From: Microcaldota archaeon
Lineage (GTDB): Archaea > Micrarchaeota > Micrarchaeia > Micrarchaeales > Micrarchaeaceae
Direction: 5' to 3'
DNA length: 64,000 nt
Assembly (NCBI GenBank): GCA_021787495.1
Contig: JAJYLX010000001.1
Coordinates: forward strand, 124,001 to 188,000
The notes beneath the pieces were generated by a model. It saw only the letters and a list, made by a program, of their open reading frames with translations, made no database searches and was not told the origin of the DNA. Positions within the stretch are counted from its first letter, which is position 1, and the number at the start of each line of letters is the position of its first letter. Positions 1 through 64,000 of this stretch are shown here, piece after piece. The translations under genes and the position numbers were made by a program.

Positions 1-120
1 AAGCCACCCAAGTGGGGTCCTAGTGAGGCAGCGCCTTCGGGCGCTTTCGAGTTAGGGTCCTGTGAGGAGGGCTAAGGCGTAACAAGGTATCCGTAGGGGA
101 ACCTGCGGATAGATCACCTC
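1..120 (+). rRNA. 16S ribosomal RNA, 3' end (partial)
   Basis: The conserved 16S 3'-terminal region is present: the GTAACAAGGTATCCGTAGGG helix-45 approach, the GGGGAACCTGCGGAT hairpin and the terminal ATCACCTC, which carries the anti-Shine-Dalgarno CCTC. The gene enters from the left edge of the window, so only about the last 120 nt are seen. The stem base reads GCGGATAGATCACC where most archaea have GCGGCTGGATCACC. No 23S, tRNA-Ala spacer or 5S follows; the next genes are protein-coding and the first lies on the opposite strand. Confidence 0.95.
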
Positions 121-122
121 AA

Positions 123-145
123 AAAACTTCTTAAGAAGAAGTTTT
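123..145 (+). terminator. 10-bp perfect hairpin directly after 16S
   Basis: Arms at 123-132 and 136-145 are perfect reverse complements (AAAACTTCTT / AAGAAGTTTT) around a 3-nt AAG loop, starting three bases after the 16S 3' end. It could act as a transcription stop or as a processing stem for the 16S precursor. The short T-run at its 3' side fits a terminator. Which role it has cannot be decided from sequence alone. Confidence 0.45.
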
Positions 146-209
146 ATCAAGAAGTGTGCATCGCAAATGCGTCCCTTCGCATTAATCCTCAAGACTGCTC
201 CAATTTCTT

Positions 210-816
210 TCATGCCTCGTAGCGCGAGCCAGCGCGGTCGTTGAAGGTCAGCACCTTCACCGATCCATCCTCGATCTCGACCTCGGTGACGCTGGCGTTC
301 TCGGGGTGGAACACCTTCTTGAACCTCAAGAAATCGGTGCCGGTCATGCCGTCCCCGAAGACGGCGAGCGCGACCAACATGTTTATCACGGCGGTGTGCG
401 TCACGGCTATCGCACTCTCCTCCTTCCTAGCGCTGAGGTACCTGACGAGCCTCCCGGCCCTCCTCTTAAGGTCGTAGGTGTTCTCCTCGTCGGAGTAGTG
501 CCATCTGTCGTCGTCTATCCTCTCCCTCTGCAGCATGAGGAAGTCGTGCGCCCTCTTACTCATGAAATGCTTGTCTTCCATCTCCGTAGGGATCCTCCAC
601 TCGTCGAGCAGCGCAGTGCGCACCACGCGCCTCCCGAGCTTCTTGCCTATCATCCTTGCCGTCTCGCTTGCCCTATCGTACCTGCTGCTGAGCACGAGTT
701 CCACGCCGCTGCCCTTGAATCTCTTCGTAAGTGTCTCCGCCTGCTTCCTGCCGTGCTCCGAGAGCGCGGTGTCCCTGCGCTGGTGTATGCCGGTGCCTGA
801 CAAAGTAAACCTTCAT
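210..816 (-). pseudogene. Histidine phosphatase family protein, frameshifted at the catalytic RHG motif
   Basis: The long open frame (from 803) encodes most of a phosphoglycerate-mutase-like histidine phosphatase: ALSEHGRKQAE, the SSRYDRASETA arginine motif, DEWR, and VTHTAVINMLV with the second catalytic histidine. It lacks the N-terminal beta strand. That strand lies in another frame starting with ATG at 816 (MKVYFVRH). Removing one C from the CC at 792-793 joins the two into MKVYFVRHGIHQRRDTALSE, restoring the canonical RHG. The break is therefore exactly behind the phospho-accepting histidine. Either it is a one-base sequencing or assembly error, a real inactivating mutation, or programmed +1 slippage. 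All other catalytic residues look intact, which argues for a recent event or an error. Confidence 0.8.
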
Positions 817-844
817 TCCATACTGCTCCATATCGCGGGCAAGG

Positions 845-853
845 TTTATAATA
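845..853 (+). promoter_or_regulatory. TATA box for the LAGLIDADG-like gene
   Basis: TTTATAATA is centred near 849. Archaeal transcription usually starts 25-28 nt downstream, that is about 875, which coincides with the GTG at 875 and lies nine bases before the ATG at 884. The transcript should be leaderless or nearly so. Confidence 0.55.
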
Positions 854-883
854 GACCTCTGGCAAACTCTTCTTGTGCATTGG

Positions 884-1381
884 ATGTCGAAGAAGCTCGC
901 ACTGACCGAGACCATAAGCTACGTGCTGGGGATGTACGCGCACTCGCCCCAGGAGGAGCGCGCGTCCGTCGCGGCGGAGAGCGGGAGCGAGGTCGCGATA
1001 CAGAAGTTCGCCGAGATAGCGCTCAAGGAGCTCGGCATAGAGCCTAACAAGATACTGCTCAGCGAGAAGGAAGGAAAGCACAGGGCGATGTTCTATAACT
1101 CGAAGATAAGGAAGCTGTTCGACAGGGCGCTGGAGCGCAAAACCAAGATCTTCAAGTACGCCAATGCCTATGCCGCGCAGTACGTCGCCGGGATGTACGA
1201 CTCAGCCGGCGGGATCAATGCCAAGGGGCTGTTCTTCTCGGGCCTCGATGCCGCAGACCTGCTGCTGCTGCAGAACGTCGGGATACACGGACTGGACCAG
1301 GGCAGCAAGCACTACATAAGCAACCAGACGCACTTCGCGGCGTTCATAGGTGCGTACAGCGCCAAGCTACCGCACAAGTGA
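884..1381 (+). CDS. LAGLIDADG-like homing-endonuclease-fold protein, stand-alone
   Basis: This 165-residue protein shows two spaced copies of a LAGLIDADG-like helix: ISYVLGMYAHS near residues 11-21 and YVAGMYDSAGGI near 104-115, each followed by beta-rich sequence, as in single-chain LAGLIDADG proteins. The second copy keeps an acidic residue at the catalytic position (MYDSAGG); the first has Ala-His instead, so cleavage activity is doubtful. It is not inside an intron or intein. The family also includes non-nuclease DNA/RNA binders and splicing factors, so a regulatory or RNA role is equally possible. Start chosen at ATG 884; GTG 875 in the same frame is an alternative that matches the predicted transcription start. 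Confidence 0.7.
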   Translation: MSKKLALTETISYVLGMYAHSPQEERASVAAESGSEVAIQKFAEIALKELGIEPNKILLSEKEGKHRAMFYNSKIRKLFDRALERKTKIFKYANAYAAQYVAGMYDSAGGINAKGLFFSGLDAADLLLLQNVGIHGLDQGSKHYISNQTHFAAFIGAYSAKLPHK

Positions 1382-1414
1382 CCATGCGTCACTATTATAG
1401 CCTTTTTCGCGGCA

Positions 1415-1421
1415 TTTATAA
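1415..1421 (+). promoter_or_regulatory. TATA box for valS
   Basis: TTTATAA lies in GGCATTTATAATCGC. The predicted start of transcription, about 27 nt downstream, falls on the GTG at 1446, supporting that start over the TTG at 1428 and a leaderless message. Confidence 0.5.
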
Positions 1422-1445
1422 TCGCTATTGCAAGGGGAGCATTCA

Positions 1446-3866
1446 GTGCCAGGCATTCAGATAGATTACGACAAGTGGAGGCAGCGCTGGGGGGAGAGCG
1501 GAGACTTCGCGTTCAAGCGCGACGACACCAGGCGGCCTATCCTCTCGATAGACCCTCCGCCGCCGTTCACGAGCGGCGACCTGCACATCGGGCAGATATA
1601 CTGGGTCATCTACATGGACTCCATCGCCAGGTACTACAGGATGAAGGGCTACAACGTGCTCTACCCCGTCGGATGGGACATGCAGGGCTTCCCCACTGAG
1701 CTTCAGGTCGAGAAGAGGTTCGGCCGCGACATGCCCCGCGAGGAGTTCTACAAGCGCTGCAGCGAGATTGCGCTCTACAACATGCGCACGATGAAGGCGC
1801 AGATGGACAAGGTGGGGGCGATGTACGACGGTTCCATGGAGTACATGACGATGTCCCCGGAATACAGGAGGAAGGTGCAGCTCTCCCTTGTGCTCATGTA
1901 CGAGAAAGGCTTCGTCTACAGGGGCAAGCACCCTGTCGAATGGTGCACCCACTGCGACAGCGCGATAACAAGGGAGGAAACGAGCGATGTCGAGAGGAAT
2001 TCGCAGCTCAATTACATCAACTTCTCGGTCGGCAAGGAGACGCTGGAGATAGCCACATCCAGGCCCGAGCTGATGCACGCGTGCGTGGCCGTAGCGGTCA
2101 ACCCGAACGACGACCGCTACAAGCCCATGGCGGGCAAGACGGTCACGGTTCCCCTCTTCGACAGGAAGGTGAAGCTGATAGCGGACGAGATGGTGGACAA
2201 GGAGTTCGGCACCGGCGCCGAGATGGTCTGCACGTTCGGCGACAAGAACGACATAATGATGTTCTACAAGCACAAGCTCGACCTTGTCGAGGCGATGAAT
2301 AGCCAGGGCATGCTGACAAGTTCAGGAAAGTACGACGGCATGCCGACGAGGGAGGCCAGGGCGGCGATAATCCGCGACCTGAAGGCAGCCAACCTGCTGG
2401 TGAAGCAGGAGCAGCTCGCCCAGACCGTCAAGGTCCATGACAGGTGCGGTACCCCGATAGAGCTGCTCGCGTCGACGCAGTGGTTCATAAGGACGAAGGA
2501 GCACGCCGAGAGGATAAAGGAGATGGCCTCTATGGTGAAGTTCGTCCCGGAGCACAGGCTGCAGGAGCTGAAGAACTGGGCCGACTACATAGAGTGGGAC
2601 TGGGACATATCGAGGAACAGGGTCTTCGGCACCCCGATACCGTTCTGGTACTGCAATGACTGCGGTGAGCTGCTGCCCGCCAAGAAGGAAAGCCTCCCGG
2701 TCAATCCCGCCATAGACAAGGCGCAGTACGCCAAGTGCCCGAAGTGCGGCTCCTCAAATGTCGTCGGGGAGAGGGACACGTGCGACGTATGGGTCGACTC
2801 CTCGATAACTCCGATGGTCGTCGCGGGATGGCCGGACGACATGGCGCTCTTCAGGAGGGCGTTCCCGGCGGCGTTCAGGATACAGGGCAACGACATAGTG
2901 AAGACATGGGCGTTCTACACGATATTCAGGACGTGGGCGCTCACGGGCAGCAAGCCGTTCGACAATCTGCTCGTGACGGGCATGGTGCTCGGCGAGGACG
3001 GCAGGGAGATGCACAAGAGCTGGGGCAACGGGGTCATGCCGGAGGACGTCATCCGCGATTACGGGGTCGACCCGATGCGCCTCTGGGCTGCGATGAGCGG
3101 CAGCATGGAGAAGGACAAGCCGTTCACGACTGTTGAGCTTAACCACGCGCGCGCCTTCTGCGTCAAACTGTACAACTCCGCTCTCTTCGTGAAAAATGCG
3201 CTCGCCGAGATAAAGGAACCGAAGCACCCGGAAAACCACATGGGGATCTTCGACATCTGGATACTGAACAGGCTTAACGAGGTCGTAAAGGACGTCGAGG
3301 AGGCTTATGAGAGGTTCGACCTCTACTCGGCGATGAGCGCCCTGACCAACTTCTACTGGCACGAGTTCTGCGACTACTACATCGAGAATGTCAAGTACAG
3401 GCTGCGCGAGGATGCGCCGCTCATGAGCAAGGAGGCAGCAGCATTCACCCTCAAGCACGTGCTCCTGGAGACCCTGAAGCTCGCGGCGCCGATAATGCCG
3501 TTCACGGCCGAGGAGGTCCACGCTATGTTCTCGCAGGGAAGCATCTTCCCGGAAGGGCTGCCGAAGTACGGAAGGACCACAAGGACGTCGGATTACGCGG
3601 TCAATGGCGTCCTCTTCACCAGTCCGATACAGGTCGACTACGGGATGGCGGGGAAGCTGCTCAACGACATAATATCAGACGTCCGCAAGGCGAAGAGCAA
3701 CTCGAGGCTGGCCCTCAACAAGCCCATATCAGCAATTAATATAAAGGTTAACGAAGAATATATTGGGATTATCGAGCAGTCGAAGGAGGAGCTCATCGGC
3801 ATATGCAAGGCCGGCTCAATCACGGTAAGCCCATCGAAGGAATATTCAGTGGGCATAGATCCTTGA
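1446..3866 (+). CDS. valS: Valyl-tRNA synthetase
   Basis: Class I aminoacyl-tRNA synthetase charging tRNA-Val in the cytoplasm. In order: the HIGH box as DLHIG in PPPPFTSGDLHIGQ (residues about 34-48), the archaeal ValRS signature GWDMQGFPTE, a CxxC zinc element (WCTHC), the CP1 editing domain with ATSRPE, the second zinc pair CNDC...CPKC, WDISRNRVFGTPIPFW, CDVWVDSSITP, the KMSKS loop and an anticodon-binding helical domain. About 806 residues is normal for an archaeal ValRS. The KMSKS loop reads MHKSWGN, with His and Trp at usually conserved sites. It lies 33 bp upstream of the ribosomal genes on the same strand. GTG 1446 is preferred because it matches the TATA spacing; TTG 1428 would add six residues. 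Confidence 0.93.
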   Translation: MPGIQIDYDKWRQRWGESGDFAFKRDDTRRPILSIDPPPPFTSGDLHIGQIYWVIYMDSIARYYRMKGYNVLYPVGWDMQGFPTELQVEKRFGRDMPREEFYKRCSEIALYNMRTMKAQMDKVGAMYDGSMEYMTMSPEYRRKVQLSLVLMYEKGFVYRGKHPVEWCTHCDSAITREETSDVERNSQLNYINFSVGKETLEIATSRPELMHACVAVAVNPNDDRYKPMAGKTVTVPLFDRKVKLIADEMVDKEFGTGAEMVCTFGDKNDIMMFYKHKLDLVEAMNSQGMLTSSGKYDGMPTREARAAIIRDLKAANLLVKQEQLAQTVKVHDRCGTPIELLASTQWFIRTKEHAERIKEMASMVKFVPEHRLQELKNWADYIEWDWDISRNRVFGTPIPFWYCNDCGELLPAKKESLPVNPAIDKAQYAKCPKCGSSNVVGERDTCDVWVDSSITPMVVAGWPDDMALFRRAFPAAFRIQGNDIVKTWAFYTIFRTWALTGSKPFDNLLVTGMVLGEDGREMHKSWGNGVMPEDVIRDYGVDPMRLWAAMSGSMEKDKPFTTVELNHARAFCVKLYNSALFVKNALAEIKEPKHPENHMGIFDIWILNRLNEVVKDVEEAYERFDLYSAMSALTNFYWHEFCDYYIENVKYRLREDAPLMSKEAAAFTLKHVLLETLKLAAPIMPFTAEEVHAMFSQGSIFPEGLPKYGRTTRTSDYAVNGVLFTSPIQVDYGMAGKLLNDIISDVRKAKSNSRLALNKPISAINIKVNEEYIGIIEQSKEELIGICKAGSITVSPSKEYSVGIDP

Positions 3867-3899
3867 CGTTCTATCGTCGCACCGCAGCAAGGGGAATCA

Positions 3900-4373
3900 A
3901 TGGCCAAGATGCATTCGAAGAAGAAGGGCAAGTCGAAGTCCAGGAAGCCGATACTCGACAGCGGCGAGTTCGGCAGGGGCACCGACAAGCTCTCGAAGGA
4001 CGAGATAGCGGAGCTGGCCGTCAACTACGCGCGGCAGGGCATGGGCCCAGCGCTGATAGGCGAGAAGCTCAAGAAGGATCACGGCGTCAGGTACGTCAAG
4101 CAGGCCACGGGCAGCAGGCTCGTCAAGGTGCTCGAGGGCAAGGGCGTCAAGTCAGAGTACCCGCACGACATGCTCGACCTGATGACGAAGGCGGTGAGGG
4201 TGCGCAGACACCTCGCAAGGAACAAGCAGGACACCTATAGCAGGGTCAGGCTGATAAGGATCGAATCGAAGCTGCTCAGGCTGAGCAGGTATTACAGGTC
4301 GAGGGGCGTGCTGCCTTCGGCCTGGAAGTACGACCCGCGGCAGGCGGAGTTGATAGTGAAGGGCAAGGCGTGA
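3900..4373 (+). CDS. rps15: 30S ribosomal protein S15 (uS15), archaeal type
   Basis: Small-subunit protein binding 16S rRNA. The 157-residue length is that of archaeal/eukaryotic S15, with a basic N-terminal tail (KMHSKKKGKSKSRKP), an N-terminal helical extension (ELAVNYARQGMGPALIGEKL) and the S15 core ending in SRVRLIRIESKLLRLSRYYRSRG. It is followed after 4 bp by eS1, so the two are surely co-transcribed. Start at ATG 3900 gives MAKMHSKKKG, the usual archaeal N-terminus. Confidence 0.95.
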   Translation: MAKMHSKKKGKSKSRKPILDSGEFGRGTDKLSKDEIAELAVNYARQGMGPALIGEKLKKDHGVRYVKQATGSRLVKVLEGKGVKSEYPHDMLDLMTKAVRVRRHLARNKQDTYSRVRLIRIESKLLRLSRYYRSRGVLPSAWKYDPRQAELIVKGKA

Positions 4374-4377
4374 TGTT

Positions 4378-4947
4378 TTGGCAACTCAAAAGGGCATAGA
4401 GAACTGGAAGGCCAAGAAGTGGTTCACAGTCTACGCGCCGAAGGTCTTCGGCGACATGGCGATAGGCGAGATGCCCGGCAAGGACGAGAAGGCCGTGATG
4501 GGCAGGAACATCGTGATCAGCATGGACAGCCTGACGCACAACCCCCAGAACGCGAACGTGAACCTGGTGCTGAAGGTGAGCGGCGTCGAGGGAGACAAGG
4601 CCGTCACGAAGCTCGTCACTCTCGAGCTGCTCTTCAGCTTCATACGCACGCTCGTCAGGAGGTACAAGAGCGTCTCGATGGCCGTCGTGAGGGAGAGGTC
4701 GAAGGACGGCGTCGAGGTCGCGGTCAAGCCTCTCATCGTGACGATACAGAGGAGCACGGCCTCGAGGCTGGACGGCATACGCGCCGAGATGGTCGAGTTC
4801 CTCAAGGGCTACGTGAAGGAGAACGACGCCGAGTCGATAGTCAAGGCGGTCGTGGAGGGGCAGCTGCAGCAGGAGATGCACTCCAAGCTGATGCACATAG
4901 CCCCGATAAGCAAGGCCGAGGTCAGGAAGCTTGAGCTCGGCTGGTGA
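4378..4947 (+). CDS. rps3ae: 30S ribosomal protein S3Ae (eS1)
   Basis: Archaeal/eukaryotic small-subunit protein near the mRNA exit. Recognisable core: WKAKKWFTVYAPKVFG at the N-terminus, then GRNIVISMDSLT, the central FSFIRTLVRRYKSVS and the C-terminal VEGQLQQEMHSKLMHIAPI. At 189 residues it is slightly shorter than most archaeal copies. It starts with TTG 4378, four bases after the uS15 stop, and its stop codon overlaps the GTG start of the next gene (GTGA), indicating translational coupling with CarS. Confidence 0.93.
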   Translation: MATQKGIENWKAKKWFTVYAPKVFGDMAIGEMPGKDEKAVMGRNIVISMDSLTHNPQNANVNLVLKVSGVEGDKAVTKLVTLELLFSFIRTLVRRYKSVSMAVVRERSKDGVEVAVKPLIVTIQRSTASRLDGIRAEMVEFLKGYVKENDAESIVKAVVEGQLQQEMHSKLMHIAPISKAEVRKLELGW

Positions 4948-5471
4948 GTGGTCTCTTGCCGATTGACCTGTACTCGATCATCATCTACCCGATACTCTTC
5001 ATACTCCCTGCATACGTGGCGAACGGGGCGCCCATCCTGTCGAAGGGGAGATGGCGCGGAAAGTACCTTTTAGACAGGGGCAGGAAAATAGGGGGCAGGA
5101 GGATACTCGGGAACAACAAGACGCTGCCGGGCACGCTCATAAGCATGCTGGGCGGCATAATAGTCTCGCTCATCGAGTGGCCGTTCCTGCCGTACATGCT
5201 GCCGCTCGGCGTACTCCTCACCATAGGCGCCAACGTCGGCGACCTTGCGGGCAGCTTCATAAAGCGCATGGCGAGGGTTGCACCCGGGAAGAACGTCCCG
5301 ATACTTGACCAGTATGACTTCCTGATAGGCGCGTTCGTCTTCGCATTGCCGTTCGCGGCCTATTTCCCTGACGTGTACGGCATAATCTTCCTGATAGCGT
5401 TGACGGGCGTGATGCACGTCCTGACCAACCTCGGGGCTTACAGACTGAAGCTGAAGGACGTGCCGTGGTAG
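4944..5471 (+). CDS. carS: CDP-archaeol synthase
   Basis: Integral membrane CTP:archaetidate cytidylyltransferase, the step that activates the ether lipid precursor before polar head-group attachment. The DUF46/CarS family signatures are seen: NGAPILSKGRWRGKYLLDRG, RRILGNNKTLPGT, and GANVGDLAGSFIKRM followed by PILDQYDFLIGA. Four to five hydrophobic segments fit the family, as does the 175-residue length. It overlaps the eS1 stop by 4 bp. Presence of an archaeal membrane lipid enzyme is strong evidence of the domain of life. Confidence 0.92.
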   Translation: MSGLLPIDLYSIIIYPILFILPAYVANGAPILSKGRWRGKYLLDRGRKIGGRRILGNNKTLPGTLISMLGGIIVSLIEWPFLPYMLPLGVLLTIGANVGDLAGSFIKRMARVAPGKNVPILDQYDFLIGAFVFALPFAAYFPDVYGIIFLIALTGVMHVLTNLGAYRLKLKDVPW

Positions 5472-5481
5472 ACTGCAATAC

Positions 5482-5544
5482 TACACATATAACTGTGTAA
5501 TGTGTGTAAATCGTAATCTTTAAATATTTGCACATACTTATGTG
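5482..5544 (+). promoter_or_regulatory. Promoter with two palindromic operators before the RHH gene
   Basis: Two inverted repeats flank the TATA box. IR1: TACACA (5482-5487) and TGTGTA (5494-5499), perfect 6-bp arms with a 6-bp spacer. IR2: CACATA (5531-5536) and TATGTG (5539-5544), perfect 6-bp arms with a 2-bp spacer. A third TGTGTGTA half-site lies at 5501-5508. The TATA-like TTTAAATATTT is at 5519-5529, so IR2 overlaps the expected transcription start. All half-sites share the TGTG(T/C) core. The arrangement is that expected for autoregulation by the downstream ribbon-helix-helix protein. Confidence 0.6.
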
Positions 5545-5558
5545 TAATCAGTGAGATT

Positions 5559-5912
5559 ATGGGGAAGAACATAACTCTCAGCGTGCCGGACTCCGTATAC
5601 GCGATGATGAAGGAGCACCCTGAGATAAACTGGAGCAACGTTGCCAAAAAAGGCATAGAGGCGTTCGCCACGATCCTCTCGAAGGCAGAAACCGCTGAAT
5701 CCGAGATAAAGAAGAGCTACGGGAACGATGTCATGGTAAGGTCATACTTCGGGATGAGCGAGAACACGAACCACAGCAGGAACCCATCAGAGGACGGCAT
5801 GATCTCCTCGAACTACAACGCTTCCCTTACGTTCTTCACCAACGTCATGCCTACGAGGCACGGGAACGTCCCGGACAAGAAGATGGTGCTCGAGGACCTG
5901 ATGGAGAAGTGA
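5559..5912 (+). CDS. Ribbon-helix-helix DNA-binding protein, solitary
   Basis: The first 45 residues have the form of an archaeal RHH/CopG-like domain: a basic beta strand (KNITLSVPDSVYAMM), then two helices (EINWSNVAKKGIEAFATIL). The remaining 70 residues are unlike any domain I recognise and contain Asn/Ser-rich stretches. Many such proteins are antitoxins, but no toxin gene is adjacent: CarS lies upstream and the downstream gene is convergent. It is therefore more likely a stand-alone regulator, or an orphan antitoxin. Palindromes around its promoter suggest it represses itself. Confidence 0.7.
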   Translation: MGKNITLSVPDSVYAMMKEHPEINWSNVAKKGIEAFATILSKAETAESEIKKSYGNDVMVRSYFGMSENTNHSRNPSEDGMISSNYNASLTFFTNVMPTRHGNVPDKKMVLEDLMEK

Positions 5913-5951
5913 GGGCGCCTTCTCAGAGTTTGTCCAACAATTCCGCTAAAT

Positions 5952-5974
5952 CCCAGGGGTTTTTAGCCCCCGGG
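5952..5974. terminator. Stem-loop between convergent genes
   Basis: CCCAGGGG (5952-5959) and CCCCCGGG (5967-5974) form an 8-bp stem with one mismatch around TTTTTAG, midway between the RHH gene and the convergent PEP-utilising gene. It could serve as a bidirectional stop; the T-run lies in the loop rather than after the stem. Confidence 0.35.
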
Positions 5975-6009
5975 TGCATTTTGAATTTAGTACAGAAAGA
6001 AGTGAAGTG

Positions 6010-8493
6010 TTACCCTCTTTTCCAGCCTTTGCCGCGTAGTACTCTAACAACCCCGTTGTCCGCATCTACTTCAACCAGTTGACCGTCCTTCAGTACCTTA
6101 GTGGCATTTACGGTACCGATGACGCATGGCACCCCGAACTCCCTGGCGACTATCGCCGCATGGCATGTCATTCCCCCCTCATCAGTTACGAACGCTGAAG
6201 CCTTCTCCATAGCCGATATATAATTCGGTGTCGTCATGCTCGCCACAACTATGTCCCCATCTTTGACACCTCTTATGTCCTCATAGTTGTGCAACACTTT
6301 TACGATTCCCGTGGCCTTCCCATGGTTGGCGGCGATGCCGCGGACGACTTTGCCATCCTTGCGCGCCTCATGGCGTATGAACATTCGGCCAATCTCCTTC
6401 TGCAATCCCGCGGCCTCTTTGCCGAAGAAGGTTGATATTTTCCCGTCAATCCACACTATAGCGAATCCCTTCCTTCGCTCCGAGATTAGGTTCTCCAGGT
6501 CCGACAATTTCCCAAGCACGAGCGCCTTGATCTCGTGCGGCGAGAGCATGGTCAGGTCATCGAGGCTGACGCCGCTTCTGCGGCTGACCTCGCTGAAAAG
6601 TTTGTGCTTTCCTAAATAAAAGAGATGATCAGAGGCCTCGGTCGTATAGGTTCTGAGGAATATGAAGCTTCTTGCGGCCTCGCATAGATGGAGTAGGTCC
6701 CCGGATATCCCGTACTTTGATATGGTTGCCCTGTAATCCTTCTCACTTTCATCCCTTACAGATATGATCTTTCTTATTCTCGAATCGACATCTCCCTTCA
6801 AGAGGAAGCCCAGCCTCTTGACGTAATCATCCGGCTCAAAGTGCCGATCGTCCTGCGCGACCGGATTCTTGAGCCATGCGTACTCGCTAACGTGGTTCGC
6901 AAGCATGCGCTGCGTGGTTTTTGATAGCATGTTTACCATTTCCTTTTTCACTATCATGCGGCTAGCTATTCTTAGGAGGTCCAACGGCTCTTCCACATAT
7001 TGGAGTACGCCCAGCGGCGGGTATGTGGCTATTCTGCTGAAGGCCTCCTCCACCGCTACGCCGCTCAGGTTTGTAGTCTCCTTCAGCCTTTTCTTGATTT
7101 CCGACTCCAGGAAACCATCCGGTCTCACAAAGGCAGGGACGAAAGACCTCTCGTAGAACCAGCAAAACTCATCAAGGAAGCCAGCCAGCTCCTCATCAGA
7201 CACCCTATCAAGCCGCATGCCGGACAGTCTATTCTCATAGACCTTAATCCTCTCGACCAGTGCAAACTCCTTCCTTGAAAACCTGTCAAAGAAACCACTG
7301 TCCCTGTTAAATCTGTTTGAGAAGAAGGCATTATTCCACTCATTATCAGTCTCCAGCGAGTACTCGTCACCATTCAGGACCAGGTAGTTCATGGTCGGGA
7401 GCCCGAACCCGAACAGCTCTTCTTGCAGATTTCCCCTGCTTGCGACTATCTGCGCATTTTCCACAAACCAATTGAATCTCCTAGTCACGTAGTACTCCCA
7501 GCCTGCTACGCTCTTTATCTTAGAGAGAGTATCGCGGCCAACGTTAATCCTCTTCGTCAGAGTAGTAATCGGCCTGCTCTGTGTGATATAGAACTTTCTG
7601 CCTTCCCCAGCCCATTCTATGTCGCACGGGAATCCATAGTGCCTCTCAATCTTGATGACAAGGTCTGACAGCGCGAGGATTTCGGTATCGGAGAGCTTCC
7701 GCCTCGATTTCCCATTCAGGCCGGTCCACCGTGTCCCGCCACCCCTGCCCATAACCAGGGCCCTCGCCTGGGTATTCAGGTGCCTCTCAATAATCTCCCT
7801 GGTGTCCTTTCGCACGACGTAAGTGTCGGGAGTGACCCTACCGGAGACTATGGCCTCTCCGAGTCCATAAGCCGCCTCGATGACTAGCTGGTTCCTGTCC
7901 TGCGTCACTGGATGTACGGAAAAGGCTACCCCAGACACCTTGCTCTGCACCATCTCTTGCACGACGACGGCAACGGATATCCTAGTGTTGCGCAGCCCCT
8001 TCTCGAACCTGTAGAATATCGCCCGTGGCGTGAACAGCGAGGCCCAGCAGAGTTTCACCCTTTGCAGTAGCTTCGCCTTCGTGGTATTGAGGTACGTCTC
8101 GAGCTGCCCTGCCCACGCAGCCGTAGAGGCGTCCTCCGACGTGGCGGATGAGCGCACGGCCACAAGCGTGCACCCAAGCTTCTCGAAGTCCGCCATTATC
8201 TCAACGCCGATTTCGCTCGGCATCGGCGCGGCTAAGATGAGCGCCCTGATCTCTTCAGAAGCCCTCTCAACCGATTCCATCTCCTTGTGGTTCAACTTAT
8301 CAAGGATTGCATCTATCTCAGCGCCAACGTCGTTCTCCTCGAAGAAGCGGCCGAATGCATTGGAAAGCACCACATAGCCGTCGGGCACAGGAACGCCGCT
8401 TCTTGTCATCTCGCCCAGCGAAGCTCCCTTGCCCCCCGCGATGGCCACGTCCGCCTTGGAGAGCTCCCCGAACCACTTGACGAACACAATCAT
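6010..8493 (-). CDS. PEP synthase-like protein: ATP-binding domain + unknown middle + C-terminal swivel (His) domain
   Basis: Residues 1-315 form the PEP synthase/PPDK nucleotide-binding domain (AGGKGASLGEM, VAVRSSATSEDA, FSVHPVTQD, EAAYGLGEAIVSG, ITQSRPITT). Residues about 320-720 match nothing I recognise. Residues about 735-820 are the phosphohistidine swivel domain, with the histidine in GGMTCHAAIVARE. The PEP/pyruvate TIM barrel of true PEP synthase is absent. The order ATP-unknown-His and the 827-residue length are those of rifampicin phosphotransferase and related dikinases, in which the middle domain binds the acceptor. It is therefore expected to transfer a phosphate from ATP through His to an unknown substrate. 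It is the last gene of a three-gene operon, overlapping the previous one by 4 bp. Confidence 0.8.
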   Translation of the reverse strand: MIVFVKWFGELSKADVAIAGGKGASLGEMTRSGVPVPDGYVVLSNAFGRFFEENDVGAEIDAILDKLNHKEMESVERASEEIRALILAAPMPSEIGVEIMADFEKLGCTLVAVRSSATSEDASTAAWAGQLETYLNTTKAKLLQRVKLCWASLFTPRAIFYRFEKGLRNTRISVAVVVQEMVQSKVSGVAFSVHPVTQDRNQLVIEAAYGLGEAIVSGRVTPDTYVVRKDTREIIERHLNTQARALVMGRGGGTRWTGLNGKSRRKLSDTEILALSDLVIKIERHYGFPCDIEWAGEGRKFYITQSRPITTLTKRINVGRDTLSKIKSVAGWEYYVTRRFNWFVENAQIVASRGNLQEELFGFGLPTMNYLVLNGDEYSLETDNEWNNAFFSNRFNRDSGFFDRFSRKEFALVERIKVYENRLSGMRLDRVSDEELAGFLDEFCWFYERSFVPAFVRPDGFLESEIKKRLKETTNLSGVAVEEAFSRIATYPPLGVLQYVEEPLDLLRIASRMIVKKEMVNMLSKTTQRMLANHVSEYAWLKNPVAQDDRHFEPDDYVKRLGFLLKGDVDSRIRKIISVRDESEKDYRATISKYGISGDLLHLCEAARSFIFLRTYTTEASDHLFYLGKHKLFSEVSRRSGVSLDDLTMLSPHEIKALVLGKLSDLENLISERRKGFAIVWIDGKISTFFGKEAAGLQKEIGRMFIRHEARKDGKVVRGIAANHGKATGIVKVLHNYEDIRGVKDGDIVVASMTTPNYISAMEKASAFVTDEGGMTCHAAIVAREFGVPCVIGTVNATKVLKDGQLVEVDADNGVVRVLRGKGWKRG

Positions 8494-8816
8494 CCTACCT
8501 TCGTTACGGTTCCATTCGTAGCGTCAACTTCAACAATGTCGCCGTCCTTAAGCTTCATCGTGCCGGATTTCGTGGCAACGATACACGGCGTCCCCATCTC
8601 CCTGGACACTATTGCGGCATGCGACGTAAGTCCGCCCTTGTCGGTCACTATGGCCGCAGCCAGCTGCATTATCATCACCATCGACGGGTCTGTGTGGTCC
8701 GTCACGAGTATGTCCCCCTCCTTAACCTTGCCGAATTCCATTTTCGAACGGACAACCACGACCCTTCCCTTAGCTGTTCCCTGCGATGCGGGGATTCCGC
8801 TCAAGATATCCTTCAT
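8490..8816 (-). CDS. Stand-alone PEP-utilising swivel (phosphohistidine) domain protein
   Basis: The whole 108-residue protein is one PEP-utilising 'mobile' domain: GIPASQGTAKGRVVVVRS at the start, GDILVTDHTDPSMV, then the phosphohistidine motif GGLTSHAAIVSREMGTPCIV and a final VEVDATNGTV. In PEP synthase and enzyme I this domain carries the phosphoryl group between active sites. Here it is a separate protein, overlapping its neighbours by 4 bp on both sides, so equimolar expression with the dikinase-like protein is likely. It may shuttle phosphate to or from the operon's unknown first protein. Confidence 0.88.
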   Translation of the reverse strand: MKDILSGIPASQGTAKGRVVVVRSKMEFGKVKEGDILVTDHTDPSMVMIMQLAAAIVTDKGGLTSHAAIVSREMGTPCIVATKSGTMKLKDGDIVEVDATNGTVTKVG

Positions 8817-9901
8817 TGCAACGTCACCTTGGACTTATAAGTGTAGTATAATTCCGTTCTGGGGTCCATAATTTCTCTGAAGTGCTTTATGTCTTTGCCG
8901 TTCAGCACCCTGTCCTGCCCCCAAACCCCGAAGCCTTTCAGCAGCCTCTTGCCCCTTATTCTGCCGATTATGTCATGAGTCGCGCCCTGCTCTATGCCGG
9001 AGAGCTCGAAGAGCCTCTTGTACTGGAGCATCTCCGTCTCGGCAAACTTTCTCTTGACCTGCTCAAGATCCATCCGATCCACCTTGTCCATCTGTTCCAC
9101 TGTCAGCTTCGCTAGGTATTGCCTCATAACCTTTATCCCGTTTATATCGTTCACGGGCCTTCCATCGGCCAGGATGTGGTAGAAGGACAGGTTGTCCACT
9201 AAGTTCTTATCGGCCACGAAGTTCCCGTAGAAGTCTGGCCTGATCTTCACGCCCTTGTAAACCGCATATATCTTCACAGACCTGAACCTATAGCCCCTCG
9301 TGTGCGGCCAGAGTTCAGTTGGCTTCAGGTTGAAATAATCTCTCACGAGGAGAGTGTGCCCCCTGCCGAATCGGTCGGAAACGTCGTATGGGCCGTGGAA
9401 CTCCCCACACAGGCTCGGGGTCGCGTCCGTGTAAAGGCCGTACGCCAGGGAGGCCAATGACACCAGCAGTTTGCCCAATTCCCTCGAAACCTCTGGGGTG
9501 GATGACTTCCATGCGGCGGAACCGGCAAACCTTGAAACCTCTGCCTCGCTGAGTATGCGGTTCATTCCCCTCCAGGTGAACGGGTCCTCTGGAGAATAAC
9601 TCTTGAGGATCCGGTAGTAGAACGTCGCAATCTTCATCCTGTCGGCTCTCTTGATCATGTAGAACTTGCTGTAAAAGAGTACCACCACCATCTGGTTGCG
9701 TATGTTTGCGGGTCCGGCGAAGAGGCTACGCTTGTCCACCTTCTCGAGCGCCGGGCTATCAAGAGCTGAGAGAATGCGCCCTATCACTATGTCGTAGTAA
9801 TACGGGTCGAGCGCGTCGACCGTGAATGGCTTTGCCGTCCTCCAGTCCACGGTCTTCTCGACCGCCTCCCAGGCATCCAAGAATTCGTCGACCCACGCCA
9901 T
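8813..9901 (-). CDS. Protein of unknown function, first gene of the PEP-utilising operon
   Basis: A 362-residue soluble protein without a domain I recognise. It is rich in aromatic and basic residues; the most motif-like stretch is GEFHGPYDV...RGHTLLVRDYFNLKP followed by ELWP (residues about 165-200), which contains several His, Asp and Tyr that could be catalytic. A helical C-terminal half follows. It is translationally coupled (4-bp overlap) to the stand-alone swivel-domain protein and so to the dikinase-like protein. The context suggests that it holds the acceptor or recognition site of the phosphotransfer system. The ATG at 9901 lies about 25 nt from a TATA box, consistent with a leaderless transcript. 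Confidence 0.75.
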   Translation of the reverse strand: MAWVDEFLDAWEAVEKTVDWRTAKPFTVDALDPYYYDIVIGRILSALDSPALEKVDKRSLFAGPANIRNQMVVVLFYSKFYMIKRADRMKIATFYYRILKSYSPEDPFTWRGMNRILSEAEVSRFAGSAAWKSSTPEVSRELGKLLVSLASLAYGLYTDATPSLCGEFHGPYDVSDRFGRGHTLLVRDYFNLKPTELWPHTRGYRFRSVKIYAVYKGVKIRPDFYGNFVADKNLVDNLSFYHILADGRPVNDINGIKVMRQYLAKLTVEQMDKVDRMDLEQVKRKFAETEMLQYKRLFELSGIEQGATHDIIGRIRGKRLLKGFGVWGQDRVLNGKDIKHFREIMDPRTELYYTYKSKVTLQ

Positions 9902-9903
9902 AC

Positions 9904-9930
9904 AATGAAATCTTTCATTAATTATATAAA
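9904..9930 (-). promoter_or_regulatory. TATA box and 7-bp palindrome before the PEP-utilising operon
   Basis: On the minus strand TTTATATAA (complement of 9922-9930) stands about 25 nt before the ATG at 9901. Between them lies the perfect inverted repeat AATGAAA-TC-TTTCATT (9904-9910 and 9913-9919). A protein bound there would cover the transcription start, so repression is likely. Confidence 0.6.
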
Positions 9931-9993
9931 GTATGATTACGGTTGGGGAGCTCTCAACATCAGGCTTTTATATCTCGGGTTCGTAAATCTACC

Positions 9994-10229
9994 GGTGGTG
10001 CGCGGATGGCTCACCGCTTCGTGCGGAGGAAGCTCTCCCCACACAGAGCACGGAAGGTCTAAGGCCCGCGGGCCGAAACAGAAACGATACCGATGCCACG
10101 CATGTGCGATGACGCTACGAGCGCGTGGGTTCGGATGAAACGGTCGGCCCTTGTGCGATGAGTGTGCAAGGCTAAAAGCCGCTCAGTCGAATGCCATCTA
10201 AAACAGAAGGGAGGCTACGGCGCACCACT
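9994..10229 (+). ncRNA. rnpB: RNase P RNA (archaeal type)
   Basis: The ends pair perfectly as helix P1: GTGGTGCGC (9995-10003) with GCGCACCAC (10220-10228). Inside are the conserved blocks in the right order: GGAGGAAGCTC after a CCGC-TTCG-GCGG hairpin (CR-I), CCGAAACAGAAACGATACC, GGATGAAACGGTCGGCCC and GAGTGTGCAAGGC (CR-II/III), AGCCGCTCAGTCGAATG, and AAAACAGAAGGGAGGCTAC (CR-V). At about 235 nt it is compact for an archaeal RNase P RNA. A TATA-like CTTTTATAT at 9965-9973 places transcription start at about 9993. The RNA processes the 5' ends of tRNAs, of which five are in this window. Confidence 0.9.
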
Positions 10230-10275
10230 AACGCTTTGCAGAGGTCAGCTGCAGCTTTCGTGTTCGCGCGACACG

Positions 10276-10305
10276 ATTCGTCAGCGCTTCAGCGCGCTGA
10301 CGAAT
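10276..10305. terminator. 12-bp perfect hairpin between rnpB and a convergent methyltransferase
   Basis: ATTCGTCAGCGC (10276-10287) and GCGCTGACGAAT (10294-10305) are perfect reverse complements with a 6-nt loop. The hairpin includes the stop codon of the minus-strand methyltransferase and lies about 45 nt beyond the RNase P RNA, so it may end transcription from both sides. Confidence 0.45.
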
Positions 10306-10985
10306 ATCTCAGCCTTTATGTCATCTGTCTTCCCTTCGCCCTTCGGGCGCTGTTCGTACAACGGTATGCCGAGAATGCTATATTCATAGTCGGTGAAAAG
10401 GTCGGTGTACTTCACGTCGAATCCCGCTTCTTCCACCTGGCGCCTTATCCCAGTATCGTCATACGTGATTACTCCGCAGTTCCCCCAGGTTGGCGGGAAA
10501 AACGTGCCGTAATCCGGTTCCCCACGGATTCCGGCCAGACCGCTGCCCGGATTGTAATAAGCCACTATGTCCGTGTGCGTTACGTTGAACATTAGCGAGC
10601 CATCGCCCCTAAGCACGCGGCGCACCTCTTCAAGCGCATTTGCTATCCCCCTGCCTAAAAGGGTGAACGTGTGGATGGATATCACGGCGTCGAAGGACCT
10701 GTCTCTGAAAGGCAGCGTTATGGCGTCAGCTTCCACGAGCAGGTGCTTTGGGTAGTCCCTGCGCACAAGACCTAGCGGCGAAGAAGCAATGTCGATACCA
10801 ACGTAGCGCTTTGCGGCCTCAGCGGCGCACCAACTGGAATAGAGGTCGCCGCAGCCTATCTCGAGCACGTCCTTGCCGGTTACGTTCTCATCCCTGATTA
10901 GGTGCATCGCATAACTGGTGCGCGGGCTCCTCCTTTCGTTGGCCCATGCTGCCTCCCAGAAGTCCCTTGTTTTGTTGCGACTCAT
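10281..10985 (-). CDS. Class I SAM-dependent methyltransferase
   Basis: Rossmann-fold methyltransferase of the Methyltransf_11 type, 234 residues. Motif I is VLEIGCGDLYSS (residues about 40-51), motif II ends in YVGIDIA, and the post-II region holds the acidic residue in VEADAITLPF; DAVISIHTF and LRGDGSLMFNV are motifs IV and V. The substrate is unknown. The gene is convergent with the RNase P RNA and faces away from the small protein at 11024. No signal peptide or membrane segment. Confidence 0.82.
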   Translation of the reverse strand: MSRNKTRDFWEAAWANERRSPRTSYAMHLIRDENVTGKDVLEIGCGDLYSSWCAAEAAKRYVGIDIASSPLGLVRRDYPKHLLVEADAITLPFRDRSFDAVISIHTFTLLGRGIANALEEVRRVLRGDGSLMFNVTHTDIVAYYNPGSGLAGIRGEPDYGTFFPPTWGNCGVITYDDTGIRRQVEEAGFDVKYTDLFTDYEYSILGIPLYEQRPKGEGKTDDIKAEIFVSALKR

Positions 10986-11023
10986 CTTTGTCCCCTATTG
11001 CCCGTAGCGCCTGGTGTACGGGC

Positions 11024-11218
11024 TTATCCCTCCCTTCTAGACAGCCTGTGTTCGACTTCAGCTACTCCCTTCTCGTTCAGCTCCCTGATGAGCCCCCTTA
11101 TGCTCTTCCTGACGCCCGCCTGCCTGAGCTCATTCTCATTGACGCCGTGCGCCATGAGCAGCCTTATCGCCTGCTGCCTCCTCTCGAGCCTCTCTCCTGC
11201 GGTAGTCTGCTTACTCAT
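11024..11218 (-). CDS. Small helical (HTH-like) protein, unknown
   Basis: A 64-residue basic protein starting MSKQTTAGERLERRQQ, predicted to be all helical, with a winged-helix-like sequence (AIRLLMAHGVNENELRQAGV, then KSIRGLIRELNEKG). The frame is open further upstream but that part overlaps the next gene; ATG 11218 or GTG/ATG 11227 are the sensible starts. It lies just downstream of the C39-like gene on the same strand and may be its cotranscribed partner. Confidence 0.55.
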   Translation of the reverse strand: MSKQTTAGERLERRQQAIRLLMAHGVNENELRQAGVRKSIRGLIRELNEKGVAEVEHRLSRREG

Positions 11219-11252
11219 GTCCACCATCTGCCGGCATGTGCGGGACCGCGCC

Positions 11253-11945
11253 TCACTTGCTGCTGCTCCTTCTTGCAGAGACGAGTATCGTGTTGAACTC
11301 GCTCTCGTAGCCAAGGGCAGCCTTGAACTGCTGCGGCTCTATGCTGATCGTGCTGTCAGAATAGGGGTCGTTTATGTAGAACAGGTCCTTGTCATAGCCC
11401 TTCACGACCACCCAGTGCGGCGCGTCCTCGACGGGGTTCAGCGCGCTCGCGTTGACGATGACGATTGGTATCTTCCCAGAATTGAGGCTCTTCTTTATGC
11501 TCTCGAGTGACGTGGGGCGGACGCTCTCCCTTATCCTCATATCGGCGGCCTTCCTCTTTATCTCCTCGAACGACGCCTGCAGGGTGTCGACGTTTATGCC
11601 CTCGAAGACGGCGAGCTTCTTCTCGTAGCCCTCCTTCTTCGCGTTGCTCACTATCTCCGGCCTCGCGCCCCTCTTGGCGAGCGCGTAGGCGAGCCCGTAC
11701 CTCGACCCGTGCCATACGCTGCCGTTGACCGCGTCCTGCCATATCGCGAACTCCTCATCCTTCCTGACCTTGAAGTTCTTGTTCAGGAACTTGAGCACCA
11801 TCATCGCGCAGGCGGCAGAGCTCGTGAACTCCTCGCTCTGCGGGTAGTGCGGTATATCATACATCTTGCCGTTAGAGGGCCTCCTCGCCCTGTGCGCAGC
11901 TGCCTTTGCACGGCCCCCCCTCGCCTTGCTCTTCGTCTTTGCCAT
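11253..11945 (-). CDS. Peptidase C39-like (papain-fold) protein with Ser at the nucleophile position
   Basis: After a 27-residue Lys/Arg/Ala-rich N-terminus comes a C39-like cysteine peptidase domain. The oxyanion glutamine region (YPQSEEF) is followed by TSSAACAMMVLKFL, where the family has TCGPA..aMvL; the nucleophile position is therefore Ser 42, with a Cys four residues later. The histidine and downstream aspartate motif is clear: APHWVVVKGYD...FYINDPYSDS. The protein may be a pseudoenzyme, use serine, or use the shifted cysteine. No signal peptide. The start (ATG 11945) lies 27 bp downstream of tRNA-Leu on the same strand, so the tRNA promoter may drive both. Confidence 0.75.
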   Translation of the reverse strand: MAKTKSKARGGRAKAAAHRARRPSNGKMYDIPHYPQSEEFTSSAACAMMVLKFLNKNFKVRKDEEFAIWQDAVNGSVWHGSRYGLAYALAKRGARPEIVSNAKKEGYEKKLAVFEGINVDTLQASFEEIKRKAADMRIRESVRPTSLESIKKSLNSGKIPIVIVNASALNPVEDAPHWVVVKGYDKDLFYINDPYSDSTISIEPQQFKAALGYESEFNTILVSARRSSSK

Positions 11946-11971
11946 AACATCACTCAATATCAGCGCAAAAG

Positions 11972-12068
11972 TGCAGGGAGGGAGATTTGTTCGCTGTTTT
12001 GAACTCCCGTAGGCCTAAGCCAACGGATCTTGAGTCCGTCGCGTTTGACCAGGCTCCGCCATCCCTGC
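11972..12068 (-). tRNA. tRNA-Leu (anticodon CAA) with a 12-nt insertion in the T-loop
   Basis: The acceptor GCAGGGA/TCCCTGC is a perfect 7-bp stem. There is a D-arm with GG in AGCCTGGTCAAA, an anticodon stem ACGGA/TCCGT with loop CTCAAGA (anticodon CAA) and a long variable arm typical of tRNA-Leu. The T-stem GGGAG/CTCCC encloses 19 nt (TTCAAAACAGCGAACAAAT) instead of 7; removing 12 nt restores TTCAAAT and gives an 85-nt tRNA. GTTC and GAAC in the insertion can pair, as the central helix of a splicing motif could. It is most simply an intron at a non-canonical T-loop position, as known for tRNAs of Thermoproteales and some DPANN archaea. Confidence 0.88.
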
Positions 12069-12256
12069 ACAGCTCACTCTTTCTTAACCAAAATAGATAA
12101 GCTTTCGTGGCAGCGCCCACTATGGGTTTTGCTTCGCTTATATATAGCCCTTTCTGTCGAAATGGGAGAAGTTTTTTAAATGTTTCTATTGGGTTCGGCA
12201 TCTGCAGATGGCAGCGGGGACGCTGCCGGTGCGGCCGCATCCTGCTTTCTGCAGGA

Positions 12257-12520
12257 CTATCTGGCCAGGACTCCCGCCAGCACCTCTCTCCCGTCCGCGC
12301 CATGCTCCGCTTTGCTGCCGGGCTTGCCGTTCAGGAAGCACCGGCCGCAGAGCAGTCTCTTTTCCAAGGGAAGGCCAGTCCCTCCTGCCGCCTGCGATGA
12401 GATAACTATCTTCACATCGTAGGCGCGCAGCGCCGCGCCGCACATCCTGCACTTCGCATGCGTACCAGCATGCCCGCCGCTATCTCCCGCACTCCTGCCC
12501 TCTAGTCCTACTCTCGTCAT
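12257..12520 (-). CDS. Small zinc-ribbon-like protein, unknown
   Basis: An 87-residue protein with two CxxC pairs: CRMCG near residue 25 and CGRCF near residue 60, separated by about 30 residues, consistent with one zinc site. Codon choice (AGG, ATA, G/C third positions) matches the surrounding genes. Overlapping open frames exist on the other strand but lack motifs. About 50 nt separate it from the nearest possible TATA (ATAAATAAAT, complement of 12589-12602), so the transcript would have a leader, with GGAGG far upstream. Confidence 0.5.
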   Translation of the reverse strand: MTRVGLEGRSAGDSGGHAGTHAKCRMCGAALRAYDVKIVISSQAAGGTGLPLEKRLLCGRCFLNGKPGSKAEHGADGREVLAGVLAR

Positions 12521-12644
12521 TCACCCACTCTCCAGGACAACGCGGACCCACCTCCGGAAATCCTGAAACCCTAAACCTATCAAAATTGGCATTTATTTAT
12601 GGCTTTCCGAAACTTGGAATAGCGGAACTGTGCCTGCGTATGGC

Positions 12645-13739
12645 TCAGCCCTCTCCGCCCCTCTGCCTGCCCTCCGCCTTCCTCACGGATTCGGCCATCT
12701 CCTTCGCGCCTGCGCCGGTCCTTACGTACGACGGATCGAAGTGGGCCAGCGTCGCATCGTGTCCGGCGCCCTTGAGCTCTGCGATGACCGCACTGGGGCT
12801 GACGGATCTCATGCCGAGCCTTTTCGTCATCTTCGGTATGCTGTAGAGGACGGGCGTGTCGATCTCGCCGCACAGCCTTGAGAGCGTCCCGCTCCCGTCG
12901 CCGCACCTTTCGCATACCACCTTCAAAGTATCGGTGTCCTGCATGCTTCCCGTCCAGAGTGGGCCGGCAAGCTGCAATCTGGCCCCGCACGCGGGACAGT
13001 CCAGTCTGTTGGGTATAAGGCCGCCGAGCGTGCCTCGCTCCCCGCATCCATTGCAGTAGAATATGAACCCTATGCTTTTGACGGCCTTGGAGGCCGCGCC
13101 CTGCCCGTGCTCAATCCTGACATGGACCCTCATATAGTGCCTGTAATTCATCGAGAGCAGCGGCCTTATCCCGAAGTTGAACTGCGAAGCGGTCCTGGCA
13201 ATCTGTCCCACGAGTATCCTGATGCCTGCCTCCTTGCAGAGCTCGTTGTGCATAGGCACCGAGCCATATACGCGCAGGCACGCACCGTGGTGCGCGCCGC
13301 ACAGCACGGCCGTATCGGTCGCGGTTGCAAAGAGGAGCGTCCCGCCCATCGCGAGCTTCATCAGGTCGTTCAGGTACGGCTGCACGCTGCCGAACGGGTC
13401 CAGGTCTATGACGTCGAATTTCTCTCCGCAGGAGTTCGCGAACTCCTGCACGCTCGTGTTGAGCGCCGTTGCGCACACCCTGTTCCTGGCCACGTTCCTC
13501 TTGAGGGAAGAGAAGGCGGTCCTGTTTATCTCGAGCATGGTGCAGCTGCCTGCCCCCGCCTCAAGGCTGTAGCGGATGCCGCGTATGCCCGTAGCGGATG
13601 TGCAGTCGAGCACGCTGTAGCCCCCGCCCAGCTGCGCGGCTATCGCCAGGCCCACGTCACGCGTCAGCTTCGCGGCGCTGTTCACGAACGCGCCCCCGCT
13701 GCTTATGACTGCCTTCCCCTCTCTGTAAAGTTTCGGCAT
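12645..13739 (-). CDS. trm1: tRNA (guanine26-N2)-dimethyltransferase
   Basis: Trm1 dimethylates G26 in tRNA using SAM. The N-terminal methyltransferase domain has SVLDCTSATGIRGIRY (motif I), MLEINRTAF and DVIDLDPFGSVQPYL, the DPFG catalytic motif of this family. The C-terminal half carries Trm1's zinc-ribbon cysteines (CNGCG, CPACG, then CERCG) followed by IDTPVLYSIPKMTKRLG. Length 364 residues, usual for archaea. ATG 13739 is chosen because a TATA box (complement of 13757-13765) then sits at the leaderless distance; the frame is open to 13754. Confidence 0.93.
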   Translation of the reverse strand: MPKLYREGKAVISSGGAFVNSAAKLTRDVGLAIAAQLGGGYSVLDCTSATGIRGIRYSLEAGAGSCTMLEINRTAFSSLKRNVARNRVCATALNTSVQEFANSCGEKFDVIDLDPFGSVQPYLNDLMKLAMGGTLLFATATDTAVLCGAHHGACLRVYGSVPMHNELCKEAGIRILVGQIARTASQFNFGIRPLLSMNYRHYMRVHVRIEHGQGAASKAVKSIGFIFYCNGCGERGTLGGLIPNRLDCPACGARLQLAGPLWTGSMQDTDTLKVVCERCGDGSGTLSRLCGEIDTPVLYSIPKMTKRLGMRSVSPSAVIAELKGAGHDATLAHFDPSYVRTGAGAKEMAESVRKAEGRQRGGEG

Positions 13740-13755
13740 CGGCCCCCACATCAAC

Positions 13756-13766
13756 CTTTTATACCT
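13756..13766. promoter_or_regulatory. TATA element in the trm1 / 13806 divergent spacer
   Basis: On the minus strand GGTATAAAAGG is centred about 22 nt upstream of the trm1 ATG at 13739. Read on the plus strand CCTTTTATACC could also serve the divergent gene starting at 13806, with a short leader. The whole intergenic region is only 66 bp, so one element probably serves both. Confidence 0.45.
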
Positions 13767-13805
13767 TGCTTGTTCATCTCTACTAACGAATTTAATGGTG
13801 TCGCA

Positions 13806-14405
13806 ATGGCCGAGTATTGGAGCGATTACACGGATTTTGTTCTGACCAACATAGATAGGAAGGTGGCCACAAAATACAAGGTTGCGCTAAAGAAACTGCT
13901 CGAAAACCCGTCCAAGTTCGCCTCCGCGCCAAACATACAGACCACAATAAAGAATCTCGGATCGGAGGTCGACGGCTACATAGACAACGCGATAGCGGGA
14001 ATGCCGGATGTCAAGAAGGCTCTCACCGACAACGTGCTGAAGGCCGATGCGGTGACGAAGCAGCTGGCGCAGAGCATAAGCATGCAGGCGAAGCAGCACA
14101 AGGTGCCGATGGTGAAGCCCGTTTCGATAAACCGCGACGAGACCCACGAGGAGACGATATCCGTTGACGATGCGGGCCCGGATGTGCTCGCCATGGTGGA
14201 GAGGCTAATCGGCGAGTCCGTGCTGGTCGCGGACTTCAGCTACGGCTACCAGAACTCGACGATAGGCAGCTGGCTCTTCAGCGGCCACAAGAATTACCTG
14301 CTCAATGTATTCCTGCCGGACAATGACGTCGCGATGCTCGAGGCCAGCAGGACAGAGATACACACCCTGCTGGACGCGGCGGGCGTCATAATAGAGGGAA
14401 TATGA
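13806..14405 (+). CDS. Hypothetical protein
   Basis: A 199-residue protein starting MAEYWSDYTDFVLTNIDRK. The first half is helical and lysine-rich (TKYKVALKKLLENPS, KNLGSEVDGYIDNAIAG); the second half looks mixed alpha/beta, with a final VFLPDNDVAMLEASRTEI. No transmembrane segment and no domain I recognise. It is translationally coupled (ATGA overlap) to the AK6-like kinase, so the two probably act together. The open frame extends far upstream over trm1 but that part is antisense; ATG 13806 is the natural start. Confidence 0.75.
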   Translation: MAEYWSDYTDFVLTNIDRKVATKYKVALKKLLENPSKFASAPNIQTTIKNLGSEVDGYIDNAIAGMPDVKKALTDNVLKADAVTKQLAQSISMQAKQHKVPMVKPVSINRDETHEETISVDDAGPDVLAMVERLIGESVLVADFSYGYQNSTIGSWLFSGHKNYLLNVFLPDNDVAMLEASRTEIHTLLDAAGVIIEGI

Positions 14406-14986
14406 GGGCGAGACCCGCCCGCGGCGGCCGCATCCTGATAGGCGTCACCGGCACCCCTGCCGCGGGCAAGAGTACGTTCGCCGCATCGCTCTCGAGGGCC
14501 ACCGGAATAAAATCAATAGAGATAAACTCGGTGCTCGAGTCGAGCCACTCGTTCTACTGGAAATCGAAGGATGGCGAGAAGGTCGCGAGGCTGAAGCCCC
14601 TCGGGAAACGCCTCGCCGCAATGACGGAGGGCGCGGACGCCATATTGGTCGGCCACCTGGCGCAGGAACTGGACCTGGAGTATGATTGCATGATCGTCGT
14701 CAGGGCCGGCATCCCCGTACTGGCAAAGAGGATGGGATCGAGGCGCTACGGGCTCGCGAAGATCAGGGAGAACCTTGCGTGCGAGGCCGTCGATTGCTGC
14801 GCGCCTAGGCTCCCAAGGTTGGCGGGAAGGGTGTTTGAGGTTGAGACCAAAGCGGAGAAGGCCGAAATGATAAGGGCGGTGGTCCTCGGGTCGTGGAGGG
14901 CAGGCGTCCGCGGCCTTAGAGTGCAGAAGAACAAGATGCCGGAGTTCGAGGCATTCATCAGGAAGCACAGGTACATGGGCCTCTGA
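14402..14986 (+). CDS. AK6/Fap7-type adenylate kinase
   Basis: A P-loop kinase of 194 residues with Walker A GVTGTPAAGKST (residues about 13-24), then INSVLESS where the NMP-binding part begins, and VGHLAQELDLEYDCMIVVRA, the 'hlahlL..cD.vivLR' motif typical of archaeal AK6-like enzymes. In eukaryotes and archaea this family (Fap7) works in small-subunit rRNA maturation as well as nucleotide interconversion. The C-terminal extension after residue 150 is basic. It overlaps the preceding gene by 4 bp. Confidence 0.83.
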   Translation: MRARPARGGRILIGVTGTPAAGKSTFAASLSRATGIKSIEINSVLESSHSFYWKSKDGEKVARLKPLGKRLAAMTEGADAILVGHLAQELDLEYDCMIVVRAGIPVLAKRMGSRRYGLAKIRENLACEAVDCCAPRLPRLAGRVFEVETKAEKAEMIRAVVLGSWRAGVRGLRVQKNKMPEFEAFIRKHRYMGL

Positions 14987-16345
14987 TCAGAGCGTCGTCG
15001 CCTCGACGTATTTCCTGTAGACGAGCTTCGCGACGCCCTCGGGCACGCTGTTCACCGATAGCCTCGCGGCCTTCAGGTGCGATGGCACGTCGTTCTTCAA
15101 TTCCTGACGCAGCAGGTCCCGGGGTCCGGAGTACTTGGACCTTTCGATAGCGACGACCCTGTGCCCCCTCACATACGTGGTCTTGTGGCGCTTCATGAAG
15201 GACTCGCACGCGCCCTTCATGAAGACCTCCGGCCCGTCCCTCGCAACGGAAAGTATCCTGTACCTGTTGACGAAGAACGCGATGACCCCGATCCCGCCGT
15301 CCATATTGTAGAGCGACAGCGCGGGCGCGAACGAATTGTCGTCCAGCCTCTTCTCCAGCCTTGCCGCAAGCCTGCCTAGCTGCTGGAAGATTATGTCGCG
15401 CGATATGTCCGGCACCCTGAACGTGAGGAAGTACGCGTCGACGCCCATGCGGCCAGCGATCCTCCTGAGCTTGCCTCCCGACCTGTCGTCGCCGAACTCC
15501 GCGCCGTAGAAGAGCTTCGCGGCCGGGTTCGCCAGAAATCTCCTCGATGCCAGGACCATGCGAGCCAATGCCGTTCTGGAGACGACCGCGGCGACGTTCC
15601 TTTCAGGGTCGGTCGGGTCTATGACTATGAAATCCGAGCCGAATCTCTTGAAGGCGTCCGGATCGTTTGTTACCTTCCTGTTCTTCGCATCTATGCAGAG
15701 CGGCAGCCTGAGCTCGGAGAATGCGCCCAGCACCGAGGCGAAGGACCCATAGTGATGCACAAGCAGCTCGCACAGGTAGCCCGAGAAGCCCTCACGCTCC
15801 GCCTCGGCGCCGTAGACATTGTGGAACCTCATGAAGGCCTTGACCAGGCGCACGTCGTCCTTCTGCCTCGTGGTAAGGTGTCCAAGCATGAACTCGTTGT
15901 GGAGCTGCGTGCGGTCGACCGACGACCCCATCTCGAACGAGTCCCTTATCTTGTAGGCGGGGACTATGTCGACCTTGATCGGGGGCTTCCTGAAGATGAG
16001 CTGCAGGTACGGGTGCTCAGCATACTTTATCACATAGCTCTCGCCGTTCTTCCTGTTGGTTATCCGTTTGGCGACCTCCATGCCCCTCCTTTCCATCGCC
16101 TCCTTGTCCATCGACCTGGGGAAGAGCAGGAAGATATCTATGTCGGAGTTGCCGCTTATCTGCGTGCCTCTTGCGACCGAGCCCGCGAGTATGATCTCGA
16201 CGTTTTTCGGGACCACCTTCCTCAGCCTGCCCATGATATCGTTCGACACGGCTCCTGCGGCAGCAATCTCCGCCTCGCTGGGTTTCACGTCATTCAGGAC
16301 GCGCTTCAACGTCTGGTGCAATCTGCCCTCGTTACCGGCTGCCAT
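14987..16345 (-). CDS. cca: CCA-adding enzyme (archaeal class I tRNA nucleotidyltransferase)
   Basis: Adds or repairs the 3' CCA of tRNAs; needed here, since the tRNA genes in this window do not encode CCA. The nucleotidyltransferase signature is clear: ILAGSVARGTQISGNSDIDIFL with DID carrying two of the catalytic carboxylates, and VDIVPAYKI with the third. The archaeal class I central domain follows (RLVKAFMRFHNVYGAE, GFSGYLCELLVHHYGSF). 452 residues is the family's normal length. It is transcribed toward the AK6 gene and diverges from the tRNA-Ala next door. Confidence 0.94.
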   Translation of the reverse strand: MAAGNEGRLHQTLKRVLNDVKPSEAEIAAAGAVSNDIMGRLRKVVPKNVEIILAGSVARGTQISGNSDIDIFLLFPRSMDKEAMERRGMEVAKRITNRKNGESYVIKYAEHPYLQLIFRKPPIKVDIVPAYKIRDSFEMGSSVDRTQLHNEFMLGHLTTRQKDDVRLVKAFMRFHNVYGAEAEREGFSGYLCELLVHHYGSFASVLGAFSELRLPLCIDAKNRKVTNDPDAFKRFGSDFIVIDPTDPERNVAAVVSRTALARMVLASRRFLANPAAKLFYGAEFGDDRSGGKLRRIAGRMGVDAYFLTFRVPDISRDIIFQQLGRLAARLEKRLDDNSFAPALSLYNMDGGIGVIAFFVNRYRILSVARDGPEVFMKGACESFMKRHKTTYVRGHRVVAIERSKYSGPRDLLRQELKNDVPSHLKAARLSVNSVPEGVAKLVYRKYVEATTL

Positions 16346-16399
16346 AGGCAGACTTCTGATAATACCTTTTTATATCCGAGCCACAAAAGCAGTAATCAG

Positions 16400-16473
16400 G
16401 GGCTCGTAGCTCAGTCCGGTAGAGTATCCCGTTCGCAACGGGGGGGCCGCGGGTTCAAATCCCGCCGAGTCCA
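16400..16473 (+). tRNA. tRNA-Ala (anticodon CGC)
   Basis: The acceptor GGGCTCG/CGAGTCC contains the G3-U70 wobble that identifies tRNA-Ala. D-arm GCTC...GAGT, anticodon stem TCCCG/CGGGG with loop TTCGCAA (CGC, reads GCG), T-arm GCGGG-TTCAAAT-CCCGC, discriminator A73. CCA is not encoded (the DNA continues CAAC). No intron. A TATA-like TTTTTATAT at 16365-16373 gives a start about 27 nt downstream. Confidence 0.93.
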
Positions 16474-16476
16474 CAA

Positions 16477-17043
16477 CTATTTCGTCAATACGATTCCGAA
16501 ATGGCCCTTTCCTACCTTGAACTTCCTGGCAATTTTGAACTTCGGGAACCACCGGAGATAGTCGGCTTCCGACATGCGTAGGCTGTTTGGCGGCCCATGA
16601 TGCCCTTCGCCGCCTTGCCCTGCGTCCTTCTTCCAGTCAACGACTACTATCTTCCCTTCAGGCCTCAGGATCCTGGCGACCTCTGCGCTGGTCTTATCCC
16701 TATCCATGTCATGGAATGAATTTGCCATGAAGACCACATCTACGGACGAGTCAGGAAGGGAGATCCTTGATGAATCCTCTTCCAGGAACCTCACCGCCTT
16801 GCCGCGGACCGTCTTGCGTGCTACCGAGAGCATCGCCTTGCTGCTATCAATGCAATAAAGCATGGACGCGAACGGCTTCAGCTTTGCGGCATAGAACCCC
16901 GGACCGCAGCCAAGATCTACTATGGCTAGCTTCCTTGGCCCGATAATGTCCTTTAGGAACGCGGTGTCTTCAGAGCGCTCCCTGTCCATGCCAAGCATTC
17001 GACGTGCCGCATCCTTGTCCCAGACGCGGTGGTGATCCTCCAT
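16477..17043 (-). CDS. Class I SAM-dependent methyltransferase
   Basis: A 188-residue Methyltransf_11/25-type enzyme. Motif I is AIVDLGCGPGFYAAKL, then YCIDSSKAML (SAM ribose-binding acidic residue), VVFMANSFHDM and LRPEGKIVVVDW. The substrate is not evident; a WxKDAG stretch after motif V resembles small-molecule methyltransferases. The start at ATG 17043 is preferred over TTG 17052 because the TATA box (GTTATAAAG, complement of 17066-17074) is then at leaderless distance. The stop lies 3 bp from the 3' end of the convergent tRNA-Ala. Confidence 0.82.
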   Translation of the reverse strand: MEDHHRVWDKDAARRMLGMDRERSEDTAFLKDIIGPRKLAIVDLGCGPGFYAAKLKPFASMLYCIDSSKAMLSVARKTVRGKAVRFLEEDSSRISLPDSSVDVVFMANSFHDMDRDKTSAEVARILRPEGKIVVVDWKKDAGQGGEGHHGPPNSLRMSEADYLRWFPKFKIARKFKVGKGHFGIVLTK

Positions 17044-17120
17044 GTTTTCCAATTAGCTGCATGCCTTTATAACGGTACAGGGGCGTAAGATATAAAGCAC
17101 AACCGAGCGAAGTGAGGTTA

Positions 17121-17735
17121 ATGGTTGGAAGACGGCAGAGTGCGTCCGGCCTAAAGCTGGCAGGCTCGCTCATTCTTGTCGCTGTCATACAGTTCATCCT
17201 CCTGATGACGGTCTCGGAGGCCCTCTATCCGCACTATAGCGTTTCCGCGAACTACATCAGCGACCTCGGCGTCGGTACCACTGCGCCGATATTCAACACT
17301 TCGATAGCGCTCCTCGGCGTAGCTGTGGTGGCAGCCGCCTATCTTATGAGGCGCGGCCTAGGGTCCATGGTGTTCAGCGTGCTCGTCGCGCTTGCCGGAA
17401 TAGGAGCTATCTGCATCGGAGTCTTCAACGAGAGCTTCGGCATGCTGCACACTTATGTCTCGGTCTGGACCTTCCTCTTCGGGGCGTTCGCAATGCTGTA
17501 TTCCGTCAGGATAACAAGGTGGCCCCTTGGGTATCTGTCTGCGCCTCTCGGCCTGCTTTCGCTCTTCTCCCTGGCGATGCTCGGGTTCTTCCCGCAGGCT
17601 TTCGGCCTCGGCGTCGGAGGATTCGAGAGGCTCGTGGTTTATCCCTTCCTCCTCTGGGGGCTGGCCCTTGGCGGCTACATGCTGGGCCTTGCCAGCCGGG
17701 GAGACGCTCAAGAGGCCTCCAGCAATGAAGGCTAG
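17121..17735 (+). CDS. DUF998-family membrane protein
   Basis: A 204-residue integral membrane protein with about six hydrophobic helices. The DUF998 pattern is visible: a first helix, then YPHYSVSANYISDLGVG (the conserved 'Y....nyiSdLG' segment), later NESFGMLHTYVSVWTFLFGAFAML and a final FERLVVYPFLLWGLALG. The role of this family is not known. ATG 17121 lies about 27 nt from the TATA box TATAAA at 17091, so the transcript is leaderless; the upstream GTG (17112) is less likely. Confidence 0.75.
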   Translation: MVGRRQSASGLKLAGSLILVAVIQFILLMTVSEALYPHYSVSANYISDLGVGTTAPIFNTSIALLGVAVVAAAYLMRRGLGSMVFSVLVALAGIGAICIGVFNESFGMLHTYVSVWTFLFGAFAMLYSVRITRWPLGYLSAPLGLLSLFSLAMLGFFPQAFGLGVGGFERLVVYPFLLWGLALGGYMLGLASRGDAQEASSNEG

Positions 17736-17810
17736 ACTGCCGCCCTCCATCCGACCAATACAAATTAATACATGCGCCAATCATATTATGGCAGGGCGGT
17801 TGATGGGGAC

Positions 17811-18668
17811 ATGCACACGCTGAAATTGGATGGGGTGAGTTCAGGCTACAACGGGAAGCCGGTGCTCCATGACATCAACTTTACCGCAAGCGAATCGTCC
17901 GTCTATGTAGTGCTCGGGCCGAACGGCGCGGGGAAGACGACATTATTCAGGACGATAGCGGGGATACTGGAACCCATGTCGGGGAAGGTGCTGCTAGACG
18001 GGAAGGAGATAGGATCGGCGAAGGAGCCCAGGGGGAGCATAAACTACCTTTCGCACTACAACGCACTGCCGGACGAGATGACCGTATACAACGCCCTGAG
18101 GTTCTACTCCGGGATGGAGGGCGGCGACCCTGACAGGGTGATAGACCTGCTCGGGCTGGAGAAGCTCAGGGACAAGAAGATCTCCGACCTCTCGCAGGGC
18201 CAGAAGAAGAGGGTCTCGATCGGGAAGGTCTTCCTCAAGGAGAGGGCGCTCTACCTGCTGGACGAGCCCACAGCCAACCTCGATCCAGGGCTGTCGAAGG
18301 AGATACGCGACCTCATACTCAAGCTCAGCAAGGACAGGCTGGTGCTCTACTCGTCGCACAACCTCTATGAGGCGAGCGACATCGGCATGAACCTCATACT
18401 GATCAAGGAGGGCAAGCTGGCGATGTTCGACAGGATATCAAACGTGCGCTCGAAGGAGTACAGGGTCGGCATAAGGGCCTCGAAGGACATAACGAAGATA
18501 GTCGACGCGAGGAAGGATGCGAACGGGTACTATGTCCTGACCGTGTCGAAGCCTGAGGAGGCGGGCCTCGCGCTGAAGAAGGTCGTGGAGAGCGGCGTGC
18601 TCGTGACGGAGATGAGGGAGCTCGACAACCCGCTCCAGGAGCTGTTCGACGGCAAGGGTGGCGTGTGA
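17811..18668 (+). CDS. ABC transporter ATP-binding protein
   Basis: A single nucleotide-binding domain: Walker A GPNGAGKTTLF, Q-loop region INYLSHYNALPDEM, signature LSQGQKKRVSIG, Walker B ALYLLDEPTAN, and the H-loop SSHNLYEA. Residues after about 225 form a short C-terminal regulatory part (EYRVGIRAS...). The type is that of DrrA/CcmA-like exporters for which the membrane part is a separate protein, here the next gene, whose start overlaps the stop. The start at ATG 17811 follows GGGGAC; the frame is open to ATG 17772. Confidence 0.9.
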   Translation: MHTLKLDGVSSGYNGKPVLHDINFTASESSVYVVLGPNGAGKTTLFRTIAGILEPMSGKVLLDGKEIGSAKEPRGSINYLSHYNALPDEMTVYNALRFYSGMEGGDPDRVIDLLGLEKLRDKKISDLSQGQKKRVSIGKVFLKERALYLLDEPTANLDPGLSKEIRDLILKLSKDRLVLYSSHNLYEASDIGMNLILIKEGKLAMFDRISNVRSKEYRVGIRASKDITKIVDARKDANGYYVLTVSKPEEAGLALKKVVESGVLVTEMRELDNPLQELFDGKGGV

Positions 18669-19462
18669 TGGCACAGAGGATGAAAGGCATGGCATCCGGC
18701 AATCCGAGCGTAGTCACGGCCAAAAGGTCGATGGGCATAAGCAAGACCTATGCCGCGATGACGGCCTTCTTCATAATCCTCGCGATAGCGGCATGGAATC
18801 CGGCCTACTACTCGCATGCGGCCGGCGCGAACAGCACCACGTCGAACTCCTCGCTGGTGAGCAATGTGCTGTCCAAAGCGGTACCATCGGCCACCGGAGC
18901 AGGCGCCCCGGGAGGGATCGCCTTCCTGGCAGTGCCCCTGGACGTAATCCCCGGCATAATGGTCTCCATGGCCGTGCTCATACTCTTCGTCTATGACAAG
19001 AACAGCGGCGTGCTCGAGTACATGTTGTCGCTCGGGATGACGCCGCGTGACATATACATGCGGTACCTGAAGGCGGCGCTGCTGCTTGCCGCCCCCGTGA
19101 TGGTGATATTCGCGGCCGGCGACATACTCTACATAAGCGCGCTCTTCGGCACGGCCACGGCGGCCACTCTGCTTCCTGTGCAGCTGATAACGATACCCTT
19201 CTCGCTGGCGGTTGTGACATTCATGGTCATCGCGATGATGGCGTTCAGCTCCCTGCAGAAGACGAGGGCGGGCAGCAACCAGCCGATAGGGCTGGTCGTC
19301 GGATATGCTGCGACCATACCCGCCTACCTCACGGCGATATTCCTGCCGTTCAGCAAGGCGATGTATGCCGATATCGTATTGGCCGTCGTCATCGCCATCG
19401 TCTCGCTGTCCTTCCTCAGGTATTCGGGGAAGCTGATCAAGAGGGAGAAGTTCCTGCCGTGA
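18668..19462 (+). CDS. ABC transporter permease (ABC-2-like)
   Basis: A 264-residue membrane protein with about six hydrophobic helices and a Ser/Thr/Asn-rich loop (residues about 50-75) that should face outside. The cytoplasmic-loop motif LEYMLSLGMTPRDIYMRYLKAA is characteristic of ABC-2/NatB-like permeases, which couple to a separate ATPase. It overlaps the ATPase gene (TGATG; GTG 18665 would also overlap), so the two form one transporter. The cargo is unknown. Confidence 0.82.
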   Translation: MAQRMKGMASGNPSVVTAKRSMGISKTYAAMTAFFIILAIAAWNPAYYSHAAGANSTTSNSSLVSNVLSKAVPSATGAGAPGGIAFLAVPLDVIPGIMVSMAVLILFVYDKNSGVLEYMLSLGMTPRDIYMRYLKAALLLAAPVMVIFAAGDILYISALFGTATAATLLPVQLITIPFSLAVVTFMVIAMMAFSSLQKTRAGSNQPIGLVVGYAATIPAYLTAIFLPFSKAMYADIVLAVVIAIVSLSFLRYSGKLIKREKFLP

Positions 19463-19496
19463 ACCTGCTTGTTCTACCGATTTCATACCCTGTTCT

Positions 19497-20291
19497 ATGG
19501 CTTTGGTGAGCATTCCGATTGCCGGTGTCGCGTTGCAGAACATAGACCTGATATACCTGGCCCAGCCGCTGGTTGTCACTGCCGTTGCCGTGCTGCTTGT
19601 CCTGTACTGGCGGAAGAGAAGGAGCCTGACTTGGTGGGTGCTGCTCTATTCCCTGGCCGCGTACGCGATCGCGATAATCGCGAAGACCGTATTCCAGCTG
19701 TTCACCGCCTCTGCGGTGGCGTCGACCGGCAGCCTGGCGGCGATGGGCGCGTACCTTGGCCTGCAGACGGTTGCCCTGGAAGTGGGCCTGGCGTACGCCT
19801 TCGCGAGGGTCGCCATATCGAAGGGCCGCATGTCGAGGAAGGACGCCTCTGGCTACGGGATCGGCCTCGCGTTCTGGGAGAATGGCGTCCTGCTCGGTGC
19901 GCTCTCCGCGGTGAACCTCGCGGCGCTGTACCTCACGCTTGGCGCCGGCGGCGCAGCGGCCTCTGCCGCGTTCGCCTCGGTGTCGTCAACCCAGCCCGCG
20001 CTCCTCTATTCGGCATCGCAGGCGCTGCCGTCCGTGCTGCTCGGCATGCTCGAGCGAATGTCGTCGGTGATGTTGCACGCCGCATGGGGGTTCCTCGCGT
20101 TCCTGGCGGCGTTCTACAAGAGGAGGAGATACCTGTTCGCCGCCCTGCCGATGGGGCTGGTCGACTCCCTTGTCGTGCTTTCCGGTGTTATAGGTACTGC
20201 ACCACTTGAGGCGCTCATCTTCGCCGTGGCGCTCGCCTCGGTCGCGGTGGCGTGGTGGGCCTCGCGCGACGCCGGGCGCGCAAGGGCATAA
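19497..20291 (+). CDS. YhfC-like polytopic membrane protein
   Basis: A 264-residue membrane protein with seven or eight hydrophobic helices. A Glu in GIGLAFWENGVLLG and the Glu/His pair in ERMSSVMLHAAWGFLAF resemble the putative metal-binding sites of the YhfC and CPBP families of intramembrane proteases, where E and H on separate helices form the site. It lies 34 bp behind the ABC permease and is probably in the same operon; it may process or protect against what the transporter handles. Family assignment is by motif only. Confidence 0.6.
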   Translation: MALVSIPIAGVALQNIDLIYLAQPLVVTAVAVLLVLYWRKRRSLTWWVLLYSLAAYAIAIIAKTVFQLFTASAVASTGSLAAMGAYLGLQTVALEVGLAYAFARVAISKGRMSRKDASGYGIGLAFWENGVLLGALSAVNLAALYLTLGAGGAAASAAFASVSSTQPALLYSASQALPSVLLGMLERMSSVMLHAAWGFLAFLAAFYKRRRYLFAALPMGLVDSLVVLSGVIGTAPLEALIFAVALASVAVAWWASRDAGRARA

Positions 20292-20297
20292 CCAGGC

Positions 20298-21050
20298 CTA
20301 CTTCGCCTGGGCCAGCACCTTCTCGGATATCATGCCGCCGAGCCAGGTGCCCGCCGCTACCTCCGGCAGTATGACGACATGGACGCCGGCCTTGCTGAGC
20401 TTCGGCAGGTCCTCGTCGTGGTTGACCCTCGCTATTATCCTGACCTTCTTGTTCAGCGTCTTTATCGTGACGGCGGCTATCGCGTTCTCGCCAGCGCTGT
20501 CGCTGCAGAGCACCACCGCCTTCGCGTCGTGGACCCTTATTGCCTCGAGGAGGTCGGTGCTGCTCGCACTCCCGACCACTGCCAGCTTGCCGCGCGCGTG
20601 CATGCGCCTCGCCTCTCTGTCCGTGTCCGTTATTATTACGCTCTGCACCCCCTTCTCGCTCAGCTCCTGGTCTAGGGTCTCGGCGAAGCTGTTCAGCGGC
20701 GCTATTATGACATGGCCGGTCAGCCTTCGCACCTTCCTCATGGTGCTGCGCTGCCTGAGGTCTATGCCCCTTATGAAGCTGTAGAAGACCGAAGTGAGGA
20801 ACGCGGTGAGTATGACGAACGCGATTGCCGCAAGCGCGTCCGCGACGAGCAGCGGCACGCTCGTCATGGCCACGCTGTCTGCAACGAGCTCGCCAGGGTA
20901 CCATATCGCCAGCACGCCGAGCACGGTCCACACGAGCGCGTTTAGCGCGTCCAGTCCCGCGGCCATGGCAAGGACGAACGTGGCGAAGAACATCGAGGCT
21001 ATTATGACCACGAACAGGTTCCTCGTGCTCTTTATGCCTACGTTTATCAT
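20298..21050 (-). CDS. Two-TM channel-like protein with RCK_N (TrkA-N) domain, degenerate pore
   Basis: Residues 1-95 contain two long hydrophobic helices (LFVVIIASMFFATFVLAMA; ADALAAIAFVILTAFLTS) separated by a re-entrant-like segment NALVWTVLGVLAIWYPGE, where MthK-like potassium channels have TVGYGD. Residues about 110-240 form an RCK_N Rossmann domain (HVIIAPLNSFAETL, VIITD, LAVVGSASSTDLL, AKAVVLCSD). The nucleotide-binding GxGxxG is reduced to APLNSF. It is last in a three-gene cluster of RCK proteins and 4 bp from its upstream neighbour. Ion selectivity cannot be inferred, since the filter is not canonical. Confidence 0.75.
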   Translation of the reverse strand: MINVGIKSTRNLFVVIIASMFFATFVLAMAAGLDALNALVWTVLGVLAIWYPGELVADSVAMTSVPLLVADALAAIAFVILTAFLTSVFYSFIRGIDLRQRSTMRKVRRLTGHVIIAPLNSFAETLDQELSEKGVQSVIITDTDREARRMHARGKLAVVGSASSTDLLEAIRVHDAKAVVLCSDSAGENAIAAVTIKTLNKKVRIIARVNHDEDLPKLSKAGVHVVILPEVAAGTWLGGMISEKVLAQAK

Positions 21051-21054
21051 CGGC

Positions 21055-21819
21055 TCACGCTATGCTCAGTATCTGCTCCCCGACCTCCTCGCCCGCCAGC
21101 ACCTCCGGTATGATGCACTGGTCGGCGCCCGCGCGCATCACGTTCACCAGGGCGCCCGTGTTCTTCACCCTTACTATGACCTTCGCGTTCTTGTTCATCC
21201 TCTTGATCGTTATCACGGTCACGGCGTCCTCGAAGTCGCTGCCTGAGTCTATGACAACCGCGCGGGCGCTCCTGACCGATGCCTCGTTGAGGAAGGCCTC
21301 GTTCGTGAAGTCCCCGTCTATAGCCGTGTACCCGAGGTCGTGCAGCATGTCGACCTTGCTCCTCTCCTTCTCTATTATCACGAACTCCTGGTTCAGCCTG
21401 GAGAGGTCCCTGGCGAGCCTCTCGGCGAAGTTCGAATAGCCGCAGATGACCACGTGGTTCCTCAGCTTGCGCGCCGTCAGCACGCTCATCCTGTACTTGA
21501 GGTTGACCCTCCCGGCGAACTCTATGACCGTGGCAATCACGAAGCCTATCAAGACTATCCTCGCCACGCCGTCTATCACCAGCATCGCGAAGAACTGGTA
21601 GAAGTCGCGGGTGAGGAACGCGACGTTCACCGTGGGGTAGTATCCGACGGCGTCGAACAGCACCGCGAGGCTGTAATACGCCCCCACGTAGCCGTTCTCG
21701 AATATGTCGGACATGACGAACACCGACACGGCTATCAGCCCGCCTGATATGAGTATGATGAGGAGTATGGTCCTGACCGCGACGCTCTCCTCCTCGGCCC
21801 TCTGCAGCTTCGACTCCAT
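21055..21819 (-). CDS. Two-TM channel-like protein with RCK_N domain, degenerate pore
   Basis: Architecture as in MthK-type channels: TM1 (TILLIILISGGLIAVSVFVM), a pore-helix region ending LAVLFDAVGYYPTVN, TM2 (FAMLVIDGVARIVLIGFVIA), then RCK_N from residue about 118 (HVVICGYSNFAERLARDL, FVIIEKE, TAIDGDFTNEAFL). The selectivity filter TVGYGD has become DAVGYYPT, keeping VGY. The glycine motif GYSNFA is close to the consensus. The gene sits between the other channel-like protein and a soluble RCK_N protein, so a heteromeric channel with regulatory subunits is plausible. Confidence 0.78.
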   Translation of the reverse strand: MESKLQRAEEESVAVRTILLIILISGGLIAVSVFVMSDIFENGYVGAYYSLAVLFDAVGYYPTVNVAFLTRDFYQFFAMLVIDGVARIVLIGFVIATVIEFAGRVNLKYRMSVLTARKLRNHVVICGYSNFAERLARDLSRLNQEFVIIEKERSKVDMLHDLGYTAIDGDFTNEAFLNEASVRSARAVVIDSGSDFEDAVTVITIKRMNKNAKVIVRVKNTGALVNVMRAGADQCIIPEVLAGEEVGEQILSIA

Positions 21820-21827
21820 CTACATAC

Positions 21828-22259
21828 CTACTTTATACCGAGCTCCTTTATGATCTCCTTGCTCGCGCTCTTCTGCGGCATTATAACGTAATCCGCGCCG
21901 GCCTCGGACAGCTTCTCCCTCAGGAAGTCGTCGTTCGCCCTTGTCGCTATGAAGACGGACTTGTTCAGGTCCCTTGCGGTGAGCACCGCGAACAGGTTCT
22001 TCGCGTCGTTGTCCATGACCACGGCCACGGCCTTCGCGGTCTCGATCGAGGCGCCCTTCAGCACGCTCGACTGCGTCGCGTCGCCCACGACAACCCTGTA
22101 GCCGCGGTCCTTCAGCACCCTCGCCTTCTCCTGATCCAGCTCTATTATCACGAAGTCGATGTTGTTCTCCTTGAGTATGTCGACTATGCGCTGGCCGACT
22201 ATCCCGCAGCCGCATACTATGGCATGGTTTGACAGCTCCTTCTTCTCGGTCGTCGCCAT
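21828..22259 (-). CDS. Soluble RCK_N / TrkA-N domain protein
   Basis: A 143-residue single Rossmann domain: HAIVCGCGIVGQRIVDIL with intact GxGxxG, FVIIELDQEKARVL with the ribose-binding acidic residue, VVVGDATQSSVL, and AVAVVMDNDAKNLFAVLTAR. It binds NAD(H) or another nucleotide in homologues and regulates potassium channels or Trk transporters. It is the first gene of the cluster with two channel-like proteins and the only one with a complete nucleotide-binding motif, so it is probably the sensor subunit. ATG 22259. Confidence 0.85.
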   Translation of the reverse strand: MATTEKKELSNHAIVCGCGIVGQRIVDILKENNIDFVIIELDQEKARVLKDRGYRVVVGDATQSSVLKGASIETAKAVAVVMDNDAKNLFAVLTARDLNKSVFIATRANDDFLREKLSEAGADYVIMPQKSASKEIIKELGIK

Positions 22260-22303
22260 CGAATCACCTTCCTACCAATCGGAGGCAAACAATTTAAAGA
22301 GTG

Positions 22304-22555
22304 GGTGGTCTGGAGGGTTTGGGAAATCCGACCGGCCTTCAGGCCGGGGATGAAACAGACCCTCCAGCAGGCATAAAATATCATAGAAAAGTGTATAAAC
22401 ATTTACTGTACTTCACTATGTGATACTGTGCTATCATACGTCTTCCCGATTTACCCCAACAGAGAGCAGAAGGCAGCCCTCGGAACGGCGTTCGACCTCT
22501 GGAAGGCTTATCCGATGAAACAAGAAGCCTCGGGCTTCAGCCCGAGGTAGTTCAC
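22304..22555 (+). mobile_element. Non-autonomous deletion derivative of the TnpB element (252 bp)
   Basis: Its first about 190 bp and last about 60 bp match the ends of the complete element at 57323-58606 with few differences; about 1030 bp, nearly all of tnpB, is missing. The join lies in GACCTCT|GGAAGGC near 22500, where the two parent sequences share GG. Both end hairpins are kept: CCGGCC...GGCCGG at the left and CCTCGGGC-TTCA-GCCCGAGG (22528-22547) at the right. It keeps the predicted promoter and right-end RNA region but no nuclease. It inserted 3 bp from the stop codon of cpgS. Confidence 0.85.
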
Positions 22556-22558
22556 ATG

Positions 22559-23878
22559 TCACTTCGAGGCGAAGGCCCTCACCGCCGAGTCGAGCCTCCC
22601 GTCCCTTGGCCTGAGCTCGTATCCGACCTGCACCATCGGCTTGTTCACCTTCAGCACGGTGCGCAGGTCGGTCGGCGTTGCAGACACCACCGTATCGCAC
22701 GGTATCCTGTTTATCGTGTCCTGCAGGTCCTTCACCTGCTTGGCCGAGTACCCCACGGCTGGCAGCTCCTTGTCCAGGTACGGGTACTTCTTGAACACGT
22801 CCTTTATCGTGCCGACGACATATTTCCTTGCATCGATGAGCCTCGCGCCGTACTTCTTGGCCGCGACCGTCCCCGCGCCGAAGAGCATGCCTCCGTGCGT
22901 TATCGTCGGGCCGTCCTCGACCACCACGACCCTCTTGCCCCTTATGAGCTCCGGCCTGTCCGGCGTGACGATCGAATCCGCGTACAGTATCTTCGCGGTC
23001 CGGTTTATGGTGCGCAGGTTCCTGACGAGCGTATCCAACTGCGCCTTCGTTGCGGAGTTGACCTTGTTGATCAGTATGATGTCCGCGATTCTGGCGACGG
23101 TCTCGCCCGGATAATACGTCATCTCGTTGCCCACGCGCAACGGGTCGGCGACGGTTATGAGCAGGTCGGGCTTGAAGAACGGGGCGTCGTTGTTGCCGCC
23201 GTCCCATAGCACGATATCAGCCTCCGCCTCGGCCTTCCCGAGTATCCTTTCGTAATCCACCCCTGCATAGACGACGAACCCGTTCCTTATGTGCGGCTCG
23301 TAGTCCTCCCTCTCCTCTATCGTCGCCTTGTTCCTGTCCAGATCCTTAAGCGTCGCGAACCTCTGGACCATCTCGTCCTTGAGTATGCCGTACGGCATCG
23401 GGTGCCTCACCACCACGACTCTCTTGCCCATCTTTCTGAGCAGTTTCGCCACGTACCTCGAAGTCTGGCTCTTTCCGCACCCCGTCCTGACGGCGCACAC
23501 CGCCATTACTGGCTTCCTCGACTTCAGCATCGTGTCCTGCGGCGCCACGATCCAGAAGTCCGCACCCGCCGCATTGCAGATTGACGCGTTGTGCATCACA
23601 TTCTCGTACGAGACGTCGCTGTATGCCTGTATGCACACGTCTGCATGGAGCCTCTTTATCAGCGACGGCAGCTCACTGGCGTCGTAGATCTTTATCCCGT
23701 TCCTATAGAGCTTTCCGCTCAGCTCCTTCGGATACATCCTGTTCGCGATGAAGGGTATCTGCGTCGCGGTGAACGCAACCACATCGTAATCAGGGTTGTC
23801 TCTGAAAAGCACATTGAATGTGTGGAAATCCCTCCCTGCGGCTCCGAGTATTATTACGTTCTTCTTCTCCATGTCCAT
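22559..23878 (-). CDS. cpgS: Cyclic 2,3-diphosphoglycerate synthetase
   Basis: Makes cyclic 2,3-diphosphoglycerate, a phosphate reserve and thermoprotectant of some archaea, from 2,3-diphosphoglycerate and ATP. The 439-residue protein has an N-terminal Rossmann-like part (NVIILGAAGRDFHTFN), IQAYSDVSYE, then a P-loop AVCAVRTGCGKSQTSR and VVVRHPMPYG, followed by IVLWDGGNNDAPF and TVADPLRVG, all typical of the cPGS family. ATG 23878 is chosen because a TATA (GCTTATATGG, complement of 23892-23901) lies at leaderless distance; the frame is open to 23968. Its 3' end abuts the truncated TnpB element. Confidence 0.88.
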   Translation of the reverse strand: MDMEKKNVIILGAAGRDFHTFNVLFRDNPDYDVVAFTATQIPFIANRMYPKELSGKLYRNGIKIYDASELPSLIKRLHADVCIQAYSDVSYENVMHNASICNAAGADFWIVAPQDTMLKSRKPVMAVCAVRTGCGKSQTSRYVAKLLRKMGKRVVVVRHPMPYGILKDEMVQRFATLKDLDRNKATIEEREDYEPHIRNGFVVYAGVDYERILGKAEAEADIVLWDGGNNDAPFFKPDLLITVADPLRVGNEMTYYPGETVARIADIILINKVNSATKAQLDTLVRNLRTINRTAKILYADSIVTPDRPELIRGKRVVVVEDGPTITHGGMLFGAGTVAAKKYGARLIDARKYVVGTIKDVFKKYPYLDKELPAVGYSAKQVKDLQDTINRIPCDTVVSATPTDLRTVLKVNKPMVQVGYELRPRDGRLDSAVRAFASK

Positions 23879-23999
23879 CCCTGAATCAGCTTGCCATATA
23901 AGCTCTAATACCCTTTCTGCCGCAAGCGCGATCCGCGGCTTCGATGATTGTCGATTTGCAGTACACAAACATATATATCTGGAGATGCCCTATGGGAGC

Positions 24000-25244
24000 A
24001 TGGACGAAAGGGAAACGCCCTCGAACAAGCCCGAGGAGGCATCCGGTGGCGATGCAACGCACGTGCCAGGGCGGGATGCGCCCGCCGCGGAGCATGGCAA
24101 GCAAAGGCACCGCAAAGGGGTGACCGACGAGCAGCTTAAGGAGGCGCACAGGCTGAAGCTCTCGCTGCAGGGCGCATCTGACAGGACCGGCCTCACGAAG
24201 GAGGGCGTGCGCTACGGGTGGAAGAGCCTCGGGATGAGGCCGAACTTCGGTAGAGGGCGCCAGCCGGCGGTCAAAAAGGACGGGTACATCGAGGCAAGCG
24301 AGAGATACGACACGACGAGAGAGGCGGCTGAGGCGCTCAGCGTCAGCATCGTCACGGTCCGCAAGTGGTACAAGAGATTCGGGCTGTCGGCGAAGAGGGA
24401 CGGCAGGGTGAAAGTGACGGAAGAGCGCTTCAACGAGTCATACTCCAAGGGCGGCACCCTGGGGGAGATTGGCGGCAGGCTAAAGATCACAGCACAGGCC
24501 GTCTCTCTCCGCCTGAGCAAGAACGGCATGAAGGCGTACTACGGCGCGGGCCGCAGGCCGAACGGGGATCCAAAAGACCAAAATGACCCAAGGGACAAGG
24601 AGGAACGGATAAGCGGCCTCATGCGGTTCCATCATTGGACTCACGGGCAGGCCACCAAGGCGCTCGGGGAGAACCCGAGCCTGATCTGGCGCGACCAGGA
24701 AAAGCTCATCTCTGCAATAAAGGGCGTGTACGGATGGTCAGACTCTGAGGTGTCGAAGACGCTGCTGTCGGCCCCGAAATTCGCTGACCTGAACCACGCA
24801 AGGGTCATGAAGGACATAACCGACAGTTATGCATGCATGCGGGACAAGGCCGCCGCCGCGGTGCTGCAGAGGCCGGAATTCGCGGGCCTGGACCACCGGT
24901 TCCGCGTCTGGCAGCTGGGCAGGCTCGGTAGGATGGTCGGCGTAGATGACGTGCGGCCGATAGTGATAGAGAATCCGAGCATAGCGTGCTATTCGGTCTC
25001 GCGCCACATCGCCGCGCTCGACGTCGGGAAGCAGCTGTCAAAGGAGGGCATACCGAACGATGGGAGGATGCTGGCCGCATGGCTGAAGTACTACCAGGAA
25101 TCGCCGTATGTGCCGGGCACCGACAGGCAGCGCATCTCGCACGTGCTCAGGAGGGAGGAAAGCTGTCCAGAACCGAACCTCATGGCGGTGCTACGCAGGA
25201 GCTATGCGAGCAGGGACAGCGTATCGAGGAGCGTATGGCGCTGA
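24000..25244 (+). CDS. Triple helix-turn-helix protein fused to mTERF-like helical repeats
   Basis: After an unstructured 40-residue N-terminus come three HTH-like units: residues 42-78 (QLKEAHRLKLSLQGASDRTG), 96-130 (TREAAEALSVSIVTVRKWYK) and 139-176 (TLGEIGGRLKITAQAVSLRL). Residues about 205-345 then contain four 33-35-residue helical repeats, each with a Pro before a hydrophobic turn: ALGENPSLIW, LLSAPKFADL, VLQRPEFAGL, VIENPSIACY. This spacing and the preceding W/G-S-D-x-x-V/A pattern are those of mTERF repeats, which bind nucleic acid in mitochondria and chloroplasts. A DNA- or RNA-binding regulator is inferred. ATG 24000 lies 27 nt from the TATA box ACATATATATC (23969-23979), giving a leaderless mRNA. 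Confidence 0.72.
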   Translation: MDERETPSNKPEEASGGDATHVPGRDAPAAEHGKQRHRKGVTDEQLKEAHRLKLSLQGASDRTGLTKEGVRYGWKSLGMRPNFGRGRQPAVKKDGYIEASERYDTTREAAEALSVSIVTVRKWYKRFGLSAKRDGRVKVTEERFNESYSKGGTLGEIGGRLKITAQAVSLRLSKNGMKAYYGAGRRPNGDPKDQNDPRDKEERISGLMRFHHWTHGQATKALGENPSLIWRDQEKLISAIKGVYGWSDSEVSKTLLSAPKFADLNHARVMKDITDSYACMRDKAAAAVLQRPEFAGLDHRFRVWQLGRLGRMVGVDDVRPIVIENPSIACYSVSRHIAALDVGKQLSKEGIPNDGRMLAAWLKYYQESPYVPGTDRQRISHVLRREESCPEPNLMAVLRRSYASRDSVSRSVWR

Positions 25245-25593
25245 CCCGCTGCCTACGCCCGCCGACCCAGTTCCTTCTTGAACGCAACGTCGTCCTCATG
25301 GGGTTCAGCGTCTGCGGGCAGCCCCTGCTCTCCTTTATTATGCCGTCCAGCCTCCCGCTTGCGGTGAGCATCCTGAGCGTGTCCATGACCTCGTCGGCTG
25401 CCCCAACCCAGAGCACCGGTCGGAGCAGCTCATCGAGCCCTGTCTGAAGAGCCTATCGTTGCGCATCTGCTCCGCGTATACCTTATCAGAGTAGCCACCC
25501 GCGCGGTGCAGGTAGTCGAGGAACCCCAATGCTGATGAATCCGCTGCTGAGTGTGCCGTCCAAATCGAAGATCGCGAGTCTCCTGCCGTTCAT
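25180..25593 (-). pseudogene. HAD-family phosphatase, decayed by two frameshifts and truncated
   Basis: Starting at ATG 25593 the first frame reads MNGRRLAIFDLDGTLSSGFI, the HAD motif I with nucleophile Asp in DLDGT. The frame then shifts near 25530 into GFLDYLHRAGGYSDKVYAEQ and again near 25435 into LDELLRPVLWVGAADEVMDT. The three pieces join in a sensible order for a HAD (PSPase-like) phosphatase, but motifs II-IV are not seen. The start overlaps the stop of the upstream 2H phosphoesterase gene by 4 bp (ATGA), so the two were once an operon. The tail overlaps the end of the convergent HTH-mTERF gene. Two independent frameshifts argue against a simple sequencing error. Confidence 0.62.
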
Positions 25594-26114
25594 CTGGAAT
25601 GCTCCCTGTTGAAATTGAATGCCCTTATCTCCGCGGCCGGATGCCTATCGGTGAGCATGAAATGCAGGCCGGAAACCGTGAACTCTACCGGAACAGCAAA
25701 CCCAGGAGCGAGCTCCCGCACGATCTCCTCCCTGGCCGTGGGTCCGAGCCTGCCGTAAACGAGGCTCAAGTGCGGAGCGAACTCTGGACCATCTGCACGG
25801 CCGAACAGCGAGACTGCCATGCGATTCAGCTCTGCCAGCTCAGGGGTTTTCTCGCACCGGAGGAACACACACTTGAAGTACTCGTCCGAATGCTCGGGAT
25901 TGGGGAGCAGCCTGACTCTGAATGGCGCAGTCCTTGCGAGTTCCTCGCTCTTAGCGGCGAGCTCCTGCTCGTTTCCTTCCAGGCCGCCTATCAAGGTGAC
26001 GTGCGGCTCGAAATCTACCGTGCCGTACCTCCTGCTGAGGTTGAGTATGAGGCCCTTGAGGTCGTCGTGCACCTTGCCAGACGGTGCAATCCACAAAGCA
26101 TAGCTTTTCGCCAA
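25590..26114 (-). CDS. 2H phosphoesterase / cyclic phosphodiesterase-like protein
   Basis: A 174-residue protein with the two HxT/S motifs of the 2H superfamily: FEPHVTLIGGL (residues about 34-44) and FAPHLSLVYGRL (about 111-122), preceded by AKSYALWIAPSG as the first strand. The family opens cyclic 2',3' or 1''-2'' phosphates, for example those left after tRNA splicing or ligation. That would suit a genome with tRNA introns, but the substrate is not proven. Its stop overlaps the start of the decayed HAD gene. Confidence 0.82.
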   Translation of the reverse strand: MAKSYALWIAPSGKVHDDLKGLILNLSRRYGTVDFEPHVTLIGGLEGNEQELAAKSEELARTAPFRVRLLPNPEHSDEYFKCVFLRCEKTPELAELNRMAVSLFGRADGPEFAPHLSLVYGRLGPTAREEIVRELAPGFAVPVEFTVSGLHFMLTDRHPAAEIRAFNFNREHSR

Positions 26115-26134
26115 CCGATCACAATGCTTCAGAA

Positions 26135-26209
26135 TGGGCCCGCGGAGATTTGAACTCCGGATCTCCCGATTATCAGTCGGACGCTCTAACCAAGCTGAGC
26201 TACGGGCCC
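26135..26209 (-). tRNA. tRNA-Ile (anticodon GAT)
   Basis: Acceptor GGGCCCG/CGGGCCC, D-arm GCTC-AGCTTGGTTA-GAGC, anticodon stem TCCGA/TCGGG with loop CTGATAA (GAT), T-arm CGGAG-TTCAAAT-CTCCG, discriminator A. All stems pair well. No intron and no encoded CCA. It lies between the 2H phosphoesterase and AMMECR1 genes. Confidence 0.94.
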
Positions 26210-26241
26210 CTGATAGGTATGAGGGAACAAGGTAAATAAGG

Positions 26242-26862
26242 CTATTCGTTTTCCGATCCGGGCTGCCCGACCTCTACCACGGCGCCGGTCGGTTCTACCT
26301 CTCTGAATATCTGGGTCTCGAAGCGCTGCAGCACAGTGTCCCTAGCCTTCCATGCGCCGTTCTCCAGCCCTGCCTTCTCGCAGACGGCCTCGAGGAACTC
26401 GAGCCTGTCGAAATTCTGTTCGGTCGCGACGTTCGGCAGAAGCAATCCCCTGCTGTAGCCCCGCTCTATTATGAGGCCGTGCCTCCCTATCACGAGGTTG
26501 CCAATCCTCTCCTTTTCGGTCTCACCGAGTGATTCGGGCTTGCCGAGCGCGCTCACCTCTACCGTTATGTCATCAAGCTCGTTGCGCGACAGCGGGCCGA
26601 ATCTCGGATCCTCGAAGGCGGCAGAGATCGCGGCCTCGACGACGGATCTCCTGACGGCGATGGTGCCGTACAGGTAGCCGATGCAGCCGCGCAGCTCCCT
26701 GCCCGGGTGTGTTTCGAGTGTGACGAACAGACCGTACCTCTCGCCGAAGCCCTGCGGCTCAAGTGTGTGCCTGTCGGCATGCCTGTCTGCGGCGCATACC
26801 TCTATCGCCCTCCTCGCTGTCCTGACGAGCCTTTCCCCGTCCTCGAGAGAATAGGCCCTCAT
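26242..26862 (-). CDS. AMMECR1-domain protein
   Basis: A 206-residue single AMMECR1 domain with the hallmark LRGCIGYLYGT, preceded by GLFVTLETHPGRE, and later AAFEDPRFGPLSRNELDDITVEVSALGKPE and GLIIERGYSRGLLLPNVATE. The family is present in nearly all archaea and eukaryotes; its enzyme activity is still unsettled and the conserved Cys is thought to be important. It lies 4 bp behind the large beta-helix gene's stop in the opposite order (upstream gene ends at 26867), so co-transcription is possible. Confidence 0.9.
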   Translation of the reverse strand: MRAYSLEDGERLVRTARRAIEVCAADRHADRHTLEPQGFGERYGLFVTLETHPGRELRGCIGYLYGTIAVRRSVVEAAISAAFEDPRFGPLSRNELDDITVEVSALGKPESLGETEKERIGNLVIGRHGLIIERGYSRGLLLPNVATEQNFDRLEFLEAVCEKAGLENGAWKARDTVLQRFETQIFREVEPTGAVVEVGQPGSENE

Positions 26863-26866
26863 GCAA

Positions 26867-29818
26867 TCATGTGTTGCATGCGGACAGCGAGCTGGTCAGC
26901 CACGCGCTGCATCCGCTGCTGTTGCTGCAGCTGTTCCCCCCCTGGTCCGAGTTTGAGCCCGGGTTCTTGGACGTGCCGCCGCAGAACAGGCCGGTCGCCC
27001 CATAGAACTGGTTGCCCAGAAGCGTGTTCTTGGTGGAGTTGACGAGCGACATCGCGACCGTGGCACCGCTTGCAAGATTGCCCTGTATCGTTATGCCTGA
27101 GGAGTCGATTAGCGAGTACGGGTATACGCCCGTCGCATTGTTGTACGAGATCGTGCCCGCTGTGGCGTTCCTGACCGCTATCCCGCGGTACGGACCCACT
27201 ATCCTGTTGTTGCTGGCGTACACCGTTCCGCCATTTATCGATATGGCCTCCGCGCCGCTCTGGGAAGATGCGTTAGAATAGAAGGTGTCGTTTACCTCCT
27301 GCACCGAAGAGCCGATCGCGGTTATCGCGTCACTGAACCCTATCAGATTGCAGTTCTCGACCGCCGACTTGCCGCCTGAGCCGGTGAACGCGGCGAACGT
27401 GCCGCCATCCGTCGCCCTTATCGTGTGGCCGTTGCAATTTATAACAGTCGAATTGGCCGTGACGGTGAAGCAGGTCGCTCCGGTGCCATATACGTAGTCG
27501 TTGGTAAGCGAGAACGAGGTCGGCTTCGATGCTGTAGTGCAGGGCGGGCTGGACTGCGGCAGCGAAGGCGGCAGGGTTGCGGCCATCCAGACGCAGCCTG
27601 ATTTCTTGGTGCCGAAGTTTATGCCGCCCAGTTCGGCGCCCAGGGCGCCGTTGCGCGGGCTGCAGATGTAATCATAGACGTTCTGGCTGCCGGAGTTGTC
27701 CGATACTGTGTTGTTAGTGGACAGGCCGTCGAGGTACAGGCCCGTCACCGCCGACACCATGCTGTTGTTCAGCACGAAGTTGCGCTGCGAGTTGTTCATG
27801 TATATGCCAACATTGGTGGCCAGCCCGCCACTTATCCTGTTGTTCTGGATTATGCTGGAGACCACGTTCGCGGCGTAGATGCTGTAATTGGACGTCCTAT
27901 TTACGGTATTGTTCATCAGCACGGACGCGGTCGAGTGCGTCAGGTTGATCCCGACGACCGACGCAGAGATCGTGCTGCCATTGATGAAGACCTGCGAGCC
28001 CTCTGCCAGCACCCCGTTGTGGAACCCGTGTACGTTGCAGTTCTCTATCAGCACATTGGTCTTGCCCTGTACGGAGATGCCCGATCCCGTCCCGGCCGGA
28101 GAGTAGATTATGTGTCCGTTGCAGTTGAGCGTTGTGCCGTTCTGCATCACCGTGAAGCACGTGGAGGTAAGCCCGACGAGGTTGGACGCTAGCATGTACG
28201 TCCCAGGACGGCTGAGCGCCATGCACGACTGGATTGGGTAGTACGCGAGCGAGGGGTTTATCGAGAGCTTGCACTTCGCCCACTTGACATCGCCCACCGA
28301 GCACGTGCTTTTCTGGAACAGGTTCGCCGAGCTCTCGTTCACCGTATTCCCGGCGGCGTAGACATCGGCCTTCGTGTTGTTGGCGGCCAGCCCGTTCTCG
28401 AATGTGTTGACATCCGATCCCATGAGGTAGATTCCGAACGTGTTGTTCGTGACTGAGAACCTGTTGAGCAGCGCGTACGTGGTAGAGTAGAGGCTGACGC
28501 CGTAGTCGTTCGCGCGTGCACTCACGTTCTCCATGCGCACGTTGGTCGAGCCTGAGAGGCTAATCCCGAACACGCTGTTGCGGTATGCGGAGACGTTGCT
28601 CAGCGTCACGTTAGACACCTCACCTATGCTTATGCCTGTTTTGGAATCCCTTACTGTGCATCCTTCAACGGTCACGTTGCCAGCGGACACTCCTATGCCT
28701 GTGGTCGCGTTGTAGATTGCATGGCCGTCGCAGTCGAGCGTGACGTTGCCACTGGTTATCTCTATGCACGGCTGCGTCGCGCCGCTCGAGTTTACGTAAC
28801 CGTTCATGTCTATGTCGTGCTGCATCACGTACGTGCCCGGCGCCGATATGCTGCCGCAGCTGTTCACCGTGTTCGAGAGCGTTATGTTGGCAAGGTCCGG
28901 CTGGATGTTCGTGCCGCCGCATACGGCGAAGGCGCATCCCGTGTTGTTGTAGCACGTCGTCCCGGCCGCCCGGTTGCTCTGCCTGAATCCAGAGGCCCCG
29001 CTGCAGTAGAGCGAGACCGGCGAGTCGAGCACCGTGTCATTGGAGAACAGGTTGCCCGTCGAGTTGACCGACACGCCCAGCTCGGCGTTGTACCTGACCG
29101 TGCTACCGGACACCGTGTTGTTGGTGGAGTTGCCTGATATGTGCAGCGAACCGAACTGGCTCGGGTTGTAATCCAGCGTGTCAAAGGCTATCGAACTGCC
29201 GCTCGTGTTCTGCAGCCAGACGTTCGAGACGTAGTTCCTCGAGAGGTTGCTGGACGTGAGCGAGAGCGCCCTTGCGCCCCCTGCATAGAGCCCATACGAG
29301 AAGTTCCTTATTATGCAGCCATGCACCGAGACGTTCTCCACGTTGCTGACCAGTATGCCGTACGTGAACGGCGGCACTATCACGTATGGGCCGCTGCCAT
29401 AAAGCCCGTTGCCGTTGCATATTATGCTCACGTTGCTCGAGGTCACGTTGATGCACGCGCCCTCCTGGATGCCCGTGCTTATACTGCCGCTCAGGTAGTA
29501 GTGCCCCGAGGAGTTTATGCGCCCGCACGAGCTGATCTGGGCCATCTTTATGTTCGAGACCGTGCTGGTCGTGCTGGTTGTGACGTGCTTGGAGAACAGG
29601 CTGCCCTGCAGGTAGAACAGCGACACCCCTATCGCCGCCACGACAACGATGAGCACGATGAGCGGCTTCATTATGCTGGTGTGCGCTATCTTCCCCTGAA
29701 TCGGCTGCAGGGGCTGCTGGCTCGGATTCTGCTGCACCTCCTGCTGCTGTTGCGGCTGTCCATTAGGCTCTCCCTGTCCCGCAACCCCTCCCGTCCCGTT
29801 CTGCATCTGGAATATCAC
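26867..29818 (-). CDS. Large beta-helix surface protein with N-terminal membrane anchor
   Basis: A 983-residue protein. Residues 1-45 are Gln/Pro/Gly-rich and cytoplasmic; residues about 49-72 (MKPLIVLIVVVAAIGVSLFY) are one membrane anchor; the rest is outside, with many Asn-X-Ser/Thr sites. Four modules of roughly 200 residues each begin with a Cys pair and a 'CnGh.I' motif: SIICNGNGLYG, TLDCDGHAIYN, TLNCNGHIIYS, VINCNGHTIRA. Each is followed by short N/S/V-rich rungs (NVSVHGCIIRNFSYGLYAGG type) of a right-handed parallel beta helix (NosD/CASH). It may bind or degrade polysaccharide, or attach to another cell. GTG 29818 lies near a TTTTAA element; ATG 29806 is an alternative. Confidence 0.82.
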   Translation of the reverse strand: MIFQMQNGTGGVAGQGEPNGQPQQQQEVQQNPSQQPLQPIQGKIAHTSIMKPLIVLIVVVAAIGVSLFYLQGSLFSKHVTTSTTSTVSNIKMAQISSCGRINSSGHYYLSGSISTGIQEGACINVTSSNVSIICNGNGLYGSGPYVIVPPFTYGILVSNVENVSVHGCIIRNFSYGLYAGGARALSLTSSNLSRNYVSNVWLQNTSGSSIAFDTLDYNPSQFGSLHISGNSTNNTVSGSTVRYNAELGVSVNSTGNLFSNDTVLDSPVSLYCSGASGFRQSNRAAGTTCYNNTGCAFAVCGGTNIQPDLANITLSNTVNSCGSISAPGTYVMQHDIDMNGYVNSSGATQPCIEITSGNVTLDCDGHAIYNATTGIGVSAGNVTVEGCTVRDSKTGISIGEVSNVTLSNVSAYRNSVFGISLSGSTNVRMENVSARANDYGVSLYSTTYALLNRFSVTNNTFGIYLMGSDVNTFENGLAANNTKADVYAAGNTVNESSANLFQKSTCSVGDVKWAKCKLSINPSLAYYPIQSCMALSRPGTYMLASNLVGLTSTCFTVMQNGTTLNCNGHIIYSPAGTGSGISVQGKTNVLIENCNVHGFHNGVLAEGSQVFINGSTISASVVGINLTHSTASVLMNNTVNRTSNYSIYAANVVSSIIQNNRISGGLATNVGIYMNNSQRNFVLNNSMVSAVTGLYLDGLSTNNTVSDNSGSQNVYDYICSPRNGALGAELGGINFGTKKSGCVWMAATLPPSLPQSSPPCTTASKPTSFSLTNDYVYGTGATCFTVTANSTVINCNGHTIRATDGGTFAAFTGSGGKSAVENCNLIGFSDAITAIGSSVQEVNDTFYSNASSQSGAEAISINGGTVYASNNRIVGPYRGIAVRNATAGTISYNNATGVYPYSLIDSSGITIQGNLASGATVAMSLVNSTKNTLLGNQFYGATGLFCGGTSKNPGSNSDQGGNSCSNSSGCSAWLTSSLSACNT

Positions 29819-29908
29819 ACTAAAACCTGCGCCTTTCCTGCCTTAAAACAATAACTATGTGCATAACGCAATTCTTTATATCTTTGCGATGATTAACATA
29901 TGGCAAGT

Positions 29909-29980
29909 GCCCCGGTAACTCAGTGGTAGAGTGCCAGTTTCGTAAACTGGAAGTCGAGGGTTCAACCCCCTCTCGGGGCT
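29909..29980 (+). tRNA. tRNA-Thr (anticodon CGT)
   Basis: Acceptor GCCCCGG/TCGGGGC with one terminal G-U, D-arm with GTGGTA, anticodon stem CCAGT/ACTGG with loop TTCGTAA (CGT, reads ACG), T-arm GAGGG-TTCAACC-CCCTC, and U73, which is typical of archaeal tRNA-Thr. No intron, no encoded CCA. A TATA-like TTTATATC lies at about 29875. Confidence 0.94.
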
Positions 29981-30029
29981 TTGGAAATTCCGTTTAAGTC
30001 CCCAAAGGTTAATAAAGAGAACAAAAATA

Positions 30030-30149
30030 TACGGCATCAAGGGCAGCTCGGCCTTCCCGCTATTGTACGCATACCTGTTGATAATCGCGGTCTTGGTCGT
30101 GTCGGTGCTACTGCAGTATCGCAGGATCTACATCAGGTTTGCGAAGTAA
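30030..30149 (+). pseudogene. Fragment: C-terminal membrane-anchor of a lost protein
   Basis: An open stretch without a plausible start codon translates to a short linker (GIKGSSAFP), one hydrophobic helix (LLYAYLLIIAVLVVSVLL) and a basic end (QYRRIYIRFAK) before TAA at 30147. This is the usual C-terminal anchor of archaeal surface proteins. Nothing recognisable stands upstream except tRNA-Thr, so the body of the gene appears to have been lost, perhaps by recombination at the tRNA. A small stand-alone membrane protein with an unusual start cannot be excluded. Confidence 0.35.
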
Positions 30150-30207
30150 AGTCTCGAAAATCTGCGAATGGCACAAATCCTTTTGTCTAATCTAAAAAGA
30201 TGACTCT

Positions 30208-30618
30208 ATGGTCAACATAAAGATTGCTTCACAAAGCGATGCCAAAAGCGTAATACGGCTCATAAGGCACGGCGTGGAAGAGGGAGCGCTGCTACCCAGG
30301 GAGGCGGGCGAGCTCAGATCTATAATAAGGAAGGGCAATGCGGTTATAGCCGTTGACTCTGGCAGCCCAGTTGGCGTCGGCGTTCTTGATTTCTATTCGA
30401 AGAGGCTTTCGGAGCTGCGTTCGCTTTACGTCCTGCCGGAGTACCGGAAGAACGGCGTCGGAGGAAGGATAATCAAGAAGATATTCGAGCGCGCATCTGA
30501 GCTGGGCGTCAGGGAGCTGATGACAATAACCATGAGGGAGAACAAGATATGGTTCATGAAGCGGGGCTTCGAGGAGGAGGCCCACGGCTTCAAGATCGCG
30601 CTCTTCAGGGAGCTCTGA
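30208..30618 (+). CDS. GNAT-family N-acetyltransferase
   Basis: A 136-residue GNAT domain. The acetyl-CoA binding motif A is LRSLYVLPEYRKNGVGGRIIKK (R/Q-x-x-G-x-G), followed by ELMTITMRENKIWFMKRGFEEE, similar to N-acetylglutamate synthase-like (ArgA-type) small acetyltransferases. The substrate is not evident. Its 3' end overlaps the convergent amidase gene by 14 bp. ATG 30208 is about 27 nt from a TTTTGTCTAATCTA stretch, a weak promoter. Confidence 0.82.
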   Translation: MVNIKIASQSDAKSVIRLIRHGVEEGALLPREAGELRSIIRKGNAVIAVDSGSPVGVGVLDFYSKRLSELRSLYVLPEYRKNGVGGRIIKKIFERASELGVRELMTITMRENKIWFMKRGFEEEAHGFKIALFREL

Positions 30619-31201
30619 CCCGTACTATGTCGTTGAACATCGGTCCGGGGCAGTTCTTGAACCCTGTTATGATTCTCCTGATGTCCTCGTCGCAGCCGGC
30701 ATTGCCATCCAGAAACCTCTCCAGTTCGGATCTAGCCCTATCGAATACTGTCGGGTCAACGGCATCGCTGCCGTAATCGAAATGCGTGCCAAACCCGCGC
30801 TCGTCCAGTAGCCTGTTGAGATATGCCACTTGCGCGTACGTGTGCGATATGACCTCAATGTCACCAATTGAACCGCGCACAAATGTCAGCAGCGCCCTCG
30901 CGGTCTCAGAGACCCCCTTCCCGATACTGCCGTCCTTCGAGTGAACGCAGATGCCTACGGACCTAAGGTTGAATCCGAGCGCGTGCGCGCCCTCGATGTT
31001 CATCGGCCTCGCCTGGTACACCCTGTTGGATGCGGAGATAAAGAAATGGTAGCCCACTCCAGCGAAGCCGCGCTCCCTGTGGAAGGCGAGCAGGTCGCCG
31101 AATTCCGGATAGGACCTGGTGGAGTGCACAACTATTAACTGCGGGGCGTTCGGACGCAGTCCTGATGAATCGAGAGTGCCGGTCATGTCGATTATGTCCA
31201 A
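30605..31201 (-). CDS. N-acetylmuramoyl-L-alanine amidase-like (Amidase_2/PGRP) protein
   Basis: A 198-residue protein with the fold signature of bacterial Amidase_2/PGRP: LIVVHSTRSYPEF (first zinc His), GVGYHFFISASNRVYQARP, EGAHALGFNLRSVGICV, VISHTYAQ (second zinc His) and NCPGPMF (zinc Cys). The three ligands H-H-C of a zinc amidase are therefore all present. No signal peptide. Such enzymes cleave peptidoglycan between muramic acid and the stem peptide, a polymer archaea do not make, so the gene is probably acquired from bacteria or acts on another amide. It is convergent with the GNAT gene. Confidence 0.8.
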   Translation of the reverse strand: MDIIDMTGTLDSSGLRPNAPQLIVVHSTRSYPEFGDLLAFHRERGFAGVGYHFFISASNRVYQARPMNIEGAHALGFNLRSVGICVHSKDGSIGKGVSETARALLTFVRGSIGDIEVISHTYAQVAYLNRLLDERGFGTHFDYGSDAVDPTVFDRARSELERFLDGNAGCDEDIRRIITGFKNCPGPMFNDIVRVRAP

Positions 31202-31308
31202 CTGCCCACCTGTCGTGCAATCACCACCAAAAGATTTAAGCGTGCCTGGATCTCCGCATACAAATGTTTTTCACAAACAGTTTTTAACCTTCTTGTCCAA
31301 ATGTCGAG

Positions 31309-32415
31309 GTGCGACCGGTGAAACAATTGAGGAGGGCGAAGATAGTGTGCACCATAGGCCCGGCCACGGCGAACTACGGTGCGATAAGGGGGATGGCGGA
31401 GCTCGGCATGGACGTCGCGAGGCTGAATTTCTCGCACGGCTCGCACGATGAGCACCTCAGGACGATAAAGGCGGTGCGCAGGGCGTCCTCCAGCCTCGGC
31501 AAGAGGATAGCGATACTGCAGGACCTTCCCGGCCCAAAGATACGCATCGGGATGCTTGCGGACGAGTCTGTGACCATAGCCGCAGGTTCTAGGCTGACGA
31601 TAAGGGCCGGAATGCGGGAGAGCAGCATACCGTCCGTCATACCAGTGCCGTACGAGGGACTGCCGCTGTGCGTCGGCAAGGGCTCCAGGATATTCCTTGC
31701 CGATGGCTCGATAAGGCTGAGGGTCGTCGGTAAAAGAGGCAGCGCCATACTCTGCAGGGCGGAAAACGGTGGGGAACTCAAGAGCCGCAAGGGGGTCAAC
31801 GTGCCAGACAGCACGAACGGCATACCTGCGATAACCGAGGAGGATGAGCGCCACATGGAGTTCGGGGCCAGGCACGGCGTGGACTACGTCGCCGTCAGCT
31901 TTGTCAGGTCCGCGAAGGACGTGGCCCTCGCGAAGGGCAAGCTCGCCGGTCTGCAGTCAAGCGCCCGTGTCATCGCGAAGATAGAGAAGAAGGAGGGCTT
32001 CATCAACCGCGCGGATGTCATAAGGGCGGCCGACGCGGTCATGGTGGCCAGAGGGGACCTCGGCGTGGAGATGGGCCCATACGAGGTGCCGCCCGCCCAG
32101 AAGACGATAATCGCTGAGGCGAACAGGCAGGGCAGGCCGAGCATAACGGCCACGCAGATGCTGCTCTCGATGGTGCACAGCAGGACGCCGACCAGGGCGG
32201 AGGTGAGCGACGTCGCCAACGCGATCCTTGACGGCACGAGCGCCGTCATGCTTTCGGAGGAGACAGCCTCTGGGCAGAATTACCGCGAGGCCGTGTCCGT
32301 CCTGGATGCGGTGGCGAGGAGGATGGAGGCAGACAGCCTTTACAGAAACCGCGGCAAAAGGGCGGCGTGGCGCCTGCCTACGCGGCCTCCACGAAGCGGC
32401 TGGGCAACTCTTTAA
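31309..32415 (+). CDS. pyk: Pyruvate kinase lacking the C-terminal domain
   Basis: Transfers phosphate from PEP to ADP. The N-terminal barrel begins AKIVCTIGPATANY; MDVARLNFSHGSHDEH is next; DLPGPKIRIG leads into the B domain; the active-site signature IAKIEKKEGFINRADVI and MVARGDLGVEMG are intact; TATQMLLSMVHSRTPTRAEVSDVANAILDG closes the barrel. The protein stops at 368 residues, about 100 short of usual, so the allosteric C-terminal domain is missing. GTG 31309 (or GTG 31318) matches a TATA at 31281-31287. It lies 32 bp upstream of the pyruvate dehydrogenase operon, linking PEP to acetyl-CoA. Confidence 0.93.
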   Translation: MRPVKQLRRAKIVCTIGPATANYGAIRGMAELGMDVARLNFSHGSHDEHLRTIKAVRRASSSLGKRIAILQDLPGPKIRIGMLADESVTIAAGSRLTIRAGMRESSIPSVIPVPYEGLPLCVGKGSRIFLADGSIRLRVVGKRGSAILCRAENGGELKSRKGVNVPDSTNGIPAITEEDERHMEFGARHGVDYVAVSFVRSAKDVALAKGKLAGLQSSARVIAKIEKKEGFINRADVIRAADAVMVARGDLGVEMGPYEVPPAQKTIIAEANRQGRPSITATQMLLSMVHSRTPTRAEVSDVANAILDGTSAVMLSEETASGQNYREAVSVLDAVARRMEADSLYRNRGKRAAWRLPTRPPRSGWATL

Positions 32416-32447
32416 TACTTTATTAGTGATAGTGGGCCAGTGGTTGC

Positions 32448-33515
32448 GTGAAAAAGCAAGTGTACAGTGGCGCTATCGATTACCTGCAGGTCATGGACGA
32501 GAACGGCAATGTCGACATGCAGCTCATGCCCAGCATACCGGACTCGAAGATCGTCGACATGTACAAGTATATGCTCTTCGCGAGGGCCCTGGACGCGAAG
32601 TCTCTCAGCCTGCAGAGGCAGGGCCGCCTCGCGACCTACGCGCCCCTGATAGGGGAGGAAGCGACGCAGATAGGCGTCGCGATGGCGCTGCGGAAGGACG
32701 ACGTATTCGTGCCGTCGTTCAGGCAGCATGGCGTGTTCTTGGCCAGGGGGCAGCCTCTCGAGGACTATTTCGTCTACTGGAAGGGCTACGAGGACGGGGC
32801 GAAGAGCACAAGGCAGATCAATGCCCTGCCCGTGTGCGTGCCCGTCGGGACGCAGCTGCCGCACGGCGCCGGGGTCGCCTTCGCGCAGAAGTACCTAAAG
32901 AGGGACGCCGTCACGGTCGCTTTCGTGGGGGACGGCGGCACGTCCGAGGGGGATTTTTACGAGGCAATCAACTTCGCGGGGGTCAACAAGCTGCCGTTCA
33001 TAGTCATAATAGAGAACAACCAGTGGGCGATCTCGGTGCCGAGGAAAGACCAGACGGCAGCGCAGACGCTGGCGCAGAAGGCGATGGCCGCGGGCGTCAG
33101 GGGCGTGCAGGTAGACGGCAACGACGTGCTCGCGGTATACAAGGCCGTGACCGAGGCGATAGCCGCATCGAAGAACGGCCCCACCGTGATAGAGTGCGTC
33201 ACCTACAGGATGAGCATGCACACCACCGCGGACGATCCGGCAAAATACAGGCCCGACAGCGACGTTAAGCCGTGGAAGGACAAGGATCCGCTGAAGAGGG
33301 TCAGCATCTACCTGACGGCGAAGGGGCTTTGGAGCGGCCAGCTCGAGCAGGACACGGCGGCGCAGCAGCAGAAGCAGATCGACGAGGCCGTCGACAGGTC
33401 GGAGCAGCAGTTCAAGCCGGACCCGAAGGGGATGTTCGAGACCCTGTACAGCTTCATGCCCGATACGCTGAAGGACGAGGAGAGGAACGCGGTGGAAAAC
33501 AACTTCTGGATGTGA
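32448..33515 (+). CDS. pdhA: Pyruvate dehydrogenase E1 component, alpha subunit
   Basis: Thiamine-diphosphate-dependent decarboxylase subunit of the 2-oxoacid dehydrogenase complex. 355 residues: LFARALDAKSLSLQRQGRL near the N-terminus, then the ThDP motif GDGGTSEGDFYEAINFAGV ending in IENNQWAIS, and the HTTADDPAKYR phosphorylation-loop region. It starts with GTG 32448; a TTTAATACTTTATTA element at 32412-32426 may be its own promoter. It is the first of four complex genes in order E1a-E1b-E2-(deacetylase)-E3. Branched-chain 2-oxoacids cannot be excluded as substrates. Confidence 0.9.
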   Translation: MKKQVYSGAIDYLQVMDENGNVDMQLMPSIPDSKIVDMYKYMLFARALDAKSLSLQRQGRLATYAPLIGEEATQIGVAMALRKDDVFVPSFRQHGVFLARGQPLEDYFVYWKGYEDGAKSTRQINALPVCVPVGTQLPHGAGVAFAQKYLKRDAVTVAFVGDGGTSEGDFYEAINFAGVNKLPFIVIIENNQWAISVPRKDQTAAQTLAQKAMAAGVRGVQVDGNDVLAVYKAVTEAIAASKNGPTVIECVTYRMSMHTTADDPAKYRPDSDVKPWKDKDPLKRVSIYLTAKGLWSGQLEQDTAAQQQKQIDEAVDRSEQQFKPDPKGMFETLYSFMPDTLKDEERNAVENNFWM

Positions 33516-33523
33516 GTGATGCT

Positions 33524-34486
33524 ATGAAGACCAACATGGTTGGCGCGATAAACAACGCGCTCGAGCTGGCGATGAAGGAGAACGGCAACATAGTGCTGCT
33601 CGGGGAGGACATCGCGAAGGACGGCGGCGTGTTCCGCGTGACCGACGGGTTGTCGGACAAGTTCCCAGGCAGGGTGTTCGACACGCCCCTCGCGGAGTCG
33701 AGCATAATAGGCACGTCGATAGGCATGGCGGTTGCGGGCATGCGCCCGGTGCCGGAGATACAGTTTGCGGGATTCATGCTCCTGTCGGTCAGCCAGCTGC
33801 TGAACCACGCGGCCAGGTACAGGACCAGGACCAGGTCGGCGATGAGCGTGCCGATGGTCGTGCGCACCCCGGTCAGCGGGGGGGTCAAGACCCTCGAGCA
33901 CCACTCCGACAGCCCGGAGGCGCTCTACTCGCACATCGGAGGGCTCATAGTCGTGGAACCGTCCAACCCGTACGACGCGAAGGGCCTGCTCATGAAGGCG
34001 CTGCGCATGGACGACCCCGTGCTCTTCCTCGAGCCCACGAAGCTCTACAGGCTGTTCAAGCAGGACATACCGGACGAGGCGTACGAGGTGCCGATAGGCA
34101 AGGCGAACTACGCGCGCCACGGCAACGACCTTACGATAATAACGTACGGCACGATGGCTCCGTTGGTGCAGGAGGTCGTGGAGAAGAAGAACGTGTCTGC
34201 GGACGTCATAGACCTCAGGACGATAAACCCGCTGGATGAGGCGACGATCCTCGAGAGCGTGAAGAGGACCAGCAGGGCGCTCATAGTGCACGAGGCGGAG
34301 ATGAGCTTCGGGGTAGGAGCGGAGATAGCGGCAAGGATAGCGGAGAAGGCGATGTTCGAGCTGTCGGCGCCGATAATGCGCGTCGCGTCGCCGAGCATCC
34401 CGTACCCGTTCCCTGGCTATGAGAACTACTACCTGCCGAACGCCAAGAAGATAGGCAACGCGATAGACAAGATACTTACGGCGTGA
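33524..34486 (+). CDS. pdhB: Pyruvate dehydrogenase E1 component, beta subunit
   Basis: Partner of the alpha subunit in the E1 heterotetramer. 320 residues: VLLGEDIAKDGGVFRVTDGL, DTPLAESSIIGTSIGMAVAG, PVSGGVKTLEHHSDSPEA and the C-terminal transketolase domain ITYGTMAPLVQEVV...VIDLRTINPLDEATI. ATG 33524 follows 8 bp after the pdhA stop. The adenine-nucleotide-free active site residues Glu and His of the family (GEDI, LEHHSDS) are present. Confidence 0.92.
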   Translation: MKTNMVGAINNALELAMKENGNIVLLGEDIAKDGGVFRVTDGLSDKFPGRVFDTPLAESSIIGTSIGMAVAGMRPVPEIQFAGFMLLSVSQLLNHAARYRTRTRSAMSVPMVVRTPVSGGVKTLEHHSDSPEALYSHIGGLIVVEPSNPYDAKGLLMKALRMDDPVLFLEPTKLYRLFKQDIPDEAYEVPIGKANYARHGNDLTIITYGTMAPLVQEVVEKKNVSADVIDLRTINPLDEATILESVKRTSRALIVHEAEMSFGVGAEIAARIAEKAMFELSAPIMRVASPSIPYPFPGYENYYLPNAKKIGNAIDKILTA

Positions 34487-34490
34487 TCAC

Positions 34491-35735
34491 TTGAAGGAGC
34501 TGAAGTTCGTGGATGTCGGAGAAGGGATAACGGAGGGGCACGTACAGAAGTTCCTCGTGCAGGACGGCCAGCAGGTCAAGGAGGACCAGCCGGTCGTGCA
34601 GGTCGAGACCGACAAGGCCGTAGTGACGGTGCCCGCACCGGTCAGCGGCACCGTGAAGCTTAACGTCAAGGAGGGCAGCGACGTCCATGTGGGCGACACC
34701 ATCGCCTATTTCGGGACGCCCGACGAGCTCAGGTCGATAGGGGCGCAGCCGTCCGCTCAGAGCCCTGCCGCTGCAGTGCAGAAACCCGCGGTCGCAGAGA
34801 AGCCCGTGCAGAGGCCGCAGCAGCAGGCCGCTCCGCCGGTCCAGCAGGTCGCCGAGATCCTCGCCGCGCCGTCGGTGAGGAAGCTCGCCAGGGACATGAA
34901 GGTCGACATCACGAAAGTCAAGGGGACTGGTCCGCAGGGCAGGATAACGGAGACGGACCTCCGCGCCTATGCCGCATCAGCGGTACACGGGATGGTAAAG
35001 CCGATGGAGGATGCGCACGAGCAGCACCCCGACGAGGAGGTCGAAAGAGTGCCGATGTCGCAGGTGCGCAAGGCCATCGCGCGCAACATGGAGCTCGCGC
35101 ACACGATACCGTTCGCCGCGCACATGGACCTGATAGACGCGACGCACCTGTGGGACATCGTGATGAGGGAGAAGCCGAGGGCCGAGAAGCTCGGCGTGAA
35201 GCTCACCTTCACGCCGTTCATACTCAAGGCCGTGATACAGGCACTCAGGGAGAACCCGCGGTTCAACGCGAGCTACGACCGCGAGAACCAGGAGATAATC
35301 GTCAAGAAGTACTACAACATCGGCTTCGCGGCGGAGGCGGACGACGGGCTGCGCGTGATAGTGGTCAAGGGCGCCGACAGGAAGAGCATGCTGGACATAG
35401 CGAGGGAGATGCAGGACCTGCGCAAGAAGCTCGAGGACAAGACCATCAGCATGGAGGAGATGAACGACACCTCGTTCACGATAACCAACATCGGCAGCCT
35501 CGGCGGCGGCTTCCTCTCGGTGCCTGTAATAAACTACCCGGACGTCGCGATACTGGCGATACACATGATAAGGGAGATGCCCGTCGTGAAGGACGGCAAG
35601 ATAGCCATAGGGAGGGTGCTCCCGATAACGGTCGTGCTGGACCACCGCGTCGTGGACGGCGCGGAGGGCGTCAGGTTCGCCAATGCGGTAAAAGGATACC
35701 TCGAGGACCCGGAGTTCCTCGAGATGATGGGCTGA
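34491..35735 (+). CDS. pdhC: Dihydrolipoamide acyltransferase (E2)
   Basis: Core of the complex. Three domains are seen: a lipoyl domain (residues 1-78) with the lipoylated lysine in QVETDKAVVTV; a Pro/Gln/Ala-rich linker; a peripheral subunit-binding domain (about 122-158, APSVRKLARDMKVDITKVKG); and the catalytic domain with the CAT-fold motif VVLDHRVVDGAEGVRF near the C-terminus. One lipoyl domain only. TTG 34491 is 4 bp after pdhB. Length 414 residues is normal for archaeal E2. Confidence 0.92.
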   Translation: MKELKFVDVGEGITEGHVQKFLVQDGQQVKEDQPVVQVETDKAVVTVPAPVSGTVKLNVKEGSDVHVGDTIAYFGTPDELRSIGAQPSAQSPAAAVQKPAVAEKPVQRPQQQAAPPVQQVAEILAAPSVRKLARDMKVDITKVKGTGPQGRITETDLRAYAASAVHGMVKPMEDAHEQHPDEEVERVPMSQVRKAIARNMELAHTIPFAAHMDLIDATHLWDIVMREKPRAEKLGVKLTFTPFILKAVIQALRENPRFNASYDRENQEIIVKKYYNIGFAAEADDGLRVIVVKGADRKSMLDIAREMQDLRKKLEDKTISMEEMNDTSFTITNIGSLGGGFLSVPVINYPDVAILAIHMIREMPVVKDGKIAIGRVLPITVVLDHRVVDGAEGVRFANAVKGYLEDPEFLEMMG

Positions 35736-35739
35736 TGCC

Positions 35740-36441
35740 GTGAATGTGATAATAAACGCCGACGATTTCGGCTACAGTAAGGTTTTCAATGCGAAGATGC
35801 TGGACCTGCTCGAAAAGGGCGCCATAAAATCCGTGACAGTGCTGGTGGACAGGCTGGACAGCGCCCAGAGCGGCCAGGTCTCGGAACTCAAGGGCCTGCA
35901 CGAGGCGAAAGGCGTCGGTGTCGGCATAGAGATAGAGTTCGGGAGCCCCGATGCGGATATGAAGGAGATACGCAGGCAGTATGACAAGTTCCTCTCGATA
36001 TTCGGGTTCAAACCCTCACATTTCAACATACACACCCCGAAGGCGCTTATGGAGATGGCCGATAGCGAAGCAATTCTGAAACGCCTTGCCCACAAGGTCC
36101 TCGAATTTGCGCACGAGCAGAACCTGCCCATGAACAATGACCCTGATTACGGCATATCCAACTTCCATGGCGTTAAAACGACGGAACCTCTAATCATAGG
36201 CACCCCACTCAGCCTTGATGAACTGGAGGCCCGTATCAAGAGAATGGAGAAGGGCAAGACATATGAGATCATCTTCCATCCTGGAGAATATGATCCAGGT
36301 TGCCCCTCAAGCCTGAATGCTGAGCGGAAGAAGGATTACGACAAGGTACTGATACTGAAGGATTTCATCGAAAGTAGCGGTGGCACCATAACGAGCTATC
36401 TCGCCATGAAAGGCAAGGACACGAGGTCGAAGTCATGGTAA
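35740..36441 (+). CDS. ChbG/YdjC-like carbohydrate deacetylase
   Basis: A 233-residue protein of the YdjC (ChbG) family, metal-dependent deacetylases of N-acetylated sugars. The opening NVIINADDFGYS carries the DD metal-binding pair; FNIHTPKA has the motif histidine; IIFHPGEYDPGC is the C-terminal conserved segment. It stands inside the pyruvate dehydrogenase operon, 4 bp after E2 and overlapping E3 by 7 bp, so it is co-expressed with a complex it has no known link to. Deacetylated product acetate could be a connection, but that is speculation. Its codons are slightly more A/T-rich than the flanking genes. Confidence 0.82.
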   Translation: MNVIINADDFGYSKVFNAKMLDLLEKGAIKSVTVLVDRLDSAQSGQVSELKGLHEAKGVGVGIEIEFGSPDADMKEIRRQYDKFLSIFGFKPSHFNIHTPKALMEMADSEAILKRLAHKVLEFAHEQNLPMNNDPDYGISNFHGVKTTEPLIIGTPLSLDELEARIKRMEKGKTYEIIFHPGEYDPGCPSSLNAERKKDYDKVLILKDFIESSGGTITSYLAMKGKDTRSKSW

Positions 36442-37799
36442 TGGGATCGGTTCCTGAGGAGGTCGACATCGCGGTAGTCGGAGGAGGAGTCGGGGGCTAC
36501 ATCGCGGCGATACGCGCTGCGGAGCTGGGGAAGAGCGTCGCGCTCGTGGAGAAGGACAAGCTCGGCGGGCACTGCCTCAACTATGCCTGCATACCTTCCA
36601 AGGCGCTGCTCTACATAGCCGACATAGTGCACACCGCGAAGAACTCGACCAAGTTTGGGATCAGCGCAGGCGACGTCTCTGTAGACCCCAAGAAGATGTA
36701 TGAGTGGCGCATGTCCGTTTCGCAGAGGCTCGCGGACGGCGTCGCGTTCCTCTGCAGGTCGAATGAGATAGACGTGTTCAAGGCGCAGGCGACCTTCCTG
36801 TCGTCCAGCAAGCTGCAGCTGACGGATGGCATGGAGCTGGACTTCAAGAAGGCGATAATAGCGACAGGTTCGGTCCCGATAGAGGCGGACGGCCTGCCCA
36901 GGTCCGACAAGGTGCTGAGCTACAAGGAGGCGCTGATGCTCGATTACATACCCAGGAACATGGCGATAATAGGCGCCGGATATGTGGCCGTTGAAATAGG
37001 CACCATGTATGCCAAGCTGGGGTCGCACGTGACCGTCGTGGCGAGATCCGACCTGCTCTCAAGGTTCGACCCCGAGGCCGTCAACGTAATCAGGAAGAGC
37101 ATGGAGGCCCTCGGAGTGAAGATAATCAAGGGTGCAGAAGCGTCATCGTACGGCGGCGGCGCGCTTAAGCTGACGGACGGCACTTCAGTGCCGGCCGACA
37201 TAGTCGTTGTGGCGATAGGGCTCGAACCTTACACTGACGGCTTGGGGCTGGAGAACACTAAGGTCAAGAAGGACGGCAAGGGATTCATAACGGTCGACAG
37301 CTCGCTCCTCACGAGCGACCCTAACATCTACGCGGTCGGGGATGCCACGCCCGGCCCGATGCTGGCGCACAGGGCGATGCGGCAGGGCGTAGTTGCGGCC
37401 GAAGCCGCATCCGGACTGTCCGTGGGGTATGACAACGTCGTCGTCCCGGCCGTGATATTCTCCGACCCGGAGGTCGCGATCGCGGGCATACTCGATGGCC
37501 CCGGGATAGAGACGACGAAATTCCCGCTTTCTGCGCTGGGCAGGGCGATAGCGCTCGATACGACGAACGGCTTCGTCAAGGTGGCGCACGACTCAAGGGG
37601 GGTCGTACGCGGCATAGAGATAGTGTCGCAGGACGCCAACTCAATGATAAGCGAGGCCGCGCTCGCGATAGAGATGGGCGCCACTCTCGAGGACCTGGCG
37701 GACACGATACACCCGCACCCGACGTACAGCGAGGCGGTGCAGGAAGCGGCGGAGGCGGCCCTCGGAAGGCCGATCCACTTCTTCTATGGCAAAAAGTGA
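36435..37799 (+). CDS. lpdA: Dihydrolipoamide dehydrogenase (E3)
   Basis: FAD disulfide oxidoreductase that reoxidises the lipoyl groups with NAD+. FAD motif IAVVGGGVGGYIAAIRAAELG, redox-active disulfide GGHCLNYACIPSKAL (C-x4-C), NAD motif MAIIGAGYVAVEIG, YAVGDATPGPMLAHRA and the C-terminal interface HPHPTYSEAVQEAA with the catalytic His-Glu pair. 454 residues. ATG 36435 overlaps the deacetylase stop. It completes the four-subunit complex. Confidence 0.94.
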   Translation: MVMGSVPEEVDIAVVGGGVGGYIAAIRAAELGKSVALVEKDKLGGHCLNYACIPSKALLYIADIVHTAKNSTKFGISAGDVSVDPKKMYEWRMSVSQRLADGVAFLCRSNEIDVFKAQATFLSSSKLQLTDGMELDFKKAIIATGSVPIEADGLPRSDKVLSYKEALMLDYIPRNMAIIGAGYVAVEIGTMYAKLGSHVTVVARSDLLSRFDPEAVNVIRKSMEALGVKIIKGAEASSYGGGALKLTDGTSVPADIVVVAIGLEPYTDGLGLENTKVKKDGKGFITVDSSLLTSDPNIYAVGDATPGPMLAHRAMRQGVVAAEAASGLSVGYDNVVVPAVIFSDPEVAIAGILDGPGIETTKFPLSALGRAIALDTTNGFVKVAHDSRGVVRGIEIVSQDANSMISEAALAIEMGATLEDLADTIHPHPTYSEAVQEAAEAALGRPIHFFYGKK

Positions 37800-38562
37800 C
37801 ACGATGGATTATGCTGCAGTCGGCTTGGAAGAGGGGTTCGTGCAGACGCGATTCGGAAGGATACATTTCATACACAAGCCCGGAAAGACGGCCACGGTGC
37901 TGCTCCTGCACGGCCTCGGCGCCACGGTGCGGACTTGGGAGAGGTTCATGCGCGATGCCAGATTCGAGGCATATGCGATAGACATGCTCGGGCATGGCGA
38001 ATCCGCAAAGCCGCAGATTGACTATACCGTGGACGTCCAGGTCTCCTCGCTCAAGGCGTTCGTCGACGCGAAGTGCGACGCCAGGCCGTTCGTCATGGGC
38101 AACTCGTATGGCGGATGGGTCGCCGCCGAATACGTCCTCCGCAATAAGGCGGCCGGGCTGATCATAGAGGACGGGGTGGTGCTGGACAGGTACGAGCAGG
38201 GGATGACCGGGCCGGCCTACATCAGCCCGGAATCAAAGGCCAAGTTCCTGGACGCGGTGCTGATGGGTAACGGCAACGACAGGCACGCGATGGAGAGCAT
38301 AATCGACAACTATTCCGGCATGCGTGCCGATGCCATTTCGAGGATCTCGGCGCCCACGCTGGTGATGTGGGGGAGGAAGGACGACGTGATCCGCGTCGAG
38401 GCAGCGGAGAGACTGCACACGCTTATAAAAGGCAGCGCGCTAATAATACTGGAAAACGCGGGGCACGTGCCGCACTTCTCCGACGCAGAGGAAGCGGCCG
38501 CCAAGGTCGCCGGATTCGTCAACGGTGTGATAGATGAAGGTAAAGATCATAGCAAAGGATAA
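37786..38562 (+). CDS. Alpha/beta hydrolase
   Basis: A 258-residue alpha/beta-fold hydrolase: oxyanion region VLLLHGLGATVRTW, nucleophile elbow MGNSYGGWVAAE (Ser), acid in MWGRKDDVIRV and catalytic His in NAGHVPHFSDAE. The family ranges over esterases, epoxide hydrolases and peptidases; no more precise substrate is visible. It overlaps lpdA by 14 bp and nadK by 29 bp, so it belongs to the same transcription unit. ATG 37786 (MAKSD) or ATG 37804 (MDYAA) may be the start. Confidence 0.85.
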   Translation: MAKSDTMDYAAVGLEEGFVQTRFGRIHFIHKPGKTATVLLLHGLGATVRTWERFMRDARFEAYAIDMLGHGESAKPQIDYTVDVQVSSLKAFVDAKCDARPFVMGNSYGGWVAAEYVLRNKAAGLIIEDGVVLDRYEQGMTGPAYISPESKAKFLDAVLMGNGNDRHAMESIIDNYSGMRADAISRISAPTLVMWGRKDDVIRVEAAERLHTLIKGSALIILENAGHVPHFSDAEEAAAKVAGFVNGVIDEGKDHSKG

Positions 38563-39310
38563 CTACGTGGCGGTGCGGAAGCTCAGGAAGGCGTTCCAGG
38601 TCATGAACGGAGCGTCTGCCGACGTCTGCATAGCCGTAGGCGGAGACGGCACGTTCGTCCTCGCCGCATCGCAGTTCGACGGCCCGATACTGCCCATACG
38701 CGGCAATGAGAAGGGGAGCGCGGGGTTCTATGCAGATGTCGGGATAGAAGACATCGACAGGGTGATAAGGCTGCTGAAATCCGGCTCCTATACCGTCGAG
38801 GCCCTATCAAGAAAGCTCACAGCGCTGCATGCGGGCCGTCGCAGCTACGCGGTCAACGAGGTCGCGCTCAAGAGCGACGGCGAAGAGATTTACTTCACCG
38901 TCTATGACCGCTCGGACGGCAGGAGGGAGAGGATCTACCCGTTCGTCATGTCCGGGGACGGCATGCTCGTGACGGGCGAAGTGGGATCCACGGCTTATAA
39001 CAGGTCTGCGAACGGCCCGATAATGCTTACCGACAAGGTCGTGTGCCTCACGTTCCTGAACTGCGACGGTCCGTACAAGAACCCGATCGTCATGGACTCC
39101 TCCAGCAGCATAGAGGTAATGGTCGAGAAGGGCAGCGGTCTGCTCAAGTGCGACAACAAGGTGGTCGCGAGGCTCTCGAAGGGCGGCAGGTTCTCGGTCG
39201 GGATGTCCGACCGGGAGGTGAGGGTCATCAGGCTCAATGGCGCGGCAGAGCCGACCCGCAGGAAGCTGAAGAGGCTCATAATGCGCAAGGCCGTGGATAG
39301 CGTTCAATAG
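38534..39310 (+). CDS. nadK: NAD kinase
   Basis: Phosphorylates NAD to NADP. The GGDGT motif stands in VCIAVGGDGTFVLAAS (residues about 31-46); NEKGSAGFYADV is the equivalent of the NxGxLGFL segment; VGSTAYNRSANGPIM is the second conserved NAD-binding block. 258 residues, normal for archaeal NAD kinases. It overlaps the hydrolase gene by 29 bp. Last gene of the metabolic block. Confidence 0.88.
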   Translation: MKVKIIAKDNYVAVRKLRKAFQVMNGASADVCIAVGGDGTFVLAASQFDGPILPIRGNEKGSAGFYADVGIEDIDRVIRLLKSGSYTVEALSRKLTALHAGRRSYAVNEVALKSDGEEIYFTVYDRSDGRRERIYPFVMSGDGMLVTGEVGSTAYNRSANGPIMLTDKVVCLTFLNCDGPYKNPIVMDSSSSIEVMVEKGSGLLKCDNKVVARLSKGGRFSVGMSDREVRVIRLNGAAEPTRRKLKRLIMRKAVDSVQ

Positions 39311-39449
39311 GTGCTGTGGTGCACAGCGCATACACGCCACTAAGCGGCACGAAAAGGTAGCGAAGGACAATGCCGATTATGGCATCGTTAAAAGACGAAG
39401 CACAGAGATATCTATAAATATCAAAAAGCAGCACTCTATCTGTGTTACT

Positions 39450-40133
39450 ATGATGCAGACGAAGACGATAACACAGGATAGGGAGCTGACCCTCTCAGGC
39501 ACGAAGGGAACATACAAGCAAGTCTATGAGATAGCATCATCCTCAAGCAAAACCTTCGCGGATGCGCCAACCTCACTGGCGGACCCAAAATTCATACAGA
39601 CCCTTCTGGATAATAAGACATGGTGCTTCGTCAGCCCGGAAGGCTTCCTTGAGCTGTTCGCGAACAAAGAACAGAAAGAAGGTCGGTACCACATCGTGAA
39701 GGACCAAAACGGCAACTTAAGGGAACTGGATTTTATCGAGACTGAGGACGAGAACGAAAAGATTTACATATACGAGAGTGCTTTCCAAAGGGCCAAGAAA
39801 GGAGAGCCTTTGGCGCTCGGCCGCGGCTGCATCGACATCAGGGACGGCAGACTCGTCCTCTTTGGCTACTACAGCGGCGGCTTTGTTGCGTGGGTGGCGC
39901 TGGCAAGCCAAGCGGAAAAGGCAAGCCATAACGCCGCTGTCAACGCATTGGACAGGGAGACAAGCCAGTTGCGCAGATTGAAGGAGGAAAAACTTAAGAG
40001 TGCAGAAGAAAAGTCCGCGCAAGCGGACGCGCTGCAAAAAGAAGCGATTGCCTTGAAAGACGAGGCGGACGAATTGGAAAAGGAGATAACAAAGCGCGAC
40101 AAGGCAATCAAAATCCTGCGTACAGAGGAATAA
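39450..40133 (+). CDS. Hypothetical protein with C-terminal coiled coil
   Basis: A 227-residue protein I do not recognise. The first 150 residues are mixed alpha/beta (KTWCFVSPEGFLELFANK, GCIDIRDGRLVLFGYYSGGF); residues about 155-227 form a long charged coiled coil (LRRLKEEKLKSAEEKSAQAD, ALKDEADELEKEITK). No membrane segment. Base composition is visibly more A-rich than the neighbours, which suggests recent acquisition. It has its own promoter (CTATAAATATC at 39410-39420), with a short leader, and no co-directional partner within 250 bp. Confidence 0.7.
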   Translation: MMQTKTITQDRELTLSGTKGTYKQVYEIASSSSKTFADAPTSLADPKFIQTLLDNKTWCFVSPEGFLELFANKEQKEGRYHIVKDQNGNLRELDFIETEDENEKIYIYESAFQRAKKGEPLALGRGCIDIRDGRLVLFGYYSGGFVAWVALASQAEKASHNAAVNALDRETSQLRRLKEEKLKSAEEKSAQADALQKEAIALKDEADELEKEITKRDKAIKILRTEE

Positions 40134-40364
40134 ATATCGCGAAAACATCCTATCCTTGCCCAGGTTCGCAGGACTACCGGTCCTGCCGATCTCTATCGCC
40201 TAGGGAGTTGACATTTGATCTCAGAAAGGCTTATCTTATTCCATTTGCATGAAAGTTACAAACCTTTTCCTCATTAAGACCTTTTTATGAATTCGTTACT
40301 TAATAGGTCTGTCTTCGCTTTGCATCTATTTGTCAACTTCCTACTATCGCCGTTGCGCGATAAG

Positions 40365-40388
40365 TGTATAAATCTTAGATTTGAATCT
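40365..40388 (+). promoter_or_regulatory. TATA box and short palindrome before the flavin oxidoreductase gene
   Basis: GTGTATAAAT (40365-40374) lies about 27 nt from ATG 40401, giving a leaderless transcript. AGATT-TG-AATCT (40377-40388), a perfect 5-bp inverted repeat, lies between them and could be an operator. The preceding 200 bp (40134-40360) contain no gene I can support. Confidence 0.45.
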
Positions 40389-40400
40389 TGACCAGATATT

Positions 40401-41141
40401 ATGCCACTTCAGATTCCGATAACTGAGAGGAGGTACGTCCTCGCCGAGAAGAAAGATGAAACGCCGGACGTGCTCATACTGAAGTTCATGCCGGAGGACG
40501 GGAAGCCCTGCCCGTTCGAGCCCGGGATGTTCATGATGATAAGTGGCCTTGATAAGGAAGGCCAGAAGCACATCGCGAGGGCGTTCTCGATAGCGTCTGA
40601 TCCATCGACCCCAGGCATGGAGTTCATGGTGATAAAGGAGCCCAGGCACGGGGACCACATAGGGAGGTCGCACTTCATGGATGCCAACGTGGGCGACGTC
40701 TTCATGCTCAGGGGCCCGAGCGGCCAGTTCAGGTTCGACCCGGCGCTCGACAGGAAGGTCTGCTTCATAGCTGGAGGGACGGGCCTCGCGCCGTTCACCT
40801 CGATGATAAGGCACATAAGGGTCAAGAGGTCGCAGAACGACGTGGTGCTCTTCTACAGCGTGCGCTACCCAACGGAGATAATCTGGAAGGGCGAGCTGGA
40901 CAGCTATGTGAAGGATATGAGAGTGAAGCTGGTAACTACTGTCACCAGACCGAAGGATGGTGACGGATGGACGGGACAGACCGGTCACATAGACCCGGAG
41001 ATGATAAGGAAGTATGCACCGGATTATCTGGAAAGAGGCTTCTACATCTGCGGCCCGCTGGAGTTCGTGAAGGCGATGAAGGACTCGCTCGCCGCGCTCA
41101 ACGTTAACCCCGCGAAGGTAAAGGCGGACGTCTGGGGATGA
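40401..41141 (+). CDS. Ferredoxin-NADP reductase-like FAD/NAD(P)-binding oxidoreductase
   Basis: A 246-residue FNR-superfamily protein. FAD-binding barrel with RAFSIASDPSTPG (the RxYS-type motif), then the phosphate-binding GDVFMLRGPSGQF; NAD(P) domain with CFIAGGTGLAPFTSMIRHI and VLFYSVRYPTEIIW; the C-terminal GFYICGPLEFVKAMK closes the nicotinamide site. There is no iron-sulfur domain, so it needs an external acceptor such as ferredoxin. It is alone on its transcript and convergent with the regulator. Confidence 0.87.
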   Translation: MPLQIPITERRYVLAEKKDETPDVLILKFMPEDGKPCPFEPGMFMMISGLDKEGQKHIARAFSIASDPSTPGMEFMVIKEPRHGDHIGRSHFMDANVGDVFMLRGPSGQFRFDPALDRKVCFIAGGTGLAPFTSMIRHIRVKRSQNDVVLFYSVRYPTEIIWKGELDSYVKDMRVKLVTTVTRPKDGDGWTGQTGHIDPEMIRKYAPDYLERGFYICGPLEFVKAMKDSLAALNVNPAKVKADVWG

Positions 41142-41837
41142 TCAGACCTTCGTCAGCCTGGACGCTATCTCCTCCATGCTGAGCTTCGTGGTTATCAGCG
41201 GTATGCGCTCGACCTGCGCGAGCTTCACTGCCAGCTTGTCGATGTTGTTTACGCCCTGTATGACCACGACCTTCGGCTTTATCGGCGCGACCCTGACCAC
41301 GACCATCGGCGAACGGCCCGTCGAGACGTTGTCGAATATGAAGGCGCGCTCGGTCGTGTTGCCGAACAGCTTCGGGTACTCCTGCGGGCTCATCTCGAGT
41401 ATCACGCGTATGCTGTCCAGCATCGTGTAGCCGAAGACCCTGGTGTTCTCCAGGTAGTTGAGGTTGACGACTATCTTGCCGTCTATTATCCTGCTGAAGT
41501 CCAGCCCGTCTATCGGAGTCGTGAAGTCCTTGATGTTGTATGCGGGCCTCCCTGCATCCTTCCCCGCGTTGGAGGTGTTCTCCAGCCCCCTTATCAGGCT
41601 GCCGCCGCGATCCTCGTCTATCCTGAATATGGTGTCGATGAACCTCTTTATCACGCCGACGCCCGGGCTGAGCCTCCTATTGCTCTCGTAGTCGCTGATC
41701 GTCGAGGCCGCTATCTTGAGCTGCTTGGCGAGCTCTATCTGCGAGACGCCGAAGAGCTCCCTCCACTTCTTCATTGCGCTGCCAGGGCTCTCCGACATCG
41801 CGATCTCACCTGCAATCCTCTCCTTCAGCTGGTCCAT
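41142..41837 (-). CDS. Archaeal HTH (XRE-type) transcriptional regulator
   Basis: A 231-residue protein with an N-terminal XRE-type HTH (residues about 23-66, WRELFGVSQIELAKQLKI then AASTISDYESNRR) followed by a 150-residue C-terminal domain containing MVVVRVAPIKPKVVVIQGV. This is the architecture of the archaeal COG1709-type predicted regulators. No ligand is known. It is followed in the same direction after 4 bp upstream by a membrane protein gene, so the two are probably one operon. Start at ATG 41837. Confidence 0.8.
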   Translation of the reverse strand: MDQLKERIAGEIAMSESPGSAMKKWRELFGVSQIELAKQLKIAASTISDYESNRRLSPGVGVIKRFIDTIFRIDEDRGGSLIRGLENTSNAGKDAGRPAYNIKDFTTPIDGLDFSRIIDGKIVVNLNYLENTRVFGYTMLDSIRVILEMSPQEYPKLFGNTTERAFIFDNVSTGRSPMVVVRVAPIKPKVVVIQGVNNIDKLAVKLAQVERIPLITTKLSMEEIASRLTKV

Positions 41838-41841
41838 GCGG

Positions 41842-42558
41842 TCACCTCTTTGCCCTCTTCCCCCCTCCGTGCTTCGGCGTGCCCTTGTAGAGCCTGTCCC
41901 TTTCCTCTATCGCGGCCTGCTGCTCCTCAGGGTTGACGCGCGGTTTCTTGAGCGCGCCCCAGATCGCGACGCCTATGCCTGCTATCATCATTATGAGGAA
42001 CGCCCACTCCATCGCCCCGATCGTTATAAGGTAGTTCGACACCGCGGAGCCGTTGCTCAGGTTGGACGCGGAGATCGGGCCCAGGTACTCCATATGCGCG
42101 CTCGAGGGCTTCGTTGCATTGTTGGAGTTGTCGAACACGAGCGTGTAGTTGAAGGCGCTCGTTGTGCTGGGCGTCATGTTGTACAAGGTGTTGCCGCTGT
42201 ACGCGACCCCAGGCACGCTGCCGTCTATCACGAACGCGCTCACGTTCGTGTATGCGGCGACGAGGCCATTGCCGATCAGCGCCTCGGCCCTGTCCAGCCC
42301 GCTGCCGCTTGAGCCCTCCCATGCCGAAGCGGCGCCGCCCGCGAACCCGTACACATTGACCGGGGAGCTGAAGTTTACGTCCATCAGCAGCACGGACGTC
42401 CCTGCCGGAACGGCGAAGCTCGACATGTGGAATGCGCCGGCCGCAATCGTGAAGTTGCTGTACTCGAACGGAAGCGGCACCAGTCCCGGTGCGAGCAGCC
42501 ACAGCACCAGCCCGACGACGGCCACGGCAGCGCCTATCAGCAGCATGCGTTTGTTCAT
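41842..42558 (-). CDS. Membrane protein with large extracellular domain, unknown
   Basis: A 238-residue protein: N-terminal hydrophobic helix (residues 4-26, LLIGAAVAVVGLVLWLLAPG), a Ser/Asn/Thr-rich beta-like extracellular domain with several N-glycosylation-type sites, a second helix near residues 188-208 (EWAFLIMMIAGIGVAIWG) and a basic cytoplasmic tail (KHGGGKRAKR). No domain recognised. It precedes the XRE regulator by 4 bp. ATG 42558 is supported by TATA-like GTTTAAAAAG (complement of 42580-42590); a longer open frame upstream is antisense to nothing and lacks a promoter. Confidence 0.72.
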   Translation of the reverse strand: MNKRMLLIGAAVAVVGLVLWLLAPGLVPLPFEYSNFTIAAGAFHMSSFAVPAGTSVLLMDVNFSSPVNVYGFAGGAASAWEGSSGSGLDRAEALIGNGLVAAYTNVSAFVIDGSVPGVAYSGNTLYNMTPSTTSAFNYTLVFDNSNNATKPSSAHMEYLGPISASNLSNGSAVSNYLITIGAMEWAFLIMMIAGIGVAIWGALKKPRVNPEEQQAAIEERDRLYKGTPKHGGGKRAKR

Positions 42559-42646
42559 ACAACCGATATCCAATCTCACCCAATGTTTAAAAAGGCTTAT
42601 TAACGAGTGTTGCATCATTAGAGTGACGGCCATAACGGCGGTTTGC

Positions 42647-43654
42647 ATGGCGGCGAAACAGAAGGAAGGGGAATGGCACGGGATGCCCAAGTACGTGATA
42701 GCAGTGGCAATCATAGTTGCGGTGGCGGTCATACTTGTCGTGGTGTCCAGCGCCTCAACGGGCCTGCGGTCCTGCTCGGGCAAGGTCGTGCAGCAGGCGC
42801 GCTACTCGTGCTACACGTACTACGCGGACTATTACGGGAACGCGAGCATATGCAACTACCTGTCCGGGCAGTACAGGGACGAGTGCCTCTACAACGTGTC
42901 CACGGCGACGTCCAATTCGCTGCCGTGCTCTGGGATAAGCTTGCCGGAATACGTGGCGTCGTGCGTCTCGTCCATAAGCCTGAAGCTCGGCAGCGCGGCG
43001 GCATGCTCCTCGCTCCAGGAACCGTATGCGAGCAGCTGCGCCTACGGCGTTGCGAAAGCCTCCGGTTTCTCGAACGAGAGCGTGTGCGCGTCGATACAGA
43101 ACTCGACGCTCTCAGATTCGTGCGCCGCATCGCACTACTACAACGCCGCGCTGGCGTCGCGGAGCGCAAGCTACTGCGGCTACCTGTCGCACTCGTACGA
43201 CGGCGTGGAGCTCTCGGCGATCGCCGCGAACTCGACGCAGGAGTTCGGCCCGGTGTCGGCCTACAACCTAACGCCGTTCGGGTACTGCTATTCGATGGTC
43301 GCGCTGGAGCTGAACGACAGGTCGATGTGCAGTACGCTGAACGGCACGGACGCTGCGTCCTGCCAGGCGTACTTCACCCAGTCGACCGGGGTGAACGTCA
43401 CGGCGATAGGGCGGTACTGCAACCAGTCAGGGTCGCAGTATCCGGGCATAGGGGGGCTGTGCGGCGCCGCCATAACCATCTACGAGGCGCTGCAATCCGG
43501 CAATGTAACCAAGTGCCTGACCCTGAACGGGTCGTACATAGGCACGTGCGTGACGGACATTGCGAGAAAGTACAACGACAGCTCCTACTGCTCGTACATA
43601 AGCAACGCCACGGAGGCGTCGGCGTGCAATGTCACCGTCTCCGGCACGAGATAG
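42647..43654 (+). CDS. Cysteine-rich repetitive surface protein with membrane anchor
   Basis: A 335-residue protein. Residues about 14-36 (YVIAVAIIVAVAVILVVVSS) are a membrane anchor; the rest is outside and contains some 24 cysteines in a repeating pattern of Ser/Asn-x-C-x(8-12)-C with Tyr and Ala around (ASICNYLSGQYRDECLYN, AAACSSLQEPYASSCAYG, SVCASIQNSTLSDSCAAS, SYCGYLS, SSYCSYISNATEASAC). Units are about 35-45 residues, likely small disulfide-linked helical hairpins. Unknown family. GTG 42623, in frame, may be the true start, as it is 27 nt from TTATTAAC. It is divergent from the membrane protein at 41842. Confidence 0.75.
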   Translation: MAAKQKEGEWHGMPKYVIAVAIIVAVAVILVVVSSASTGLRSCSGKVVQQARYSCYTYYADYYGNASICNYLSGQYRDECLYNVSTATSNSLPCSGISLPEYVASCVSSISLKLGSAAACSSLQEPYASSCAYGVAKASGFSNESVCASIQNSTLSDSCAASHYYNAALASRSASYCGYLSHSYDGVELSAIAANSTQEFGPVSAYNLTPFGYCYSMVALELNDRSMCSTLNGTDAASCQAYFTQSTGVNVTAIGRYCNQSGSQYPGIGGLCGAAITIYEALQSGNVTKCLTLNGSYIGTCVTDIARKYNDSSYCSYISNATEASACNVTVSGTR

Positions 43655-43739
43655 GCCGCCGCCAACATATAAATACCATGGCTGGCATATTATCAACCGT
43701 AAGGCTGGTTTCTGCCAGGCGGCGCGTTTGAGTGAGTGG

Positions 43740-45149
43740 ATGGGCGAAGGCGGTGCAAAAACCCTAGGCATAGTCTCTGCGATAAGGACCCTGCCGGGAT
43801 CGTACAGGTACACGCTGCTCTCAGGCGGCGCTGTTACGGTGGAATCGCCGCAGAGGTTCGAGCTGAACGAGACCGTTGAGGTCTCCTATAGCGCAGGCGG
43901 GGCGCTGCTGTCCAAGTCCGAAAGGAGGGTCGATTACCGCGCCGCGCTTGAGGATGCAGTGGCGAAGGTCCGCCTTGGCGAACGCGCATCGCTGCTGAAG
44001 AAGCGAGGATTCTCACGCAGCGGGCCTCTGGACAGGATTGCGGTCAGGATGCTGCCGAAGCTCGTGCAGGCCGCAGAAAAGCTGCTCCGCGCGGCCATTT
44101 CCGGCGCCCCGATAGTCGTCCGCTTCCACGGGGACGGAGACGGCTCGACGGGGGCGGTCTGCCTGTACAGGGCCATCGAGGCGCTGTCCGATTCGATACC
44201 GATGGAGCCGGACGTGCGGTGGGCGCTGAACCGCGGGATATCCTATTCCGTAGAGTCGTTCTACTATGACACGATGCACTTCAACGAGTACGAGAGCGTC
44301 GAGAAGCCCCTTGTATGTATAATCGACTTCGGCACCACTGAGGAGAGCAACGACGCCCTGAAGAAGGCGGTAGAGCGCTTTGATATGGTCTGGCTGGACC
44401 ATCACCCGATGCCGAAGGGGTTCCTGAGCGACATGCTCGGGGACTACATCAACCCGACGATGTTCAAGGGCACCTCGGATTTCACCGCGGGGTTCCTCGC
44501 CGGCGTGTTCTCCGAGCTGCTCGCCGACATACACGTCAGGGAGATAATGGAGGCCTCGCTCATAAGCGACTTCAGCGCATATGCGGACAGGAACGACGGC
44601 GAGGCGAGCAGGATAGCGACCGTGCTGGATTTCGTCACCGGCATAAAGAACTCGACGCGCTACCTCGACGGCCCGGTCACGCCGGCATACCTGTCGAAGC
44701 TCATCTCTGACCAGGAGAAGATGAGGTCCGTGCACGACTACGCGCATTCCATGATAGAGGACGCCATAGAGATGGGGATAGAGCGCTCGAAGAGGTACAT
44801 GACCGGGAGCGGCATACCGGTCAACGTCATAGATTTCGTGCACATAGCGGACAAGTACGGCGGCTATCTGCTGCCCGGAAGGTACAGCTCGAGGCTGCAG
44901 GGCAGGCTCGAGGAGACGAACCCCGACGGTTCCATAACGATCGTCAACTTCCGCAACGCGATCTCGATAAGGGTGAGCAAGCACATAGCGGGCAGGGTCA
45001 AGCTCCTCGACGTCATAGAGTCGCTGAAGGAGTCCCCGGACATAGTCGTCTCCGGAGGAGGCCACAAGGAGGCTGCGAGCGTGATGGCGGCAGAAGGCCA
45101 GTCCGAGGCCGCGATAAGGCTGCTGCTGGGCAAGCTCGGCGCCAGCTGA
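43740..45149 (+). CDS. DHH-family phosphoesterase (RecJ-like)
   Basis: A 469-residue DHH/DHHA1 protein. A small N-terminal OB-like part (residues 1-70) precedes motif I VRFHGDGDGSTGAVCL, motif II VCIIDFGTTEE, motif III WLDHHPMPKG (the DHH), and the DHHA1 C-terminal motif SGGGHKEAASVM. In archaea such proteins are single-strand nucleases or oligonucleotide phosphodiesterases linked to replication (GAN) or nanoRNA turnover. ATG 43740 is used; a TATA (CATATAAATACC at 43667-43678) predicts a leader of about 40 nt. Confidence 0.87.
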   Translation: MGEGGAKTLGIVSAIRTLPGSYRYTLLSGGAVTVESPQRFELNETVEVSYSAGGALLSKSERRVDYRAALEDAVAKVRLGERASLLKKRGFSRSGPLDRIAVRMLPKLVQAAEKLLRAAISGAPIVVRFHGDGDGSTGAVCLYRAIEALSDSIPMEPDVRWALNRGISYSVESFYYDTMHFNEYESVEKPLVCIIDFGTTEESNDALKKAVERFDMVWLDHHPMPKGFLSDMLGDYINPTMFKGTSDFTAGFLAGVFSELLADIHVREIMEASLISDFSAYADRNDGEASRIATVLDFVTGIKNSTRYLDGPVTPAYLSKLISDQEKMRSVHDYAHSMIEDAIEMGIERSKRYMTGSGIPVNVIDFVHIADKYGGYLLPGRYSSRLQGRLEETNPDGSITIVNFRNAISIRVSKHIAGRVKLLDVIESLKESPDIVVSGGGHKEAASVMAAEGQSEAAIRLLLGKLGAS

Positions 45150-45274
45150 GCCCGCGCGGCCATCTCCTGCCGAGCGTGGAGTTCGGCGCGATAAATTACT
45201 GGCAGTTGCGCCGTCGGCAGCGGCGCACAGAACCTTATTATGCCTTGAAATGCCTGATTAACCTGGCGATCCCC

Positions 45275-47857
45275 ATGCTGAAGATAACCGCAGACCTCAG
45301 CCACAAGCTCGAGTTCGCGGATGAGAGCGTGGAAGCCTCTTCCGGCTCGCTGAAGGTGACGCTGCGCGGGAGGGAGGTGCTGTCGATACCGGCGGGCGAC
45401 ATAGCTGACGCCTTCGTCGAGGAGGGCCTCGGCGTCGCGAAGCTCGTGGTCAGGACAAAGTCCGGAAAGGAGATAGAGGCCGCATACTTCACGAAGAAGA
45501 AGGTAAGGTCCTTCAGGAAGTTCGCCGACGCTGTCAACCGCCGCCTTTACGAGAGAAAGGGGGTGGACAAGGCCTTCGACGAGAAGGAGAGCGAGCTGAG
45601 GGGAGGGATGAGCACCATCTACTGGCTGTACGGCTTCACAGCGCGCCACAGGAAGCTGATATATATGGGGCTGGTGCTCTCGCTCGTAAGCGTCGCGTTC
45701 AGCCTTGTGCCGCCATACCTGATGAAGGTGCTCATAGACAGCGTTATACTGGCGCCGCAGCACCCTGAGGCGCTCTTCATGGAGCTTACGGTGACGCTGG
45801 TGATAGCTTACGCAGCGTCGAACGCCGTGGGCGCATACCAGAACTACATCCTGACCAAAGCGGGCAACGGCATAATAACGGACCTGATGGACAGGATGTT
45901 CGACAGGTCGCTCAAGCTGTCCCCGGACACGATAGACAGGATATCGACGAGCAGGATACAGAGCAGGCTGACCTCCGACGCGGGGAACACGCAATGGATG
46001 CTCACGTACGGCCTGATCACCGCGGTGACCAACGGCCTGACGGTGCTCGGGATAGGGGTCATGCTGTTCGTCCTCTTCCCGGCGCTCGCGGTGTACGTGC
46101 TCATCCCTGTGCCGTTCATAGTGGCGCTCGCCTACGTGTATGGGAGGAGGTCGAAGCCCCTGTACCACAAGAGATGGAGGAAGAATTCGGACATGTACAC
46201 GAGGATATACAACATAATCCCGAACTACCTGATAGTCAAGACCGCGGCAAAGGAGGACAACGAGCACAGGTCGTTCAACAGCACGATAGAGGAGAACTTC
46301 GACACGCAGCTAAACGTGACGAAGATGAACCTGAAGTACTGGACGCCGTTCGGGCTGATGATCTCCCTCGTGGCCGTGGTTATCTGGTGGGTTGGCGGCA
46401 ACGAGGTGATTCTGGGGATGACCCAGCTCGGCGTCATAACCGCATTCATCGCGTACATGGGCATGTTCTATTCGCCGATAGCGCAGCTCAGCAGCATAAT
46501 GCCGTACATACAGCAGTCGATAACTTCGGGCGAGAGGATCCGCGAGCTCTTCAACCCCGAGTACGACCCGAAGCAGGTGCGCAACGGGAGGAAGCCCCGC
46601 ATCGGCAAGGACATAACCTTCAGGCACGTCACCTTCGGGTACGACCCGCTGCTTCCCGTCCTGAAGGACGTGAGCGCCACCATGCCGAGCGGCAAGCGCA
46701 CCGCGATAGTCGGTAAGAGCGGCTCGGGCAAGACGACGATGGCGAAGCTCATACTGGACCTCTACAGCCCGGACGAAGGCGACATACTATTCGGCAGGGA
46801 GAGCATAAGCGAGATAGACACTACCTATCTGAGGAGGAGGATAGCGTACGTGCCGCAGGATCCCGTGTACTTTGACGGCTCGATAAGCTACAATCTTTCG
46901 TACTATGCCCACGGGGAGGTGCGGCCGATAGACATGATAGCCTCGGTCAAGGCTGTCGAGGTGCACGACGAGGTCATGCGGCTGCCTCTCAGGTACGACA
47001 ACCGCATAAGGGGGAGGGGCGTCAACATCTCGGGCGGGCAGAGGCAGAGGCTCTCGATAGCCAGGGCGCTGCTGAACGAGTCCGACATGATACTGCTTGA
47101 CGAGATAACCGCGAGCCTCGACGCGATAAACGCGAGGAGGGTCCACAAGGCCGTGCTCAACATAGAGGAGGGGAAGACGCTCGTCATAATCGCGCACGAC
47201 ATAAACGAGATAATGAGCTCGGACCACGTCATACTGCTGGAGGACGGCAGGGTCGCGGAGCAGGGCAGCCCGAGGGAGCTCCTGAGGAGGAAGGGCAAGC
47301 TCTTCAGGATGTTCAAGTACAGGTTCGGCAGCGACTTCATCTACAGGCCGCCCAAGAAGGGCAAGAGCATAGCGTCGTTCGTGGAGGGCATGCTCTGCGA
47401 CGAGGGCGAGGTGGCGCTGACGCCAGCCTCGAGGCCCGGCCTGATAAACGCTGAATGCGGCGGCAGGCGTATGAGGGAGCTGTCGCTGAGGATGCCGTTC
47501 CCGATATCGCATCCTGAGTTCATAATACTGGCCAACAGGAAGGGGAGGGAGCTCCTCGCCCTGCAGGACTACAGGAGGCTCGACGCCAAGTCTATGGGGG
47601 CGCTGCGGCCGTGCCTCTCGGTCAACAGGCTCGACGTCGACGTGCTCGGGATAAGCGAGATAAGACAGACAGGCGATGGCATGCTGTGGAGGCTGCGCAC
47701 CGGCAAGGGCGACATGCGCGTGCTGACCAGGAACTGGGAGGACGTCATGGACCGCGACGATGCGGTGATACTGATCGACGAGTTCGGAACGCCGCTGCGG
47801 ATAGACACGGGCAAGCTGGACAGGAAGAGCCTCGACATGCTGGAGCGGTCCATCTGA
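45275..47857 (+). CDS. ABC exporter with N-terminal extra domain and C-terminal DUF1854 domain
   Basis: An 860-residue fusion. Residues 1-90: a beta-rich domain without known name. Residues about 115-400: six-helix ABC exporter membrane domain. Residues about 440-690: ATPase with Walker A GKSGSGKTTMAKL, Q-loop YVPQDP, signature NISGGQRQRLSIARAL, Walker B MILLDEITASLD and H-loop IAHD. Residues about 735-860: DUF1854-like (RMPFPISHPEFIILANRKG, LDVDVLGISEIRQ, VILIDEFGTPLRIDTGKLD). DUF1854 is known in bacteria next to or fused with ABC exporters, some associated with cyanophycin metabolism. The Walker B glutamate is present (DE). Start at ATG 45275; the frame opens at 45176. Confidence 0.83.
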   Translation: MLKITADLSHKLEFADESVEASSGSLKVTLRGREVLSIPAGDIADAFVEEGLGVAKLVVRTKSGKEIEAAYFTKKKVRSFRKFADAVNRRLYERKGVDKAFDEKESELRGGMSTIYWLYGFTARHRKLIYMGLVLSLVSVAFSLVPPYLMKVLIDSVILAPQHPEALFMELTVTLVIAYAASNAVGAYQNYILTKAGNGIITDLMDRMFDRSLKLSPDTIDRISTSRIQSRLTSDAGNTQWMLTYGLITAVTNGLTVLGIGVMLFVLFPALAVYVLIPVPFIVALAYVYGRRSKPLYHKRWRKNSDMYTRIYNIIPNYLIVKTAAKEDNEHRSFNSTIEENFDTQLNVTKMNLKYWTPFGLMISLVAVVIWWVGGNEVILGMTQLGVITAFIAYMGMFYSPIAQLSSIMPYIQQSITSGERIRELFNPEYDPKQVRNGRKPRIGKDITFRHVTFGYDPLLPVLKDVSATMPSGKRTAIVGKSGSGKTTMAKLILDLYSPDEGDILFGRESISEIDTTYLRRRIAYVPQDPVYFDGSISYNLSYYAHGEVRPIDMIASVKAVEVHDEVMRLPLRYDNRIRGRGVNISGGQRQRLSIARALLNESDMILLDEITASLDAINARRVHKAVLNIEEGKTLVIIAHDINEIMSSDHVILLEDGRVAEQGSPRELLRRKGKLFRMFKYRFGSDFIYRPPKKGKSIASFVEGMLCDEGEVALTPASRPGLINAECGGRRMRELSLRMPFPISHPEFIILANRKGRELLALQDYRRLDAKSMGALRPCLSVNRLDVDVLGISEIRQTGDGMLWRLRTGKGDMRVLTRNWEDVMDRDDAVILIDEFGTPLRIDTGKLDRKSLDMLERSI

Positions 47858-47876
47858 TCGCGCATACGGGATAATT

Positions 47877-47950
47877 TGCGATCGCCGGGATTTGAACCCG
47901 GGTCTTTGCCTTGGAGGGGCAAAGTCCTAACCAGGCTAGACTACGATCGC
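47877..47950 (-). tRNA. tRNA-Gly (anticodon TCC)
   Basis: Acceptor GCGATCG/CGATCGC (perfect), D-arm with CCTGGTTA, anticodon stem TTGCC/GGCAA with loop CCTCCAA (TCC, reads GGA), T-arm CCGGG-TTCAAAT-CCCGG, discriminator A. No intron, no encoded CCA. It stands between the ABC exporter and gatE. Confidence 0.94.
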
Positions 47951-47977
47951 ACGAGAGGTAATGCTTCTTGAAGATAT

Positions 47978-49822
47978 TTAAGCGAGGAGGTCGTTGAGCT
48001 CCTCTCCGTCGATGTTGAGCCTGTGCTTCGACATTACCGCCTTCTTCAGCTGGCCCACGTCCCCTGTCTTGTTCTCCCTCTTGAACCTGCTTATGAGCGC
48101 GGAGAGCTCTTTTCCGGTTATGCGCTGCAGCCCCAGCGCGGTTATCGCGGAGCGTATGTCGAGGCCGCCCTCCCTGGACACGGCCTTGAGAAGTTCGTCT
48201 ATGGCCTGCTTCGTTATCGCGCCCCTGGAGTACGCGGCGAATATCTCCACGAGCTTCGAATCCTCGACGCCGTCCATCCGGTAGCCGTTCCTTGCCAGCT
48301 CGGTGAACTTCTGTAGCAGCACGTTCGCCACGAGCCTACAGTCGATCCCCTCCGTCCTGCTCAGGGCCCTGTAGAGCGGCAGCCTCGGGGACCCCATGAG
48401 CAGCTCTACGGTATTGCCGTCGCCGAGCTGCGACATCAGCGTCTTCTTCTCCTTCCCTATGTCGGGCGCGCCCTTCGCCGCCTCGTCGAGCATGCCCTTA
48501 TCGACCGGTATTGGCCGCACGTCCGTCTCGGGGTACATCCTCGAGCCTCCGGGCAGCGGCCTTGTGAACCTTGAGGTGCATGACTCGTCGTTCACCGCGA
48601 CCCTCGTCTCCTTCGGGACCCCCTCAATCGCGTGCTGCGCCCTCTCCCTCGCCATCTCGGCCGCGCGCTCCGCGATGCCCGCCTTCTCCGCCACGAGTAT
48701 GAAGGAATCGCCGTCCCTCATCCCGAGCTTCCTCCTAAGTGAAGCGAGCTCCTCCTTCGATATCCCGTACTTGGCCATGTCCTCGTCGCTGTGGATTATG
48801 CCGCCGGAGCCGGCCGCCCTGGCGTAATCGCTTATCTCGCTGCCGAGCCTCCTGTTCGGGTTGACCTCCCTGCCGAGCAGCCCTGCGAATCCCGTCAGTG
48901 AGAATGCGACCGCCCTTCCTCCCCTCTCGAGCTTCTTGCGCACCAGCTCCGCCTTCGTATCCTCGAAGACGCCGGTGACGTCGACCGCCTTGCCGACCGA
49001 GGCCTTCGCCTTCTTCAGCAGCCCCGCTATGTCGGCGAGCTCCCTCTGCCTGCGCACCTCGTTCTCGACGAACCTGTCGAGCATCGAGACGTCCTGGAAG
49101 CCCTTCAGCTCCGTGCGGGCGCCGTCGGCAATGGAGACGTTGACGTCCTGCCTTATCGTGCCCAGCCCGCGCTTCACCCTGCCGGTGAGCCTGAGCAGCA
49201 TGCCGATGTGCAGCGCGACCTCCTTCGCCATCTGCGGGCTGCTTATTTCGGCGGATGTCGCTATCTCAATCAGCGGTATGCCAAGCCTGTCGACATTGTA
49301 CTCTATCTCCTCCCCGTAGTTCCTGCCTATCCCGCACGACTCCTCCTCGAGGCATATCGAGGGTATCCCTATCTTTCTCCCGTTTACGCTTATGCTGCCG
49401 TCGAATCCGATGAGCATGGTGCGCTGGAACGCGCTCGTGTCGCTCCCGTCGACCACGTTCTTCCTCATCGGCTCTATCTCGCCCATCACGTTCATGCCCA
49501 TGGCGCTCGAGAGCGAGAGCACCACGCGCAGGGCCTCGATGTTCAGCCCGTGCGGCGGCTCCTCGTCGGCGTCGACAAGGCAGGTCGAGTCCTCGTAAAG
49601 ATTGTATTCGAACCTTCTTCCTTTTCCCTGTTCGAAGCGCGCCGCCTTGTCTATCGTGCCGAGTTCTCCAGCCACAGCCCTCTGCATCCTGTACACCTTG
49701 CCTATGCCGGCGCTGTCCTGCTCCGTCGAGCAGGAACAGAACAGCTTCTCTGCGGTGTCGAGCCTCTGGTGTATCTCGAGGCCGCACCTGAAGCCCAGTT
49801 TCCTGTAATAATCGTCGTCCAT
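47978..49822 (-). CDS. gatE: Glutamyl-tRNA(Gln) amidotransferase subunit E
   Basis: Archaeal-specific GatE: with GatD it converts Glu-tRNA(Gln) to Gln-tRNA(Gln). The GatB/E cradle begins YYRKLGFRCGLEIHQRLDT, continues CSCSTEQDS, DSTCLVDADEEPPHG and LGTIRQDVNVSIA. GatE's AspRS-like insertion and the C-terminal YqeY/helical tail (KAVMSKHRLNIDGEEL) follow. 614 residues, usual. GTG 49831 would give the GTGA overlap common here and add three residues. This enzyme implies that the organism has no glutaminyl-tRNA synthetase. Confidence 0.94.
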   Translation of the reverse strand: MDDDYYRKLGFRCGLEIHQRLDTAEKLFCSCSTEQDSAGIGKVYRMQRAVAGELGTIDKAARFEQGKGRRFEYNLYEDSTCLVDADEEPPHGLNIEALRVVLSLSSAMGMNVMGEIEPMRKNVVDGSDTSAFQRTMLIGFDGSISVNGRKIGIPSICLEEESCGIGRNYGEEIEYNVDRLGIPLIEIATSAEISSPQMAKEVALHIGMLLRLTGRVKRGLGTIRQDVNVSIADGARTELKGFQDVSMLDRFVENEVRRQRELADIAGLLKKAKASVGKAVDVTGVFEDTKAELVRKKLERGGRAVAFSLTGFAGLLGREVNPNRRLGSEISDYARAAGSGGIIHSDEDMAKYGISKEELASLRRKLGMRDGDSFILVAEKAGIAERAAEMARERAQHAIEGVPKETRVAVNDESCTSRFTRPLPGGSRMYPETDVRPIPVDKGMLDEAAKGAPDIGKEKKTLMSQLGDGNTVELLMGSPRLPLYRALSRTEGIDCRLVANVLLQKFTELARNGYRMDGVEDSKLVEIFAAYSRGAITKQAIDELLKAVSREGGLDIRSAITALGLQRITGKELSALISRFKRENKTGDVGQLKKAVMSKHRLNIDGEELNDLLA

Positions 49823-49827
49823 TGGCG

Positions 49828-51162
49828 TCACACCAGGAAGGTGTCGAACCCCGTCCTGCTCTTTATCTCCCCTACCATGTTCCTGTTGAGCATCCTCCTC
49901 GCCTCGTCCTTGCCGTAGTTGCCCAGCAGCCAGCCCAGTTTCACCAGCGCCGTCTCGGGCGTCATGTCCTCGCAGTAGATCGCCCCCGCGCCGCTGATCA
50001 GGCGCAGGTTCCTGTAGACGTTCGCGTTCACCCTGCCGTACAGGCACTGCGAGGCCATTCCGACGACCATGCCATTCTCCACAGCGTCCCTGACGAGCGG
50101 CAGCCACGAATCCTCCTTCCTAGTCGGCGTCACCGGCATGTGGCCGAGGCCGGTGCCTTCGAGTATCAGGCCGTTGTAGCCCTTTTCTCTGTAGAAGTCG
50201 ATTATCGACGGATCCGATCCAGGGAAGACCTTGACCAGCGCGACCTTCCTGTCATAGCCTGTCAACGGCTTTATCCTTTCGCCGCCCTCCCTGTCAATCT
50301 TCGCGTATGCGCTTGTGTATCTTATCGCGCCCGTGTGCTCTATGAGCGCTATCGGCTTGTCGTTGATGGGGCGGAAGGTGTCCCTCCGGGAGGTATGCAT
50401 CTTCCTGACCTTGGTGCCCCTCATGAAGGCGCAAGCGGTGTCGGAGCTCGTATGGTGCATGCATATCCCCACCTCGGCTATGTCGGACTTCGCGGCGACG
50501 TCCAGCGAGCAGACAAGGTTCATGAAGGCGTCGCTCGACCCCCTGTCCGGGCTCCTCTGCGACCCTGTGAACACGACCGGGGCGTTCAGGCCCCTCAGCA
50601 TGAAGCTCAGCGCCGCGGAGCTGTAGTGCATTATGTCCGTACCGTGCGTGAAGACGACGCCCCTGGCGCCGCCGTTGAGCTCCTTCGCCGCGGCCTCGGC
50701 CATCTTCGACCACTCGACATAAGACATGTCCTCGCTCATGATGCTCAGCAGTGGTATTATCGAGACGTTGGCTATGTCGGATATCTCCGGCACCTCGTAT
50801 AACAGCTCCTCGGGTTTGGTCAGCATGTGCACCGCGCCCGTCTTGTAGTCCACCCTGCTGCCTATTGTTCCGCCGGTATAGATGAGCGACACGTCATCGA
50901 GGCCCTTGTTGCGCACCAGCTTCGCTGCGGGCAGCTCTATCTCCCTGGGCTTCGAGGCAAGCTTCTCCGCCTTGTACCTGCCCGGGTCTATCCCTATGTT
51001 GTACCCGCTGTCCAGCTTGACTATCAGGACGTCGGGGTCGTTCGCCTCGGTGCTCGGCATGACCTCGCCCTCGAGGGACACCTTCCCGTACGAGAGCCTC
51101 ACCCTGTCCATCACGTCGGCGTTTATCGACTTGAGCAGCGAGGTTACCTTTTTGCCGTACAT
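49828..51162 (-). CDS. gatD: Glutamyl-tRNA(Gln) amidotransferase subunit D
   Basis: Asparaginase-like subunit that releases ammonia from glutamine or asparagine for GatE. An N-terminal beta domain (residues 1-85) precedes the asparaginase core: DVSLIYTGGTIGSRVDY with the first catalytic Thr, VVFTHGTDIMHYSSAAL with the second Thr-Asp pair, PVVFTGSQRSPDRG. 444 residues, normal. It lies directly between the methylthiotransferase and gatE, stop/start overlapping or adjacent on both sides, so the three are one operon. Confidence 0.95.
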   Translation of the reverse strand: MYGKKVTSLLKSINADVMDRVRLSYGKVSLEGEVMPSTEANDPDVLIVKLDSGYNIGIDPGRYKAEKLASKPREIELPAAKLVRNKGLDDVSLIYTGGTIGSRVDYKTGAVHMLTKPEELLYEVPEISDIANVSIIPLLSIMSEDMSYVEWSKMAEAAAKELNGGARGVVFTHGTDIMHYSSAALSFMLRGLNAPVVFTGSQRSPDRGSSDAFMNLVCSLDVAAKSDIAEVGICMHHTSSDTACAFMRGTKVRKMHTSRRDTFRPINDKPIALIEHTGAIRYTSAYAKIDREGGERIKPLTGYDRKVALVKVFPGSDPSIIDFYREKGYNGLILEGTGLGHMPVTPTRKEDSWLPLVRDAVENGMVVGMASQCLYGRVNANVYRNLRLISGAGAIYCEDMTPETALVKLGWLLGNYGKDEARRMLNRNMVGEIKSRTGFDTFLV

Positions 51163-52449
51163 CTATTCAGGCCTGCAGTACAATGCATTTGAAGATGCGC
51201 TATAAACATTTAAATCAGCATAGCCGCCGGCCGCGAGGCCTCCGGCGTCGCAGTCCCTGACGACCACCTGCCTGTACGAATCCGTGCGCCCGTTGAGCGA
51301 ACCCCTCGCGGGTTCCGTGAGCAGCACGGGGATCGTCCTCCCCACGTAGGAAACGTTCTTTTCCTTTTGGATCCTCCTCGCGAGCCTCGACGCCGCGACG
51401 CTCCTCCTCTTTATCTCCAGCTGGCCCAGCTGCCTGAGCCTCGACGCCCTGGTGTGCTCCCTCGCGCCGAACCTCGATATGTTTATCATGTCCGGCCTGG
51501 CGGTTTTCAGCAGTCCGAGAGTCTCATCAAAGTCCTCCTCGGTCTCGGTCGGATATCCGACTATTATGTCGGTCTCTATCGCGATGCCCTTCACCCCCCT
51601 CCTCAGCCTTTTCACGTGGTCCATGAACGTGCCGGAGCCGCAGCCCCTTCCCATATCCATGAGCACGCGGTCGCTGCCAGCCTGCACCGGAAGATGCAGG
51701 AACCTGTAGAACCTGTCGCTGTCGAACGCGGCGATCAGCTCGTCGATGTACTTGTGGAGGTGGTCCGGGTTGAGCATCCCTATCCTGACCTTGAAGTCGC
51801 CGTCGATTTCGGAGATCTCCCTCATGAGCCCGGCTATGTCCGTCTTCCTGTCGGCCCCGTACGCGCCCATGTCCTGCGACGTCAGCTCTATCTCCTTCGA
51901 TCCTGCCTTCGCCGCGTTCTCCACCGCCCTCAATATGACATCCTCCGGGAAGCTGTTCAGCCTCCCCCTTGCGAATCTGGTCTCGCAGAACGAACAGGCA
52001 GACAGGCAGCCCTCGGAGACCGGCACCCTTGCTATCACGGAACCGTTCGCTTTCAACAGCGCGGGCTTATCCGGTCCTGCGTGGCGGGAGTAGTCGGATG
52101 CGGCTCCGTTGTTTGCGTCCGCTACCGCATCGACTATCCTGTCGATGCTGCCGGTCGTCACGATTACCGCGTTAGGTGCATGCTTCCTTATGACGTCCGC
52201 GTTGGCGCCGGCCATGCAGCCGGCCACGACGAGCCTCGCGTCGCCCTTGACGAGCCTCTTTATGTTGTCCAGTATCCTCTGCTCGGTGGGCCGCTTCACG
52301 GTGCAGGTGTTGAGGACTATCACTTCAGCGTCGCGCTCGCTGCCCACGACCTCGACGCCGCCGCCCTCCAACAGCCCCGCCATTATGTCCGAATCCGCCC
52401 TGTTGAGGGTGCAACCATAAGTCTTAATATATGTTCTCACTACAAACAC
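51163..52449 (-). CDS. tRNA t6A37 methylthiotransferase (MtaB/CDKAL1-like, archaeal)
   Basis: Radical-SAM enzyme of the MiaB family that adds a methylthio group to t6A37 in tRNA. N-terminal UPF0004 domain with its three cysteines (KTYGCTLNRADSD, VLNTCTVK, VVAGCM), radical-SAM motif EGCLSACSFCETRFARG (CxxxCxxC), and a C-terminal TRAM domain (SYVGRTIPVLLTEPARG...GYADLNV). 428 residues. GTG 52449 is the longest start; GTG 52440 is possible. A TATA-like CTTAAATTCC (complement of 52482-52491) is shared with the divergent zinc protein. Confidence 0.9.
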   Translation of the reverse strand: MFVVRTYIKTYGCTLNRADSDIMAGLLEGGGVEVVGSERDAEVIVLNTCTVKRPTEQRILDNIKRLVKGDARLVVAGCMAGANADVIRKHAPNAVIVTTGSIDRIVDAVADANNGAASDYSRHAGPDKPALLKANGSVIARVPVSEGCLSACSFCETRFARGRLNSFPEDVILRAVENAAKAGSKEIELTSQDMGAYGADRKTDIAGLMREISEIDGDFKVRIGMLNPDHLHKYIDELIAAFDSDRFYRFLHLPVQAGSDRVLMDMGRGCGSGTFMDHVKRLRRGVKGIAIETDIIVGYPTETEEDFDETLGLLKTARPDMINISRFGAREHTRASRLRQLGQLEIKRRSVAASRLARRIQKEKNVSYVGRTIPVLLTEPARGSLNGRTDSYRQVVVRDCDAGGLAAGGYADLNVYSASSNALYCRPE

Positions 52450-52517
52450 TAGCGTGGCAATCCTGCCCCGGGACTCTCGTCCAAGGAATTTAAGGCTTGC
52501 CTGGAAGGTCGATTATT

Positions 52518-52733
52518 GTGGCGTCATTCTGCGAAAGGTGCAAGAAGGAGATATTCAGGTACAGCGGATGCAACTACTGCGGCAGGAAGATATGCGACAG
52601 CTGCATGAAGAGCTCGCAGCGCGTCGCCAAGATAAAGAAGATCGTCATCTGCAAGGACTGCTGGTCCGACATAAAGAAGCGCAGGCAGTACAAGAATAAG
52701 GTGAGCGTGGTCGACGTCACGTCGGCCGCGTAG
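52518..52733 (+). CDS. Small zinc-finger protein, conserved archaeal type
   Basis: A 71-residue protein with four CxxC-type pairs: CERCK, CNYCG, CDSCM and CKDCW, enough for two zinc sites in a cross-brace or tandem arrangement, followed by a basic helix (WSDIKKRRQYKNK). GTG 52518 is chosen because it lies about 30 nt from AATTTAAGG (52480-52488); TTG 52497 is also open. It is convergent with the pilin-like gene 2 bp away. Function unknown; small zinc proteins of this kind often bind RNA or RNA polymerase. Confidence 0.72.
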   Translation: MASFCERCKKEIFRYSGCNYCGRKICDSCMKSSQRVAKIKKIVICKDCWSDIKKRRQYKNKVSVVDVTSAA

Positions 52734-52735
52734 GG

Positions 52736-53659
52736 TCAGGTCGGAGGGTAAAGTGTCGTCCACGTGCCGTTGAAGCTCGCGGACCCGGCCAACTGGCCGT
52801 TGTTGTTATTGCCGGAGTAGTCGTTGGCATTGCCGTTGAGCGGCCACCACCCTACCAGGTCCTGCAGGTCGATGGGCGCCCCTCCGATCCCCTCCTGGTA
52901 GAGGGCGTCCAGGCTGTTCTGCGGGAGCGGCTGGTCGTATACCTGCACGTTCGTGACCAGCCCATTGAACGTGTAGATGTTGCCGTTCGGCCCTATCACG
53001 GCGCCCAGCGTGAACGCGTTCGATTCCTGCACCCTCAGCGGCTGCTTCGTGGCGTTCGAGAAGACCTGCATGTCCACGTACATGGCCGCGTAGCCGCTCG
53101 TCTCGTTGTATGACACCGCGATGAACTCCCACCTGCCTGCAGGTATGGAGTAATTCCCGTTGGGCCACTTCAGGTAGGAGGCGTTGATCCAGACGGGGCC
53201 GCACCCACCGTTGTTGTACCCGTAGCCGAACACGGCGAAGCCGGTCCCGGGGCTTGGGGAGCTGCCGAGGATGCCTTGGCACTTCGGCACGGGGCCGAGC
53301 CAGTACACCCACATGGTGGCTGTCACGCCCGCGCCATTCATGTCCAGCGGCAGGTTGGGCACGCTGACATATCCGTAGCCGAGACCGCTCCGGTACGCGT
53401 ACCCGAAATCCTGTACGAATTGGGGCGCCAGGCTGGCGCACTGTCCGAGCATGACGGCGGAGCTCGACGAGTACGCGCCCCCCGGCCTGAACACCCTGCA
53501 CGAGCCCGGGAAGGCGCGCAGCGAGGTCGCGCCGGAATTGAAGAGGCCGAGCTCGAACAGCGCGGCCAGGACGATGGCTATGGAGAGTATCGCCCACCCG
53601 TACATCAGCAGGTACTCCATGGCGGATTGCGCCTCGATCCGCCCCGCGAGTTTGCGCAT
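52736..53659 (-). CDS. Archaeal type IV pilin-like protein with LamG lectin domain
   Basis: The N-terminus has a class III signal peptide: basic MRKLAGRIE, then AQSAMEYLLMYGWAILSI, with the Q-S-A-x-E-Y motif processed by archaeal prepilin peptidase (cleavage before Gln, about residue 11) and a hydrophobic helix that would form the pilus core. Residues about 60-300 form a concanavalin/LamG domain (GVTATMWVYWLGP, GRWEFIAVSYNETSG, GAVIGPNGNIYTFNGLVTNVQVYD, DLVGWWPLNGNANDYSGN). A pilus or surface subunit carrying a sugar-binding head is inferred, useful for adhesion. 307 residues. Confidence 0.85.
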   Translation of the reverse strand: MRKLAGRIEAQSAMEYLLMYGWAILSIAIVLAALFELGLFNSGATSLRAFPGSCRVFRPGGAYSSSSAVMLGQCASLAPQFVQDFGYAYRSGLGYGYVSVPNLPLDMNGAGVTATMWVYWLGPVPKCQGILGSSPSPGTGFAVFGYGYNNGGCGPVWINASYLKWPNGNYSIPAGRWEFIAVSYNETSGYAAMYVDMQVFSNATKQPLRVQESNAFTLGAVIGPNGNIYTFNGLVTNVQVYDQPLPQNSLDALYQEGIGGAPIDLQDLVGWWPLNGNANDYSGNNNNGQLAGSASFNGTWTTLYPPT

Positions 53660-53710
53660 GCAACCGAAGGTAGAACGCTGTGAACCGCTAAATCACTTGC
53701 TGCTGGAATG

Positions 53711-55195
53711 TCAGCCAGGGAAGATCGGGCGTTTCGAAAGCATCATCGGCAGGGATGACCTTTCCTTCGGCATCCCAGCCGTCTTGCCGGTTACCTCTTC
53801 TATGAGTCTCTCTATGCTTAGCTTCTCCTGGCTCTTCCCGTCCCTTCTCCTCACCGAGAGCTCCCCGGTGCTTGCCTCCTTGTCGCCGATGACCGCCACA
53901 TACGGCACCCACTCGAGCTCCGCGTTTCTCACCTTCTTGTCGAGCGTCTCGTTCGTGTCATCCACATCAGCCCTTATTCCAATTTCGACCAGCCCGTTTG
54001 CGAGTTCCATGCACCTGCCTACATGCTTGTCTGAGACGGAAAGCAGCCTGACCTGTGTTGAAGCAAGCCAGAGGGGGAATGACGCGGTTTCTCCACTGTT
54101 AATCTTTATCGCGGCGAGTTCCAGCAGCGCGTAGATCACGCGCTCTATTGCACCGCTGGGGGAACAGTGTAATATTATGGAGTTCCTGCGTTTCCCATCC
54201 TCATCCACGTATGTCACTTTATATCTCTCGCTGTTCTCGTGATCTACCTGTACCGTCGATAGAGAGGTTGCCTTGTCCGCCGAGTCTATCACGTTGAACT
54301 CGAACTTGGGGTCGAAATATGCGTAGCGGAAGCTCCACATCTCTATCAGGGCCGGCTTCTTGAGCCTGTCCGTGACGATATGTGTGATGAAGCCCTTGTC
54401 CCTCTCCCAGAACTCCTCAGTGAACCTGATTGCGGTCTCATACTCGTCCATTTTTATTCCGATGCCGTCCATAACAGACACGCACAGATCAAACTGACTG
54501 TAGAACTCGGCCTCCGCCTGCTTGAGGTCCGTGCACACGGTGTGCATATCAGGCATGGTAAAGGCCCTCATGCGCTTTATGCCGACCAGTTCGCCGCCCT
54601 GTTCCCTTCTGAAGCTGTATCTGGAGAGCTCATACAACTTCAATGGCAATTGTTTGTATGACATACCCATGTCATGCATTATCAGAAACTGGCCAAAGCA
54701 GGCGGCGAACCTGAGGAAGAACTCCCTGTTGTCCGACTTGACCGTATAATGCCTATTGGGGAACCTGTTCAGGTAATCCTTGAACGCGGGGTGCTGGTAA
54801 TCATACATTATCGGAGTCTCTACCTCCATCCCGCCATACCCGACGACCCTGTCGGTCACGTATTTTTCAAGCAAGGACTTTATCAGCCTGCCGTTCGGAT
54901 AGAACCTCATGTTACCCGCATCGGAGCCGGGCTCGTAGTCGACGAGGTTCAGCCTTTTCATCAGGCGGATGTGCTCTGGGGCTTTGGCATACGCCCTCAC
55001 CTTCCTGATCTCATAATCGGCAAATTTTTTCAGGTTCTGGCACTTGGAGAAATCGAATTTGTCAACGCCTACTAGCCGCCCGTCCGTATCCAATATATAC
55101 CATGTGGACCTTACCTTCTCCTCAGCTTTCAGCGCAAGTGAAAACTCCCCATTTGTTGCGCCTCTCTTCTTGGGTTTGCCTCTATCGCTCGCCAT
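53711..55195 (-). CDS. thrS: Threonyl-tRNA synthetase, archaeal-type core without editing domain
   Basis: A 494-residue class II synthetase. Motif 1-2 region: GYGGMEVETPIMYDYQHPAF, YELSRYSFRREQGGELVGIK, RMRAFTMPDMHTVC; motif 3: ILHCSPSGAIERVIYALLE. The anticodon-binding domain follows (VRLLSVSDKHVGRCMELANG...). This core is of the Methanocaldococcus/Pyrococcus ThrRS type. The N-terminal 110 residues are not the D-aminoacyl deacylase-like editing domain of archaeal ThrRS; they are a short unrelated stretch (STWYILDTDGRLVGVDKFD). A second ThrRS with editing domain is encoded upstream on the same strand, so the two may share work as in crenarchaeal ThrRS-cat/ThrRS-ed pairs. Confidence 0.82.
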   Translation of the reverse strand: MASDRGKPKKRGATNGEFSLALKAEEKVRSTWYILDTDGRLVGVDKFDFSKCQNLKKFADYEIRKVRAYAKAPEHIRLMKRLNLVDYEPGSDAGNMRFYPNGRLIKSLLEKYVTDRVVGYGGMEVETPIMYDYQHPAFKDYLNRFPNRHYTVKSDNREFFLRFAACFGQFLIMHDMGMSYKQLPLKLYELSRYSFRREQGGELVGIKRMRAFTMPDMHTVCTDLKQAEAEFYSQFDLCVSVMDGIGIKMDEYETAIRFTEEFWERDKGFITHIVTDRLKKPALIEMWSFRYAYFDPKFEFNVIDSADKATSLSTVQVDHENSERYKVTYVDEDGKRRNSIILHCSPSGAIERVIYALLELAAIKINSGETASFPLWLASTQVRLLSVSDKHVGRCMELANGLVEIGIRADVDDTNETLDKKVRNAELEWVPYVAVIGDKEASTGELSVRRRDGKSQEKLSIERLIEEVTGKTAGMPKERSSLPMMLSKRPIFPG

Positions 55196-55571
55196 TTAAA
55201 CTACCTGCCAGGTTTGAGCGCGAAAATAGGGAAAAGGAAGCGGCTGCACGATATGAAAAGCCTACATATGCCGCAGCGTTTGGAAGTGACCGCCCACGGT
55301 GAACACCAGAACCGCTGCTCTGCGCACTCTTTTATGGCTTCCGTACAGGCAAATTTTGTTTATGGCAGAGCACCGATTCTAGCACAGTGTTCCGATACCC
55401 ATGGTATGGGTTTATAACGCGATGACGCCCATTCAGGCTTGCGCAAAATGCAAGGCCGTCGGTCGGCACGAGGAGAAAGGCGGTTATAACACCCTTCCCG
55501 TGTCGTCATGGCGAGACTTCAATGAACTGAGGCCGCGTGCCCTGCGGTCGGATCCGCAGGTACGGCTGGAA
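55196..55571 (-). other. Intergenic region between the two thrS genes
   Basis: 376 bp without a gene I can support. On the minus strand there are TATA-like elements: GTTATAACC (near 55475), GTTATAAACC (near 55410) and CCATAAAAG (near 55337). Any of these could start the transcript of the downstream thrS, which would then have a leader of 100 nt or more, unusual here. Short open frames on either strand lack motifs. No tRNA-like or C/D-box pattern was found. Confidence 0.4.
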
Positions 55572-57275
55572 TCAGTATGCCTGTTCGGGTTTCCTCTCTG
55601 ATATCTCTTTGCCGACCGTCTCAACGAACTCCTCCACAGTAAGGCCCTGCTTCTGCTTCCCCGACCTGTCCCTGACGGTTATCTTCTTCGATTCCTGCTC
55701 GCGGTTGCCCAGGACTATCATGTATGGCACCTTCCTCATCTGGGCGTCGCGGATCTTGTACTCGAGCGTGCGCCCGGAATCGTCGACCCTGACGCGCATC
55801 CTCGCCTTGCGCAGCTGTTCGTAGACCTCACCGGCGTACTTCGCGTTGCCCTCGCCTATTGACATGACAACCACCTGCACAGGGGCCAGCCACGTTGGGA
55901 ACTTGCCCTGGTAATGCTCGACCATGACGCCTATGAACCTCTCGAGGCTTCCCAGTATCGCCCTGTGTATCATTATGGGCGTGTGCTCCCTGCCATCCTC
56001 ACCTGTGTAAGCCAGCTTGAAGCGCAGCGGCAGCTGGTAGTCCAATTGTATGGTTGCGCACTGCCACGCCCTGCCCTGCGAGTCGGTGACGTCGAAGTCT
56101 ATCTTCGGACCGTAGAAGGCAGCATCGCCTTCCTTCAGCTCGTACTTCATGCCGTTCTTCTCGAGGGCGTGCTTCAGCGCGTCGGTCGCCTTGTCCCACA
56201 ACCCAACGTCGCCCATGAAGTTGTTCGGGTCGCGCGTCGACAATTTCGGCGTGTACTTCAGTCCGAATGTCCCGTATACCTCTTTTACGAGCCTCAGCAG
56301 GGAGACCATCTCGCCGTCTAGCTGATCCTCCGTGATGAAGATATGGCCGTCATCCTGCGTCAACTCCTGCACGCGGAACAATCCTCCGAGAGAGCCGCTC
56401 ACCTCCTTCCTGTAGAGCTTGTCGAATATTGCGCTGCGCCACGGCAGCTCCTTGTAGCTGCGCTTCCTCGTCTTGTAAATCATTATCGTGGAGGGGCAGT
56501 TCATCGGCTTTATGCCCATGTCCCCTGACTCGTAGCCGACCATGAACATGTTGTCCTTGTAGTGGTCATAGTGGCCGCTGACGTGCCAGAGCGCCACGTT
56601 CGCCAGCGCAGGCGTGCTTATCTCTTCATAGCCGTAATCATAGTACTTCTCGCGCATAAACCTCACGAGCTCTTGGTAGATTATCCAGCCCTCCGGGTGC
56701 CAGTATGTCATACCCGGCGAGATCTCCTGCCCGCTGTAGAGGTTGAGCTGCTCCCCTATGGTCCTGTGATCCGTCTCCGGCAGCCCGGACCAGTCCGATT
56801 TCTTCACTATCGAGAGATCCAGCTTCCTTCTTTCATCCTTCTCCACCCTCTTTGCCCCCTTCGCGGAGCCGTAGCTCCTCGACATCTCTGCCAGTGGGTG
56901 CCCCTTTATCTCGAGGCTTAGCTGCTTGTTCCAGCCGAAGGGCGCGTGCTCGACCTTCCCATCGAAGACCTTCTTCGCGTGCTCCCTCATCGCCTTGAGG
57001 ACCTCCATCGCCTTGTCCGGTTGCTCCAGGCTGCCGCTGAGGTGCGCGAACGGGTATATGACGAGCGTTCCGATCTTCTGCTTTTTCGCGAACACCACGC
57101 TGGAGTCGACGGCCTCCTCCCCCATCCTCGCGGTGTCCCCCGCCTCGACGCTGGTGAGCATGACCAGCGCGTTGCTTATTTTTCTCTCCTTCTCGCCACT
57201 CTCCTCGTAGACGCTCGCCTCCGGCTTGATGAGTCTGTAGCTTATCGAATTTACGTCTAATTGTAATATCTTCAT
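55572..57275 (-). CDS. thrS: Threonyl-tRNA synthetase with archaeal editing domain
   Basis: A 567-residue protein. Residues 1-140 are the archaeal ThrRS N-terminal D-aminoacyl-tRNA-deacylase-like editing domain (ALVMLTSVEAGD, VIYPFAHLSGSLEQPDKAM, KGHPLAEMSRSYG), which removes serine from Ser-tRNA(Thr). The core is of the bacterial-like type: HRTIGEQLNLYSGQEISPGM, MGIKPMNCPSTIMIYKTRKR with the zinc Cys, FRVQELTQDDGHIFIT, CATIQLDYQLPLRFKL, IMIHRAILGSLERFIG (motif 3), then the anticodon-binding domain. An archaeal editing domain on a bacterial-like core occurs in some archaea. It lies upstream of the other thrS. Confidence 0.92.
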   Translation of the reverse strand: MKILQLDVNSISYRLIKPEASVYEESGEKERKISNALVMLTSVEAGDTARMGEEAVDSSVVFAKKQKIGTLVIYPFAHLSGSLEQPDKAMEVLKAMREHAKKVFDGKVEHAPFGWNKQLSLEIKGHPLAEMSRSYGSAKGAKRVEKDERRKLDLSIVKKSDWSGLPETDHRTIGEQLNLYSGQEISPGMTYWHPEGWIIYQELVRFMREKYYDYGYEEISTPALANVALWHVSGHYDHYKDNMFMVGYESGDMGIKPMNCPSTIMIYKTRKRSYKELPWRSAIFDKLYRKEVSGSLGGLFRVQELTQDDGHIFITEDQLDGEMVSLLRLVKEVYGTFGLKYTPKLSTRDPNNFMGDVGLWDKATDALKHALEKNGMKYELKEGDAAFYGPKIDFDVTDSQGRAWQCATIQLDYQLPLRFKLAYTGEDGREHTPIMIHRAILGSLERFIGVMVEHYQGKFPTWLAPVQVVVMSIGEGNAKYAGEVYEQLRKARMRVRVDDSGRTLEYKIRDAQMRKVPYMIVLGNREQESKKITVRDRSGKQKQGLTVEEFVETVGKEISERKPEQAY

Positions 57276-57322
57276 GCAAATGCCCCTGCCTAGATATTCG
57301 TCGGGGTGTATTTTAAAGATTT

Positions 57323-58606
57323 GGTGGTCTGGAGGGTTTGTGAAATCCGACCGGCCTTAAGGCCGGGGATGAAACGAACCTCCAGCAGGGTATAAAATAT
57401 TATAGGAAAGTGTATAAACATTTACTGTACTTCACTATGTGATGCTGTGCTATCATACGTCTTCCCGATTTACCCCAACAAAGAGCAGAAGGCAGCCCTC
57501 GAAACGGCGTTCGACCTCTGCAGGTTCACCTACAACGCGCTGCTGGAGGAGCTTCAGCGGCAGGGCAGACCAGACAGGGGTGCGGTACAGCACAAGATAG
57601 TGGAACTGGAAGAGAAGCATCCGGAACTCCGCAACGTCTATTCGAAGACGCTCCAGTACGAATCGTACAGGCTCTTCTCGAACCTGATGGCACTGTCGAG
57701 GCTGAAGAGGAACGGGAGGAAAGTAGGGAAACTCAGGTTCAAGGGCAGGGACAGGTTCAGGACGATAACCTACAACCAGTCGGGGTTCACGTTCGAGAGG
57801 AAGACCGAAAAGCGCGCTACCATCCACCTCTCTAAGATCGGAGACATCAGGGTCAAGACCCACAGGGAGATAGTAGGAAGGACAAGGCAGGTCGTAGTCA
57901 AGAGATCGGCTGACAGATGGTACATCATACTGCAGACCAATGGCAGGAGGACCGACCTCGCCGCAGGGAACGGGGTAATCGGGATAGACCTGGGGATTGA
58001 GGCCTACCTAACGCAGGATAATGGCGTGAGAGTGGAAAACCCGCGTACCCTGCGGGAGTGCCTTGACGGGCTGCGCGCCGTGCAGCAGAGGCTGTCCAGA
58101 CAGAAGAAGGGAAGCAGGAACAGGGAGAAGACGAAGATGAGGCTGCAGAGGCTGCACGAGAAGATAGCGAACAAGAGGAAGGACTTCATACAGAAGACGA
58201 CGACAGATCTCATAAGGAAGAACAGGTTCATCGCGGTCGAGAATCTCAACATAAAGGAGATGATGGAGAGACCATACCGCAATGCAAGGGGGATTGCGGA
58301 TGCCTCCTGGGGGATGTTTCTGCAGGTGCTTCGCTACAAGGCTGGGAGCGCTGGTTGCGAAGTCGTGGAAGTCGACCCAAGGGGAACATCGATGGCGTGC
58401 AGCAATTGTGGCGCAATGCACGACATGCCGCTGTACATCAGGGAATATAAATGCGACGTGTGCGAGATGTGCATGGATAGGGACCAGAACGCCGCGATAA
58501 ACATACTGAAGAGGTCTTCAGAGGGCCCGGAACGGGCCCGTGCCGAGGATAGGAAGGCTTATCCGATGAAACAAGAAGCCTCGGGCTTCAGCCCGAGGTA
58601 GTTCAC
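57323..58606 (+). mobile_element. TnpB-only IS605-like element, complete
   Basis: 1284 bp delimited by comparison with the truncated copy at 22304-22555: both begin GGTGGTCTGGAGGGTTT and end CCCGAGGTAGTTCAC. There is no terminal inverted repeat; instead each end has a hairpin, a perfect CCGGCCTTAAGGCCGG palindrome near the left end and CCTCGGGC-TTCA-GCCCGAGG (58579-58598) at the right. This is the structure of IS200/IS605 elements. Only tnpB is carried; TnpA must come from elsewhere. The right end overlaps the 3' end of tnpB and would be the scaffold of the guide RNA, with flanking DNA (after 58606) as guide. Confidence 0.87.
57447..58601 (+). CDS. tnpB: RNA-guided nuclease TnpB (IS605 OrfB family)
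   Basis: 384 residues, full length. N-terminal helical/wedge part (FPIYPNKEQKAALETAFDLC), the split RuvC nuclease with all three acidic residues: GVIGIDLGIEAYL (I), FIAVENLNIKEMM (II), MDRDQNAAINIL (III), and the zinc finger ACSNCG...CDVCEMC between II and III. In the zinc part the usual CPxCG is CEMC. TnpB homologues cut DNA at sites specified by a right-end RNA. GTG 57447 is the start. The last residues (EASGFSPR) are encoded by the right-end hairpin, so RNA and protein share sequence. No frameshift seen; probably active. Confidence 0.93.
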   Translation: MLSYVFPIYPNKEQKAALETAFDLCRFTYNALLEELQRQGRPDRGAVQHKIVELEEKHPELRNVYSKTLQYESYRLFSNLMALSRLKRNGRKVGKLRFKGRDRFRTITYNQSGFTFERKTEKRATIHLSKIGDIRVKTHREIVGRTRQVVVKRSADRWYIILQTNGRRTDLAAGNGVIGIDLGIEAYLTQDNGVRVENPRTLRECLDGLRAVQQRLSRQKKGSRNREKTKMRLQRLHEKIANKRKDFIQKTTTDLIRKNRFIAVENLNIKEMMERPYRNARGIADASWGMFLQVLRYKAGSAGCEVVEVDPRGTSMACSNCGAMHDMPLYIREYKCDVCEMCMDRDQNAAINILKRSSEGPERARAEDRKAYPMKQEASGFSPR

Positions 58607-58765
58607 CACTTTTCTTCAGCGTCCGCCGACCGCCTCCCCGGATTCCGGGCGTGCACCCAGATCTAGGTTAGGCCGCGGCCATGCAGGCCTGCATGCCATA
58701 CGTCAATCTGCGAACAATATAAGAACCCCTAAATATCTGAAAATCAGGATATTACCTGTGATTAT

Positions 58766-59809
58766 TTGGATTCCAGCATGGAAAGGCGGAGGGAGAAAGG
58801 CAAAGGGAGAGCCGCTGCGCTTATCAGGCGGGAAGAAAGCCTGTTTGTCAGGGAAGATCCAGGATATAAGTGGAATGCGGGCGACAAGTCAGCTGAGCTG
58901 CAGCATGCATTCGTTGCCGCGCTCCACGGGGAGCAGGCTGTGCTGGTGATAGGGCCGAGCGGCGTCGGCAAGACCCTTGCGGTCAGGCAGTTCGCATACG
59001 ACTTCGGCAGCAGCAAGATTGACATGCAGCAACAGGGGAGCCCCGCTAGGGTTGACCTGCGCAAGATAGTGGGGCGCGACTATGCAGCCCCGGTGGCGTT
59101 CATAAGGTGCCAGGGGACGCCTGACACGACGTATTGGGAGCTCTGCGGTCACTGGCTGCCGGTGGACGGCGGCGCCACGTTCATAGAGGGCCTGCTGCCG
59201 GAGGCGGTCCGCCTCGCTAACGAGCGTGGGCTTGCAGTGCTTCTCATAGACGAGATAAACACAATCAGACCGGAATACCAGAAGGCGCTGAACTCCCTGC
59301 TGTCAGACAGGCTCATCGTGTTCGAAAACAGGTCTTGGCAGCTGGACGAGAAGGCCAGGCTGCTGGTGGTAGGCACTATGAACGATTTCGGCCATGGATA
59401 CGGAGGGATAAGCGAGCTCAATGAGGACCTGCAGCGCAGGTTCGGCCTGAAGGTGGTGCTTGACTACCCTGTCGAAGAGGAGGAAACGGCGGTGCTCAGG
59501 GGCTACACGAACGACGTGGGCCTGATAAGGAAACTGATACTGCTCGCCAACCATACAAGGGGATCAAGGGCCACGAACGCGGCGGACCCGGTCGCGCCTT
59601 TCACAAGGCCGATCTCCACAGCGGATCTCACCAACTTCCTGGTCGCATACAGGGCATCCAATGAGCTGTACGACGACGCGTCATACGCGCTCAGCAGTGC
59701 GCTGAGGCTGACCCTCCTCAACAAGTATCACAGCCAGGAGGAACATGAGGCCATGGTGGCGATAAGCCAGAAGATAACGGACATATTCGGCATCGAGATT
59801 ACGAAGTAA
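58766..59809 (+). CDS. AAA+ ATPase, MoxR/CbbQ-like
   Basis: A 347-residue AAA+ protein with Walker A VIGPSGVGKTLAVRQF (residues about 61-76), sensor region FIRCQGTPDTTYWELCGHW, Walker B LAVLLIDEINTIRPEYQ, NSLLSDR, sensor 1 LVVGTMNDFG, arginine-finger candidate in LNEDLQRRFGLKV, and a C-terminal lid. The 'GTpDtt..dL.G' and 'NEDLqrRF' patterns are those of MoxR/NorQ/CbbQ ATPases, which work with a VWA protein to remodel or activate a target. Here the VWA protein is two genes downstream. TTG 58766 fits the TATA at 58729-58737; ATG 58778 is possible. First gene of the ankyrin operon. Confidence 0.88.
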   Translation: MDSSMERRREKGKGRAAALIRREESLFVREDPGYKWNAGDKSAELQHAFVAALHGEQAVLVIGPSGVGKTLAVRQFAYDFGSSKIDMQQQGSPARVDLRKIVGRDYAAPVAFIRCQGTPDTTYWELCGHWLPVDGGATFIEGLLPEAVRLANERGLAVLLIDEINTIRPEYQKALNSLLSDRLIVFENRSWQLDEKARLLVVGTMNDFGHGYGGISELNEDLQRRFGLKVVLDYPVEEEETAVLRGYTNDVGLIRKLILLANHTRGSRATNAADPVAPFTRPISTADLTNFLVAYRASNELYDDASYALSSALRLTLLNKYHSQEEHEAMVAISQKITDIFGIEITK

Positions 59810-59822
59810 CAGGTTATGCGCG

Positions 59823-60491
59823 ATGAATCTAGGTAAAGCCATTGCGGGCCTAAGGAATAATGTAGAACCCATCGCAGCCGCTGACCTGATTGCTGCAGTG
59901 AAACAAAACGACGTAAAGAAGCTAAAGGGATACCTCGACCGCGCCGCCGACCCCAACCTCCAGAACAAATTCGGCGAGACCGCCCTCCACTGGGCCGCTA
60001 GTCAGGGCCACCCCGACCTCGCCGCACTCCTCCTCGACCGCGCCGCCGACCCCAACCTCCAGAACGAAATCGGCGACACCGCCCTCCACTGGGCCGTCTT
60101 CTGGAATCACCCCGACCTCGCCACGCTCCTCCTCGACCGCGCCGCCGACCCCAACCTCCAGGACAAAAATGGCAGCACCGCCCTCCACTTTGCCGCATCA
60201 GAAGGCTTCTTAGACTGCGTCGTGCTCCTCCTCGACCGCGCCGCCGACCCCAACCTTAAAAACAAATTTGGCAACACCGCCCTCGACATCGCGCTTAGGG
60301 AATACAACAAGACCCATGATGATAAGTACAAAAAGATCGCAGACATGCTGGAGAGGGCAATGGAAGAGAGGCGCCTCGAAGACAAGATGGAGTCAAACAT
60401 AAAGAGGCTGATAAGAGGTAAACGAGATATCCCGCCAATCCTCGACAAGTGGCTGGTCGTCCCGAAGGGGAAAGGGAGGGAGAAAAAGTGA
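59823..60491 (+). CDS. Ankyrin-repeat protein 1
   Basis: 222 residues: a 20-residue head, DLIAAVKQNDVKKLKGYLDR as a capping half-repeat, then four ankyrin units each carrying DRAADPNLQ and TALHWAA/TALHFAA (the last TALDIAL), and a conserved basic C-terminal tail (KIADMLERAMEERRLEDKM...RGKRDIPPILDKWLV). No membrane segment. Ankyrin arrays bind other proteins. It stands between the AAA+ ATPase (14 bp) and the VWA gene (6 bp), so it is likely an adaptor or target of that machine. Its units are nearly identical at DNA level to those of the two later paralogues. Confidence 0.93.
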   Translation: MNLGKAIAGLRNNVEPIAAADLIAAVKQNDVKKLKGYLDRAADPNLQNKFGETALHWAASQGHPDLAALLLDRAADPNLQNEIGDTALHWAVFWNHPDLATLLLDRAADPNLQDKNGSTALHFAASEGFLDCVVLLLDRAADPNLKNKFGNTALDIALREYNKTHDDKYKKIADMLERAMEERRLEDKMESNIKRLIRGKRDIPPILDKWLVVPKGKGREKK

Positions 60492-60497
60492 TTATAA

Positions 60498-62327
60498 ATG
60501 GGAGATAAAGAAAGCCATGAAAAAGATGCTGAGTCTGTAGGGCCTGGAGGCGCTGCCCTGCCGGCATTTGTACAGCAGCTTGAACAGGAGCTTGCACTAT
60601 TCAGCAACCTTGTCTATAAGAATGTGAACCTGCACTTTACAGATGCTGTTGAGACGGCTTCAACAAATTCCAGCACCATACTCTTCAATCCGTTCTCCGA
60701 AGTCATAGACGGAGACGGGGCCGCGAGAGCGCTCCTCCAGCATGAGGAGGCGCACATACTGTTCAAGAGCAACAGCGAGGTGGTCAGGGCGCTGGAGGCA
60801 GAATATCCGGAATACGCAGTGCGCGATGCCGACCAAAAGTCTCTGGTGTCCACCGTGTGTAATCTCCTCGAAGATTACAGGGTAGAGTACTTGTGGCATG
60901 AGCTGTTCCCTGGCAGCATAGCCAACTTCAGCAGGCTGTATTCCTCCACTATAAGCGGAATTGAAAAGGAGATAGCAGGCGCCAGCGGCGCAATCGATGA
61001 CCCTGTAGGCGCGTTGGGGGTAGCGAGGTTCAGCCTCATCGGCGGCACAATGAGGCTGGAGAATTATCTATCAAGCGATGTCAGGCCCGTATACTCACGG
61101 CTTTGCAGCGAACTCATGAAGCTTGAGGGGAAGGATGGTACCGCTACCTATTTCGTCGGAAAGAACGTGCTCGACATATTCAGGGAATGGGAGAAGGGCA
61201 GAACGCATGCTGACGATTCGCATGATCTGAGGAACAGGCTTCAGGCGCTGCTTCTCAGGATGCCAATGCTGGCAGACGAATCAGCCTCTTTGGAGGTGGA
61301 GAACTCTGAAGGGAGAGGCGAACTCTCTTCTGCAGTGGCAAATGGCGAGGCGTCTGCGCTGCGGGAGAGCTCGCAGCACATAGAAAATCAGCTTAGGGAT
61401 ATGTTCGGCTCCGAGGTCAAAATAGCAACGATCAAGAAGATGCTCAGGCTGGGGGGCACGGCCACGCCGTACACCTCCGCATCCGACTCAGGACTGCGAG
61501 GCACGGCCGCATCAGGCAACACTCCGAATGTCTGTGCAAGCACCGCATACACCGCCGGTAAAAGAGCGTACACTGGTCCACCCATCGCTCCAAGCATGCG
61601 CATCAAGCGATCTATTGAGGAGATAAGGAGGGGCAATCAGATAGACAGGCTGGAGGAGACGGACAGCGGCCCGCGCATAGACATGAAGAAGCTGCTGCGC
61701 TATGGTGCAACGCGCAACCCGCGCGACCTGGAGCGCATCTACCTGAGGAGGACCGTGCCTAACGGGGTGGAATTTATCATAGCCCTTGACGACTCCAGCT
61801 CGATGGGCGAAAGTGGAAAGATTGATATCGCAAAGCATGCGATTGCCAGCATCTACGATAGCGTGCAGGGCTCGCCTCTCGTTAAGGTAAGGCTGGTCGG
61901 CTTCTATGGCGCTGACGACGGGCCGCACGTCTTTGAGATGGACAGGAACAGGCTGATGTCGCTCAATACCATGGGCAGGACCCCGACCGACAAAGCCCTC
62001 TATCATATCGGCACGCTCATACAGCGCGGTAAGGGGGGCGACGACCCTGTCGTGCTGCTCGTGACCGACGGGCTGCCGGACAGCGACGCAAGCACTAAGG
62101 CCGCGCTGTCGCACCTGGCCAGCAATCCGAGAGCCAAGGAATTCACGCTCTTCGTGTCGCCGGATGCGGAGTATGCAAAGAACAGCAAAAAAATAAAGGA
62201 CACGTTCTCTGCCAGCACTGCTCTCTATCATATAAGCAGCATGGCGGGCGTCCTGCCGGTGCTGGAGGGCATAGTCGCCAGCGACATAAGCAGGAGGGCT
62301 TCAAAAGTCAGGACAAGAGGATGTTGA
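60498..62327 (+). CDS. VWA-domain protein with N-terminal HExxH metallopeptidase-like domain (NorD/CobT-like)
   Basis: 609 residues. Near residues 78-130 it has LLQHEEAHILF (HExxH) followed 35 residues later by CNLLEDYRVE, the pattern of the zincin-like N-terminal part of NorD/CobT-type proteins, where the later Glu/Asp could be the third metal ligand. Residues about 270-400 are low-complexity Ser/Ala/Gly. The C-terminal VWA domain starts near 425 with the MIDAS motif LDDSSSMGES (DxSxS), then MGRTPTDKAL with the third MIDAS Thr and LLVTDGLPDSD. Pairing with a MoxR-like ATPase in one operon is typical of the family; the target is unknown. No signal peptide. Confidence 0.87.
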   Translation: MGDKESHEKDAESVGPGGAALPAFVQQLEQELALFSNLVYKNVNLHFTDAVETASTNSSTILFNPFSEVIDGDGAARALLQHEEAHILFKSNSEVVRALEAEYPEYAVRDADQKSLVSTVCNLLEDYRVEYLWHELFPGSIANFSRLYSSTISGIEKEIAGASGAIDDPVGALGVARFSLIGGTMRLENYLSSDVRPVYSRLCSELMKLEGKDGTATYFVGKNVLDIFREWEKGRTHADDSHDLRNRLQALLLRMPMLADESASLEVENSEGRGELSSAVANGEASALRESSQHIENQLRDMFGSEVKIATIKKMLRLGGTATPYTSASDSGLRGTAASGNTPNVCASTAYTAGKRAYTGPPIAPSMRIKRSIEEIRRGNQIDRLEETDSGPRIDMKKLLRYGATRNPRDLERIYLRRTVPNGVEFIIALDDSSSMGESGKIDIAKHAIASIYDSVQGSPLVKVRLVGFYGADDGPHVFEMDRNRLMSLNTMGRTPTDKALYHIGTLIQRGKGGDDPVVLLVTDGLPDSDASTKAALSHLASNPRAKEFTLFVSPDAEYAKNSKKIKDTFSASTALYHISSMAGVLPVLEGIVASDISRRASKVRTRGC

Positions 62328-63064
62328 TGAACGAGACAGTACCCGTCACAGCCGATGACCTCATCGCCGCAGTGAAGCAAAACGACGTAAAGAAGCTAAA
62401 GGGATACCTCGACCGCGCCGCCAACCCCAATCTCCAGGACAAAGATGGCGACACCGCCCTCCACTCGGCTGCATCAAAATGTCGCTCAGACTGCGTCGCC
62501 CTCCTCCTCGACCGCGCCGCCGACCCCAACCTCCAGAACGAAAATGGCGTCACCGCCCTCCACTTTGCCGCATCAGAAGGCTTCTCAGACTGCGTCGCCC
62601 TCCTCCTCGACCGCGCCGCCGACCCCAACCTCCAGAACAAAAATGGTGACACCGCCCTCCACTGGGCCGTCTTCTGGAATCACCCCGACCTCGCCGCCCT
62701 CCTCCTCGACCGCGCCGCCGACCCCAACCTCCAGGACAAAAATGGCGACACCGCCCTCCACTGGGCCGTCTGGCAGGGCCACTCAGACTGCGTCGCACTC
62801 CTCCTCGACCGCGCCGCCGACCCCAACCTCCAGGACAAAGATGGCGACATCGCCCTCGACATCGCGCTTAGGAAATACAATGAGACCCATTATGATAAGT
62901 ACAAAAAGATCGCAGACATGCTGACGAGGGCAATGGAAGAGAGGCGCCTCGAAGACAAGATGGAGTCGAACATAAAGAGGCTGATAAGAGGTAAACGAAA
63001 CATCCCACCAATCCTCGACAAGTGGCTGGTCGACCCGAAGGGGAAGAGGAAGGAGAGAGGATGA
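62327..63064 (+). CDS. Ankyrin-repeat protein 2
   Basis: 245 residues with the same plan as protein 1: DLIAAVKQNDVKKLKGYLDR cap, then five ankyrin units (DRAA[D/N]PNLQ...TALH), and the shared basic tail ending DPKGKRKERG. The extra unit relative to its paralogues is one of the near-identical 33-residue repeats. The ATG at 62327 overlaps the VWA stop codon by one base (TGATG); ATG 62321 is also in frame. The stop overlaps the next ATG (ATGA). Confidence 0.93.
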   Translation: MNETVPVTADDLIAAVKQNDVKKLKGYLDRAANPNLQDKDGDTALHSAASKCRSDCVALLLDRAADPNLQNENGVTALHFAASEGFSDCVALLLDRAADPNLQNKNGDTALHWAVFWNHPDLAALLLDRAADPNLQDKNGDTALHWAVWQGHSDCVALLLDRAADPNLQDKDGDIALDIALRKYNETHYDKYKKIADMLTRAMEERRLEDKMESNIKRLIRGKRNIPPILDKWLVDPKGKRKERG

Positions 63065-63705
63065 CGATGAAGAACGCAGAACCAATCACAGCCGCTGACC
63101 TGATTGCTGCAGTGAAACAAAACGACGTAAAGAAGCTAAAGGAATACCTCGACCGCGCCGCCGACCCCAACCTCCAGGACGAAATCGGCGACACCGCCCT
63201 CCACTTTGCCGCATCAGAAGGCTTCTCAGACTGTGCCGCACTCCTCCTCGACCGCGCCGCCGACCCCAACCTCCAGGACAAAAATGGCGACACCGCCCTC
63301 CACTGGGCCGTCTGGCAGGGCCACTCAGACTGCGCCGCCCTCCTCCTCGACCGCGCCGCCGACCCCAATCTCCAGGACAAAAATGGCGACACCGCCCTCC
63401 ACTGGGCCGCATCAAAAGGTTGCTCAGACTGCGCAGCCCTCCTCCTCGACCGCGCCGCCGACCCCAACCTTAAAAACAAATTCGGCGACACTGCCCTCGA
63501 CATCGCGCTTAGGAGATACAACGAGATCCATGATGATAAGTACAAAAAGATTGCAGACATGCTGGAGAGGGCAATGGAAGAGAGGCGCCTCGAAGACAAG
63601 ATGGAGTCAAACATAAAGAGGCTGATAAGAGGTAAACGAGACATCCCGCCAATCCTCGACAAGTGGCTGGTCGACCCGAAGGGGAAGAGGAAGGAGAGAG
63701 GATGA
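63061..63705 (+). CDS. Ankyrin-repeat protein 3
   Basis: 214 residues, beginning MTMKNAEPITAADLIAAVKQ, with four ankyrin units and the same basic tail. ATG 63061 is chosen because it overlaps the previous stop as ATGA; an open frame back to 63022 is inside the coding region of protein 2. The last unit carries LKNKFGDTALDIAL like the last unit of protein 1, whereas protein 2 has LQDKDGDIALDIAL. Confidence 0.93.
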   Translation: MTMKNAEPITAADLIAAVKQNDVKKLKEYLDRAADPNLQDEIGDTALHFAASEGFSDCAALLLDRAADPNLQDKNGDTALHWAVWQGHSDCAALLLDRAADPNLQDKNGDTALHWAASKGCSDCAALLLDRAADPNLKNKFGDTALDIALRRYNEIHDDKYKKIADMLERAMEERRLEDKMESNIKRLIRGKRDIPPILDKWLVDPKGKRKERG

Positions 63706-63799
63706 CGTATGCCAGCGCTTCATACTGCTTTCCATAGTGTAGGGCATCGGTATAAAAATTTTACAAACCAAACGATAAGAGAACACAAAAGTGGGGAAA

Positions 63800-64000
63800 A
63801 TGATCGGCAAGCAAAAACAGATGGAAATGTCTGAAGGGAGGAAAGCGCAGCAAAGGATTGATCCGCGGTATGATTCCGCAGCCAAGGGATTCGATCAGGA
63901 CAGGGCAGAGATGCCATACATACTGCGGCAGCTGCACGAAGCCTCAAAGATCAAGAGGCGCGAATTGCATTACTATGGCTCGCTCCTGAGGCAAGGGTTT
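63800..64000 (+). CDS. Unknown protein, N-terminal part (runs off the window)
   Basis: An open frame from ATG 63800 to the window end (67 codons) reads MIGKQKQMEMSEGRKAQQRI, then DPRYDSAAKGFDQDRAEMPY and ILRQLHEASKIKRRELHYYG. GTG 63791 in the same frame is an alternative start. It is charged and helical with no known motif. A TATA-like GGTATAAAAATT (63749-63760) precedes it, so it may have its own promoter although it continues the ankyrin operon's direction. Confidence 0.6.
   Translation, partial: MIGKQKQMEMSEGRKAQQRIDPRYDSAAKGFDQDRAEMPYILRQLHEASKIKRRELHYYGSLLRQGF

Follow-up and report, generated by a model that had tools for sequence, protein, structure and literature searches.

Comparative evidence for a probable 12-nucleotide T-loop intron in a tRNA-Leu(CAA) gene of a Micrarchaeales archaeon

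The tRNA-Leu(CAA) gene in the window (the entire 64,000-nucleotide stretch of DNA analysed) carries 12 extra bases in its T-loop, which are very probably a tRNA intron at position 58/59, to be cut out by an epsilon-2 splicing endonuclease, with RtcB joining the exons. We read the insertion as an intron of the relaxed bulge-helix-bulge type because its position, its motif, the enzyme encoded by the genome and the existence of natural intronless relatives agree. A non-canonical T-loop intron had been proposed in the first-pass annotation, which was made from the letters of the window, and the comparative data described below support that proposal.

The tRNA-Leu(CAA) gene and its relatives

The gene was detected with cmscan on the minus strand (window positions 12068-11972) as a match to RF00005 with extra T-loop bases, scoring 45.5 bits vs a gathering score of 29; it went unreported by ARAGORN. 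None of the tRNA arms (acceptor, D, anticodon, variable and T) is missing, and all of them pair. As first annotated, the T-stem GGGAG/CTCCC surrounds a loop of 19 nt, TTCAAAACAGCGAACAAAT (12003-11985); the span of 11984-12005 originally assigned to the feature does contain this loop but also takes in one or two stem bases on each side. Deletion of 12 nt yields TTCAAAT, again as claimed, and the gene's own joined sequence folds into a 5-bp T-stem with a 7-nt loop. The features are as follows, in window coordinates:

11972-12068, minus strand: tRNA-Leu(CAA) gene with predicted intron, 97 nt (85 nt with the intron removed), from the cmscan match to RF00005 (45.5 bits), the fold and the joined sequence
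11999-12068, minus strand: 5' exon, tRNA positions 1-58, as 58/59 is the sole split restoring TTCAAAT in 134/134 insertion-bearing relatives
11987-11998, minus strand: predicted intron AACAGCGAACAA, 12 nt, position 58/59
11972-11986, minus strand: 3' exon, tRNA positions 59-73
12030-12032, minus strand: anticodon CAA, by direct reading of the sequence
12004-12008, minus strand: 5' strand of the T-stem, GGGAG
11980-11984, minus strand: 3' strand of the T-stem, CTCCC
12001-12004, minus strand: central helix of the predicted splice motif, exon strand GUUC (53-56), pairing with the intron 4-mer in 121/121 distinct T-arms
11989-11992, minus strand: central helix, intron strand GAAC, of which all variants pair among the 121 distinct sequences

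The pattern GACTCAAGATC..GTTC..YGCA was searched over 301 genomes of the phylum, comprising 164 of the order (families f1 and f2) and 137 outside it, and matched in 152 (142/164 and 10/137, respectively); the 22 order genomes without a match were hence left unscored for the insertion. Rows for genera g6 and g12 were taken from a separate search. The counted rows had been collected via the anticodon stem alone, or together with GTTC and YGCA, and a set of 109 rows was set aside because its loci L105-L184 (80 loci) had been collected with a pattern that itself held TTCAA and ATCTC. Also removed before counting were L058, which matched the 13-mer and contained no tRNA; G162, which was unreadable as tRNA-Leu; the stray matches G028:C33 and G243:C110; the overlapping second match of G055; and the second tRNA copies of G224, G252 and G259, which likewise have the insertion.

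With one row per genome, an insertion of 10-21 nt was found at the same place of the T-loop in 134 of the 142 matched order genomes, and a plain 7-nt loop in the other eight, namely G026, G008, G005 and five of one genus (G060, G098, G215, G217 and G219). The insertion of Ca. Micrarchaeum harzensis A_DKE measures 18 nt. Nine of the ten matching genomes outside the order were readable as tRNA-Leu(CAA), all with 7-base T-loops, the tenth being the discarded G162. Further plain loops were encountered outside the order with a second pattern, which only intronless T-loops can match; these were left uncounted, since introns are invisible to such a search. In the single-contig relatives G032 (989,838 bp) and G011 (952,257 bp), the sole tRNA-Leu(CAA) found has the insertion, and no intronless copy was found. 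Exact-pattern matches of the same gene were nearly all labelled Candidatus Micrarchaeota among the 80 listed of 118 stretches, the few remaining ones being labelled Marsarchaeota, Micrarchaeum, Micrarchaeaceae or 'uncultured archaeon'. Judging by these sequence comparisons, the insertion is evidently no local oddity but a feature beyond chance that runs through the whole order, in which the predicted intron at 58/59 appears to be ancient. The initial view of it as a feature of one genome had to be corrected to an order-wide one, although at least four separate lineages of the order, as judged from genus labels without a tree, are devoid of it.

The genomic setting is conserved as well. A C39-like peptidase family gene (DUF3335; 11957-11253, minus strand) lies directly downstream of tRNA-Leu(CAA). 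Across 82 loci whose downstream sequence extends for 300 bases or more, drawn from L048-L077 and L105-L184 with duplicates removed, such a gene follows the tRNA in 81, with an identity of 55.8-100% among the rows listed, and the exception is the intronless G026 (L062). Intronless G008 (L067) keeps the same downstream gene, and its intron was therefore lost precisely at the same locus. The peptidase gene is possibly co-transcribed with the tRNA.

Splice point, exon-intron helix and enzymes

Assignment of the splice point from the window sequence alone was rejected, as five splits, 55/56 through 59/60, all yield TTCAAAT. When the 134 insertion-bearing genomes were considered, the loop was restored in 118 at 55/56, 127 at 56/57, 128 at 57/58, 134 at 58/59 and 97 at 59/60. 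Since only 58/59 is unanimous, excision was placed there, which makes the window intron AACAGCGAACAA (11998-11987). Removal at this point thus restores a standard tRNA in 134/134 genomes, as for an archaeal bulge-helix-bulge intron in the broad sense. For such a motif, cleavage is expected at a distance of two bases from either end of the central helix, which is where the 58/59 split falls.

That central helix was evaluated over 121 distinct T-arm sequences, counted without tree-based weighting. The intron 4-mer ending two bases before the 3' cut reads GAAC in 88, GGAC in 13, GAGC in 11, GAAT in eight and GGGC in one, and at this fixed register it pairs with exon GUUC (53-56) in all 121, in 33 of them via G-U pairs. 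When the register was slid from -4 to +4, pairing occurred in 1, 0, 0, 0, 121 (the actual register), 0, 0, 0 and 0 of the 121, and the chance rate derived from apical-loop composition is approximately 1.2% per sequence. The covariation is one-sided, consisting of G-U changes, because tRNA function keeps GUUC from changing. Residues U54, U55 and C56 are required in the mature tRNA for the elbow and its D-loop contacts; since the conserved pairing ties them up, it points to a precursor. An exon-intron helix of about 4 bp with the cuts two bases beyond it, formed by GUUC with GAAC or its G-U variants, is accordingly present, which bears out the suggestion that GTTC/GAAC pairing contributes to a relaxed bulge-helix-bulge.

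Three folds were computed for the window T-arm. The minimum-energy one (-6.0 kcal/mol) has a 4-bp T-stem, a 5-base bulge and the GUUC/GAAC helix; the second (-5.9 kcal/mol) has a 5-bp T-stem and UUC/GAA; and in the third (-4.6 kcal/mol, 1.4 weaker than the best) the T-stem is slipped by two bases, generating a canonical 3-base bulge. All three lack an inner helix and leave the 8-nt apical loop unclosed, and the motif was therefore assigned to the relaxed, bulge-helix-loop type. The strict hBHBh' arrangement, in which a 3-nt bulge and a helix flank the 4-bp centre on each side, is not found, and the 5-nt 3' bulge of the minimum-energy fold counts against a strict bulge-helix-bulge. T-stem bases A52/U62 were considered as a signature of the slipped motif, which is unsupported, as the bases that permit the slip are shared by intronless outgroups (e.g. 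G188-G191 and G197).

The conservation of the insertion and its capacity to form a hairpin on the T-stem would also be expected if it were retained in the mature tRNA as an enlarged T-loop. However, that hairpin would occupy U54-U55-C56 and block the elbow. Moreover, the length (10-21 nt) and the apical sequence vary freely, whereas removal at a single point leaves exon bases that never vary, and plain 7-nt loops are found in eight members of the order and in nine recognisable outgroup genes. Retention is thus unlikely, and we regard it as highly improbable. A pseudogene or decayed copy, likewise unlikely, would agree with the missing ARAGORN call, and the gene need not be essential, because tRNA-Leu(TAA) could read UUG codons through wobble. 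Against this, all arms pair, 134 genomes have preserved both the gene and its insertion, and the downstream neighbour is the same at 81/82 loci. Furthermore, an intact second tRNA-Leu(CAA), in the presence of which the window copy might count as a pseudogene, was not found among the 39 tRNA matches of the source genome (852,337 bases in 10 contigs, 86.5% complete) or in single-contig G032 and G011, so that decay is barely credible.

Excision as an intron calls for suitable enzymes. The splicing endonuclease frame of the source genome spans 389 aa from a TTG and contains two tRNA_int_endo matches; its residues 1-389 align over the full length with residues 1-387 of the ARMAN-2 epsilon-2 enzyme (4fz2; E 1e-168). 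The residues aligned to K161, Y236, H251 and K282 of the latter are identical. A second PF01974 gene was not found in the source genome, which does encode an RtcB ligase, the archaeal joining enzyme. In the accessible portion of PMC6379350, Y236, H251 and K282 are described as catalytic and K161 as belonging to a loop. The hallmarks of the epsilon-2 type, namely a single chain of about 390 aa, three units, the catalytic Tyr/His/Lys and the ARMAN-specific loop lysine, are therefore all present. Epsilon-2 enzymes cut relaxed motifs, according to the sections available of PMC6379350 and PMC4033280, so the host encodes an endonuclease with the substrate range required. The first-pass annotation had anticipated a broad-specificity enzyme and proposed a check of the encoded subunits, which returned this three-unit single chain. 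Enzyme type was also considered as an explanation of the intron distribution. Outgroups whose detected gene has a plain T-loop (G188, G191, G197, G177 and G187) likewise have both endonuclease domains in one frame; this kind of enzyme is thus not confined to the intron-bearing order. Removal by a route other than epsilon-2, or at a nearby split (57/58 or 59/60, for instance), has a next to negligible probability: 55/56 through 59/60 would all suit this genome taken alone, but only 58/59 works in 134/134, the geometry of the helix places the cuts there too, and the genome has yielded the one PF01974 gene.

For the preferred 58/59 intron, the precursor would have T-arm exon bases G53-U54-U55-C56 paired with the GAAC located towards the intron's 3' end, with unpaired A57-A58 preceding the 5' cut and AA preceding the 3' cut, in a relaxed bulge-helix-bulge (bulge-helix-loop). 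The epsilon-2 endonuclease would make its two cuts 3' of A58 and 5' of A59, and ligation of the exons by RtcB would yield the normal TTCAAAT loop. We infer that the gene is transcribed and its transcript cut and ligated by these enzymes, with intron removal most likely due to the epsilon-2 endonuclease. A broader interpretation, which we consider speculative and rather doubtful, is that of a vertically inherited intron that defines the order and occupies a position not listed before, 58/59, for which elbow bases U54-U55-C56 make up half of the splice motif, the T-stem slips by two bases, and splicing is an obligatory checkpoint. If this were true, T-loop modification and elbow formation would be impossible until the intron was removed, which could explain the long retention of so small an intron, and, with the two-base slip, the enzyme would encounter a canonical bulge.

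Other tRNA genes of the source genome

Outside the window, tRNA-Arg(CCT) (L045; G000:C10:37261-37519) has a 22-base T-loop with a 15-nt insertion. A pattern that fixed GGGTTCRA and TCCC and left positions 59 and 60 free was searched over the 164 genomes of the order and matched this tRNA in 20: the gene of G263 has no insertion, and the other 19 contain one of 13-29 bases. The 59/60 split is the only one that restores TTCAAAT in 19/19, and TTCA:TGAA pairing is likewise present in 19/19. By this comparison, the insertion is a predicted second T-loop intron of the same genome, at 59/60. In G026, the leucine intron is absent and the arginine T-loop intron is retained.

Several further observations were made on tRNAs outside the window. 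The D-loop of tRNA-Leu(TAA) (L037; G000:C1:95612-95834) contains an insertion of ~17-18 nt that is probably another non-canonical intron. ARAGORN misses this gene and tRNA-Arg(CCT) in addition to tRNA-Leu(CAA), which serves as a warning that tRNA finders can overlook such genes. A 3' fragment of tRNA-Glu(TTC) (L223; G000:C5:29642-29697, minus strand) lies ~7 kb from the intact gene (C5:36674-36748), which suggests a remnant left by an integrated element. The tRNA-Ser(CGA) intron (L044; G000:C8:114702-114943) includes the stretch CTGATT.GTGATG, which recurs across the order in similar matches and may represent a kink-turn or an element resembling box C/D. Another intron-bearing tRNA (L035; G000:C5:56555-56786) has, as read by eye, the anticodon TAT (isoleucine), which is nearly completely absent from 167 archaeal genomes according to the available part of PMC6000648. 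With anticodons read by eye, tRNAs for Cys, Phe, His, Gly(GCC), Pro(GGG), Ser(GGA) and Thr(GGT) were not found among the 39 above-cut-off matches; either they lie on missing contigs or their genes are concealed by several introns.

Comparison with known systems

The tRNA-Leu(CAA) intron at 58/59 is a well-supported fresh example of a known intron type. It is a clean demonstration, by comparison, of a T-loop tRNA intron, with the splice point and the pairing fixed by more than 100 distinct sequences and natural intronless relatives serving as controls, and it offers the epsilon-2 enzyme a small natural substrate. Introns and the epsilon-2 splicing endonuclease of ARMAN-2 (Ca. Micrarchaeum acidiphilum) were reportedly treated by Fujishima in 2011. 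No description of the tRNA-Leu(CAA) intron was found in the portions available of the literature searched, and a prior report is possible (e.g. Fujishima 2011).

The tolerance of epsilon-2 enzymes for relaxed motifs is presented as an active structural question in the excerpted text of PMC12397907. The ARMAN-2 system (PMC12397907; PDB 4fz2) also belongs to the Micrarchaeota and, as far as these entries go, has the same three-unit enzyme as the present genome. The corresponding part of PMC4033280 reports tRNAs with multiple introns in ARMAN-1 and ARMAN-2 and an enzyme that cuts non-canonical introns at various positions. Beyond that system, order-wide conservation and a fixed splice point are seen here.

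The first-pass annotation deemed 12 nt very short for an archaeal tRNA intron, which does not hold against the range of 11-129 nt, with medians mostly of 12-25 nt, in the extract of PMC4090602. The same extract lists intron positions including 53/54, 56/57 and 59/60; 58/59 is not named in that list, which ends in 'etc.'. Relaxed-motif introns of Thermoproteales, Nanoarchaeota and ARMAN are likewise short and away from 37/38, and share with the present one the T-arm location, the 4-bp exon-intron helix and the broad-specificity endonuclease, as given in the passages available of PMC4090602 and PMC6379350. In contrast to known relaxed-motif introns, which are spread between tRNA genes, the present one is kept at one locus across the order. 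Finally, permuted tRNAs of Thermofilum pendens and Cyanidioschyzon merolae also have a junction inside the T-loop, at 59/60 in the part available of PMC3218864; unlike these, the present gene is in normal order and its junction lies one base earlier.

What the first reader, a model, noticed from the sequence alone, without database searches (positions are those of the whole stretch)
58766..64000. AAA+ / ankyrin / VWA-metallopeptidase / ankyrin / ankyrin operon: candidate undescribed system
Seen: five tightly spaced or overlapping genes on one strand, encoding a MoxR/CbbQ-like ATPase, a protein with HExxH plus a MIDAS VWA domain, and three ankyrin proteins interleaved with them. Known: MoxR-type ATPases paired with VWA proteins (NorQ-NorD, CbbQ-CbbO, CoxD-CoxE) activate or insert metal into a target enzyme. 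Inferred: here no such enzyme is adjacent; fast-changing ankyrin proteins take its place, so they could be interchangeable adaptors choosing targets, or inhibitors held in check. An interaction or host-contact system is possible in a DPANN symbiont.
Basis: partly seen in the sequence, partly recalled or inferred. Interest (0 to 1): 0.82.

Follow-up and report, generated by a model that had tools for sequence, protein, structure and literature searches.

The report
Ankyrin arrays around an archaeal unfoldase–protease
Some tiny, probably symbiotic archaea carry a mobile gene island that pairs a protein-unfolding motor and a predicted zinc protease with 3 to 38 shuffled 'ankyrin' binding proteins sharing the same tail, which looks like one cutting machine fitted with many interchangeable target-finders.

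Summary
The operon is real: ATPase, ANK1, HExxH–VWA, ANK2, ANK3 (58766–63705, +), with gaps of 13 and 6 nt and overlaps of 7 and 4 nt. ATPase and/or VWA orthologues occur in 6 of 301 searched genomes of the phylum (Ca. Micrarchaeota), all in one family. In all five genomes where a neighbour can be read, ankyrin genes adjoin. The sixth (G001) has its VWA gene at a contig end and no ankyrins downstream.

One relative (YP4.bin88) has 38 ankyrin genes in a 34-kb one-strand array, with ATPase–VWA inside it. The ankyrins are mosaics of shuffled repeats. Variation peaks on the canonical binding face, and each genome's set shares a C-terminal tail missing from sampled ankyrins of non-carrier genera. 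A same-genus relative has the empty insertion site.

The core pair resembles phage CobS/CobT-like (MoxR plus metallopeptidase–vWA) pairs. No CobN or COX1/NorB-family gene was found in the carriers. Best reading: interchangeable ankyrin adaptors dock through the tail and bring targets to an AAA+ motor with a zinc peptidase, probably in defence or other conflict. Anatomy, linkage, shuffling and mobility are shown; docking, proteolysis and target are inferred. No literature match was found.

The parts
58766..59809 (+). MoxR/CobS-like AAA+ ATPase, 347 aa (alternative ATG 58778); Walker A GPSGVGKT, Walker B LLIDE, NEDLQRRF
   Evidence: Pfam AAA_5 E=3e-17; phrog_249 (phage CobS-like) E=2e-23; specific orthologues only in G002, G010, G018, G019
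59823..60491 (+). ANK1: ankyrin-repeat protein, 222 aa
   Evidence: Ank_4 E=2e-32; repeats shared with ANK2 and ANK3
60369..60488 (+). constant C-terminal tail of ANK1 (...MESNIKRLIRGK..DIPPILDKWLV...)
   Evidence: same tail in ANK2 and ANK3; related tail in same-genus G002
60498..62327 (+). zincin-like N-terminal domain plus C-terminal VWA (MIDAS) protein, 609 aa
   Evidence: VWA_2/VWA; structure model with BFVD hits to full-length phage CobT-like VWA proteins, E about 1e-17, and NorD of the NorQD complex among PDB hits
60741..60755 (+). HEEAH zinc-binding motif (residues 82-86)
   Evidence: HExxH kept in all five VWA orthologues read
60861..60887 (+). NLLEDYRVE motif (residues 122-130), candidate third zinc ligand E125
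   Evidence: N, E, D, R, E kept in all five orthologues; ligand role inferred
61788..61802 (+). MIDAS D-x-S-x-S (residues 431-435); TPT at 495-497 and TDG at 523-525 follow
   Evidence: kept in orthologues
62321..63064 (+). ANK2: ankyrin-repeat protein, 247 aa
   Evidence: Ank_2 E=7e-64
62942..63061 (+). constant C-terminal tail of ANK2
63061..63705 (+). ANK3: ankyrin-repeat protein, 214 aa from the ATG that overlaps ANK2's stop (mechanical ORF from GTG 63022 is 227 aa)
   Evidence: Ank E=5e-32; sequence; translation
63583..63702 (+). constant C-terminal tail of ANK3

Best explanation
A mobile island encoding a target-selective protein-remodelling and probably proteolytic machine with a swappable repertoire of adaptors. 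(1) The AAA+ protein probably forms a MoxR/CobS-type ring with the HExxH-VWA protein, the VWA MIDAS domain linking ring and substrate as in NorQD or CbbQO [inferred from family]. (2) Each ankyrin protein is a binder with its own recognition face, built from shuffled repeats [mosaicism and the variable face shown; binding inferred]. (3) The flexible constant C-terminal tail (in G010 LxLKPxIxxxLRT) docks every ankyrin onto the shared core [tail constancy and its absence from sampled non-carrier ankyrins shown; docking inferred]. (4) The AAA+ motor remodels the captured protein and the zinc peptidase cleaves it [inferred]. (5) The likeliest use is conflict: recognising proteins of viruses or mobile elements, or of a partner cell, which would explain sporadic distribution, mobility, fast divergence and repertoire expansion [inferred].
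For: Linkage: in 5 of 5 genomes with a readable neighbour, ankyrin genes adjoin ATPase/VWA; orthologues are cleanly separated from generic MoxR (E<1e-100 against at best about 1e-10). Repertoire: 38 ankyrin genes in one 34.3-kb array in G010, 34 of 36 junctions with an 11-nt overlap; 209 well-registered repeats give 203 distinct sequences and 184 distinct seven-position faces, and a typical gene's repeats have their best matches in several other genes; window ankyrins share repeats at 92-96 of 99 nt in different order. Variable face: entropy peaks at repeat positions 14, 11, 15, 4 and 6; pN there is 2.6 times the framework. Constant tail: L, L and R kept in 37 of 37 tails aligned and T in 36, although synonymous sites differ by about 0.5; a profile from G010 tails alone puts seven carrier-genus proteins on top of the held-out list; predicted as a separate, poorly constrained helix after a confident ankyrin domain. 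Core: zinc and MIDAS motifs conserved. Mobility: empty site in G001; same-genus identity is 50% (VWA) and 60% (ATPase) against 78% and 84% (ThrRS).
Against: No interaction, proteolysis or phenotype data. G001 has a VWA orthologue but no Ank_2 hit in its 87%-complete assembly, so ankyrins may be dispensable or unassembled. pN/pS at the binding face is below 1 (0.43-0.83 depending on pairs used), so positive selection is not shown, and natural ankyrins generally vary at these positions; no control on non-carrier ankyrins was run. The tail is constant within a genome, but there is no one motif across all carriers: the G010 profile does not separate the G019 and G000 tails from background. Only six genomes carry the system. 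No recognised defence model fits the core (PADLOC best E about 1e-3).
Confidence: 0.45

Rival explanations
1. The ankyrins are the clients, not the adaptors: the motor-protease recognises their constant tail and cleaves, unfolds or releases them, so that a varied pool of ankyrin effectors is matured, for example for use against the partner cell.
For: A tail under constraint on an otherwise varied protein also fits a processing signal; it is predicted disordered. The PMC7159879 passage read describes a metallopeptidase releasing a C-terminal peptide from rapidly diverging small proteins. Jumbo-phage relatives of the pair are proposed to process structural proteins (PMC7824862).
Against: No export signal was obvious by eye in the ankyrin N-termini read. 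No cleavage site is identifiable.
Confidence: 0.25
2. A MoxR-vWA conflict (ternary) system in the sense of Kaur et al. 2020, the ankyrins being invader sensors and the zincin the effector or signal relay; killing or dormancy of the infected cell rather than target degradation.
For: MoxR-vWA pairs with a variable third component and diversified sensors are described (PMC7159879, PMC10907252). Mobility and patchy distribution fit.
Against: No VMAP, iSTAND or EAD domain was found in the Pfam scan of the window proteins and no significant PADLOC match for the core. The zincin is N-terminal to the VWA, unlike most effectors there. Those systems are mainly in multicellular bacteria.
Confidence: 0.2
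3. An enzyme activator or metal-insertion chaperone like NorQD, CbbQO, CoxDE or CobST.
For: The ATPase profile hits CbbQ, NorQ and CobS in the PDB and the VWA model hits NorD.
Against: No CobN and no COX1/NorB-family protein in the six carriers; no enzyme gene adjacent; the neighbours are expanded ankyrins. RuBisCO and CO dehydrogenase were not searched.
Confidence: 0.05
4. Ankyrin amplification is a by-product of unstable repeats near a mobile island, with no joint function.
For: Ankyrin repeats recombine easily and the island is mobile.
Against: Tail residues are kept at nearly all copies despite synonymous divergence of about 0.5; the arrangement recurs at different loci in several genera; solo ankyrins elsewhere in G002, G018 and G019 carry the same kind of tail as the local set.
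Confidence: 0.05

Closest known systems
Phage and archaeal-virus CobS/CobT-like pairs (MoxR AAA+ plus N-terminal metallopeptidase-vWA; jumbo phages PMC7824862, haloarchaeal tailed viruses PMC8651126)
   Same: Two-gene core, same domain order in the VWA protein, ATPase matches phrog_249, VWA model aligns over its length with phage CobT-like proteins
   Different: Chromosomal island in Micrarchaeota flanked by housekeeping genes, partnered with ankyrin arrays; sequence identity to the viral proteins is low
MoxR-vWA ternary conflict systems (VMAP, iSTAND, TERNS3; PMC7159879, PMC8195603, PMC10907252)
   Same: MoxR + vWA core with a variable third component proposed as sensor; mobile and patchy
   Different: No VMAP, STAND or EAD domains; third component is an array of separate ankyrin genes; zincin at the VWA N-terminus; DPANN host
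NorQ-NorD, CbbQ-CbbO and CobS-CobT activators or chelatases
   Same: AAA+ and VWA fold relationship
   Different: No CobN or NorB-family target in carriers; ankyrins instead of a target enzyme
Designed ankyrin repeat proteins (DARPins), as a working analogy only
   Same: Variation concentrated at largely the same repeat positions (own knowledge of DARPin design: 1, 3, 4, 6, 14, 15), plus 11
   Different: Natural, genomic, and with a constant tail

Membership tests
Phage CobS/CobT-like MoxR + metallopeptidase-vWA pair | AAA+ of the CobS-like phage family | tested here: met
   phrog_249 E=2e-23 to 2e-26; HVTV-1 ATPase is in the same family at 4.5e-54; hhalign against it only 68% probability, E=5e-5
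Phage CobS/CobT-like MoxR + metallopeptidase-vWA pair | Adjacent protein with N-terminal HExxH metallopeptidase and C-terminal vWA | tested here: met
   motifs; BFVD hits to full-length CobT-like proteins; phrog_1576 matched by two of six rows, best E=6e-6
Phage CobS/CobT-like MoxR + metallopeptidase-vWA pair | Location in a virus | tested here: not met
   window flanks are aminoacyl-tRNA synthetase and ribosomal genes; no viral contig encodes a relative of either protein at the sensitivity used
Aerobic cobaltochelatase CobNST | CobN partner in the genome | tested here: not met
   no PF02514 hit in six carriers; positive in 5 of 14 control genomes
NorQD nitric-oxide-reductase activator | NorB (COX1 superfamily) target | tested here: not met
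   no PF00115 hit in six carriers; positive in 8 of 14 controls
CbbQO Rubisco activase / CoxDE | RuBisCO or CO dehydrogenase target | not tested
   no such gene adjacent; not searched genome-wide
VMAP-type MoxR-vWA ternary conflict system | MoxR-type ATPase and vWA protein encoded together | tested here: met
VMAP-type MoxR-vWA ternary conflict system | VMAP, iSTAND or TERNS3 third component | tested here: not met
   only Ank families found in the remaining genes of the window operon
Known anti-phage defence families (PADLOC) | significant match of core proteins | tested here: not met
   ATPase best E=8e-4 (partial), VWA none; ankyrins match only repeat-containing models
Active zinc metallopeptidase | intact HExxH plus third ligand | tested here: inconclusive
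   HExxH and a conserved NxxEDxRxE motif in all five orthologues; zinc binding and activity cannot be tested here

The most novel reading that the evidence does not exclude
A combinatorial recognition repertoire in an ultra-small archaeon: arrays of ankyrin genes, continually rearranged by repeat and whole-gene recombination, supply many different protein binders that all plug through one constant tail into a single motor-protease, working as an immune-like or partner-directed target-degradation system.
Probability: 0.3. Interest if true: 0.92.

Novelty: new variant of a known kind. Interest (0 to 1): 0.76.

Why it matters
Streamlined DPANN genomes rarely spend space, yet one carrier devotes 3.7% of its chromosome to shuffled ankyrin genes. 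If the adaptor reading holds, this is a naturally diversified binder library coupled to one unfoldase–protease: a protein-based counterpart of arrays that store specificity. It would also bear on the function of the widely annotated but unexplained phage CobS/CobT-like pairs and give a handle on conflict in uncultivated symbiotic archaea.

Tried and rejected
Viral origin of the whole island: neither core alignment finds a relative in viral contigs, the phage collection shows only weak VWA-side similarity, and the window flanks are housekeeping genes. Cobaltochelatase and NO-reductase activation: partners absent. Known defence system: PADLOC gives nothing for the core. Chance linkage: a rough product of placement probabilities is about 8e-10; it assumes independence and is only indicative. 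The simple association of carrying the core with having any ankyrin hit is weak (p=0.04); physical linkage and tail carry the argument. Positive selection at the binding face: not shown, pN/pS <1. A universal tail motif: rejected, G019 and G000 tails are not recognised by the G010 profile. Thermus phage P74-26 comparisons were weak (ATPase side, VWA side) and not used; the gene beside the AB571791 VWA hit is DUF3150, not the ATPase.
Full report
CHECKING THE OBSERVATION. The five genes are there, on one strand and tightly packed: ATPase 58766–59809, ANK1 59823–60491, HExxH–VWA 60498–62327, ANK2 62321–63064, ANK3 63061–63705. Domain calls: AAA_5 (E=3e-17), ankyrin repeats (E down to 7e-64), VWA_2 (E=6e-4 here; the VWA domain is clear in orthologues). 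HEEAH lies at residues 82–86 of the VWA protein and the MIDAS motifs D-S-S, TPT and TDG in its C-terminal half. After 63705 comes a small ORF and then ribosomal protein S8e and other housekeeping genes (names from own reading of the sequences). Upstream lie a lone TnpB (57447–58601) and ThrRS.

DISTRIBUTION AND LINKAGE. A profile of the VWA protein found specific orthologues only in the window's family, in 5 genomes among 301 of the phylum; weaker matches elsewhere are generic VWA. A profile of the ATPase found G000, G002, G010, G018 and G019; the next hits in the family are more than 90 orders of magnitude weaker. The union is six genomes. Public titles for two of them name Candidatus Micrarchaeaceae / Micrarchaeota. 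Gene orders: G000 ATPase–ANK–VWA–ANK–ANK; G002 ATPase–ANK at a contig end; G010 15 ANK–ATPase–VWA–23 ANK; G018 ATPase–VWA–ANK–ANK; G019 ATPase–VWA at the end of one contig and VWA–four ANK at the end of another, the break lying in a low-complexity repeat, so continuity is inferred. G001 has VWA at a contig start with IleRS downstream and no Ank_2 hit.

THE LARGE ARRAY. In G010 (a single 928,770-bp contig) 38 ankyrin genes run from 689,425 to 723,757 on one strand; 34 of 36 ankyrin–ankyrin junctions are 11-nt overlaps. Its ATPase carries a duplicated AAA module. Each gene has a similar N-cap, a variable number of repeats and a similar tail.

SHUFFLING AND VARIATION. Of 209 well-registered repeats, 203 are distinct and 184 have distinct seven-position faces; 139 have their best match in another gene at a different rank, and the best-match genes per gene number 1 to 8, mostly 3 to 5. 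In the window, repeat 2 of ANK1 matches repeat 3 of ANK2 at 93/99 nt, repeat 4 of ANK2 matches repeat 2 of ANK3 at 96/99, and repeat 2 of ANK2 matches repeat 1 of ANK3 at 92/99: mosaics of shared modules. Entropy peaks at repeat positions 14, 11, 15, 4 and 6, which include positions randomised in designed ankyrin binders (own knowledge). pN there is 2.6 times the framework and pN/pS 0.73 against 0.44 for pairs up to 25% different. The ratio stays below 1, so this is a relaxed or varied face, not proof of positive selection, and non-carrier ankyrins were not analysed as a control.

THE CONSTANT TAIL. Beyond the last capping repeat the carriers' ankyrins have an extra tail. Among 37 G010 tails, both key leucines and the arginine of LxLKPxIxxxLRT are invariant and threonine is kept in 36, while synonymous sites differ by about 0.5. 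A profile from G010 tails alone, run blind on the other ankyrins, puts three G040 proteins (same genus as G018), three G018 proteins and one G002 protein on top; the G018 VWA-adjacent pair is only marginal and G019 and G000 are not separated from background. G040 itself has no detected core gene (71% complete). G000 and G002 share their own tail (..I...IR....L.DKWL), G019 another. The ankyrins sampled from G020, G042, G056 and G068 end at the cap repeat, and other non-carriers have unrelated ends. Solo ankyrins elsewhere in G002, G018 and G019 carry tails like the local set. In the model the ankyrin domain is confident (pLDDT above 90 for most residues) and residues 209–243 are below 50, drawn as a separate helix. 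Reading it as a docking peptide is an inference.

THE CORE PAIR. The ATPase matches Midasin, CbbQ, NorQ and CobS structures by profile, and its best phage family is phrog_249, annotated as porphyrin biosynthesis, which also holds the HVTV-1 ATPase. The VWA model (mean pLDDT 68; domains 70–90) has NorD of NorQD among top PDB hits and full-length phage CobT-like proteins as top viral hits (global TM-scores are low because domain arrangement is uncertain). Direct profile comparison supports the VWA part. The jumbo-phage paper PMC7824862 describes just such a MoxR + metallopeptidase–vWA pair and proposes a role in virion assembly and processing. HExxH and a downstream NxxEDxRxE motif are kept in all five orthologues, so an active zincin is likely but untested. 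CobN and the COX1/NorB superfamily are absent from all six carriers while the same searches ring in control genomes.

MOBILITY. In G001, ThrRS and S8e are adjacent (812 bp between the matches, with the same small ORF), whereas in G000 the TnpB and the operon lie between them. In G002 the interval holds a different gene, read across two contig ends. G001's VWA is beside IleRS and G002's ATPase near tRNA-Lys. Between same-genus genomes VWA identity is 50% and ATPase 60%, against 78% and 84% for ThrRS. G010 and G018 share 57% in VWA but G000 and G010 only 39%, although ThrRS distances are alike (64% and 63%). The core thus moves or diverges faster than the genome.

MECHANISM AND JUDGEMENT. Variable binding domains with a constant appendage, multiplied around one motor plus predicted protease, is best explained as interchangeable adaptors feeding one machine. 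The same facts also fit the ankyrins being clients processed at the tail; the present data do not separate these strongly. A conflict role is the likeliest context because MoxR–vWA cores with diversified sensors are described there (PMC7159879, PMC8195603, PMC10907252), but no domain of those systems other than the shared core was found. Full-text searches found one paper holding MoxR, vWA and ankyrin together (PMC8195603); in the passages read, ankyrins concern animal proteins, not this arrangement. The library holds open-licence PMC papers only, so absence there is weak evidence of novelty.

Noticed in passing
window 57447-58601 +: Lone TnpB (OrfB_IS605 with Cas12f1-like TNB domain) between ThrRS and the operon, with perfect hairpins at 57351-57366 and 58579-58598; no TnpA seen next to it.
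   Followed up: partly
L074:3405-5212 (-): AbiEii toxin-like gene with a weak AbiEi antitoxin-like partner about 8 kb upstream of the G010 ankyrin array.
   Followed up: no
L079:7001-11545 (-), genome G056: 1514-aa protein with about 29 ankyrin repeats and an N-terminal P-loop-like GPRYSGKT; possibly a STAND-like NTPase-ankyrin protein in a relative without this system.
   Followed up: no
G002 contigs C30 and C34 ends (L119, L120): In a third same-genus genome the ThrRS-S8e interval holds a pilin-like/LamG-like gene, so the interval may be an insertion hotspot.
   Followed up: partly
L025:5711-8152: The G010 ATPase has an internal duplication of the AAA module (813 aa, two near-identical Walker A/B sets).
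   Followed up: no
L028:8373-9665 and L027:8235-9473, genome G019: The VWA gene contains a long GTGTDEEGT low-complexity linker that apparently broke the assembly at both contig ends.
   Followed up: partly
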